Shown here piece by piece: positions 1 through 41,139 of a stretch of DNA of 41,139 bases. Every line of letters begins with the position of its first letter. Position 1 is the stretch's first letter. The stretch is taken from assembly GCA_019090385.1 (NCBI GenBank), contig JAHRWB010000080.1, positions 1 to 41,139 of the forward strand, written 5' to 3'. Below the pieces are notes generated by a model. It saw only the letters and a list, made by a program, of their open reading frames with translations, was not told where the DNA came from and ran no database searches. Source of the DNA: Pseudomonadales bacterium (lineage in GTDB: Bacteria; Pseudomonadota; Gammaproteobacteria; Pseudomonadales; Azotimanducaceae). The position numbers and the translations under genes were made by a program.

Positions 1-835
1 CCTTGTTCTGAGACTCGGCTTTGGAGATGATTTCAGCAATGGCTAGCCACTCTTCAAATTCATTAGTATCCACCAGGGACAATTTTATTTTTTCATTAGA
101 TCCGACGCTAGATCCGGATTGCTGCCGACGGCGTTTTTCCAATACATTTTCAAGATTCGAAACCTTTTTTATCTGCCCAAGAACATCATCACCAAATTGC
201 TTGCTTAATGCGGACGACTGCAGAGCTAACTGATCCAGCGCTTCAAAATACATCATCTGACCAGCATTGGTTCCAGCCGACCGGGCTTTTTCCAGCAAGA
301 TGGAATCACTGCTTTCAAAAAACTGTGTGCTTAGCCTGCCTATTAACAAACGCGTGAGTTCTACAAGCTCTTTGCGAACTTTATTGGCATCTCTTTCCGG
401 AATACGCTTATCACGCAGCATATCCTCGGAAATTTCACTCAGAACGCCGGCCTCACCGTCCTCGACCAGCAAATCCGCGGCCACAACACCTGACGCAACG
501 GCGAAATCCATAAGTGTTTGGAATATTTCTTCTTTAAGCGGCTCCACAAAGCGTACGCCCATTCCAGAACTCTGGTCAGTTAAACGGGCAATAACAGCAA
601 CTAACCTATAGTGCTTTTCCCCGGTTTCGGTGGGCACGGAGAAATGTAAATCTACCTTATCTCCTGGTTTTGACTCAGAACCCGTAGCCGTCAGAGATCG
701 ATTGCCACCTGTTCCGGCCAGCAATACTCCCATTTCACAAAAATCACGAATAGTGCACAGCCACGAGCGACCCTTTCGAGGGTGTAGCAGTGCACTTATT
801 GATATTGGATGGCGGGTAAATTTACGCCGGTTCAC
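1..835 (-). CDS. PilZ and DUF1631 domain protein (5' part; C-terminus beyond window)
   Basis: The reading frame is open from a GTG at 835 to the left edge, giving about 278 residues; the 3' part is cut off. An in-frame TAA lies two codons before the GTG and the next ATG is at about codon 35, so GTG is the best start, although the AGGG just upstream is very close to it. The first ~130 residues look like a PilZ c-di-GMP receptor domain: R4 and R8 form the RxxxR arm, and D31-F-C33-E-M-G36 sits where DxSxxG is expected. From about residue 145 the sequence resembles the start of DUF1631 (leucine-rich helices, then GQMMYFEALDQLALQSS). Full-length DUF1631 proteins usually exceed 600 residues. The function of DUF1631 is not known. 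The next gene upstream is a diguanylate cyclase, which fits a c-di-GMP link. Confidence 0.75.
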   Translation of the reverse strand, partial: MNRRKFTRHPISISALLHPRKGRSWLCTIRDFCEMGVLLAGTGGNRSLTATGSESKPGDKVDLHFSVPTETGEKHYRLVAVIARLTDQSSGMGVRFVEPLKEEIFQTLMDFAVASGVVAADLLVEDGEAGVLSEISEDMLRDKRIPERDANKVRKELVELTRLLIGRLSTQFFESSDSILLEKARSAGTNAGQMMYFEALDQLALQSSALSKQFGDDVLGQIKKVSNLENVLEKRRRQQSGSSVGSNEKIKLSLVDTNEFEEWLAIAEIISKAESQNK

Positions 836-1013
836 TTCCCTTTAACTCCGGCCTGAAAAGGCTTAACTGCGCGTGCAGAAGAGTAACTGATAAGCCTCTA
901 AAGATCACTCCTCACCCGCCATTATCTTGCGGTTTTGTGCAGGAGTCACGTTTGCAATGTCAAAAAAGGCGGCTTGAGTCTATCTTCCAGCCCCTGTTTT
1001 AGGCATGGCAGCA

Positions 1014-1793
1014 CTAGCTACCGACTGACAGCCTGTTAAATGGCTCGACCATTCGCACAGAAGGTGCAACTTCCGTACAGTTTCTCACCTTTTTCGCTCG
1101 GTAGAGGGCTGAATCAGCACGATGCAGCAACTCATCTATGTGCTCCTCATTGCAATATTGTGCAATACCCAATGATACCGTAACTCGATATTCAGGATTT
1201 TCTGTAGTGATCAACAACTCCGCCATGCGGGTTCTTAATCGTTCAGCCACTGGGTAACTATCCCTGGCACTGGCATTGGCCAATACAAGAACAAACTCTT
1301 CTCCCCCAATACGTGCAACGAAATCTACATCACGCACAGTGGCGGTGGCAAGATCAGCAAAAGCCTTTAGCACCCGGTCACCAGCAACGTGGCCATACCG
1401 GTCATTCATTTGCTTGAAATGGTCCAGGTCGGCATAACAAATAGAAAACGTTGCACCACCTCTATCTACCGAAGCCTTTTGACGCTTAAGGTAATTCATC
1501 AAGTGGCGCCTATTATTTACCCCGGTGAGGTCATCTCGCAGAGCCAGTTTTTGCAGGCGCTGCAATGTAGCCTTCAACTCCCTGTAACGACGTGAAAAAT
1601 CCATCACAATGGCCAATGGCACCGAAACAAAACCCAGAGCCCACACACTCAGAAAGACCAGAGCTGAAGGGCCTTCGGCTATCAATAAACCATTCTTCAG
1701 GGCAAACCAGCACAGCAATGTATATAAAAGCAACATCCCGGAAACGATGAGGGTACTTCTTAACTTCATTATATAAGGTAAGGCTATATTCAC
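1014..1793 (-). CDS. membrane-anchored diguanylate cyclase (GGDEF)
   Basis: The 259-residue protein has two N-terminal membrane helices (about 12-38 and 43-65), a short helical linker, and a GGDEF domain from about residue 84. The domain opens with DDLTG at 87-91 and carries the active-site motif GGEEF at 163-167. The product-inhibition I-site RDVD (154-157) lies exactly five residues before it, so both catalysis and feedback inhibition by c-di-GMP look intact. No other sensory domain is visible. I kept the GTG start because AAGAG lies about six bases before it; an ATG at 1769, giving MKLRSTL, is the alternative and lacks such a site. It makes c-di-GMP from two GTP at the inner membrane. The PilZ-DUF1631 gene follows in the same direction after about 180 bases and may be a receptor for its product. 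Confidence 0.9.
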   Translation of the reverse strand: MNIALPYIMKLRSTLIVSGMLLLYTLLCWFALKNGLLIAEGPSALVFLSVWALGFVSVPLAIVMDFSRRYRELKATLQRLQKLALRDDLTGVNNRRHLMNYLKRQKASVDRGGATFSICYADLDHFKQMNDRYGHVAGDRVLKAFADLATATVRDVDFVARIGGEEFVLVLANASARDSYPVAERLRTRMAELLITTENPEYRVTVSLGIAQYCNEEHIDELLHRADSALYRAKKVRNCTEVAPSVRMVEPFNRLSVGS

Positions 1794-1913
1794 TGCACAC
1801 TCTTACTGTGAACTGGTTAGCGAAGTATATGCCATGGAATAGGTGAGAATTTACGATTTAAACATGGAATTGTAAGAGAAATGTTTGACCATACGAGTTT
1901 ATTCACAGCCTAC

Positions 1914-3413
1914 TCAAGCGTATTCTGACAATACACAACGCATTGCCCTGCCCCATCCAGCAATTAGCTTTTCACGTAGCTCTGTTTCCATAAGCGGCGA
2001 ATATCTTTGATCCAGAACCCAGCTTTGTACCGCGTGATCCAGGTTCTTAAACAAACCGGTCCCGATTCCAGCCAATATAGCAACGCCAAAAGCCGTAGTC
2101 TCAATGCACCGGGGGCGCTCTACCGGTATATTTAAGATGTCAGCCAAAAACTGACATAGCCAGTCATTAACAACCATTCCACCGTCAATACGTAATTGGG
2201 TCACCCACGCATTATCTTCAGCCATCGCGTTTAACAATTCCTGAGTCTGAAAAGCAACACTTTGCAGCGTCGCAGTGATGATCTGCGCCTTGGTAGTATC
2301 CAGACTTAAACCATATAACATGCCCCTGACATGGGCATTCCAGTGGGGTGCCCCCAAACCAGTAAATGCCGGTATCAAATAAACACCGCCCGTTTCACCA
2401 TTGCAGGCCTGTGCCGCGGTTTCTGCTTCGGCGGCTTGAGTTATCAGGCCCAATTGATCTCTTATCCATTTGATTGCTGATCCCGCTACAAAGATACTGC
2501 CTTCCAGGGCATATACAGGAGTACCATCTAATCGATAAGCAACAGTGGATAACAATTGTTGCCGAGAACGCACCAATTCCTGTCCGGTATTCATGACCAT
2601 GAAACAACCCGTACCATAGGTACTTTTGACCATACCCTTTTGCACACACCCCTGCCCAATTAACGCCGCCTGCTGATCTCCCACTACACCCGTAATAGGT
2701 ATTTCGGCTCCAAACCACCGGGCATCACAAACCCCGAAATTGTCTGCACTGTCACAAACCTCTGCCAAAAGTGCTTGGGGAATATCAAAATAATCAAGCA
2801 ACTCAGCACTCCACTGTTGTGAGCGGATATCGAAAAGCTGGGTTCGAGATGCATTGGTGGCATCTGTTTTGTGCGATCCTCCCATGGTGAATCGCCATAC
2901 AAGGTAAGTGTCCACGGTACCAAATTTCAGTTCACCCGCTATTGCCCGCTGGTATATGTCGGAGCTTCGATTTGGATTCTGGTGCAATAGCCAGACTAGT
3001 TTGGTACTGGAAAAATACGGATCAACCAACAACCCGGTTATGTCGCTTACCTGCTTGGCCATGCCACTCTGATGAATTTTCTGGCAGTAAGTAGCTGTAC
3101 GTCGATCTTGCCAGACAATGGCTGGATATTCCAAGTCACCTGTTTGCGCATTCCACAGCAAGCTAGTCTCTCTTTGATTGGTAATCCCCATTGCCATTAT
3201 TTCACTGGCTTTGAGACCCGCAATTTCAAGAGCGCGCCGACCTGCCGCGAGCGTGGTACCCCAAAGCTCTTCAGGACACTGCTCTACCCAACCATTTTTC
3301 GGAAAGCGGGATTCAAGCTCTTCCTGTGCCAATGCTATTTGAGTACCTGTTTCATCGAATATAATGACTCGCGAACTGGAAGTGCCCTGATCAATTGACA
3401 TAATATATGCCAC
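1914..3413 (-). CDS. glpK: glycerol kinase
   Basis: This cytoplasmic FGGY-family kinase phosphorylates glycerol to sn-glycerol 3-phosphate using ATP. The N-terminal phosphate motif DQGTSSSR is present near residue 8, followed by NQRETSLLW (substrate-binding Arg-Glu) and VVGDQQAALIGQ, which contains the catalytic Asp. The length of about 499 residues is normal. The frame is open up to a GTG at 3446. I chose the GTG at 3413 because it gives MAYIMSIDQG, the usual GlpK beginning, and has GGTGG about five bases upstream. An ATG at 3401 is another option. No glpF, glpD or glpR lies beside it, so the gene is isolated from its usual partners. It is divergent from nrdA, and an NrdR-like box lies 31-45 bases upstream of the chosen start. 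Confidence 0.93.
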   Translation of the reverse strand: MAYIMSIDQGTSSSRVIIFDETGTQIALAQEELESRFPKNGWVEQCPEELWGTTLAAGRRALEIAGLKASEIMAMGITNQRETSLLWNAQTGDLEYPAIVWQDRRTATYCQKIHQSGMAKQVSDITGLLVDPYFSSTKLVWLLHQNPNRSSDIYQRAIAGELKFGTVDTYLVWRFTMGGSHKTDATNASRTQLFDIRSQQWSAELLDYFDIPQALLAEVCDSADNFGVCDARWFGAEIPITGVVGDQQAALIGQGCVQKGMVKSTYGTGCFMVMNTGQELVRSRQQLLSTVAYRLDGTPVYALEGSIFVAGSAIKWIRDQLGLITQAAEAETAAQACNGETGGVYLIPAFTGLGAPHWNAHVRGMLYGLSLDTTKAQIITATLQSVAFQTQELLNAMAEDNAWVTQLRIDGGMVVNDWLCQFLADILNIPVERPRCIETTAFGVAILAGIGTGLFKNLDHAVQSWVLDQRYSPLMETELREKLIAGWGRAMRCVLSEYA

Positions 3414-3443
3414 AAAAACCACCCGATAATAAAAAACGCAATA

Positions 3444-3458
3444 CACAATATATAGTGG
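3444..3458 (-). promoter_or_regulatory. NrdR-box-like site upstream of glpK
   Basis: Read on the minus strand this is CCACTATATATTGTG. It matches the published palindromic NrdR consensus acaCwAtATaTwGtg at 14 of 15 positions. NrdR is the ATP/dATP-responsive repressor of ribonucleotide reductase genes. The site lies in the nrdA-glpK divergent spacer, but much nearer to glpK than to nrdA. The match is visible directly; binding is inferred. Confidence 0.5.
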
Positions 3459-3594
3459 TGAGAATTTTTTATAAAGTGAGCTCTTTATAGGCTGGACATA
3501 GTCCGTGGAAAGTTCACCGGCCCTTAAAACTTATTGATAATAGTTTGCTGAAAAAAAAACGAGCAGCACTATCTTGTATCTCAATATCTTCTAG

Positions 3595-3609
3595 CCACTA
3601 TATATTGGG
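3595..3609 (+). promoter_or_regulatory. NrdR box upstream of nrdA
   Basis: CCACTATATATTGGG matches the NrdR-box consensus at 13 of 15 positions and lies about 230 bases before the nrdA start. NrdR boxes normally come in helically phased pairs. The nearest candidate partner is a poor match around 3566-3580 (GCACTATCTTGTATC); the other good box is 151 bases away at 3444-3458. A run of nine A (3551-3559) and a run of T just after the box (3611-3619) may bend the DNA here. Confidence 0.55.
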
Positions 3610-3619
3610 ATTTTTTTTT

Positions 3620-3835
3620 GATACAGTGCCAGCTGCAAATAGAAACAAACCGCTAGTGCGTTCATGTAGTCCACTAACAAACAAAGTATTTAGATAAAGA
3701 AAATATTGAGCTAAAGAAAACATCCAGAAAAGAGTAACGAGATATCAAGCGATATAAAAAACTTTACCTAATCAAAAGCCCAGAACAACACCATTCAACA
3801 TCGAGCGAGCACCCATTCCAGGAGCAACACAATTA
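3620..3835 (+). other. A-rich leader between the NrdR box and nrdA
   Basis: About 215 bases without an ORF. The stretch is rich in A and has no clear hairpin. AGGAG lies about eleven bases before the nrdA ATG. The nrdA promoter presumably lies here or near 3600, but I cannot assign -35 and -10 elements with confidence. Confidence 0.3.
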
Positions 3836-6763
3836 ATGCAAACTAAAATACAGCTGGACGCTGTTGAGTCCCCCACCCCGGATCAAACTGCGGCAATAAC
3901 TGCCACAGCACCTGGCCAACTGAAAGTTATAAAACGTGATGGTACTGTTGTACCCTATGATGACAGCAAAATTAGCGTAGCCATTATGAAGGCCTTTCTG
4001 GCAATAGATGGCGACACCGCAGCAGACTCCTCACGCATAAGGCAACTGGTGAGAGAATTAACCGCTCAAATTTCCAATACTTATGAACGGCGTATGCCCT
4101 CGGGCGGCACCCTGCATATAGAAGAATTGCAAGACCAGGTAGAACTCGAATTAATGCGCTCGGGCGAACAAAGAATTGCCCGCGCCTATGTTCTATATCG
4201 TGAAGAACGCGCACGTATCCGCAAAACTCAGGACCAGGCATTCAGTCTATCGCTGGATACTCCCATTCAGGTTAAACAGGCAGATGGATCTCTCGCTACT
4301 CTGGACACAGATCGAATGCTGACCCTGGTCTCTGAAGCCTGTGATGACCTGAGTGATGTTGACAGCAAACTGCTCATTGATAGAGCCATGCCAAACATGT
4401 ACGACGGTATTTCGGTGGGTGATGTATCTGCCAGCCTGCTTATTACAGCCCGTACCTTGGTAGAAGAAGAACCTAACTACACCTATGTGACAGCTCGCCT
4501 ATTACTGGATGAGATACGTAGCAAAGCCCTTAGCTTTCTCAAGATATCTGCAAACAACACGGAAGACTACAGCGCCACTCAAGGTCAGATGCACCTAGTT
4601 TACCCTAAAGCACTGTCCGCATTTATCAAGAAAGGCATAGAGCTCGAACTACTTTCACCCTTATTGCAAAAATTTGATATTGAGCGTCTGGGCGCTGCAC
4701 TTAAACCGGAAAGGGACCTGCAATTTAATTATTTGGGAATACAAACACTTTACGACCGCTATTTTTTACACAGTGAAGAGATTCGCATTGAATTACCTCA
4801 GGTTTTCTTCATGCGGGTAGCCATGGGTCTGAGTATAGAAGAACAAGATAAAAATGACCGGGCAATTGAGTTTTACAATCTGCTGTCCAGCTTTGACTAC
4901 ATGAGCTCAACACCTACTTTGTTTAATGCAGGTACACTGCGGCCCCAACTTTCTTCATGTTTCCTCACAACCGTATCCGATCACCTGCAAGGTATTTACG
5001 GTGCCATTAAAGATAATGCCATGCTATCTAAATGGGCCGGGGGCCTGGGCAACGACTGGACCAGCGTCCGGGCTCTGGGTGCCCGCATAAAAGGTACAAA
5101 TGGTAAATCACAGGGAGTTGTTCCCTTTCTTAAAGTGGTCAATGATACTGCCGTCGCTGTCAACCAGGGCGGTAAACGCAAAGGAGCTGTATGTGCCTAC
5201 CTTGAAACCTGGCACCTCGATATAGAAGAGTTTCTGGAGCTGCGTAAAAATACCGGCGATGATCGCAGACGCACACATGACATGAATACCGCCAACTGGA
5301 TACCGGATTTGTTTATGAAACGCGTCCTGGAAGAAGGCCAGTGGACCCTGTTTTCACCAGACGATACCCCGGATCTGCACGATCTGTACGGGCAGGCTTT
5401 CGAAGCCCGCTTTTGTCACTATGAAAAATTAGCTGACGCCGGTGAAATAAAATTATTCAAACGCGTAAATGCCCAGGATATATGGAGAAAAATTCTATCC
5501 ATGCTGTTCGAAACCGGACATCCATGGATTACCTTTAAGGATGCTTGCAATATTCGTTCGCCACAGCAGCATGTAGGTGTTATTCACTCCTCAAACTTAT
5601 GCACTGAAATTACCCTGAACACTTCTGAATCAGAAATAGCGGTATGTAATCTTGGTTCGGTCAATCTGGCCCAGCATGTCGATGAAAATGGTCTCGACCT
5701 GGAGAAGTTACAGCGCACAATCAATACCGCGATCAGAATGTTGGATAATGTCATTGACATAAACTATTACTCAGTGCCCCAAGCCAGGAACTCCAACTTG
5801 CGCCACCGTCCCATCGGTCTTGGTATTATGGGCTTTCAGGATGCTCTGTATAAACAAGGTATTGCCTATGCTTCGGAAGCGGCTCTGAAATTTGCTGACG
5901 TGTCTATGGAGGCAGTGAGCTACTTCGCTATTTCGGCATCCAGTGAGCTAGCCAAAGAGCGTGGTAGTTACTCTACTTTTGAGGGCTCACTCTGGAGCCG
6001 TGGCATTCTGCCCCTGGATTCCTTAAAAGAGCTTAGCCGCGAACGCGGGGAAGGTTATCTGGACGCCAATTATGATTCCACCTTGGCCTGGGGGGACCTG
6101 CGAAAAAAAGTTAAAATTAATGGCATGCGCAATTCAAATGTCATGGCAATTGCACCCACAGCAACCATTGCGAATATTACCGGCGTCTGCCAATCAATTG
6201 AGCCTACCTACCAAAACCTGTACGTAAAATCCAATCTCTCCGGAGAGTTCACCGTTGTCAATGCGCACATGGTTAGAGATTTAAAAGCACAGGGCCTCTG
6301 GGACAAGGTCATGATCAATGATCTGAAATTTTATGATGGCAGTCTTGCCGCCATTGATCGGGTACCACCAGAGCTCAAGCATCGATATTCCACCGCCTTT
6401 GAAGTAGAACCCCGCTGGCTTGTTGGCGCTGCCAGTCGTCGTCAAAAATGGATCGATCAAGCTCAGTCTTTAAATTTGTACATTGCAGAAGCCTCAGGCA
6501 AAAAACTCGACATCACCTATAAAATGGCTTGGTTATCCGGTTTAAAAACCACCTATTATCTGCGGGCTTTGAGTGCCACGGCGACAGAAAAATCCACCGT
6601 GGAGCGCGGTACATTGAATGCAGTTACTTCCCAGCAGCTACCTGATATCGCTACCCAGAAAAACGAAACCGAAACTACGAATTTCGAGCTGGATATGGGA
6701 GAAGCTGCGGCAGTACCACTCGCCTGTTCCATAGACAGTCCAGACTGTGAAGCCTGTCAATAA
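3836..6763 (+). CDS. nrdA: class Ia ribonucleoside-diphosphate reductase, alpha subunit
   Basis: The R1 subunit reduces ribonucleoside diphosphates to deoxyribonucleotides. The 975-residue length matches the Pseudomonas-type enzyme rather than the ~760-residue E. coli one. The difference is two N-terminal ATP-cones: the first (about 29-125, VIKRDGTVVPYDDSKI) looks complete, and the second (about 145-235) is more divergent. The catalytic core is intact: C375 and C604 form the redox pair, N587, C589 and E591 are the active-site NLCTE, Y907-Y908 are the radical-transfer tyrosines, and the C-terminal CEAC (C971, C974) is the re-reducing pair. An AGGAG lies upstream of the ATG. nrdB follows after 83 bases. 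An NrdR-like box in the upstream spacer suggests repression when dATP is high; the ATP-cone gives allosteric on/off control. Confidence 0.97.
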   Translation: MQTKIQLDAVESPTPDQTAAITATAPGQLKVIKRDGTVVPYDDSKISVAIMKAFLAIDGDTAADSSRIRQLVRELTAQISNTYERRMPSGGTLHIEELQDQVELELMRSGEQRIARAYVLYREERARIRKTQDQAFSLSLDTPIQVKQADGSLATLDTDRMLTLVSEACDDLSDVDSKLLIDRAMPNMYDGISVGDVSASLLITARTLVEEEPNYTYVTARLLLDEIRSKALSFLKISANNTEDYSATQGQMHLVYPKALSAFIKKGIELELLSPLLQKFDIERLGAALKPERDLQFNYLGIQTLYDRYFLHSEEIRIELPQVFFMRVAMGLSIEEQDKNDRAIEFYNLLSSFDYMSSTPTLFNAGTLRPQLSSCFLTTVSDHLQGIYGAIKDNAMLSKWAGGLGNDWTSVRALGARIKGTNGKSQGVVPFLKVVNDTAVAVNQGGKRKGAVCAYLETWHLDIEEFLELRKNTGDDRRRTHDMNTANWIPDLFMKRVLEEGQWTLFSPDDTPDLHDLYGQAFEARFCHYEKLADAGEIKLFKRVNAQDIWRKILSMLFETGHPWITFKDACNIRSPQQHVGVIHSSNLCTEITLNTSESEIAVCNLGSVNLAQHVDENGLDLEKLQRTINTAIRMLDNVIDINYYSVPQARNSNLRHRPIGLGIMGFQDALYKQGIAYASEAALKFADVSMEAVSYFAISASSELAKERGSYSTFEGSLWSRGILPLDSLKELSRERGEGYLDANYDSTLAWGDLRKKVKINGMRNSNVMAIAPTATIANITGVCQSIEPTYQNLYVKSNLSGEFTVVNAHMVRDLKAQGLWDKVMINDLKFYDGSLAAIDRVPPELKHRYSTAFEVEPRWLVGAASRRQKWIDQAQSLNLYIAEASGKKLDITYKMAWLSGLKTTYYLRALSATATEKSTVERGTLNAVTSQQLPDIATQKNETETTNFELDMGEAAAVPLACSIDSPDCEACQ

Positions 6764-6777
6764 GCTGGCAGTTGTAT

Positions 6778-6808
6778 TTAACCATGCATAAATTTAACTA
6801 TGCATAAA
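6778..6808 (+). repeat. 15-bp direct repeat in the nrdA-nrdB spacer
   Basis: TTAACCATGCATAAA (6778-6792) is repeated as TTAACTATGCATAAA (6794-6808), one mismatch, with a 16-base period. It lies in the 83-base gap between nrdA and nrdB. AAGGA follows about ten bases before the nrdB ATG. Confidence 0.6.
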
Positions 6809-6846
6809 AAGAAACATAAGACGCAAAAGAGACAAGGATTAAGCAA

Positions 6847-8259
6847 ATGCTAAGTTGGGACGACTACCATAAACCAGAAGCGCCTGCGGCCAGTATAGCG
6901 CCCGCGGCTGGTAGACAGGACGCGGCTGGTAGACAGGACGCGGCTGGTAGACAGGACGCGGCCAGTACACAAACCGCAGAAATAGAACAAACGGCAACAC
7001 TTGCAGTTACACAACAAACAGCCAGCATAGCCCTAGCCAAAACCCGTTCTCCAGCGGCAGAGTTCCCCGCCGCCATGGAAATTACTGTACCCGTTACACC
7101 GGCACAAATGCAGAATCAGGCAACCCAGGCTCCCGCTGAAGAAAAATCTATATCAGAAAAAGGGTCCGCTCCCGTCAGCACGCCCCTGCCCTCAACCAAC
7201 CTGGATTCACCGCATACCATACCTGCTGAACTGGAAGGTGGAGAACGGGTATCCGTAGATCAAAAGCGCATGATTAACTGTCGTGCAGATCTGAATCAGC
7301 TCGTACCATTTAAATATGATTGGGCCTGGCAAAAATACCTGGATGGATGTGCCAACCATTGGATGCCCCAAGAAGTTAATATGACCGCGGATATAGCACT
7401 GTGGAAATCCATTGATGGGCTAACGGATGATGAGCGGGTAATTATTAAACGTAATCTCGGATTTTTCTCAACCGCTGATTCTTTGGTTGCAAATAATCTA
7501 GTATTAGCCATCTATCGCCTGATCACTAATCCTGAATGCCGCCAGTACTTACTCCGGCAGGCATTTGAAGAAGCTATTCACACACACGCATATCAGTACT
7601 GTATTGAATCGCTTGGCATGGATGAAGGTGAAATCTTCAATATGTATCACGAGGTGCCATCCGTCGCTAGGAAAGCTTCCTGGGCATTAAAATATACCAA
7701 GGAAATAAGTGATCCTACCTTTACCACCGGCACCCCGAAAACTGACAAAATGTTGCTGAAAAATCTTATTGCATATTGTTGTGTTTTGGAAGGTATCTTC
7801 TTTTACTGCGGGTTCACCCAGATATTATCCATGGGACGCCGTAATAAAATGACCGGTACTGCGGAACAATTTCAATATATTCTGCGGGATGAATCCATGC
7901 ATGTAAATTTTGGTATTGATGTAATTAATCAAATCAAACTGGAAAACCCGGGATTGTGGGACGACAGCATGCAGGAAGAAGCCATCCAGATGATTGTTGA
8001 AGGATGCCAGTTAGAAATCGAGTATGCGCAAGATACAATGCCGCGCGGCATACTGGGTATGAATGCCAATATGATGGCCGATTACCTCAGATTTATTGCT
8101 AACCGACGACTCGCGCAAATCGGCCTGGCTGAACAATTTCCATCCGTGAAAAACCCTTTTCCATGGATGTCCGAGGTAATGGATTTAAAAAAGGAAAAGA
8201 ACTTTTTTGAAACACGGGTAACAGAATATCAAACCGGTGGCGCACTAAGCTGGGACTAA
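6847..8259 (+). CDS. nrdB: class Ia ribonucleoside-diphosphate reductase, beta subunit, with extended N-terminus
   Basis: The R2 subunit holds the di-iron centre and tyrosyl radical that activate NrdA. By comparison with E. coli R2 the metal ligands are D211, E242, H245, E315, E349 and H352, and the radical tyrosine is Y249, so this is a complete tyrosyl-radical R2. The protein has 470 residues, against roughly 375-415 usual. The extra length is a ~130-residue, Ala/Pro/Gln-rich, presumably disordered N-terminus. It contains three perfect AAGRQD copies (20-37), encoded by an 18-bp repeat. The protein starts MLSWDD and ends GALSWD, so the C-terminal tail, which in R2 proteins docks onto R1, is echoed at the N-terminus. 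AAGGA precedes the ATG. A strong hairpin follows the gene. Confidence 0.95.
6904..6957 (+). repeat. three perfect 18-bp tandem repeats inside nrdB
   Basis: The unit GCGGCTGGTAGACAGGAC occurs at 6904-6921, 6922-6939 and 6940-6957 without a mismatch and stays in frame, coding for AAGRQD three times. A fourth copy begins (GCGGC) and decays. Perfect identity suggests a recent, slippage-prone expansion whose copy number may differ between strains. Confidence 0.95.
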
Positions 8260-8282
8260 TCTGACTCAAGACAGAAATTGAC

Positions 8283-8321
8283 ATATAAGTCCTCATCCCT
8301 TTATAAGGTTGAGGCTTATAT
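8283..8321. terminator. hairpin terminator between nrdB and the convergent hydrolase gene
   Basis: ATATAAG-t-CCTCA (8283-8295) pairs with TGAGG-CTTATAT (8310-8321). The inner CCTT (8298-8301) pairs with AAGG (8305-8308), giving a nearly continuous long stem. A T-rich stretch follows on the plus strand (8325-8335). The position between two convergent genes fits termination of nrdAB, and possibly of the opposite operon too. Confidence 0.7.
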
Positions 8322-8335
8322 GCGTTTATTATTTT

Positions 8336-8386
8336 GGGTTGAGACTCTTCTGGTTTGGGTTGAGACTCTTCTGGGTTGAGACTCTT
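8336..8386. repeat. three 14-bp direct repeats after nrdB
   Basis: GGGTTGAGACTCTT occurs exactly at 8336-8349, 8357-8370 and 8373-8386. The first two copies share a longer unit with TCTGGTTT. The block is intergenic, between the nrdB terminator and the 3' end of the hydrolase gene. No function is evident. Confidence 0.9.
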
Positions 8387-8427
8387 GCCAGATAAAGTCT
8401 AAGCCACAGCTTATGGTTTAGGCGTAT

Positions 8428-9342
8428 TTACTCGCTAAATTTAATTAAGACCTGTTTCAAGGCCTCTACAAAGGCCAGGGGTTGATCCAAAAAAACATGA
8501 TGCTGAGCATCGGGGATTCCCGTTACGGGTATATCCAATGACGGATCACCCAGCCGAGTCAATTCACACATATATTCTACCGCCTTGGTATTGAAAAGCT
8601 TACTTTCCAAGCCATAGATCATCGCCAATTTAAAAGAGTCGTTTCTACCCAAATCCGTAAACTCATCTGGCGAAAGCTCAATACCTGTCACCGAGCCCGG
8701 TAAATCTTCATCAAACTTCCAAGTCCAACCACCTTCTTCCGCGCGCAGGGACTGTTTGGCAATATAGGTCAACAGAAATTCATTTGCACAAGGCTGTGGC
8801 GGCTGTAGCCTAAACCGCATCAGAGCAGCCTCCTTACTTGGATAAATATTGGCTTGCGCATTCAATGCTGCATGTTCAGACACAGGATCATCAGGGTGAC
8901 GAAGCCCGGTGTCTATCAGCACCAAACCACTAAAACGATCGGGGTGAGCATTCACCGTTTTTACCGCCACCATACCACCAAAGCTATGTGCAACAATGAT
9001 AGCCTCGTTAGACAGCCCAGCCGCATCAGCAACCGCCATTACTTCCTTTACATAAGTGGCCCCGCTATATTCATAGCGATAATCTGAATCGCCCATACCA
9101 GTTAGATCCATGGCGACCAGATAATAGTCTTCGATAAACAAGGGAGCGATAAAATCCCACCAATGCGAGTGGGCGTACATACCATGGATCAGTAATATGG
9201 CCGGCTTGCCAGGATCGCCCCAGCAACGATAGCACACGTCACATTCTTCCACTTCAACACTGTTGCTGACTGCTTCAGTTTCAACACATTCCCAAAACCA
9301 ATCAGGTATACTGGCAGGAGTAGATTTATCCCAACGAGCCAT
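8428..9342 (-). CDS. alpha/beta hydrolase
   Basis: The 304-residue soluble protein has an alpha/beta-hydrolase fold. The oxyanion-hole strand is ILLIHGMYAHSHWW (about 49-62), the nucleophile elbow is AHSFGG with Ser120, and a His-His pair at 281-282 (DAQHHVFLDQP) supplies the catalytic histidine. The acidic residue cannot be placed with certainty. There is no signal peptide. A good site (GAGGGG) lies about ten bases before the ATG. It is the last gene of a minus-strand group behind two acyl-CoA dehydrogenases, 59 bases downstream of the second, so it may hydrolyse a thioester, ester or ring product in that pathway. The substrate cannot be named from sequence. Confidence 0.85.
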   Translation of the reverse strand: MARWDKSTPASIPDWFWECVETEAVSNSVEVEECDVCYRCWGDPGKPAILLIHGMYAHSHWWDFIAPLFIEDYYLVAMDLTGMGDSDYRYEYSGATYVKEVMAVADAAGLSNEAIIVAHSFGGMVAVKTVNAHPDRFSGLVLIDTGLRHPDDPVSEHAALNAQANIYPSKEAALMRFRLQPPQPCANEFLLTYIAKQSLRAEEGGWTWKFDEDLPGSVTGIELSPDEFTDLGRNDSFKLAMIYGLESKLFNTKAVEYMCELTRLGDPSLDIPVTGIPDAQHHVFLDQPLAFVEALKQVLIKFSE

Positions 9343-9401
9343 ATCGATTATTACCCCTCTGAAATACTGAATTTAGTGTGTTAACAACTAACTAGTCCAT
9401 G

Positions 9402-10532
9402 CTAAAGACGTCCAAAGCGCTTAAGATGAAAATCTGTATTACCAAATAAGGTTATCAATACAGTCAAGCGTTTAAAATAGTGACCAATATTAAGCTCTTC
9501 CGTCATTCCCATACCACCATGTAACTGTACTGCACTTTGTCCAACAAACTGGGCTGATTTGCCGACCTGAACTTTTAGTGCCGATATAGCTTTTTGGGCA
9601 AGCGCATTGTAACCCTCATCCATTCTTATGGCAGCCATATAAAGAATCGATTTGGATTGCTCATGGGCCATAAACATATCTACCATACGATGCTGCAGTA
9701 CCTGAAATTTCCCTATAGGCTGCCCGAATTGCTCCCGACTCTTACAATATTCAACGGTATCTTTGTAAAGTACTTCCATCGCTCCCACGGCTTCAGCAGC
9801 CACCGCCAGGGTTGCTTCATCAATGACCTGCTCTAACAGGGGAAACCCGGCATCAAGGTCACCCAGCATATCACTTTTGGCAACCAATACATTTTCCAAT
9901 ATCAATTCCGAAGCACGTAGTGAGTCTACTGTGGGATAGTCCCGACGTGTCAGGCCCGCTGCCTTTGGATCAACAATAAACAAGCTGATACCCGATTCGT
10001 CTCTTTGTTGACCTGAAGTGCGAGCACTAACAATGAGGATATCAGCATTCTGGGCATTCAATACCACCGCTTTGTGGCCACTGAGCTTAAAGTTATCTCC
10101 ATCAGCAACAGCCGTAGTCGCGACATCCGCTAAATTAAATCGACTCTGAGGTTCTGAATAAGCAACAGCACCCTGTGATGAACCGTCAATAATACCTGCC
10201 AGTAGCTTTTCTTTCTGGGTAGGGTTTCCAGCAATTTTTAATGCCCCACCAGCTAATACCACTGATGGTAAAAATGGCTCGACAACAAGGCCTCTACCAA
10301 ACTGCTCCATCAAGATCATGACATCAACAGATGATCCACCAAAACCGCCGTCAGCTTCACTAAAAGGCACGCCTAACCAACCCAATTTTGCAAAGGTTGA
10401 CCAATTCTCCTTGCTGTACCCCCAGGCATGCACCGTATTTTGCTGACGCGCTTCAAAATTGTAATCGTTCTGAATAAAACGCGTCACACTCTCCTGCAAC
10501 AAGTCTTGTTCATCTGTGAAAGAAAAATCCAT
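9402..10532 (-). CDS. acyl-CoA dehydrogenase, second subunit of a pair
   Basis: A flavoprotein of 376 residues in the acyl-CoA dehydrogenase family, which introduces a 2,3-double bond into acyl-CoA. The helical N-terminal domain begins MDFSFTDEQDLLQESV. The C-terminal domain keeps the FAD-contacting SREQFGQPIGKFQ (265-277) and LHGGMGMTEE. The usual catalytic Glu in the C-terminal 'YEGT' position is replaced (LFGNT). E239 aligns with the alternative base position, but its context (DEAT) is not the usual one. It lies 75 bases after a second, different dehydrogenase. Such dissimilar neighbours are typical of the alpha2-beta2 enzymes described for steroid side-chain breakdown in actinobacteria. 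The heterotetramer is inference. A palindrome and then AGGAG precede the start. Confidence 0.88.
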   Translation of the reverse strand: MDFSFTDEQDLLQESVTRFIQNDYNFEARQQNTVHAWGYSKENWSTFAKLGWLGVPFSEADGGFGGSSVDVMILMEQFGRGLVVEPFLPSVVLAGGALKIAGNPTQKEKLLAGIIDGSSQGAVAYSEPQSRFNLADVATTAVADGDNFKLSGHKAVVLNAQNADILIVSARTSGQQRDESGISLFIVDPKAAGLTRRDYPTVDSLRASELILENVLVAKSDMLGDLDAGFPLLEQVIDEATLAVAAEAVGAMEVLYKDTVEYCKSREQFGQPIGKFQVLQHRMVDMFMAHEQSKSILYMAAIRMDEGYNALAQKAISALKVQVGKSAQFVGQSAVQLHGGMGMTEELNIGHYFKRLTVLITLFGNTDFHLKRFGRL

Positions 10533-10548
10533 TAGTAACTCCTGCTTG

Positions 10549-10566
10549 TCCGGTAATTTTACCGGA
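10549..10566. promoter_or_regulatory. perfect palindrome between the two acyl-CoA dehydrogenase genes
   Basis: TCCGGTAATTTTACCGGA has 8-base arms and a 2-base centre. As RNA it would form a hairpin just upstream of the AGGAG of the downstream gene. It has no following T-run, so it is more likely an RNA-processing, stability or translation element, or a protein-binding site, than a terminator. Confidence 0.5.
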
Positions 10567-10607
10567 GATTTAATGCCAATTAGAAGGGGGTTTCGTCAAG
10601 CAGACGA

Positions 10608-11813
10608 CTACAAACCCAACACAGCCTTGGCAACGATATTTTTTTGAATCTCCGTTGCACCACCAAATATAGTAGAGGCCCGGCCAAACAACATAGCCTG
10701 CAGCGTAGTCAAAGCATCATCAGGACCTATCTTTTGTTCATTATCCGACAACAATTGGTCTGGATAGGGCAGCGCATAATAGCCTAAGGCCTCAACTTTG
10801 AGGTCGGAGATCCTTTGGCTGATCTCGGTTCCCTTAAGCTTCAGTATCGACGACTCAGGGCCTGGCGCCCCGCCCTTAGCCACTGTGGCCAGCGTTCGCA
10901 GCTCAGTTATTTCCAATGCCATTAACTCGATATCCACAGCATCTACTTTTTCCACAAAACTACGATTATCAGACAAAGACCCACCATCTTGTATGGTAGT
11001 TTGCGTCAACGTCCGGAGTTGCTGAAGTAATACCCGGGACCTCGCAACCCCCGCAATGCCCGTTCGTTCATGGGTCAGCAAACCCTTTGCATAGGTCCAG
11101 CCTTTATTCTCTTCTCCAACCAAGTTCTCCACCGGGACTTTCACATCAGTCAGTGAAACTGAATTCACGGTATGTTGGTTTCCCAGCAAATAAATGGGAT
11201 GTACTTCCACACCCGGGCTGCGCATATCGATCAGTAAAAAACTAATTCCCTGCTGCGGACGCTTAGCATCAGGGTCAGTTCTAACCAAACAAAATATCCA
11301 GTCAGCATTATGTGCAGAACTGGTCCAGGTTTTAGCGCCATTAACAATATAATGGTCTCCATCCAGCACAGCTTTGGTTTGCAACGAGGCCAGATCAGAA
11401 CCCGCCCCCGGCTCCGAATAACCCTGACACCATTGTACGCTGGCCTCTCGAATGGCCGGTAAATGTCTTTTCTTCAGCGCTTCACTGGCCCAGGTATATA
11501 AAACCGGTGCTAGCATTCGCACACCAAAAGCACTCATAACCGGGCAGCCTGCACTGGCCGTCTCCCGGTCCCAAATATACTTCTGGGTGACAGTCCAGTC
11601 TGTACCACCATATTCCAGCGGCCAATCGGGTACTGACCATTGTTTTTTGATCAAAGCATCAAAATAAACCTGGGTTTCAGATATTCTATTTTTGTCCGGA
11701 CCCGACAAAGGTGCTAGATAGGAGGTACGGATCTGCCTGGGCCAAGCCTCATCTAAAAAGCCCCTGACTTCTTCCTGGAAGGCCAGATCTTCTCCATTAA
11801 GTTCCAAATTCAT
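10608..11813 (-). CDS. acyl-CoA dehydrogenase, first subunit of a pair
   Basis: This 401-residue flavoprotein is the first gene of the minus-strand acyl-CoA group. FAD/substrate motifs are clear: WCQGYSEPGAGSDLASLQT (128-146) and KTWTSSAHNADW (161-172). The C-terminus has TIFGGATEIQ, so the catalytic Glu of the common YEGT site is absent. E249 in LTHERTG matches the other known base position (as in isovaleryl-CoA dehydrogenase and FadE28-like enzymes) and is the probable catalytic base. It lacks the REQFG..I..FQ stretch that its partner keeps, so the two subunits look complementary. The substrate is unknown; a branched, cyclic or steroid-derived acyl-CoA is possible. Confidence 0.9.
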   Translation of the reverse strand: MNLELNGEDLAFQEEVRGFLDEAWPRQIRTSYLAPLSGPDKNRISETQVYFDALIKKQWSVPDWPLEYGGTDWTVTQKYIWDRETASAGCPVMSAFGVRMLAPVLYTWASEALKKRHLPAIREASVQWCQGYSEPGAGSDLASLQTKAVLDGDHYIVNGAKTWTSSAHNADWIFCLVRTDPDAKRPQQGISFLLIDMRSPGVEVHPIYLLGNQHTVNSVSLTDVKVPVENLVGEENKGWTYAKGLLTHERTGIAGVARSRVLLQQLRTLTQTTIQDGGSLSDNRSFVEKVDAVDIELMALEITELRTLATVAKGGAPGPESSILKLKGTEISQRISDLKVEALGYYALPYPDQLLSDNEQKIGPDDALTTLQAMLFGRASTIFGGATEIQKNIVAKAVLGL

Positions 11814-11863
11814 TTGCGGTTATCCCTCCAGATTGCATTGTGGAGCAGAGCACCACTGTTTTG

Positions 11864-11881
11864 TATCAGAATTTACTGATA
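11864..11881. promoter_or_regulatory. inverted repeat in a divergent promoter region
   Basis: TATCAG-aattta-CTGATA is a perfect 6-base inverted repeat. It lies in the 208-base spacer between the acyl-CoA dehydrogenase operon and the crotonase gene. The position suits an operator shared by both directions. No regulator gene of the pathway lies next to it. Confidence 0.35.
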
Positions 11882-12021
11882 GAAAAAATTCCATAAAGAA
11901 ATATTATGCGGACACACTTATAGATACAAGGTACTGTCAGATTAATTGGAAAACATAGCCCAGAGCGGGCACCATTACAAACCCGGGATAAACCAATCCG
12001 CCAAATACGGCTGCAAGCACA

Positions 12022-12888
12022 ATGAACTATAAAACCATACTCTATAACACCAGAGAATCCGTTCTCACCATTACCCTGAATCGGCCAGATAAGCTCAATG
12101 CCTTCACGGATCTCATGATGAAGGAGTTGATAGATGCCTTTGACAGGGCCGACGAGGACGACGAGGTGCGCGCTATCATTGTAACCGGTGCTGGGAGAGC
12201 ATTTTGTGCGGGGGCTGACTTGTCACGCGGGGCAGATACCTTTAACTCAGACGCTGGCAAATCAGAAACAGAACCACCCCGCGGTTTACGACGTGACGGC
12301 GGTGGCCGGCTTACCCTGCGCATATTTGATTGTAAAAAACCGGTGATTGCAGCAATTAATGGCCCAGCGGTTGGAATAGGCGCCACAATGTTATTGGCTA
12401 TGGACATTAGACTGGCATCAAAGGACGCAAAATTTGGCTTTGTATTTTCCCGCCGTGGTATTGTAAGCGAAGCCTGTTCAAGCTATTTCCTACCACGTAT
12501 TGTCGGCATTAGTCAGGCACTGGAATGGTCTTATACCGGTAAAATATTTTCGGCCGCTGAAGCACACAATGCTGACCTGGTCCGCAGCCTCTACCCAGCA
12601 GAAGATCTACTGGCAGAGGCGCACAAGCTAGCCCTGGAATTTTCCCATCAAACCTCTGCCGTTTCAATTGCATTAATCCGACAGATGATGTGGAAAATGC
12701 TGGGCGCCAATGACCCAATGGATGCACACAAGATTGATTCTCGCGGCATCTACCATATGGGCCGGTCACCGGACAGTAAGGAAGGCGTAGTCTCCTTTCT
12801 GGAAAATCGGGCACCGGACTTTCCCATGAAAGTCAGTTCCGATATGCCAGAGTTTTACCCTTGGTGGGATGAGCAAACCTTCGAATAA
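12022..12888 (+). CDS. enoyl-CoA hydratase/isomerase (crotonase family)
   Basis: A 288-residue crotonase-fold enzyme, expected to add water to, or shift, the double bond of an enoyl-CoA. The oxyanion-hole motif AFCAGADL (60-67) and the GPAVGIGAT helix (114-122) are conserved. RGIVSEACSSYFLPR keeps E150, which corresponds to the catalytic glutamate in the usual PEGGSSYLLPR version. It is divergent from two acyl-CoA dehydrogenases, whose product would be its natural substrate. The exact reaction is open: hydratase and isomerase members share these motifs. The Shine-Dalgarno is weak. The next gene starts 28 bases later on the same strand. Confidence 0.9.
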   Translation: MNYKTILYNTRESVLTITLNRPDKLNAFTDLMMKELIDAFDRADEDDEVRAIIVTGAGRAFCAGADLSRGADTFNSDAGKSETEPPRGLRRDGGGRLTLRIFDCKKPVIAAINGPAVGIGATMLLAMDIRLASKDAKFGFVFSRRGIVSEACSSYFLPRIVGISQALEWSYTGKIFSAAEAHNADLVRSLYPAEDLLAEAHKLALEFSHQTSAVSIALIRQMMWKMLGANDPMDAHKIDSRGIYHMGRSPDSKEGVVSFLENRAPDFPMKVSSDMPEFYPWWDEQTFE

Positions 12889-12916
12889 AATTATTCAGGA
12901 CTAAAGACTAAGTAAT

Positions 12917-15814
12917 ATGTTTAAAAAACTATTTTCCAAACGTAAATCACTGGCAGAAATGGACGTACCTGCCCTGTTGGCCAGGCTCAAAACATTAGAC
13001 AGTGCTGACATACTTGCAAAACAGGCTGACATTATCGCACTGGCAAAAAACCACAGCGACAGTAGCGTCAGATCTGCATGCATAACAATTATCGATAACT
13101 TTGAAGCACTTTCTGCCTTATTGTCGCACAGTGACATCACCACAGTAAAAAGTGCTATCTCACGACTAATCCAAGACAACGATTTAAGAGCAAAACTTCT
13201 TGAGGACAATAATTTGCTTGGCCTGCCACTCGTACAACATGCGTTGATTCGTTCAGCCAATACAGTGGAGCAAGCGAAATCAGTTGTGCAGGCATCCAGT
13301 CTCGATAAAGTTGAGCTTTGCCTGGATTCAGCATCCAGTGAAGTGAAAACCTGGCTTGCCTTACTGATAGATCAAGAAAGTGATTTAGTCCGCCTGGAAA
13401 AACTAAGCCGCAATCGGGACAAAAAAATTAATCGTCTAGCGCGCGAACAATTAAACCAGCTACGCATGGAGCGAGAAAATTTAGCGCAATACCACGAAGA
13501 TTGCGATCATTTACACGATGCTGCAAACAAACTGAATAGCCAGATATATTTGGAATCCGCCGCTCTCAGTGTGGAAAATATTCAATTTACCCAGGCCAAG
13601 CTGATCAACTTACGCACTAAGTATAAAACGCTGGAATTGGCCATTCTACAAGCTACAAATAACAATGCCTCCAAACAAAATCAACTAACCGGACAGGAGC
13701 CACTACCCACCAAAACCAGTGAACTATTGCGTTTGCTCGATGGCACTGAAACTCGCATGAACGAGCTGCTTCTCAAACAAGCCGAGTCGAATGACAAACT
13801 GGCTGATGCAAAACAACAAGCACAGAGACAGGAGCAGGCACGACAAGCCGCTCAAGATACCAAAGCTGATCAGCTCAAAACAGATCAATCTGCCCAAGTA
13901 ATTAACACAGGGGACATGCTGTCCAGACAATCTCAAACACAAATTGAGAAAAACCAAGCACTAAAAATTTGCCTGGCACAAACCAAAACATCTCCCGAAA
14001 ATTACCAGTCACTATGGCAGCAGCAGGCAAAATCCGTAAAACTGCTAAAGACAATCGATACATTAAGCGACAGAAATAGTGATATATTACCAGCGGGTGT
14101 GGAGGCTGCCTTCAATTCATTTCGCTCACACCAAAGTGAATTTGATTTGTACTGCCTGCAAGTCCGAGAAAAAATAGAAGCACAATTCACTAAAGCGATG
14201 AATAAACTGGAGGTCCTCCTGGCAGAGGGTAAAATGAAAAGTGCCACTGGTTTACAGGCCGAATGCAGAAACCAGTCCCGCTCGCTAAATCAGAGAAACA
14301 ACGCCAAATTGTTGGCACGCTACAGCAGTATCACCAAAAAATATGCCGATCTAAATGATTGGAGATCCTTTGCCGCGCAACCCAAACAAATTGAACTGTG
14401 TGAAGCGGTTGAAAATATTGCTGACAACCCCCTCCCTCCAGAACAACAAGCTGAGACCCTTAAAAGCCTGAGAGTAAGATGGCAAGCACTTGGCTCATCC
14501 AATAAGGCCTTGTCTACCCGTTTTGACGCAGCGGCTACCCATGCTTTTGTCCCCTGTAAAATCTACTTCGAAGAACAAAACCAAATTCGTACCAATAACC
14601 TTAACCAACGCAAAGGCGTTTTAGAACAACTACGCACTTATATTGATTCCAATGACTGGCACAATACGGACTGGAAAGCGGCTGAAAAAATACTTCGAAC
14701 AGCCCGATCAGAATGGAACAACCACAATCCCATAGATCGCAGCAAACTTAAAACTGTACAAAAATCCTTTGATGAAGCCTGCAAGAAAATTCATCAAAAA
14801 CTCAACGAAGAGCGTCAGCGAAACCTGGAAAAAAAACAGCAATACGTGGAAAAAGCAGCAGAGCTCGCTACCCCAAATACACCAATACAGGACGCTATAG
14901 CAGAAGCAAAATCACTACAATCCCTATGGCGAAGCGTAGGTATTACCCCCAGAGCCGAGGACCAAAAATTATGGCAAATCTTCAGAACTCACTGCGATAG
15001 CATATTCTCGCGCCGCGATCAGGCGCATAAAAATGCCCAACAACAAAAATCGCAACATATTGACGATGTCAGCAACAAATATGATCAATTGCTCGCGGCG
15101 ATCCAGTCCTGCGAGACTACCCTGAGTTCGCAACAACAAAACATCGAAGAGATAAAGCAGGCAAAACGGCTCTATAGAGAACTTTCTGATGAAGTTGCTA
15201 GCAGTGCCAGTGATTTACCCCAAGCGCTTGTGAAAAAACTTACTCGAGCAGAAATACAGCTAGGCGCACTACAAAATAGCCAAAAATTGATGAAACGCAA
15301 AGCGCTGTTTGAAGCATTCCAAACAATCGACAAATACCTGATAGAAATCGAAAATAAGATACTCGCAGGCCTTTTGCTCAACGATGAGGAACTAGCGCAG
15401 TGCTTTTCTCAGATTACACAGTACGCCCCGGCCAATTTCAGCGAAAAGAAACAGCAACAACTGGTAAATTCTTGCAAGCAACGTGCTGAAACGTTATTCA
15501 ATACACTCAAACAAGGTAACCAACCAGCCATAGATCTTTTTTTCAGCACAGCGCTAAAAAATCAAACAGAAACCGTTGTACGTACCGAATTGGAAGCGGG
15601 AGTGGCATCCACTGAGCAGGACCAACAACTACGTATGCAGCTACAATTACAACGACTTAATGACGGACTGGCCAAGCGACAAAGTTCCATGAACAACACA
15701 GACATGAAAAACCCTGAAAATATGGCAATGGCCTGGTGTGGTACGGTTTCCTGTGGCGAACAACGCGCTATGTTGAGCCAACGGTTCTTTCAAGCTCTAT
15801 CTGGCCTGGATTAA
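12917..15814 (+). CDS. DUF349 domain protein, long coiled-coil
   Basis: A 965-residue, highly charged, Gln/Lys-rich, almost wholly helical protein. The first ~170 residues resemble HEAT-like helical repeats; the middle (about 170-330) is coiled coil. From about residue 500 there are repeated DUF349 units, recognised by alternating helices ending in a W..LG or W...G turn: LRVRWQALGSS, ARSEWNNHNPI and LQSLWRSVGIT followed by LWQIFRTHCDSIFSRR. The C-terminus ends in a distinct WCGTVSCGEQRAMLSQRFF segment. No signal peptide or membrane helix is seen. DUF349 proteins of this size occur in many gammaproteobacteria and their role is unknown. The gene follows the crotonase gene by 28 bases and may be co-transcribed, though a metabolic link is not evident. 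Confidence 0.85.
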   Translation: MFKKLFSKRKSLAEMDVPALLARLKTLDSADILAKQADIIALAKNHSDSSVRSACITIIDNFEALSALLSHSDITTVKSAISRLIQDNDLRAKLLEDNNLLGLPLVQHALIRSANTVEQAKSVVQASSLDKVELCLDSASSEVKTWLALLIDQESDLVRLEKLSRNRDKKINRLAREQLNQLRMERENLAQYHEDCDHLHDAANKLNSQIYLESAALSVENIQFTQAKLINLRTKYKTLELAILQATNNNASKQNQLTGQEPLPTKTSELLRLLDGTETRMNELLLKQAESNDKLADAKQQAQRQEQARQAAQDTKADQLKTDQSAQVINTGDMLSRQSQTQIEKNQALKICLAQTKTSPENYQSLWQQQAKSVKLLKTIDTLSDRNSDILPAGVEAAFNSFRSHQSEFDLYCLQVREKIEAQFTKAMNKLEVLLAEGKMKSATGLQAECRNQSRSLNQRNNAKLLARYSSITKKYADLNDWRSFAAQPKQIELCEAVENIADNPLPPEQQAETLKSLRVRWQALGSSNKALSTRFDAAATHAFVPCKIYFEEQNQIRTNNLNQRKGVLEQLRTYIDSNDWHNTDWKAAEKILRTARSEWNNHNPIDRSKLKTVQKSFDEACKKIHQKLNEERQRNLEKKQQYVEKAAELATPNTPIQDAIAEAKSLQSLWRSVGITPRAEDQKLWQIFRTHCDSIFSRRDQAHKNAQQQKSQHIDDVSNKYDQLLAAIQSCETTLSSQQQNIEEIKQAKRLYRELSDEVASSASDLPQALVKKLTRAEIQLGALQNSQKLMKRKALFEAFQTIDKYLIEIENKILAGLLLNDEELAQCFSQITQYAPANFSEKKQQQLVNSCKQRAETLFNTLKQGNQPAIDLFFSTALKNQTETVVRTELEAGVASTEQDQQLRMQLQLQRLNDGLAKRQSSMNNTDMKNPENMAMAWCGTVSCGEQRAMLSQRFFQALSGLD

Positions 15815-15852
15815 GCGGTATTAATCCAACCCCAGCACACTGGTTATGCTGG
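15808..15852. terminator. two consecutive hairpins in the convergent gap
   Basis: GGATTAA (15808-15814) pairs with TTAATCC (15821-15827) and includes the stop codon of the DUF349 gene. Next, CCAGCA (15832-15837) pairs with TGCTGG (15847-15852) and covers the stop codon of the phoQ-like gene. Neither has a long T-run, so function as a bidirectional terminator is likely by position only. Confidence 0.45.
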
Positions 15853-17190
15853 CAAAGTTAACTTGAGTCTCGCGCCTCCCATATCCGCTTCCAGAATTTC
15901 CACACTGCCGCCATAACTTGCCACCAGATCGGCGACCACAGAAAGCCCAATACCCTGCCCCGCTATACTGGTATCTGCTCGGGTACCACGACTTAAAACT
16001 TCTTTACGCATTGCCGATTTTACTCCAAGGCCGTCGTCTTCAATACTTATCTCGATTAGGGCAAGATCATCCGCCATGGTTAAGTTTTTAGCCGGATGGG
16101 CACATACACGTATTTTTGAGCGGCCATACTTAAAAGCATTTTCTATAAGATTGCCCAATATCTCCATCAGATCACTTTCATTGACTCGCACACTCAAGTT
16201 TTCCTGCACCTCGACATCCAGCTCAATCCTTTTTTCTACGTAGGCTTTAGAAATAGCACTTACCAGGCGCTGAATCAGCGGTGCAAGTGGGACACTACCA
16301 ATTATCAATGACGATTGTGCACTGCTGGCCCGGGATAGCTGATAACGAACCGTATTCTGCATATGGTCCAATTGCTCCTCTATCAGCTTCGAATTCGCTT
16401 TTTTCTCACTTTGCAATTCATTTCTAACTACAGCTAACGGTGTCTTTAAGCTGTGAGCCAGGTTCTCCATGGCCATTTTATACCGAATTCGACTGTTTTC
16501 TTCATGCTCAATATATCGATCCAGATTTGCCGCCAGACCCTGTAACTCCGGTGGAAATTCCACACCCAAACGTTTACGACTACCCGACTCCAGTTGCCGT
16601 ACCTGATTCTCCATAGATCTTATGGGCCGCAATCCCCAGGCAACAGCAACAAACTGCCCAAGAATAAACAAGACCGTGGCAGCAACCAGACCAATGGTAA
16701 GATTTTTCCTGAACTCCGTAATTTCAGAGCGATAGGATTTACGGTCGGTCATGACTCTGAAAGTAAACAACGATTCATCGGCTGCCACCCAAATCACAGA
16801 GTACTTCATATCGAACTGCTGCCCATGTTTTTCAAACTGAAAACTACCGGGTACACCTGGCTGGGTAAATTCACTCAGCCTTGTATCCGAAGTTTGTAAG
16901 GAGGGAGAGCTCCAGATTAGGTTACCCTGGGCATCCTGCACTGCTGCGTACAATCCTGACTCAGGCTGAGACAAGCGCGGTTCTGGCAGTACATCGGGGA
17001 ATACCAGTGAGCTGCCAGATTCCTCAGCAATACCCATTAATCCATAAACGACCAGTCGTAACTGCTCCTGAGCACCCGCTTCCACACTTGCGGTAAAAGA
17101 GCGATCCAGCACCCAGCCGGTGATACCGAGAAAACAACCCAGCAACAAAGTGGTAATGATAATAAGCCGCTTCTGTAAACCGAGTTTCAA
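15844..17190 (-). CDS. PhoQ-like sensor histidine kinase
   Basis: A 448-residue inner-membrane kinase. Membrane helices lie at about 9-29 and 165-187 and enclose a ~135-residue periplasmic sensor region. A HAMP-like linker follows, then the phosphoacceptor motif NLAHSLKTPLA with His246. HSLKTPLA is the signature of PhoQ and its relatives. The ATPase domain has the N-box LMEILGNLIENAFKYG, then DDGLGV and GQGIGLSV. The periplasmic part lacks an obvious run of acidic residues like that of enteric PhoQ, so a Mg2+/cationic-peptide signal cannot be assumed. It lies 72 bases downstream of its phoP-like partner, in an operon led by a PepSY protein. Confidence 0.88.
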   Translation of the reverse strand: MKLGLQKRLIIITTLLLGCFLGITGWVLDRSFTASVEAGAQEQLRLVVYGLMGIAEESGSSLVFPDVLPEPRLSQPESGLYAAVQDAQGNLIWSSPSLQTSDTRLSEFTQPGVPGSFQFEKHGQQFDMKYSVIWVAADESLFTFRVMTDRKSYRSEITEFRKNLTIGLVAATVLFILGQFVAVAWGLRPIRSMENQVRQLESGSRKRLGVEFPPELQGLAANLDRYIEHEENSRIRYKMAMENLAHSLKTPLAVVRNELQSEKKANSKLIEEQLDHMQNTVRYQLSRASSAQSSLIIGSVPLAPLIQRLVSAISKAYVEKRIELDVEVQENLSVRVNESDLMEILGNLIENAFKYGRSKIRVCAHPAKNLTMADDLALIEISIEDDGLGVKSAMRKEVLSRGTRADTSIAGQGIGLSVVADLVASYGGSVEILEADMGGARLKLTLPA

Positions 17191-17262
17191 CCCTCCCCCT
17201 TTTGTAGGAATTTTCTAAGCTTCAAGGGAAAAAATGCCAAGGATTTCTCGTGCATTTTTAGT

Positions 17263-17940
17263 TTACGTACTTTCCGTCACAAAACGATACCCTTGCCCGC
17301 GTACCGTACGAATTTGTGCAGGTTGCGCAGTTCTGGCAAGTTTTTTTCGCAAGCGCCCGACAAACACTTCAATCACATTACTGTCACGGTCATAATCCTG
17401 ATCATACAAATGGTCCGTTAGTTCTGTTTTTGATATGACTCTATTCGGGCTTAACATCAAATATTCAAGCACTTTATACTCAAAAGCAGTTAATTCAATC
17501 AATGTTCCGTCGAGTCGAACTTCCTTTTTAGCGGTATCTAGGATTAGACCCTCTGAGGATATAATCGGCGATGCGAAACCTGCAGATCGACGGATCAAGG
17601 CATTTAGTCGAGCTAGCAGCTCTTCCATATGAAAGGGTTTAGTCAGGTAATCATCGGCGCCGGCCTCAAGCCCACCCACCTTGTCCTCCCAATGTTCGCG
17701 AGCGGTAAGTATTAACATCGGAAAATCACGGCATTCGGCACGCAGGGTTTTAATTAGCGCAAGACCATCCATTTTAGGTAGACCCAAATCAATAATGGCC
17801 GCATCGTAATCATATTCCCGCCCATAGTAGAGACCAACCTCACCATCTTCAGCAGTATCAACGACTAACCCGGAATCTTCCAGGTGACGGTGAAGTTGAG
17901 TACGCAGGTTTATATCGTCTTCTACCAGTAAAATACGCAT
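17263..17940 (-). CDS. PhoP-like OmpR-family response regulator
   Basis: A 225-residue regulator with a receiver domain (phosphoacceptor D51 in IIDLGLPKMDG, T79 and K101) and a C-terminal winged helix (LTAFEYKVLEYLM through VEVFVGRLRKKL-type helix to RTVRGQGYRF). Local identity with enteric PhoP is high, including ILTARE-W-DKV--L-AGADDY-TKPFH. The ATG overlaps the stop codon of the PepSY gene (TAATG), so translation is coupled. The kinase gene follows after 72 bases. DNA targets cannot be read from the window; the PepSY and YcfJ-like genes are obvious candidates. Confidence 0.92.
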   Translation of the reverse strand: MRILLVEDDINLRTQLHRHLEDSGLVVDTAEDGEVGLYYGREYDYDAAIIDLGLPKMDGLALIKTLRAECRDFPMLILTAREHWEDKVGGLEAGADDYLTKPFHMEELLARLNALIRRSAGFASPIISSEGLILDTAKKEVRLDGTLIELTAFEYKVLEYLMLSPNRVISKTELTDHLYDQDYDRDSNVIEVFVGRLRKKLARTAQPAQIRTVRGQGYRFVTEST

Positions 17941-18302
17941 TACTTCATATTACCGTTACGATCTACTTTATAGGTTTTCACACGCCCACCATCCAAAACA
18001 ACGCGTACTTTAAAACCCCCGTCTTTGGTTGGACTTGCGGAAACAATTCTCCCACCGGTAGCCCTGCGCACAATGGCCGTTGCCTGCTGCATCGATATTG
18101 TGGATTTTTGCATGATAACCCTGGAAATAACTGGCTCGAATATCTCTGCTTGAAGCGGAACAACCATCCAAAAACAAGTAACAATCAACAGTAGTCGATA
18201 CACAGGACTCCGCTTACTCCACAGGCGTGACTTCACCTCATGCACGGTCTTCGGTTTGTGTTCTTGTTGGTGTATCTGTTTATGTTTAAAGAACAAACAC
18301 AT
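17940..18302 (-). CDS. PepSY-like exported small protein
   Basis: A 120-residue protein. A basic N-terminus is followed by a hydrophobic segment (about 35-51, YRLLLIVTCFWMVVPLQA) that looks like a signal peptide or anchor. The rest is a single PepSY-like unit: ISMQQATAIVRRATGGRIVSA, then a G-F-V-V-LD-G--K-Y-VD strand pattern ending NGNMK. The start at 18302 is supported by AGAGGAAAG about ten bases upstream; a GTG near residue 20 is the alternative. It overlaps the phoP-like gene by one base. PepSY proteins encoded beside two-component systems often modulate the kinase from the periplasm; for this one that is inference. Confidence 0.75.
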   Translation of the reverse strand: MCLFFKHKQIHQQEHKPKTVHEVKSRLWSKRSPVYRLLLIVTCFWMVVPLQAEIFEPVISRVIMQKSTISMQQATAIVRRATGGRIVSASPTKDGGFKVRVVLDGGRVKTYKVDRNGNMK

Positions 18303-18385
18303 GAGCAGTTTCTTTCCTCTAATTAAATCCTGTCGTTAAAGACTATAGTGCCAGCCGACAGATCTGGGACGTCCAAACATACTGG

Positions 18386-18973
18386 TTAGTAAGCTGGTGT
18401 AACGCGTACGCGAACCCTTATTGTATCACCAGGATGTGTATTCGTTCTGGTCGTGTAGGTTTCCCCCGCATAGACATAGGTGACCTCATATCCAGACAAA
18501 CGTTGTTCTGTTTGCCAATCATCATATACGGTACAGACTTCCTGTGTAGTATAGCGCTTCTCGTTTCTGGCGCCTTCTGAGTGGTAGTTATCATATTTGT
18601 GGTGGTCTTTCTTTGCGATATCATTACCTATTGCACCACCCAACAGTGCACCCACTGCCAGTCCAACCCGCTTGTTGGTTTTATTGTGGCCCACACCATT
18701 ACCAATCGCCCCACCGATCAATGCTCCAATGATACCCGGCGTTGCAGAATGACGCCGATTATCACGATACCCATTATTGTAATAATGATCCCTGTCGTAG
18801 ACTGCTACTCGCTCCTGAGTACATTCTTCTCTGGGGGTAGAAAAACGCACCGTTTCATAGACCGGATTAACATTCACTACCTTCGCTTCATCGTGGGCCG
18901 CAACTGCACTAAAGCACCCGAACACCACCACCTGACTCAGCAACAGTGGACTTAAAAATCTACGAATAGCCAT
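18386..18973 (-). CDS. YcfJ-like glycine-zipper envelope protein
   Basis: A 195-residue secreted protein. The signal peptide (1-26, ending AVAA) is followed by a conserved VNPVYETVRFSTPREEC segment. A glycine-zipper pair comes next (80-117: GIIGALIGGAIGNGVG and VGLAVGALLGGAIGN), then a C-terminal CTVYDDW...LSGYEVTYVYAGE region. The order matches E. coli YcfJ (ETVKTPRQEC, glycine zipper, CKTVYD...GYDVTY). Two cysteines, C51 and one near 147, could form a disulfide. The role is probably outer-membrane or periplasmic, stress-related, and not defined. GAGGTAA precedes the ATG. It lies 83 bases upstream of the PepSY-phoP-phoQ operon in the same direction. Confidence 0.85.
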   Translation of the reverse strand: MAIRRFLSPLLLSQVVVFGCFSAVAAHDEAKVVNVNPVYETVRFSTPREECTQERVAVYDRDHYYNNGYRDNRRHSATPGIIGALIGGAIGNGVGHNKTNKRVGLAVGALLGGAIGNDIAKKDHHKYDNYHSEGARNEKRYTTQEVCTVYDDWQTEQRLSGYEVTYVYAGETYTTRTNTHPGDTIRVRVRVTPAY

Positions 18974-19195
18974 GTTTTACCTCGGTCTTCAGTTATTTTG
19001 ATAGAACACAGCATATAAAAATACAACTGAACCCAGTCTGAACAGGGCATAATGTTCAATAAACCTCTACAAAGCCTGAACCTCTGCCTGATGAGCTGTC
19101 TAACAATTGGTAGCCATGTTTTTTCAACGAACGAACAGCAATGCTCCTAATACGCAGGGCAGCGATTAAACCCTCTCAACTTATAGGCAGCTCTC

Positions 19196-19798
19196 ATGAA
19201 CCCCTTGTTTTCCGCATTTAACAACATACATAACACGACTCTTAAAGGGCTAATTCCACTGGACGGTATTCCTCCTTTATTGTTCCGCCTGTTCTTAAGT
19301 CCTATAATGATTCAGGCTGGATGGACCAAATATACCGGATTCGAGAGTACCCTGAGCTGGTTTGCCAACCCGGATTGGGGGCTGGGACTGCCATTTCCAG
19401 AACTCATGTTATCGCTGGTTATACTGGCCGAATTGGGTGGTGGCATTTTACTGCTCATGGGTTTAGCCACCCGCTGGGTTTGTATACCGTTAATGGTCAC
19501 GATGCTGGTTGCCATCTTCTCCGTACATATCGAGAACGGCTGGCTGGCACTTTCTGATGCCAGTAGCTGGTTAGCCAACGACCGCATAATGGAGGCCATA
19601 AGCCGCAAAGCAAAAGCCATAGAAATATTGAAAGAACACAGCAACTATTCATGGATAACTGCGAGAGGCAGTATTACGATCCTGAACAATGGCATTGAGT
19701 TTGCTGCCACCTACTTTATCATGCTAGTGTCATTATTATTCACTGGAGCGGGTCGTTTCTTTAGCTTGGATTACTGGATTCACCGTAAATTTAACTGA
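19196..19798 (+). CDS. DoxX-family membrane protein
   Basis: A 200-residue inner-membrane protein with about four helices. The first (PPLLFRLFLSPIMIQAGWTKY) carries the usual DoxX R-x-x-x-x-x-x-Q-G-x-x-K pattern, and the second region has LAELGGGILLLMGLATRW. Family members are typically ~130-150 residues. The extra length is a ~55-residue hydrophilic loop between helices three and four (about 110-165). The family is linked to quinone or redox stress functions, but no reaction is established here. A 222-base spacer separates it from the divergent YcfJ-like gene, and the M16 protease gene follows 36 bases downstream. Confidence 0.85.
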   Translation: MNPLFSAFNNIHNTTLKGLIPLDGIPPLLFRLFLSPIMIQAGWTKYTGFESTLSWFANPDWGLGLPFPELMLSLVILAELGGGILLLMGLATRWVCIPLMVTMLVAIFSVHIENGWLALSDASSWLANDRIMEAISRKAKAIEILKEHSNYSWITARGSITILNNGIEFAATYFIMLVSLLFTGAGRFFSLDYWIHRKFN

Positions 19799-19834
19799 AT
19801 CTCGCTCCGTATTCTCATTCAGCAAGAGTAAATA

Positions 19835-22720
19835 ATGGCTTTTATCCAAACGTCCACCTCTGCTCTCAGCAGGGCGCTGTTGTGTAGTATTGTTGCCTGT
19901 CTATTTTTCTCCGGCTGCCAGGTCAATCATCAGGACAGCCAACAGCAGCGCAGCGACCCTCTATCCAAACACAGCGCCAAACACAGCGAATCCAACCCGG
20001 AAACACTGCTGCAAAGTCCCAATGATAAGCGGCAATACCAATTGCTGGAACTTCCCAATGAACTTTCGGTACTCCTTATATCAGATCCTGGCAGTGAAAA
20101 ATCTGCCGCATCTTTAAGTGTTTTTCGAGGTAGTTACAGCGACCCCGAGAATCGGGAAGGACTTGCGCACTTTCTTGAACACATGCTGTTTCTGGGCACC
20201 AAAAAATATCCGGACCCAGAGGAATACGGCAATTATATATCCGCCCATGGGGGTAGCAACAATGCATATACTGCACCGGAACATACCACCTACTTCTTTG
20301 ACATCCAGTCAGAATATCTGGAGGGTGGACTGGATCGCTTTGCCCAATTTTTCATATCACCCACCTTTGACGCAAATTATGTAGAGCGCGAAAAAAATGC
20401 AGTGCATTCAGAATACCAACTGCAGTTAAAAGATGACGGCTGGCGCGGACAGTCGGTAAGCCGCAAACTGTTCAACCCCGACCACCCTGGTTCAAGATTT
20501 ATCATCGGTAGCCTGAACACCCTTGCAGGTGACGTAAGAACAGATTTACTCAGCTTTGCAAAAAACAATTACTCCGCAAACCAAATGGCGCTCGTTGTAT
20601 TGGGCAGTAAAACGCTCTCCGAACTGCGAGAATGGGTAACTCGCTACTTTTCTGAAATTCCGAATACAAAACTCAACACCTGGGAAAGTGATACGTTTAT
20701 ATTTGCCAATGACAGCCTGCCTAAATCACTAAATTACAAAACTATCCAGAAAGGCCAACATCTGGAGTTCAACTTTCCCGTACCGGAGTCATCAATACAC
20801 TATTTACAAAAACCCGGCATATACATTACTAATTTGCTAGGACATGAAGGTAAAGGCAGTTTGCATCATGTACTCAGATCCCGGGGCTGGATAGAAACTT
20901 TGGGCGCAGGTGAGACGCGATACGACAGTAAAACCGGTGGAATACAAATACATATGGCGTTAACCCACACTGGCGCGCAGCATATACCTGAAATTCAGGA
21001 AATGTTATTTGCCTATATATCACTCATTAAATCAGAAGGTATTGCGCGATGGCGATATATGGAGCAGTCAAGAATCGCCGACCTGGGTTTGGCATTTCAG
21101 GAAAAAGGTAGTGCGCAGGGTTATGTATCAATGCTATCACCCCGCTTTCGGCTCTATCCGAAAAAACACCTACTGGCGGCAAATTACCTCATGCAGGATT
21201 TCAACAAACAACTGATCCTCAGCTATATTAATCTGCTCACACCAAATAACATGATAATGGTGCGCTCAGGACCAGACCTAAACACCAATGAAACTGAAGC
21301 ATGGTTTAAAGTACCTTACTCAATAGAAACCCCAATATTTGGCAACACCAATCGCCAGGCTGCATTCTTTGGCATGGCATTGCCATTACACAATATTTAT
21401 TTGCCAGATGACCTAACAATCCATAATTCTCTGGCTCTACTGCCAAGCAATAGAATAAATCATAAGGGCCTCAAAACCTGGTATGCACCAGATTCGGAGT
21501 TTCGTGTACCCCGTGCCAATATCCGTATTGCGATTGATACGCGCGAGGGCAACATCAGCCCGGAAGACACCGTAAGATCCGTTCTACATGCCAGGTTGGT
21601 TAATCACAAACTAAACACGCTTACTTATCCGGCACAGTTGGCGGGCCTGCACTACAGCGTAAATTCAACCAGTTCTGGATTCCAAATATCCCTGGGCGGG
21701 TATAATCAGAAGCAGGCTCTGTTACTGAAACAAGTTCTTAAAGTATTTCCCGTTGCCAGCGAAGACCTGGAAACCTTTAAACTATATCAACAGGAGCTTG
21801 TCAGAAACTGGGATAATTCTTCTTCTCAACGGCCCTATGCACAAAGCATGTCCGCGCTCGGCCACCTACTGGTTTCAGACCGCTGGCCGCCCACTCTGCT
21901 TTCTGATGAAGTAAAAAAAGTGGATTTGGATAATCTCCAATCATGGGTAAACAACAGTTTTGCCGAAGTGTCGGTACGTGTATTGCAACATGGAAATATC
22001 AACGAAGAAACCGCAGATGAGATACTCAATACGCTAACACGGCACCTCAGCCTGAGGGACTTTAACCGACAGGAAACAAAAGTTTCTGAACTGAAGCAAA
22101 GCGCCGCACTACCGCTGCAGGTTGACCATCCCGACTCTGCACTGGTCGCCTACGTACAATCATCAAACAATTCCTTATCCAGTCGCGCCTACTATGCCCT
22201 AAGCAGCCAACTTATAAGCCAGCCCTACTATCACCAGTTACGAACCGAGCAGCAATTAGGCTATGTTGTGGCATGTATGTCTGCTGTTCTTCGTACCACA
22301 CCCGGGCTGGCATTTGTAATCCAATCTCCTACGGTATCCTCTAAAACCCTTCTGTTGCGCACGCAGGACTTCCTGGAGAGTTTTCCTGAAATACTCGATA
22401 AAATGGGCGAATCAGATTTTGAACAACACAAGAGCAGCCTTATCGTCCAGTTGACTGAAAAGGACAAAAATCTAGGTTCTCGAACAGCAAGATACTGGTC
22501 AGATATGGATCTTGAAGTATGGAGTTTCGATAGCAGAAAAAAAATAGCCGACGAACTATCCAAAATCAGCAAATCTGACTATCAGGCTTTTTTTCAGGAG
22601 CTGAGTAAAGATTTTGAAAGTCGCCGACTAGTAATTTACTCAAAAGGTGCTTTCAATACTGTACCCGTGGATCGCAAAATTGAAAATATCATCGAAGTAA
22701 AAATGTCAGGGGAAATATGA
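19835..22720 (+). CDS. pitrilysin/insulinase-like M16 zinc protease, predicted lipoprotein
   Basis: A 961-residue M16A metalloprotease, the size of E. coli protease III. The inverted zinc motif HFLEH (H112, E115, H116) is followed 77 residues later by E193 (HSEY), completing the site. The second, inactive half retains LRTEQQLGYVV, typical of the family. The N-terminus has a lipoprotein signal peptide with the lipobox FSGC and C28 as the lipidated residue. The residue after it is Gln, so outer-membrane sorting is expected. E. coli protease III is a free periplasmic enzyme, so lipid anchoring is a difference. It degrades peptides small enough to enter its chamber. It follows the DoxX gene by 36 bases and ends nine bases from the convergent helicase gene. 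Confidence 0.92.
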   Translation: MAFIQTSTSALSRALLCSIVACLFFSGCQVNHQDSQQQRSDPLSKHSAKHSESNPETLLQSPNDKRQYQLLELPNELSVLLISDPGSEKSAASLSVFRGSYSDPENREGLAHFLEHMLFLGTKKYPDPEEYGNYISAHGGSNNAYTAPEHTTYFFDIQSEYLEGGLDRFAQFFISPTFDANYVEREKNAVHSEYQLQLKDDGWRGQSVSRKLFNPDHPGSRFIIGSLNTLAGDVRTDLLSFAKNNYSANQMALVVLGSKTLSELREWVTRYFSEIPNTKLNTWESDTFIFANDSLPKSLNYKTIQKGQHLEFNFPVPESSIHYLQKPGIYITNLLGHEGKGSLHHVLRSRGWIETLGAGETRYDSKTGGIQIHMALTHTGAQHIPEIQEMLFAYISLIKSEGIARWRYMEQSRIADLGLAFQEKGSAQGYVSMLSPRFRLYPKKHLLAANYLMQDFNKQLILSYINLLTPNNMIMVRSGPDLNTNETEAWFKVPYSIETPIFGNTNRQAAFFGMALPLHNIYLPDDLTIHNSLALLPSNRINHKGLKTWYAPDSEFRVPRANIRIAIDTREGNISPEDTVRSVLHARLVNHKLNTLTYPAQLAGLHYSVNSTSSGFQISLGGYNQKQALLLKQVLKVFPVASEDLETFKLYQQELVRNWDNSSSQRPYAQSMSALGHLLVSDRWPPTLLSDEVKKVDLDNLQSWVNNSFAEVSVRVLQHGNINEETADEILNTLTRHLSLRDFNRQETKVSELKQSAALPLQVDHPDSALVAYVQSSNNSLSSRAYYALSSQLISQPYYHQLRTEQQLGYVVACMSAVLRTTPGLAFVIQSPTVSSKTLLLRTQDFLESFPEILDKMGESDFEQHKSSLIVQLTEKDKNLGSRTARYWSDMDLEVWSFDSRKKIADELSKISKSDYQAFFQELSKDFESRRLVIYSKGAFNTVPVDRKIENIIEVKMSGEI

Positions 22721-22729
22721 GCATAAACT

Positions 22730-24826
22730 CTAGTAGCCTGAAAACTCCTGGCGATAAGGTGGTAAAGCGGCCAGCAGAGACCGCCCATATCTCTGCGTTA
22801 CGATACGTTTATCTAACAGGGTAATTCGGCCTCTATCATTTTCATGCCGAATTAAACGACCACAGGCCTGAATCAGTTTCATAGATGCCTGGGGTAGCGA
22901 TATATCAAAAAAACTATTACCTCCACGCTCTTCTATCCACTCAGCCATAGCTTGGGCAACAGGATCGTCCGGGACTGAAAAAGGTAAGCGAACGATTACC
23001 ACATGACGACAATAATCATCGGGCAAATCAACACCCTCGGAAAAACTGGCTAAACCCACCAGGTAACTTCGTTGTTTCCCATCAATACGCATCCTGTGTT
23101 CATCCAGAAGGCTTTGCTTTGACCCAGTCCCCTGTACACAGAACAAGTCTCTAACGGATTTCCCCAGTAGGGCCATAGTAGCATCCATCTGCCGCCAGGA
23201 ACTGAATAAAATCAACCCACTCATCTCCTGAGAAACTAGATCCGGTATCAAAGTCGCGATTTCAGCAGTATGCGCTTCAAAATCTCGAGGATCAGAATCC
23301 ATAGGCGGAACACAAATACTCGCAATGCTGGCATAATCAAAAGGACTGGGAATGCGCAAACTTATATCGGGCGTGATTCCCACCTGATCAATAAACGCAT
23401 CAAATTTCCCCAGTGCGGTCAGGGTCGCCGATGTGCATACCGCGGCATAACAGGTATCCCAAAGCACCTCTCGCAATAGGTTGCCCGGCAGCAAAGGGGC
23501 GCTGACCAGTTCAAAATCGTGACCCATTTCACTCTCGATATTTACCACCCAGCGCGCACTCTGAACATCCTTACCTTCATCAGTTTTACCCCAATCTCGA
23601 AACAACTCATCAATCACCAAACCACGTTGTTGAAGCTGCCCGATAATACCCAACCAATCTTCAGCTTCCTCACTATTTTGCCAATCGAGGTCACCATCTA
23701 CCGTCTGCTCCAGTAAGTCATGCACCTGTTCGAGCCGATTATTCAGTGGAGTAAGCAGCAGCTTCATCTCACTGCAAAGTTCAGCTATTTGTCGGTCTAC
23801 CCGTCCCAGCGTAAATCGAAATATATATTTCTCAGCATCTCGTACATCAAAATCCAGAGTCGCCAACAGCGCACCTACATTCCCTAGTTGCTCAGCAATC
23901 AGAGGACTTTGTTTCACAATGCTCTGAACCAGTGCCGACAACTCCGCCGGCCGGCCAAAACGCTGGGTCATTGTACCGAGGTTAGCATTAACTTGATCAA
24001 GCCATTGAATGGAACCCTGTATACGTGTTTTTTTAGTAAAATGCTGTCGTGTTTTATCTGCCAGGTGATGCGCTTCATCTAATAAATAAATTGTTTCTTC
24101 CGGTGCAGTAAGAACCGCACCACCACCCAAACTTAAATCTGACAGCACCAAATCATGATTGGCAACAATCAGATCAACATTATCCAAACGGGTACGCGCC
24201 TGAAAAAACGGGCAATGGCTAAAGTGACTGCAACGGCGATTGCTACAACCTCTGTTATCTGTAGAAACCGCCTGCCAGACTCCCTCACCCAGACTATCTG
24301 GCCAGGAATCGAGCTCACCATCCCAACCATTCGATTTGAACGACTCAGCCATCAAATAATATTGTGCCAACTCCTCATCCGAGTGAGCGATAAATCCGGG
24401 TAATTCAGACTGCCCACCTGGATCAGTCACCAAATCATCTAAGCGCCGGGGACAAACATATCTACGCCTACCTTTAGCCAAGGCAACCTCAAACTTAAGC
24501 CCGGTGCGCTCTTGTAAATCGGGCAGATCACGCATAACAATCTGCTCCTGCAATGCAATAGTTGCAGTACTAATCACTATTCTCTTGTTCAAGGCGGCGC
24601 CAATGGGCAATGCCGAAAGACAATACGCAGCTGTCTTGCCTGTACCCGTCCCGGCCTCAATTACTGCCAAACGTGCTTTCTCTCCATCAGCACATAATAC
24701 CCGGGCAATGGCTGCAATCATTTCGCGCTGACCACGTCGTGCATTGAAGCCTCGGGCTTTCAACCATGCGCTGTAGGCCTGCTGAATACTTTGTTTAATA
24801 TTGTCTGTTAACTGAGTAGTGCTCAT
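22730..24826 (-). CDS. dinG: DinG-type ATP-dependent DNA helicase
   Basis: A 698-residue superfamily 2 helicase of the XPD/DinG group, moving 5'-3' on DNA. The Walker A is GTGTGKT (59-65) and the DEAH box is at 250-253. Four cysteines, C125, C194, C199 and C205, frame the 4Fe-4S cluster region. The C-terminal motifs SFSEGVDLP and QACGRLIRHENDRG are complete. The length is close to that of other gammaproteobacterial DinG proteins. E. coli dinG is SOS-controlled, but I find no CTG-N10-CAG LexA box upstream here. DinG proteins resolve R-loops, G-quadruplexes and conflicts of replication with transcription. No clear ribosome-binding site precedes the ATG. Confidence 0.92.
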   Translation of the reverse strand: MSTTQLTDNIKQSIQQAYSAWLKARGFNARRGQREMIAAIARVLCADGEKARLAVIEAGTGTGKTAAYCLSALPIGAALNKRIVISTATIALQEQIVMRDLPDLQERTGLKFEVALAKGRRRYVCPRRLDDLVTDPGGQSELPGFIAHSDEELAQYYLMAESFKSNGWDGELDSWPDSLGEGVWQAVSTDNRGCSNRRCSHFSHCPFFQARTRLDNVDLIVANHDLVLSDLSLGGGAVLTAPEETIYLLDEAHHLADKTRQHFTKKTRIQGSIQWLDQVNANLGTMTQRFGRPAELSALVQSIVKQSPLIAEQLGNVGALLATLDFDVRDAEKYIFRFTLGRVDRQIAELCSEMKLLLTPLNNRLEQVHDLLEQTVDGDLDWQNSEEAEDWLGIIGQLQQRGLVIDELFRDWGKTDEGKDVQSARWVVNIESEMGHDFELVSAPLLPGNLLREVLWDTCYAAVCTSATLTALGKFDAFIDQVGITPDISLRIPSPFDYASIASICVPPMDSDPRDFEAHTAEIATLIPDLVSQEMSGLILFSSWRQMDATMALLGKSVRDLFCVQGTGSKQSLLDEHRMRIDGKQRSYLVGLASFSEGVDLPDDYCRHVVIVRLPFSVPDDPVAQAMAEWIEERGGNSFFDISLPQASMKLIQACGRLIRHENDRGRITLLDKRIVTQRYGRSLLAALPPYRQEFSGY

Positions 24827-25122
24827 TGATTATTCTGGGCCCACAGGTTTTTTTCCGGACTGGATTAAATACTGGACATCCTGCCCAGAGAAAGCAGTGA
24901 TGGTTCCAGAGTAAGAGAATAACCGGATCTGTGCCCCTTGCAAGGTTCATTGAGAGAGGCCGTACACAATGTATAGCCAGTATCCCTAGGAAACACTAAT
25001 CAGGAACAGACTGCATGGTCACCATATATTCTTTAAGGGAATCTCATTCATGCTACGGTGCTGGCATATATACTATGCAAAGTCCTGCCACTATACCTGC
25101 TGGACCTGCTGGAACTAAGTCT
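24827..25122. other. spacer between dinG and the FapA-family gene
   Basis: A 296-base gap without a credible gene. A plus-strand ORF starting at 25015 runs mainly through the fapA-like gene and is a shadow. There is a small direct repeat (CCTGCTGGACCTGCTGGA near 25098). No clear terminator hairpin or LexA site was found. Confidence 0.4.
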
Positions 25123-26877
25123 CTAAACCGCATGATAGACAACACGCTTTTCCTGCCGGGTATATACGACACCTTTGGTTTCCTGTTCCATTTTGATCGC
25201 CTGGGCATTTATGGTCACAATAGAATTAGGATAGGTGCATCTTTTTACTGTCACGTTAGCATCCTCGGCAAATGCTAACACATCCCTTATTTCTTCAATT
25301 TCTTCAACAATATCTTCAAGATCAACATTCATTCCACGCAGTGCTTTCACCATAACCCGGAGATTGCGCGCGTTAGAAATACCTTCAGGAGATTGCTTAT
25401 ATTCATCAATATTTCTGCGTAACATTTCATCCAAGGTTTTTTTCTGGTCTATTCGTACCAGGCTTTCATCCTTCAGATGACTATATCTATTTAGCAATAC
25501 ACCACCGTAACCAACTGATACGTGAGTAATAATATTGGCATCTGTCCCAATAACATTCGCCAGAACTTCTCTATCTGAATGACAGTGACCGCCAATCAAA
25601 TACCCCTTTCCGCCATTTTGACCAATGTGCACCCCCATACGGGCATATACATTGGAGCGTGAAATATATTCCTTTACCTCCAATACCGATTTGGTCTGGA
25701 TACTCACACCGGTCACAAATTGTGCACTAATTGACCCACCCGCTTCTAGCACACAAGAGTATTCGCAAACATCAGATGAGGTGCTTTTTTCCTCGCCCAT
25801 TGCTCCACCGGCAATTTCTATACTTTTCCCTGCTGTAATGCTCGCCCGAACGACAATGCCCCGCACCACCACACCACCAGTAACTTCTATAGTCATTCCG
25901 GCGCCAACTTCTCCTTTAACAAGCAGGGACCCATCAAAACTAATATTTCCAGTTTTTACGCCAACATCGTCAACGGTTAACAAATTGACAACGCTCACCC
26001 CCGCATCAGAAATTTCCGGATGACCTTGCACTGCTGCGACTAATAAATTCGCATCAAGGACATGTACCTCCGCACCTTCCAGTTTACTTGAAAACGGAAC
26101 TTCTATACCTGCATTAGGTGGTATCGCTTTACCAAAAATATCTACACCTGCAATGCCCTGGGTAGGTGGTTTCCTTCGCATCAAGGACTCCCCGGGTTCT
26201 ACAATGGTAAACTCCTGTAACATGCGCATGTCAACAACACCATCTTCATCCTCTTCCAGTTCCAATTCTCGAACAGATTTCACCAGTAGTTCGAACTCCG
26301 AATCTTCACCGTGCTCGGGCTGAGTTCCTTCCGCCAGAGTGACCAATGAAGCATCCTGATTTTCAATCATATGCTCCATTACTTGTTGATCACAAAGTGG
26401 CAAATCTATACCCTGCTCCTCTATGTAGGCCACTAATTTTTCCATAGTTAGCGGTTCCCCACCCTGTGCTTTATTCAATGAAATTTCAGCACGCATGCTG
26501 TCAGACGACACTGTAATTTTAACTCTGGCATCTACCCGTTTAGCAAATAGGAAACTGCCCGTTTCCTCTTCAGAGACCATTTTCAGCAAGTCTTTTCGCG
26601 AATCCTCCCCAATGTTGTATTCAGCATACCCGTGTTCATCCAAAGACTGGGTAATAGTATTAACGTTCCAATTGGCATTAGTATCACATTTTGAAACTAC
26701 TGCGTGCAGCTCACCGGTTTTATTATTCAGCTTCCAGGAAATATCAATATAGGCACCTGCAGAGTCACCCTCTGTGGAATCAATTTCTGCAGAGCAACTA
26801 TTGGACTCACTGGCTTGCTCATCAATTGATTTCTGCAATCCATCCTGCAGGTTATCCTTGGAATTTGTATCGTTCAA
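25123..26877 (-). CDS. FapA-family (DUF342) protein
   Basis: A 584-residue acidic protein. The core (about 215-460) has the DUF342/FapA pattern. It opens with EFTIVEPGESLMRRKPPTQGIAGVDIFGK, continues in repeated short beta strands such as GSLLVKGEVGAGMTIEVTGGVVVRG (beta-helix-like), and includes an HIGQNGGKGYLIGG turn. A helical tail follows (about 480-545). The N-terminal ~60 residues are polar and low in complexity. The only start after the in-frame TAA is a TTG at 26877; no ATG occurs before codon 95, which would cut into the conserved part. No flagellar gene is present in this window, so a 'flagellar assembly' name would be unsafe. It lies 86 bases downstream of ligA, probably in the same transcription direction unit. 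Confidence 0.82.
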   Translation of the reverse strand: MNDTNSKDNLQDGLQKSIDEQASESNSCSAEIDSTEGDSAGAYIDISWKLNNKTGELHAVVSKCDTNANWNVNTITQSLDEHGYAEYNIGEDSRKDLLKMVSEEETGSFLFAKRVDARVKITVSSDSMRAEISLNKAQGGEPLTMEKLVAYIEEQGIDLPLCDQQVMEHMIENQDASLVTLAEGTQPEHGEDSEFELLVKSVRELELEEDEDGVVDMRMLQEFTIVEPGESLMRRKPPTQGIAGVDIFGKAIPPNAGIEVPFSSKLEGAEVHVLDANLLVAAVQGHPEISDAGVSVVNLLTVDDVGVKTGNISFDGSLLVKGEVGAGMTIEVTGGVVVRGIVVRASITAGKSIEIAGGAMGEEKSTSSDVCEYSCVLEAGGSISAQFVTGVSIQTKSVLEVKEYISRSNVYARMGVHIGQNGGKGYLIGGHCHSDREVLANVIGTDANIITHVSVGYGGVLLNRYSHLKDESLVRIDQKKTLDEMLRRNIDEYKQSPEGISNARNLRVMVKALRGMNVDLEDIVEEIEEIRDVLAFAEDANVTVKRCTYPNSIVTINAQAIKMEQETKGVVYTRQEKRVVYHAV

Positions 26878-26963
26878 TCTGATTTAATCACACTATTACC
26901 CATCTTAAGTAATAGCAGAACCTCACGGTTTTACCAATTTAAACTCAATATCAGACGTTTAGC

Positions 26964-29039
<2,076 letters not shown>

Positions 29040-29981
29040 TCAGGCCTGTTGTGACAATTGTTTGCGGGCAAATTCACTTATACGCTGACGATAATGCTCA
29101 ATGGTCTGACCGGTCATAACACTCATGCTTTCGTCACGTAAATCTCCACCGAGATTCTCAGCCAGATCCTGGGCAACGAATAACATATCTTCAAAGCTCT
29201 CCATTGCATTTGCCGGGCCCGGCAACTGAAGAAAAAAACTAACTCCCGGCGTTTGATAATTGTCAATATCACTTAAATCAAAACAACCTGGTTCCACAGC
29301 ACTTGCGACACTGAACTGTACTGCTTTGGTCATAGCATCTTGACGATGGAATATACTCATAAACCCGTATTTCATCGTATTGCGTAGAAACACTTCAACC
29401 AGGTCACTGCCCTCAAACACACTATGAGTCAAACCGAACACATTGATGATGATTAGTTCTTCAACATCTCGAGTAGTAACTTCAGTGGTGTCAGCATCTG
29501 AGGCTTTTCGGGTATTGAACATACTTTCTGAATTAGGCTCAACCCGAGGTTCTGCGACAATCGCGGCCGCCTGCTCTGCTTCACCCAGGTCCAGGCTGCC
29601 CTGCTCACCTTCATACCGTGCTTTTTGAACGTCATTTTGCCGTTCTTCCACAATAATGCCGGCACTGTCATGGGCAGATTTTTCTTCCCCTGATTTAGCT
29701 TGATTGTGCCCTGCAACCAGTATCTCGCCGGGGTCCTTTTTATCCTGCGTACTCCTGGACCGGTTCAATACCAAATCCATCTTACTACGAATCCTCGCTC
29801 CTCCATTTGGCAACTCGGAGCGAAGTAAATCCAGATCATCAACTTCTTCACGAGGAACACTGTGATCAATATCCATTAGCAATGCACCCCGCCGGTTACG
29901 CAGCCCTAGCCAAAAACCATGTGCAACAACCGCCAGCAGTAGTAAGCCACCCCCAATAAGAATCCAGTCTTTAATATCCAT
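29040..29981 (-). CDS. zipA: cell division protein ZipA
   Basis: A 313-residue inner-membrane protein that tethers FtsZ to the membrane at the division ring. It has one N-terminal helix (about 5-25, WILIGGGLLLLAVVAHGFWLG) with the rest cytoplasmic, a charged variable linker (about 40-170) and the C-terminal FtsZ-binding domain (about 170-305). The last contains LIIINVFGLTHSVFEGSDLVE and YGFMSIFHR. TAGGAG precedes the ATG. It lies between smc and ligA. Confidence 0.95.
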   Translation of the reverse strand: MDIKDWILIGGGLLLLAVVAHGFWLGLRNRRGALLMDIDHSVPREEVDDLDLLRSELPNGGARIRSKMDLVLNRSRSTQDKKDPGEILVAGHNQAKSGEEKSAHDSAGIIVEERQNDVQKARYEGEQGSLDLGEAEQAAAIVAEPRVEPNSESMFNTRKASDADTTEVTTRDVEELIIINVFGLTHSVFEGSDLVEVFLRNTMKYGFMSIFHRQDAMTKAVQFSVASAVEPGCFDLSDIDNYQTPGVSFFLQLPGPANAMESFEDMLFVAQDLAENLGGDLRDESMSVMTGQTIEHYRQRISEFARKQLSQQA

Positions 29982-30043
29982 CTGTGTCTGCGCTCCTATC
30001 TTTTTCCTGCCCAGTTATTGGCACAATACTGTGTAACACAAGT

Positions 30044-33000
30044 TTATACTACGGCCAGTTCCGCAGCTTCTTCTACATCAACCGACACCAGTCTGGAGAC
30101 ACCCGGCTCATTCATGGTTACCCCCATTAAATGATCCGCCATTTCCATGGTAATTTTGTTATGGGTAATAACAATAAACTGAACGCTTTCAGACATCTCG
30201 GCAATAAGATTGGCAAAACGCTGAACATTCGAATCATCTAGTGGCGCATCAACCTCATCCAGCATACAAACCGGACTGGGATTAAGCCTAAAAATTGAAA
30301 AAATCAGCGCTATTGCAGTCAGCGCTTTCTCCCCACCAGATAACAAGTGTACGCTGGAATTACGCTTACCGGGTGGTCTGGCCATTAGACTAATACCGGT
30401 ATCCAGCAAGTCTTCACCTGTCATTTCCAAGTATGCATGACCTCCACCAAATACTTTCGGAAACAGATCACCAAGATTGCTATTAACTTCCTCGAAGGTC
30501 TCTTTAAAGCGTGAACGTGTTTCCCGATCAATTTTTTGAATCGCACCCTGCAGCATGTCCAGTGCACTCTGTAAATCGTCATTTTGTTCATCAAGATAGC
30601 TGAGACGCTCTGACTGGGTTTTAAATTCTTCTATAGCGGCTAAATTGATCGGCCCCAGACGCTCAATACGTTTCACTGTCCGGGCTAGTTTTTCAGCCCA
30701 CTCAGGTTCCACTGCATTCTCCGGCAGGCTCGATTTTATTTCCTCAAAAGCCAGTCCGGTTTCGCCAATCTGCTCACGCAGGCCGGTTTGGGTAACGATT
30801 TGTCCCTGCCGCTCGACGCGCGCCTGCTCTATGGTCGATCGCACTTTCTCAACAGCCATTTCCCTGTCACTTCGCAGTGCCTCCTGCTCCCTCACCTGAC
30901 TATCAGCCTGTTCCAGTAAAATGCGCACTTCTGTCAACTTTTGCTCCACAGAAATACGAGTTTTCAGTTTTTCATCCAACTCTTGCTGCAGTTTGGGCAA
31001 AGGGATCTGGCTCTCGCCAATATTCTGATCAAGGTCAGATTTACGCTGGGTCAATTCTTTCTGCTGGTCTAACAAGCGCTGTCGAGCAGTCTCAGTTGCC
31101 TGCAAGCGCGTCTCCAGCCCTTGCACAGTCGAATTCAACTGGTGGAAACGATCACGATCACTGCGCGCCTTTTGTCGGTGAACTTCAAGCTTAGCCAAAC
31201 TTGATTCCCGCTCCAGACGTTTTTCCTCTCCCGTAGTTTCCAGGGTTTCCAGGGCGAGAACAGCAGTAGTTAGGGCTTCCCTGGCCTCGTTCAAGCGCTC
31301 AAGTTCTTGACTTAGCTGCTCGGATATTTCAGAACGCTCCTTTTCCAAACGAATGCGCCGCGCGTCTGCTTCTTCCAAACGAACCTTATGTACCCCGTGA
31401 TCCGCACGTATATGGCCAAGCTTCTGGTTGATTTCATTAGCCCGTTGCTGCAGCTGTTCACGCGTTTGTTCAAGCAGCTCTACTGCTTTTCTACCTTGAT
31501 TGATCTCACCCTGTAACTCATTGAGGTGTTTCTCTGCGGCCTCGACATCAATGTTCAGGCGCTCCAGCTCTAACCCTCGCTGAATGATGCCAGTATCGTC
31601 CGGATGCGCTCTGTCAACACTGACCCAATCCATACCAAGCCACACGCCAGAGCGTGTGACAATTGTCTCACCTGCCTGCAAAGTGGATTGATGTTTTATA
31701 GCCTGCTCCAGAGAATCTGCAGCAAAAACCCGGTGCAACAATGTCCCCAAAGACCGTTCAGATCGCACCAATGTATGTAGTGCCGGTAACACACCGTCAA
31801 AAACCTGAGTTTGACCGGCATCCAATAAAATCACAGCGCCTTCTTCCAGGGCTTCCAGATCGTGAGCATGTAAACTAATATCGTCGACGCAAATTCCTTT
31901 GAGACGCTCACCCAAGACCATCTCAACAGCGCTCTCCCAACCCGGCTCTACACTGAGTTTATCACCAATACGCGGCGCCTCTGACAATTCATGAGCAGCA
32001 ATCCAGTCCTCAGAACTGCCTGTCTGTCGCCCCAATGCCGCAGCCTGCACTGCTTCCAGGGAAGCTAATTCATGACGAATAGTCTGGACCTGGGCACGCG
32101 CTTTATCTACCAGGCGCTCGGTACGCAGTAACTCCTCACGAGCACTCGCCAGCTGTTGAATATTTTTATCTATCTCGGATTCCAGTGCGGACAGTTCGGA
32201 TTCCAGCACTCCGATTTCCGCCGCAAGACTTTTAACATGACCATCAGAACTTGTAAGATCGACAGGTTCTTCACTGTCCAGGCTCTGTAAGCGCCCTCTC
32301 AATCGCACGATGACCTGCTCCAGGTGTTCTATTCTAGAAGCCTGGACCTCAGCATCGCGTTGATGTTCTGCACGTTTGTGACTGAAACTTTCCCAATCTT
32401 GCTGTTGATTGCGAACATTCTCTTCGATCTCTGCCAGCATGCTGCCAGACGTTTTGTCAGTGGCTTCGGCAGTCTCAATTTTAGGACGCAACTCACTCAG
32501 CTCACAACTCAGTTGCTCAATCTGCTCATCATCCATTTTTTGCTGACGCTGGGTTTCCTCAATGCGCTGATCCACTGACTCACGATCCTGGGCCAATTGG
32601 GATACACGTTGCTCATTAAACTGAACAGCCTCCTCTATACGGGATATATCAGCGCCCAGCTGGTAATACTGGCCCTGCACCACGTTAAAACTATCACTGT
32701 GTTCAGTGTGCTCCAGCCGCAATTTTTCGATGGCGGTATCAAGTGCTTGCCGAGCCGCCTGAGCACGTTCCAGCTCCACCATCAATTCAGCTATTCGTAT
32801 TTCTCGCTGATTTAACGCTTCTTCTATAGCGATTAATCGTAATGCATACAATTCTGCCCTGGATTGTCGCTCCTGAGCTTTCAACTCCCGATACTTTTCT
32901 GCCGCAGCAGACTGGCGTTTCAAATGGTTCAACTGACGACCCAACTCTTCTCGGATATCGTTCAGCCGTTCCAGATTTTCTCTCGTATGTTTTATTCTGT

Positions 33001-33544
33001 TTTCTGTTTCACGGCGACGCTCTTTGTATTTTGAAATACCCGCGGCTTCTTCCAGAAAAACCCGTAAATCTTCAGGCCTGGCTTCTACCAATTGGCTGAT
33101 CATGCCCTGTTCAATTATGGAATAGCTGCGAGGGCCAAAGCCTGTACCCAAAAAGATATCCTGGATATCTCTACGACGGCAGCGGGTCCCGTTGAGGAAG
33201 TAAGTGGAGGTCGAATCCCGCGTCACCAGCCGGCGAATAGCTATTTCATTATAGGCTGCATATTCGCCACCTATCCGGCCATCACTATTATCAAACAACA
33301 GCTCAATAGATGCCTGAACCGTCGGTTTTCGTGTTGAAGAGCCGCTGAAGATAACGTCAGTTAAAGATTCTGCGCGCAATTGCTTGGCGGAGCTTTCACC
33401 CATTACCCAGCGTACAGCATCAATAACATTGGATTTTCCACAACCATTGGGACCAACAACCGCACTACGGTTGCCAGGAAACGTTACTGTGGTCGAGTCA
33501 ACGAAAGATTTGAACCCGGCTAACTTGATTTGCTTTAAACGCAT
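30044..33544 (-). CDS. smc: chromosome segregation protein SMC
   Basis: A 1166-residue SMC ATPase that condenses and organises the chromosome. The N-terminal head carries the Walker A GPNGCGKS (31-38) and a Q-loop region. Two long coiled coils surround a hinge (about 520-660). The C-terminal head has the ABC signature LLSGGEKA (about 1065) and Walker B VCMLDEVDAPLDD. All features needed for activity are present. The start MRLKQIKLAGFKSF is the standard SMC beginning, so the ATG at 33544 is right even though no good Shine-Dalgarno precedes it. The first 13 bases of the gene are copied upstream (see the repeat entry). Partners scpA and scpB are not in the window. Confidence 0.97.
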   Translation of the reverse strand: MRLKQIKLAGFKSFVDSTTVTFPGNRSAVVGPNGCGKSNVIDAVRWVMGESSAKQLRAESLTDVIFSGSSTRKPTVQASIELLFDNSDGRIGGEYAAYNEIAIRRLVTRDSTSTYFLNGTRCRRRDIQDIFLGTGFGPRSYSIIEQGMISQLVEARPEDLRVFLEEAAGISKYKERRRETENRIKHTRENLERLNDIREELGRQLNHLKRQSAAAEKYRELKAQERQSRAELYALRLIAIEEALNQREIRIAELMVELERAQAARQALDTAIEKLRLEHTEHSDSFNVVQGQYYQLGADISRIEEAVQFNEQRVSQLAQDRESVDQRIEETQRQQKMDDEQIEQLSCELSELRPKIETAEATDKTSGSMLAEIEENVRNQQQDWESFSHKRAEHQRDAEVQASRIEHLEQVIVRLRGRLQSLDSEEPVDLTSSDGHVKSLAAEIGVLESELSALESEIDKNIQQLASAREELLRTERLVDKARAQVQTIRHELASLEAVQAAALGRQTGSSEDWIAAHELSEAPRIGDKLSVEPGWESAVEMVLGERLKGICVDDISLHAHDLEALEEGAVILLDAGQTQVFDGVLPALHTLVRSERSLGTLLHRVFAADSLEQAIKHQSTLQAGETIVTRSGVWLGMDWVSVDRAHPDDTGIIQRGLELERLNIDVEAAEKHLNELQGEINQGRKAVELLEQTREQLQQRANEINQKLGHIRADHGVHKVRLEEADARRIRLEKERSEISEQLSQELERLNEAREALTTAVLALETLETTGEEKRLERESSLAKLEVHRQKARSDRDRFHQLNSTVQGLETRLQATETARQRLLDQQKELTQRKSDLDQNIGESQIPLPKLQQELDEKLKTRISVEQKLTEVRILLEQADSQVREQEALRSDREMAVEKVRSTIEQARVERQGQIVTQTGLREQIGETGLAFEEIKSSLPENAVEPEWAEKLARTVKRIERLGPINLAAIEEFKTQSERLSYLDEQNDDLQSALDMLQGAIQKIDRETRSRFKETFEEVNSNLGDLFPKVFGGGHAYLEMTGEDLLDTGISLMARPPGKRNSSVHLLSGGEKALTAIALIFSIFRLNPSPVCMLDEVDAPLDDSNVQRFANLIAEMSESVQFIVITHNKITMEMADHLMGVTMNEPGVSRLVSVDVEEAAELAVV

Positions 33545-33606
33545 ACTATTAGCTTTAAACGTATACTATTAGCTTTAAACGCATGTGGTTCGCTTTTTAG
33601 ACGCAT
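33532..33606 (-). repeat. tandem duplication of the smc translation start
   Basis: On the minus strand the smc start ATGCGTTTAAAGC is preceded by copies at 20-base steps: ATACGTTTAAAGC starting at 33564 and ATGCGTTTAAAGC starting at 33584. A weaker copy, ATGCGTCTAAAAAGC, starts at 33606. The 20-bp unit (GCTTTAAACGCATACTATTA on the plus strand) occurs at 33532-33551 and, with one mismatch, at 33552-33571. The ATGs at 33584 and 33606 open short frames of 9 and 23 codons. Both are out of frame with smc and end at or just past its start. Confidence 0.9.
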
Positions 33607-33785
33607 GTTGTAACCAGTACTCTACAACTAAATCCAGCCGAGAATAAGTTTCCCCCGACGACGGAAAAAATAAAAAATTAAACGTCCTTCAAGCGCAGCT
33701 TTAGGACCCTCTCGGGGGGTCTATTGGCAAGCCGTCCTCCGCCTTGATAGTTTACTGAACTGAGGCAGAAAAAACACTAAAAACG
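33607..33785. other. spacer between smc and the gntR-type gene
   Basis: It holds a GC-rich hairpin, GACCC-tctcggg-GGGTC near 33706-33722, without a T-run on either side. It also has an A/T-rich stretch near 33664-33680. The smc promoter and the end of the gntR-type transcript must lie here. Individual elements cannot be fixed with confidence. Confidence 0.35.
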
Positions 33786-34460
33786 CTAATGAATTGAAAT
33801 TTCCAAAGCCAGTGCTTTTTCAGCCAGATAATGCTGAAGAATTAGCGATTCGATTTCGGCGGTATCGTTCTCCACAATAGCCTGTTTCAGAGATTGCCCC
33901 AATTCCAAGGCACCCGCGGTGCTAAACTGCGGATGTTGAGTAACCATATAAACCAAGCGCTGACCGGCAGGCATTAAATTACGTAGCACGCCTTCCAGAT
34001 AAGAATTGGTATTGGCGTCAAAACCTGCTTCAACAAGTGCCAGCCTACGGGCCACAAAATCACCAACTTTTTCATCAGCGGACAAATTTTCACCCACTTT
34101 CAAGCGATTTAGCACTGAATCCAGCGAAGCTATTACATTTTGTCCGGATTCACCATGGCATTTTTGAGCCACTCGACAGAATAATGAGCTCAAAAGTTCG
34201 GCAATCAAATCGGATAACTCCTCTATTTGAGCCGGTGTGATATCGCACACAATAGCGCCTCGACGAGGAAGAATCTCAATCAAATGCCTATTTGCCAGGA
34301 TAAGTAGCGCTTCTCTCACGGAACCCCGTGAGACACCCAGGTTTTTTGCTACCTTCAATTCCTGAATTCTTTCATTAGGTGCAAGCCGACCAAAAATAAT
34401 TTCGTCTTCCAAATGGCCGGCAATTTGTTCCGTCAAACTTTGTACAGGTCTAAACTCCAT
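33786..34460 (-). CDS. GntR-family transcriptional regulator (FadR/FCD-like)
   Basis: A 224-residue regulator. The N-terminal winged helix (about 5-75) is clear: LTEQIAGHLEDEIIFGRLAPNERI, then the recognition part VSRGSVREALLILANRHLIEILPRRGA. The C-terminal helical domain resembles FCD. However, two positions where FCD proteins carry metal-binding histidines appear as Arg (FVARRLALVEAG) and Gln (LGQSLKQAI); only a late His (LILQHY) remains. The ligand may therefore bind without metal. It stands alone between smc and the ccm operon, so its targets are unknown. Confidence 0.88.
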   Translation of the reverse strand: MEFRPVQSLTEQIAGHLEDEIIFGRLAPNERIQELKVAKNLGVSRGSVREALLILANRHLIEILPRRGAIVCDITPAQIEELSDLIAELLSSLFCRVAQKCHGESGQNVIASLDSVLNRLKVGENLSADEKVGDFVARRLALVEAGFDANTNSYLEGVLRNLMPAGQRLVYMVTQHPQFSTAGALELGQSLKQAIVENDTAEIESLILQHYLAEKALALEISIH

Positions 34461-34678
34461 GTTAATACTCCGGGTCGGATGGTCTAAATATTCTTGTTGC
34501 CCGGCATACTCGTATCAAATATCTGTGTTCTACGAACCTTGGTGCCCTAACTTCTCCGGCTTAATCATTCAAGGCTGTAGCGCAATATTAGCGAGCATGT
34601 GGCAATTATGAATTTGTGCCTAGTTCCAGAAAGCGATCCGTCGCTTCGACGCCAATTGTTATTCTCGTACGCTTTGGC
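34461..34678. other. spacer between the gntR-type gene and ccmI
   Basis: A 218-base gap. CGTCG-CTT-CGACG (34639-34651) is a short perfect hairpin about 30 bases beyond the ccmI stop. It might end the ccm transcript but lacks a T-run. No confident promoter or operator is seen. Confidence 0.35.
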
Positions 34679-35953
34679 TTAGGGTTCAAGCCGCAAAACA
34701 ATAGGCTCTACTAAGTGCGCCAATTGCACATCGCTCTGGAGAACCTCCAGATCACCGGTCTGCAGAGAAGGTTGCCCTGAAAAGCTTAATCTAGCCACCA
34801 GTTCAATTTTTTCAAACTGACTGAGCAATCTGCTTGGCATCATGGCATCGGCATCGCTCAATTCAAGCTCAATCGGTAAATCACCAACTTTTAATCGCTT
34901 TACCGCCAGGGGCATCGGCATTCCACCCTGCTCACGCGCTATCACAAATACCACAGTGTCAGGACTCGCTTCAATTGATGCATCCAAACTCAGATGAATG
35001 GACACTCTGCCGGCCTGCACCTGGGCGACGCCAGGAAAGCTCTTAGTCCTATGCCTGGCACCTGCAGCCTGTTTTTTAGACATATCCGTGACCTGAATAG
35101 AATCCATACCTGCCAACTCACGGGCACGTTGTATGCCGGACCTAAAACTGGCGGCCTTCGCGCCGCTCAGACCACCCGCCAAACCCTGCTGTAAATATTT
35201 AACAGCAGCTTCCCCATCCTGATCCTGAAATGCCTGGATGGCTAGCATTTCCAAAATGATGCTCTGGTGAGGTGCACGTTTTAAAATAGATTGCATTGCC
35301 TCCCGATTTTGCGCGGTTATCTGTCCATCAGCAGCTAGATATTTTGCCTGGACCAGCGAAGTCTCAATATTTACATCATGTCCCACCAGTGACTTAAGTT
35401 TGCTGAAGGCTTTTACAGATTGACTGAACGTACCACGTTTCATATGAGCATGGCCCAGCAAATACCACGCCCCGGTATCCTCCGGGTGAGAAATCAATCG
35501 GGCATCAAGCAGTTGGACAAGCCGATTTACTTTTTGCGGCTCGGGTGACTGCGCGTCCAATACTTTGGACATTTGCTGTATTTCGACTTCAGCCCAAGCG
35601 CCCTGCTCCAGATAAAACAACCAGGAAGCTACACACACCAACACCGCACTGGATATGGCTAGCAGTCTATACGGCATAGCACCAGTACGCTTATGACCAG
35701 CTGACAACTGGCGCGTGTCGCTTAATAAACTCAGCCCAAGTTCTTCCTTTAGCTGTTGGTACTCGGCCATTGAAAGCAACTCAGATTCAAACTCCTCTTC
35801 CAATTCAATCAAGCGAGCTTCATATAGTCCGATATTCCCGTGCATTTGAGCGGAAGTTTCTATACTAAAAGCCGCTGAGGGGAAAAAATACGGTATCACT
35901 ACAAAGCCCGCAGCGAGTATAAGTAGGAGACAAACCCAAAAATAAAAAGACAT
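34679..35953 (-). CDS. ccmI: cytochrome c biogenesis protein CcmI
   Basis: A membrane protein of about 424 residues that holds apocytochrome c for heme ligation together with CcmF and CcmH. The first helix (FYFWVCLLLILAAGFVVIPYFF), a cytoplasmic leucine-zipper-like loop (LYEARLIELEEEFESELL) and the second helix (about 96-114, RLLAISSAVLVCVASWLFYL) follow the CcmI plan. TPR-like repeats (about 130-270) and a periplasmic beta-rich tail complete it. The ATG at 35953 is preferred to the TTG one codon earlier. It begins three bases after the ccmH stop and ends the operon. Confidence 0.9.
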   Translation of the reverse strand: MSFYFWVCLLLILAAGFVVIPYFFPSAAFSIETSAQMHGNIGLYEARLIELEEEFESELLSMAEYQQLKEELGLSLLSDTRQLSAGHKRTGAMPYRLLAISSAVLVCVASWLFYLEQGAWAEVEIQQMSKVLDAQSPEPQKVNRLVQLLDARLISHPEDTGAWYLLGHAHMKRGTFSQSVKAFSKLKSLVGHDVNIETSLVQAKYLAADGQITAQNREAMQSILKRAPHQSIILEMLAIQAFQDQDGEAAVKYLQQGLAGGLSGAKAASFRSGIQRARELAGMDSIQVTDMSKKQAAGARHRTKSFPGVAQVQAGRVSIHLSLDASIEASPDTVVFVIAREQGGMPMPLAVKRLKVGDLPIELELSDADAMMPSRLLSQFEKIELVARLSFSGQPSLQTGDLEVLQSDVQLAHLVEPIVLRLEP

Positions 35954-35956
35954 CAA

Positions 35957-36445
35957 TCAATCCTGATCATTGGAAGCATCACGCTCGCCCAGTAATTTTT
36001 CCAAATCTGCACGTTCTTCATCGTTCATCGCGCGCGCCGCAGAACGCTGCAAACCGCGCAAAAAATAGGACCCTAGCAACAACACCAGCAAAGGGCCGAG
36101 CCACAATACCCAGGTATCCATACGAAACGGAGGGTCGTACAACACAAAATCACCGTACCGGCTTTGCATAAATTCAGTTATCTGCTCATCGCTTAAATCT
36201 TCCATTACCATGCGTGACACCTCACGGCGCAAATCTGCAGCAATGGGTCCATCAGAACCTGCTAGATTTGTGTTCAGGCACTTTGGACATCTGAAAATTG
36301 CGATCAGACTCTGATAACGCTTTTCCTGAGCTTCAGTTGCAAAGTCAAATACATCTATCACCTCCCCTGCAGCAATAGGTAAAGACATCATTACCACAAC
36401 CAAAAACTTCAGCATTATCTCTCTGTTGTAACTAAACATAATCAT
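35957..36445 (-). CDS. ccmH: cytochrome c maturation thiol oxidoreductase CcmH (CcmL-type)
   Basis: A 162-residue protein with an N-terminal signal segment, a periplasmic thioredoxin-active pair FRCPKC (C53, C56) in its three-helix domain, and one C-terminal membrane helix (about 112-132). It reduces the CxxCH thiols of apocytochrome c. The usual RCxxCQNQ signature reads RCPKCLNTN here, a modest variation. The start ATG overlaps the ccmG stop as ATGA. The short form shows that CcmH and CcmI are separate proteins in this organism, unlike the fused E. coli CcmH. Confidence 0.93.
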   Translation of the reverse strand: MIMFSYNREIMLKFLVVVMMSLPIAAGEVIDVFDFATEAQEKRYQSLIAIFRCPKCLNTNLAGSDGPIAADLRREVSRMVMEDLSDEQITEFMQSRYGDFVLYDPPFRMDTWVLWLGPLLVLLLGSYFLRGLQRSAARAMNDEERADLEKLLGERDASNDQD

Positions 36446-37017
36446 GACGGATCAACCACGCTATCGGGATCAAAAAATTTCAACGTCTTCAGCCTGGGTT
36501 CGAGTTCATCCCGCCAGATACGTGAGTTTATGTCACCCACACGTTTGTACAAAATTGTACTCTCAGCATCCAGTAAAAATGACTCTGGCGCACCATAGAC
36601 CCCCAGATCAATGCCAAGCCTTCCATCACTATCGAAAATATTAACACTGTATGGATCCCCATATGCTTCCAGCCAGGAAAGCGCTTTATCTCGCTTATCT
36701 TTATAAACGATGCCAACTATTTCCAGACCATATTTTTTTTTCAGGCGCAGTAACTCAGCATGCTCTGCCTTGCAGGTTGGACACCAAGTTGCCCATACAT
36801 TAACCAGTACTATCCGCCCTTTTATATCTTCATTGGTGACGAGTCGATTGCTATCCTTAAGTCCGGGCAGGCTAAATGCCGGCATGGATTTTTTAAGTAA
36901 AGCGGAAGGTAAAATATGAGGATCATTAAACGAAAACCCCAGCAATAGAATAACTGCGAGTAGTAAAAATCCGCAAAGCGGTATAAACATACGCCATCGA
37001 TTCATTGTGCTAGCCAT
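36442..37017 (-). CDS. ccmG: thiol:disulfide interchange protein CcmG/DsbE
   Basis: A membrane-anchored periplasmic thioredoxin-like protein that keeps apocytochrome c or CcmH reduced. From the ATG at 37017 it has 191 residues: one N-terminal helix (about 10-29), then a thioredoxin fold with WCPTC (C79, C82) and the cis-Pro strand YGAPESFLLD. The open frame extends to 37170, but that part lies inside ccmF and would give an abnormal leader. Starts at 37017 or 37005 fit the family length. It overlaps ccmH by four bases. Confidence 0.92.
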   Translation of the reverse strand: MASTMNRWRMFIPLCGFLLLAVILLLGFSFNDPHILPSALLKKSMPAFSLPGLKDSNRLVTNEDIKGRIVLVNVWATWCPTCKAEHAELLRLKKKYGLEIVGIVYKDKRDKALSWLEAYGDPYSVNIFDSDGRLGIDLGVYGAPESFLLDAESTILYKRVGDINSRIWRDELEPRLKTLKFFDPDSVVDPS

Positions 37018-37039
37018 GCCAGGGTACTTGAATAATTTT

Positions 37040-39046
37040 TCATGTTTGGGTTGTCTGGCTGGTAACATTTTGTTGAAGCAATTGCTCGTGCTGAAGAATC
37101 TGCGGTCGGTTAGTTTTTGTCCCGCGCAAACGCTGATAGCGCCTGTCAAAAATAGCCAGCAACCCGCCAAGGGACATCAGTAAACCACCCAGCCAAGTCC
37201 AACGAACGAAGGGTTTGTAATGTATCCTAAGTGTCCAGATCTCTCTGCCTACTTCCTCACCCAATGAAATATAAACATCTTTAAGTAAACCTGCATTAAT
37301 AGCAGCTTCAGACATGGTTTGCTGACTGGAAAAATACCGGCGCTTCTCAGGGTACAGCCAATATGGATCACCGTCACCGGAAATTAATACGCTACCCTGG
37401 GTCGCCATATAATTTTCTCCCCGAACGCTGGCCGTACCTTCAAAAGTATATGTTAGCTCGCCGAATTCAAGCGACTCACCCACAGCCATTCGCACATCTT
37501 TTTCCAGGGAGTAATGACTGGTAATACATACGCCAATAAGAACCACAGCAAAGCCCAAATGTGCAATAAACATTCCGTAATAACCTGCAGACACTCGCGC
37601 AAGCCCACTTACTCTGCCTCCGGCGCGAAACCACAAATCCTTGATGTGACTGATAATTATCCACAGTGCAAGAACCAGCGCCAAGGCCACCTGCCAGCGA
37701 TATATACCACCCAACAACAGCGGCAACAATACCCCCAGCACAATACTGAGCACTAACACCAATGCCAATTTTTGGCCCAGATAAGCGAGACTGGTCTTTT
37801 TCCAGCGTGCCGTATTTGCGGCACCCAGACACAAAGCCAAAACACCCATCACTGGCACAAACAAAGAATTAAAATACGGTACACCGATAGAAATTTTTCC
37901 ACCCTCGGTAGCAGCCTCATACACCAAAGGATAAAAGGTACCCAAAAACACAATACTCACAGCAACAATCAGTAATAAATTATTTGCTAAAAGACAGGTT
38001 TCCCGAGAAAAACCAGAAAAGGTAATTCTACTGCGTATCAGGGGTACCCGCAGGGCATACAGGGTTAACGAGCCACCTACTACCAAAACGAAAAACGAAA
38101 GAATAAATATACCCCGCTCAGGATCAACCGCAAATGCATGCACAGAAGTTAAAACGCCGGATCGAACCACGAAAGCCCCTAGCAAGCTCAGCGAAAATGT
38201 AGTTATTGCCAACAACACGGTCCAACTCTTGAAAGCCCCCCGTTTCTCGGTTACAGCTAAACTATGAATTAACGCGGTGCCTGCAAGCCAAGGCATAAAA
38301 CTGGCATTCTCAACCGGGTCCCAAAACCACCAACCTCCCCAGCCAAGCTCATAGTAGGCCCACCAACTACCCAGGGTTATACCCACAGTCAAAAAAGCCC
38401 AGGCCAAATTAGTCCAGGGGCGCGACCAACGGGCCCAGCTGGCATCCAGTCGGCCACTAAGCAAAGCGGCAATTGCAAAAGCAAAGGCCACGGAAAAACC
38501 CACATACCCGGTGTATAGCAGTGGTGGATGTACGATCAGGCCAAAATCCTGCAACAGGGGATTCAAGTCAGAACCGTCCTTAGGCGCAAAAGGTAACAAG
38601 CGCTCGAACGGATTGCTGGTAATCAATAAAAATAACAAAAACCCGAGGGATAATATGCCCATAATACCTATCACCCGGGCCCTGACATCAGCAGGTAAAT
38701 TGCGCGAAAAAATTGCCACAGCCAATGTCCAGCCAGACATAATCAAGGTCCAGAGCAAAAAGCTACCTTCATGGGCGCCCCATACCGCACTTATCTTGAA
38801 TTGCAGCGGTAATAAGGAATTAGAGTTGTTGGCAACATAGGCCACGGAAAAATCATCCGTCACAAAAGCCTGCACCAAAGCCAGAAACCCCAGCAGAATA
38901 AATACAAACTGCCCGACCACCATGGAAGTGCCCGATCGCATTAAAACCTGATCGAGGCTGCGAGCCCCCCAAAGAGAGGTCCCAGATTGAACGACACAGA
39001 TCACCAACGCAATAATTAAACTGAAGTGACCCAGCTCAGGAATCAT
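37040..39046 (-). CDS. ccmF: heme lyase subunit CcmF
   Basis: A 668-residue inner-membrane protein with about 14-15 helices that attaches heme to apocytochrome c. The WWD heme-handling motif [18 protein letters not shown] is present in the first half, and a large periplasmic domain precedes the last helix ([22 protein letters not shown]). The length is normal. It overlaps ccmE by eleven bases and ends 22 bases before the chosen ccmG start. Confidence 0.96.
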
Positions 39047-39488
39047 TTTTTTTCACCATGTCCTGTAGTTCTGGTGGCATGTAATTTTCATCATGCTTTG
39101 CCAGCACTTCGGTCGCTTCAAAGGTGCCGTTATCCAATAACTTACCCGTGGCTATCACTCCCTGCCCCTCTCTAAACATGTCCGGCAATATACCCACATA
39201 TTTGACCGGGAACTCGCTACCCTTAAGGTCAGAAATAGTAAAGCGAACCTCCAGGCTGTCATGTAACCGATTAAGACTGTCAGCCTTTACCATTCCACCT
39301 GCACGAATCTGTATATTTTGGGGCGCACTCCCATCAACCATTTCATCCGGCGGATAGAATAAATTAATGTTCTGATTTAAAGCCTGCATGGTCAGTGTCA
39401 CTGCCAGCGCCAGACCAAAAAATACAAACAAAACAATTAGCAGCCGCTTTTTACGCACTGGGTGCATTGTAAACCCAGATTTCTTCAT
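39036..39488 (-). CDS. ccmE: periplasmic heme chaperone CcmE
   Basis: A 150-residue protein that binds heme covalently in the periplasm and hands it to CcmF. It has one N-terminal helix (about 15-34), an OB-fold beta barrel and the conserved heme site LAKHDENY with H132 and Y136 (E. coli H130, Y134). The length is typical. Its ATG overlaps the ccmD stop (ATGA), and its end overlaps ccmF. Confidence 0.96.
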
Positions 39489-39679
39489 AGGTGTAACTCC
39501 TTCATATCTTCCCGGCTACGTACTTGCTTCGACATGTACTGGCGAAAAAACGTGCGGCGCAGGGCCCTCACTCGCCAGATATTTCCCAGAATAAGCAGCA
39601 ATGTTAAGCCAAAGGCAAGCCACACATAAAAAGCATGTCCGCCCATGGCCAAAAATGCACCGAAGCTGTCAAAAAACAT
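39485..39679 (-). CDS. ccmD: heme exporter protein CcmD
   Basis: A 64-residue single-helix membrane protein (helix about 13-35, [22 protein letters not shown]) with a basic cytoplasmic tail. It helps release heme-loaded CcmE from the CcmABC complex. The size, the [15 protein letters not shown] start and the place between ccmC and ccmE identify it. Confidence 0.93.
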
Positions 39680-40433
39680 CGTTGTCTACCTCTCCTGCTA
39701 CGACTTCAGCAACCCAGACAGTATTTTGTTCTCTGATCAGTATACCTGTACGTACAGCAGACGTTAGCACCGCTCCAAAAAAACAATACATGCCCAGTAT
39801 ATTCAGCAAAAGCGGAACCCACATCGAAGAAGGCATGGTAGGTGCGCTGGTTAGCGAAATACTGGAACTTTGGTGCAAAGTAAGCCACCAATCTACGGAA
39901 TACTTGATAATGGGAATGTTGATCATTCCAACCACAGCCAACACTGCACAAGCCCGGCCGGCTGTTTCCACACTGGAAATAGCATCCCGCAGCGCACCAA
40001 CGCCAATGAACAGAAACAGCAAAACCAGCATTGAGGTCGTGCGAGCATCCCAAATCCACCATGTGCCCCAGGTTGGTTTGCCCCAAATAGCACCGGTAAA
40101 TAGCGCTATCAAGGTCATTGAAAACCCCAGTGGCACAATCGCGGCAGCCACCACGTCTGCAAGCTTCATCCGCCATACCAGCAGAATTAAACCAGCCACG
40201 CCCATCATCATATAGCTACTCTGAGCAACAATGGCGGTAGGCACATGTATATACATAATTCGGAAACTATTACCTTGTTGGTAATCTGCTGGTGCAAATG
40301 CCAGTCCCCAAACGGTACCGACACTGAGCAACAATACCGCGCCCATGCCAAATACCCATGGCCAAGACCGACTGATGGTGTAAAACCAGCGAGGCGAGCC
40401 TAACTTGTGCCAGAGTGTCTTTAAGATACCCAC
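39669..40433 (-). CDS. ccmC: heme-binding membrane protein CcmC
   Basis: A 254-residue inner-membrane protein with six helices that loads heme onto CcmE. The WWD-domain motif is [16 protein letters not shown], and flanking periplasmic histidines are present in [10 protein letters not shown] and in [10 protein letters not shown]. It overlaps ccmD by eleven bases and lies 33 bases after ccmB. Confidence 0.95.
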
Positions 40434-40466
40434 TTCACTACCCCACCCCCATTCTACTTTCCATTG

Positions 40467-41139
40467 CTACTGCTCCAGGCTGATCCGTAGCGCTGCAGAA
40501 CCTGCGAACGGCGTTAATGTAATAGACAACACCAAAAATACCGAAAGCCACAATAATTGGCCCGTGTAACCAATACCCTGAGGGTTCCCTGCCATGGCCG
40601 TCGCGCTCGCGCCAAAAATCAAAACAGGAATGTACAGAGGCAGTACCAATAATGCGAGCAATAAACCTCCACCACGAATCGAAACGGTAAGTGCTGCACC
40701 TACTGAACCCAATAAACTGAGCACGGGCGTACCCAGCGCCAGCGTCAACATTAGTACGGGAATACTCTCAACGGGCAGATATAGCATTACAGCGAGCAGC
40801 GGACTAACCAGTACCAGGGGCAAACCGGTAGTAATCCAATGTGCCAGGACCTTGGCCAGCACAAGACTGAACAGAGGGTCACCCTGCAGAACCTGCTGTT
40901 CCAGCGTACCTTCAAGATAATCCCGCTGAAAAAGACTATCCATTGACATCAATACTGATAGCAATGCCAGTACCCACATCACCCCAGGTGCAAGAATACT
41001 CAATATACTGGCATCGGTACCCAGCCCAAAGGGAAAAAGCATAATTGCCAGGGCATAAAACAGCAGGGGATTGATAAAATCTCCGCGAGAGCGAAAACCA
41101 ATCAGCAAATCCCGCTTTAACTGGCCAATAAACTGACGC
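40467..41139 (-). CDS. ccmB: heme exporter membrane subunit CcmB (5' end cut by window)
   Basis: The membrane subunit of the CcmAB ABC transporter, which powers release of heme-loaded CcmE. The frame stays open to the right edge and continues past the TTG at 41108 with QFIGQLKRDLLIGFRSRGDFINP. This aligns with the very N-terminus of E. coli CcmB, so only about one to three residues are missing. Six helices, the conserved LAPGVMWVLALLSVLM and the AKVLAHWITTGLPLVLVSPL region are seen. ccmA is expected immediately upstream, outside the window. Confidence 0.94.
   Translation of the reverse strand, partial: RQFIGQLKRDLLIGFRSRGDFINPLLFYALAIMLFPFGLGTDASILSILAPGVMWVLALLSVLMSMDSLFQRDYLEGTLEQQVLQGDPLFSLVLAKVLAHWITTGLPLVLVSPLLAVMLYLPVESIPVLMLTLALGTPVLSLLGSVGAALTVSIRGGGLLLALLVLPLYIPVLIFGASATAMAGNPQGIGYTGQLLWLSVFLVLSITLTPFAGSAALRISLEQ

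Follow-up and report, generated by a model that had tools for sequence, protein, structure and literature searches.

The best-known acyl-CoA dehydrogenases with an active site split over the products of two genes are those of mycobacterial steroid catabolism (PMC8399759; this and the other papers named here are cited from excerpts). In ChsE4-ChsE5 and ChsE1-ChsE2 the alpha subunit is reported to account for the isoalloxazine ring, the catalytic Glu and the substrate, and the beta subunit for ADP-ribose; the same source links a proline of LCAD and ChsE4 to bulky substrates (PMC11153573). ChsE4-ChsE5 (FadE26-FadE27, 4x28) and Tcur3481-Tcur3483 (6wy8, 6wy9) are steroid alpha2-beta2 acyl-CoA dehydrogenases. 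From Proteobacteria, the two-gene steroid dehydrogenase Scd1AB is described, and it can be grouped with ScdC1/C2 (PMC8399759) and with ORF41/ORF44 of C. testosteroni (PMC12502768), two-gene enzymes with a proposed or inferred alpha2-beta2 structure. These proteobacterial enzymes, which we compared with the present pair by description only, resemble it in gene layout and differ in being sited in steroid clusters. A two-subunit layout is likewise that of PimC/PimD; among the pim genes of R. palustris are those for a ligase, an acetyltransferase and an enoyl-CoA hydratase (PMC6974649), and ThnJ/ThnK of tetralin degradation are related to PimC/PimD (PMC6563040).

We analysed a stretch of 41,139 nucleotides (the window) from a Pseudomonadales bacterium of the Azotimanducaceae. 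The open reading frames for a hydrolase, two dehydrogenases and a crotonase are present where the initial annotation had placed them:

8428..9342, minus strand: alpha/beta hydrolase of 304 aa, downstream of the beta subunit gene (open reading frame, profile search, alignment)
9402..10532, minus strand: beta (small) subunit of 376 aa, PimD-like, without the catalytic Glu and with the flavin-contact stretch kept (open reading frame, profiles, alignment, tree, predicted structure)
9702..9737, minus strand: codons R266-Q277 (REQFGQPIGKFQ), flavin-contact stretch found in beta only (computed from the ORF start)
10608..11813, minus strand: alpha (large) subunit of 401 aa, PimC-like acyl-CoA dehydrogenase (open reading frame, profiles, alignment, tree, predicted structure)
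11067..11069, minus strand: codon of the predicted catalytic base E249 (residue from the alignment with ChsE4, coordinates computed from the ORF start)
11814..12021, no strand: intergenic region of 208 nt separating the divergent alpha and crotonase genes, probably the promoter region (from ORF coordinates)
12022..12888, plus strand: divergent crotonase of 288 aa, NCBIfam PRK08260 subfamily (open reading frame, profile search, alignment)

The other neighbours in the window, named from their translations, are presumably nrdA, nrdB, a glycerol kinase, a DUF349 protein, a sensor kinase and a regulator. With a probability of roughly 0.7, we consider the products of the two dehydrogenase genes to be the alpha and beta subunits of a single FAD-dependent acyl-CoA dehydrogenase, which is heteromeric, probably alpha2-beta2, and belongs to a PimC/PimD-like branch.

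Both proteins contained all three Pfam acyl-CoA dehydrogenase domains, each above the gathering score. The best NCBIfam match of alpha was TIGR03204 (PimC, large subunit; 381.4 bits against an equivalog cut-off of 623.85) and that of beta was TIGR03203 (PimD, small subunit; 414.9 bits against 652.7). PimC and PimD are the best family matches of the pair, which falls far below both cut-offs.

The residues of the active site were compared between the window pair and the named loci of this branch, of which at least 80 were kept from at least 599 matches listed. As had been claimed at the outset, neither dehydrogenase has the glutamate of the YEGT motif: the position is G384 in the 401-residue protein and, according to the alignment, F363 or G364 in the 376-residue protein, but never Glu. 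The alternative base E249 of the larger protein, within LLTHERTG, occupies the alignment column of Glu 247 of ChsE4 (4x28_A), and the flavin-contact stretch (R266, F269, Q277) is found in the smaller protein and is absent from the larger one. E249 and R250 were present in 81/81 alphas (the window and 80 named loci kept from the matches listed), in which residue 384 was Gly in 79 and Ala in 2. Among the 67 betas of this set (window and loci so kept), two of them partial (L148 and L159), all had R266, Q268, F269 and Q277; residue 363 was F in 48, L in 17, W in 1 and Y in 1, and residue 364 was G throughout. In the joint alignment of these sequences, scored for the residues only, R-F-Q occurred in none of the 81 alphas and in 67/67 betas, and Glu at the E249 column in none of the 67 betas. 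Base and flavin-contact residues were never found in one chain among all alphas and betas compared, so that no chain had the make-up of a single-gene enzyme; the earlier description of paired, dissimilar dehydrogenases with complementary active-site features is right. An alpha-type fragment of the host genome (C147) has no Glu at the E249 column, which counts against our explanation.

A tree of 69 rows was computed from the aligned stretches only, with 14 of the 80 named loci and with ChsE4 (alpha) and Tcur3481 (beta) as references. Two fragments (C106 and the C147 alpha), a protein of 597 aa (C88) and a fusion of 815 aa (C117) were dropped beforehand. The alpha clade, including ChsE4, contained 30 rows and the beta clade, including Tcur3481, 27 rows, each with support of 100/99, and the single-gene enzymes fell outside both. 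Odd composition was flagged in Tcur3481 and two other betas, as were four long rows. The initial annotation had named, as an outcome that would speak against it, a phylogeny with both proteins among ordinary single-gene enzymes; this outcome did not arise, since alpha and beta lie in two strongly supported clades, one with a solved alpha and the other with a solved beta. This placement lends strong support to a heteromeric enzyme predicted to form from alpha and beta. Within the alpha clade, the window protein belongs to a subclade of 16 rows (100/100) together with two proteins above the PimC cut-off (L142 and L150). ChsE4, the only steroid alpha in the tree, lies outside this subclade and is less close to the window alpha than PimC is.

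Structures were predicted for the single chains from alignments of the window and 59 of 63 usable pairs. Foldseek ranks 1–5 for the alpha model were all chains of entries that name two proteins (4x28, 6wy8, 6wy9, 8hk0). Rank 5 was chain A of Fic32-Fic33 (8hk0, Streptomyces ficellus; VIA Z 35.5, rmsd 3.1, 370 aligned), a complex for which we found no relevant paper in the literature searched. Weak parts of the alpha model are residues 351–360 and 381–390 (block means 56 and 54) and 131–140 (65). For the beta model, ranks 1–2 were 6wy8 chains (the Tcur3481-Tcur3483 enzyme) and rank 3 was isovaleryl-CoA dehydrogenase. In VIA-align the alpha model tied with ACAD11 and the beta model with many single-gene enzymes; the beta result was not used as evidence, because it fails to tell heteromeric and single-gene enzymes apart. 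The window pair resembles ChsE4-ChsE5 and Tcur3481-Tcur3483 in how the residues are split, in where the base sits, in the clades of alpha and beta and in the top structural matches, and differs from them in having 26–30 percent identity in those matches and in that they lie outside the PimC/D-like subclades.

Pairing of the two genes was scored by tblastn; picking the longest frames gave 42/80 pairs and lost real genes. Among the 80 named loci kept from the matches listed, 67 had a beta at most 600 nt from alpha (66 downstream, 1 upstream) and 13 did not, two of the latter being L092, which ends 172 nt past alpha, and L090, with a beta frame 619 nt downstream. For 30 short loci of relatives and the host genome, beta was adjacent in 24 and not in 6; these 6 include L025, cut by the contig end, and G012, with an alpha 64 percent identical to that of the window. 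The host genome has ten adjacent alpha-beta pairs. It also has unpaired alpha-type frames (C22, two on C62, C163, C191, C229:42548) and beta-type frames (C172, C214), and such genes without their partner were counted against our explanation. Subunit distances were correlated over 65 pairs (r 0.70; the highest value among 2000 permutations was 0.13), which we treat as weak evidence, because shared ancestry produces such a correlation too.

Two ordinary single-gene dehydrogenases that are neighbours by chance, each an active homotetramer, would agree with the three Pfam domains of both proteins and with a beta fold that matches single-gene enzymes equally well. In all sequences compared, however, neither catalytic position of beta is a Glu and R-F-Q is missing from alpha, the two proteins fall into separate clades and their adjacency is conserved. 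On residues and tree we rejected this explanation as extremely improbable.

The PimC/PimD matches also raise the possibility of a true pimeloyl-CoA dehydrogenase for cyclohexanecarboxylate-type ring cleavage. The host has a BadI (474.7 bits against a cut-off of 467.6), a family whose name we take to imply formation of pimeloyl-CoA, and, on contig C199, a gene resembling that of a cyclohexanecarboxyl-CoA dehydrogenase. Against this, both subunits score below the equivalog cut-offs, no CoA ligase or thiolase occurs among the 14 window proteins scanned, and, of the 8 genomes with alpha, beta and hydrolase together, only 2 have BadI; we regard such a function as unlikely. A link of BadI to the module was discarded as inconsistent across 58 genomes. 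The neighbours in the window are a hydrolase and a crotonase, in contrast to the ligase, acetyltransferase and enoyl-CoA hydratase in the excerpt on R. palustris (PMC6974649). One locus, L107, was considered as ThnJ/ThnK from the species name of a tetralin degrader and the same lengths (397/379 aa); it was rejected on the ORF list, where the surrounding frames are unlike the thn set.

The idea of a compact module was borne out: alpha, beta and hydrolase occur together in 8 further loci, with a divergent crotonase in 6 of those 8. The Ser of HS(F/M)GG and the His-His of (Q/C)HH(V/L)FLDQP of the hydrolase were conserved in 9/9 aligned sequences. The crotonase matched PRK08260 with 456.6 bits (cut-off 320), and in the alignment it has Phe at the canonical hydratase Glu position and Glu at the PaaG isomerase Asp position, both of which we take to be active-site positions. 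We noticed no paper on the hydrolase-linked branch in the literature searched, which is no proof of absence. At one locus (G040) a ChsH2-type OB-fold gene is found next to the pair, together with genes for an SCP2-type thiolase and an aldehyde dehydrogenase. A bolder proposal, distinctly unlikely as it stands, is that alpha, beta, hydrolase and crotonase form a self-contained, uncharacterised set of steps by which one gammaproteobacterial lineage degrades a bulky or ring-derived acyl ester other than a steroid. In this scheme the hydrolase would free the acid, the dehydrogenase would desaturate it and an isomerase-type crotonase would shift the double bond, with retro-aldol loss of the side chain in some relatives, as suggested by the G040 neighbours.

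The initial annotation had seen in the split the hallmark of actinobacterial alpha2-beta2 steroid dehydrogenases. Its split-site heteromeric enzyme stands, on residues and the two clades; the steroid tie is not supported, as the nearest kin are the PimC/PimD-like clade and KshA is absent from the host genome. Nor is the split special to actinobacteria, because the proteobacterial Scd1AB is described in the excerpt of PMC8399759. A steroid, sterol or bile-acid side-chain dehydrogenase like ChsE4-ChsE5 or Scd1AB would have the identical split architecture, and the structures closest to alpha include steroid enzymes. P91, present in 69/81 alphas (from loci kept from the matches listed), aligns with Pro89 of ChsE4, the proline linked to bulky substrates in the part of PMC11153573 cited.

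Other steroid-degradation genes had been suggested as a check. The KshA_C profile had no match in the host genome (99.35 percent complete), but it scored above the cut-off in 15 of the 58 genomes searched, host included, so that the probe is effective in this order; KshA was missing from all 8 searched genomes found to carry alpha, beta and hydrolase, the host among them. An HsaC-like host gene reached 231 of 450 bits, a cut-off that none of the 58 genomes passed; its score is within the range of KshA-bearing relatives, and such a gene was found in 2 of the 8 genomes. An HsaD-like gene reached 263 of 400 bits with a model that is unspecific, as sub-cut-off matches arose in 13/14 control genomes as well. 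It belongs to a meta-cleavage cluster and the HsaC-like gene lies elsewhere, both on contigs other than that of the window. No steroid-type family was found among the 14 window proteins scanned. A steroid operon, sought through KshA, HsaC and HsaD in the genome (KshA and HsaC in 58 genomes), was rejected as unlinked to the pair. The meta-cleavage cluster and the HsaC-like score speak for a steroid role; the missing KshA, the counts in the 8 genomes, an alpha nearer to PimC than to ChsE4 and the scanned window proteins speak against it, and we judge this role very unlikely.

The residue split, the pairing, the membership of the clades and the conservation of the module are computed results; for the PimC/PimD-like heteromeric enzyme, we infer the complex, its FAD count, electron acceptor and substrate, and the roles of crotonase and hydrolase. 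The substrate site, the isoalloxazine site and the catalytic base are provisionally assigned to alpha, which would bind the acyl-CoA and the isoalloxazine ring. E249 would take the alpha proton and the beta hydride would pass to FAD. The beta subunit, presumably catalytically empty, would contact the ADP part of FAD at the alpha-beta interface, and electrons may exit via ETF. The expected product is a 2,3-enoyl-CoA, which the divergent crotonase may hydrate or isomerise. The hydrolase might cleave an ester or lactone to free the substrate acid, or trim a CoA ester. The substrate is more likely to be an acyl-CoA that is medium-chain, omega-functionalised, branched or ring-derived than a steroid side chain.

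The window pair is a distinct branch of an already known kind of enzyme that is common in Proteobacteria. This split-site kind is widespread, with at least 80 named loci in this branch alone and several pairs in a single host genome, and from the split signature one can predict the architecture but not that the substrate is a steroid. For one uncharacterised branch, the conserved hydrolase and crotonase point to a concrete pathway that can be tested.

The block comprised four genes: a hydrolase, beta (the 376-residue acyl-CoA dehydrogenase) and alpha (the 401-residue one), with a crotonase on the opposite strand. Spacers of 59 and 75 nt were found inside the minus-strand trio, and a divergent region of 208 nt lay between alpha and the crotonase.

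8428-9342, minus strand: alpha/beta hydrolase (open reading frame; Pfam Abhydrolase_6)
9402-10532, minus strand: beta, 376-residue acyl-CoA dehydrogenase (open reading frame; all three Pfam dehydrogenase domains)
10608-11813, minus strand: alpha, 401-residue acyl-CoA dehydrogenase (open reading frame; all three Pfam dehydrogenase domains)
12022-12888, plus strand: crotonase (open reading frame; Pfam ECH_1)

When alpha was aligned with ChsE4 (4x28_A), E249 corresponded to Glu 247, as counted in that alignment. The usual C-terminal catalytic Glu (YEGT site) was replaced by G384 in alpha and by F363 or G364 in beta, depending on the alignment, and the flavin-contact residues R266, F269 and Q277 (R-F-Q) were present in beta only. 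Conservation was examined in 81 alphas and 67 betas from the window and 80 named loci, the best 80 of at least 599 matches, almost all with proteobacterial names. In this best-match sample, E249 was conserved in 81/81 alphas, the YEGT site was Gly in 79 and Ala in 2, and R-F-Q occurred in none; R266, Q268, F269 and Q277 were conserved in 67/67 betas, none of which had Glu at either catalytic column. The complementary active-site residues claimed in the initial annotation were thus confirmed. P91 was found in 69 of these 81 alphas. It aligns with the Pro that in LCAD and ChsE4 is tied to substrates of large bulk, but being common to most of this branch, it does not discriminate.

Alpha and beta were no more than 600 nt apart in 67 of the 80 named loci (best 80 of at least 599 matches). 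Of 30 short loci taken from relatives and from G000, the genome carrying the window, 24 had the two side by side (hand count). One of the 30, in the relative G012, held an alpha 64% identical to that of the window with no adjacent beta. In two clusters (L098, L139), three alpha-type genes were accompanied by a single beta-type gene or by none; a beta may thus be shared among several alphas, or some alphas may act in another way. Phylogeny had been proposed as a check for single-gene placement. In a 69-row tree, the alphas including ChsE4 formed one clade (30 rows, support 100/99) and the betas including Tcur3481 another (27 rows, 100/99), with the single-gene acyl-CoA dehydrogenases outside both. 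The window alpha and beta fell in clades of 16 and 15 rows, respectively, each supported at 100/100. Pairings recurring in both halves of the tree were the window with locus L089 (alpha 100/100, beta 93/75), and, for contigs, C188 with C199 (100/100 each) and C100 with C113 (100/99 and 97/78). Residue split, gene pairing and tree together bear out the split two-subunit architecture.

Single-chain predicted structures had pLDDT values of 87.0 (alpha) and 96.2 (beta). Foldseek ranked chains of 4x28, 6wy8, 6wy9 and 8hk0 first to fifth for alpha, and 6wy8 chains first and second for beta. VIA-align of the alpha model with 6wy9_A gave Z 36.1 and rmsd 3.4 over 368 aligned residues, tied with ACAD11; for the beta model it did not separate heteromeric from single-gene enzymes. 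In ChsE4-ChsE5 and ChsE1-ChsE2, as a section of PMC11153573 describes, isoalloxazine, substrate and Glu reside in alpha, and the ADP-ribose is contacted by beta; the residues of the window pair fit these roles. Alpha and beta would form one complex, probably alpha2-beta2 with two FAD, and ETF would be the likely electron acceptor.

The best NCBIfam hits of the pair were the pimeloyl-CoA dehydrogenase subunits, although both scores lay under the equivalog cut-offs: TIGR03204 PimC for alpha (381.4 vs 623.85 bits) and TIGR03203 PimD for beta (414.9 vs 652.7 bits). The IpdE2 model gave 124 bits against beta. A scan of 8 alphas and 2 betas from the named loci found only L150 (682 bits) and L142 (676 bits) passing for PimC; both belong to the alpha clade of the window, and ChsE4 lies outside it. 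The pair is therefore PimC/D-like without being an equivalog. PMC6563040 calls ThnJ and ThnK, from the breakdown of tetralin, large and small pimeloyl-CoA dehydrogenase subunits. Contig C199 of G000 carries both a BadI gene scoring over its cut-off and one resembling cyclohexanecarboxyl-CoA dehydrogenase (520.6 vs 575.35 bits), which leaves room for a possible pimeloyl-type substrate, without a link to the window. This BadI cluster (L085) also holds MaoC-type hydratases, another alpha-beta pair, and weak matches to a Baeyer-Villiger-type monooxygenase and a Rieske-oxygenase.

The steroid reading of the initial annotation was not supported. A profile search for KshA_C found no match in G000; the probe works, since it exceeded its cut-off in 15 of the 58 genomes searched, G000 among them. 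HsaC-like (231 vs 450 bits) and HsaD-like (263 vs 400 bits) genes of G000 were below cut-off and on contigs other than that of the window. The HsaC marker is non-discriminating, because its cut-off was passed in 0/58 genomes and the 12 of 15 KshA-bearing genomes with a match had best scores of 202 to 330 bits. Alpha-beta-hydrolase was found in eight searched genomes (G000, G001, G004, G011, G016, G026, G035, G040), its absence from the others being judged from the fetched loci alone. Of these eight, KshA was found in none, an HsaC-like gene (E at most 1e-40) in two and BadI (E at most 1e-100) in two. The alpha clade of the window, which holds the two proteins over the PimC cut-off and not ChsE4, the one steroid alpha in the tree, likewise speaks against steroids. 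Scd1AB is described as a proteobacterial steroid pair in PMC8399759. In G000, an HsaC-like extradiol dioxygenase match with one TAA inside it (C100:25841-26683) adjoins another alpha-beta pair, and a meta-cleavage cluster (L082, C83) holds 4-hydroxy-2-oxovalerate aldolase, acetaldehyde dehydrogenase, HsaD-like hydrolase and 2-oxopent-4-enoate hydratase-like genes.

G000 is rich in genes for degradation by way of CoA esters; the whole genome gave 44 acyl-CoA dehydrogenase and 11 ChsH2-type OB-fold (DUF35) matches. Outside the window, 41 dehydrogenase frames were classed by hand from the residue table. Fourteen were alpha-type (Glu at the E249 column, no R-F-Q) and 11 beta-type (R-F-Q, no Glu or Asp at either catalytic position). 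Among 13 further intact, non-fused frames, 7 join R-F-Q and Glu at one catalytic position in a single chain. R-F-Q with Asp at the YEGT column was seen in C199:12698 and C229:50543, and a deviant flavin stretch in C130:548, C163:30186, C204:666 and C88:14403. Two frames were fragments (C106 and the C147 alpha, the latter without Glu at the E249 column). Adjacent pairs on nine contigs (C88, C100, C113, C147, C157, C188, C199, C223, C229) and the one in the window make ten. Alpha-type frames without a neighbouring beta were on C22, C62 (two), C163, C191 and C229 (42548), and beta-type frames without an alpha on C172 and C214. An 815-residue open frame (C117:9269-11719) spans two dehydrogenase units; it may be a two-subunit enzyme that has become fused into one chain in nature, an arrangement reported for CasC in PMC8399759.

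The proposal of a compact module held up: alpha-beta-hydrolase was found in 8 further loci of 116 searched (L039, L040, L041, L043, L044, L045, L046, L089), or 7 lineages, as L044 and L089 are near-identical. A divergent crotonase adjoined alpha in six (L039, L040, L041, L043, L044, L089); at L045 it was about 4.7 kb further away, and in the 20 kb of L046 none was found. Among the 80 named loci (best 80 of at least 599 matches, many of them truncated), hydrolase and crotonase were both present only at L089 at the thresholds used. Among the loci compared, complete blocks came solely from the bacterial family of the window and from L089, labelled Gammaproteobacteria. All 9 of 9 aligned hydrolases keep the Ser of HS(F/M)GG as well as both His residues of (Q/C)HH(V/L)FLDQP. 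The crotonase is of PRK08260 type (456.6 bits vs cut-off 320). On alignment it has Phe for the Glu of 3-hydroxypropionyl-CoA dehydratase and Glu for the Asp of PaaG isomerase, positions which we take to be catalytic, and these replacements make an isomerase-type role possible. At L046 (G040:C1, 6130-9529), a distant homologue of the alpha-beta-hydrolase operon has genes for SCP2-type thiolase, ChsH2-type OB-fold protein and aldehyde dehydrogenase next to it, a neighbourhood reminiscent of retro-aldol side-chain cleavage. At L025 (G036:C137), a crotonase 64% identical to that of the window is divergent to an alpha 47% identical, and the contig ends there.

The pair is ordinary in kind. Its conserved hydrolase-crotonase context merits a bench test.
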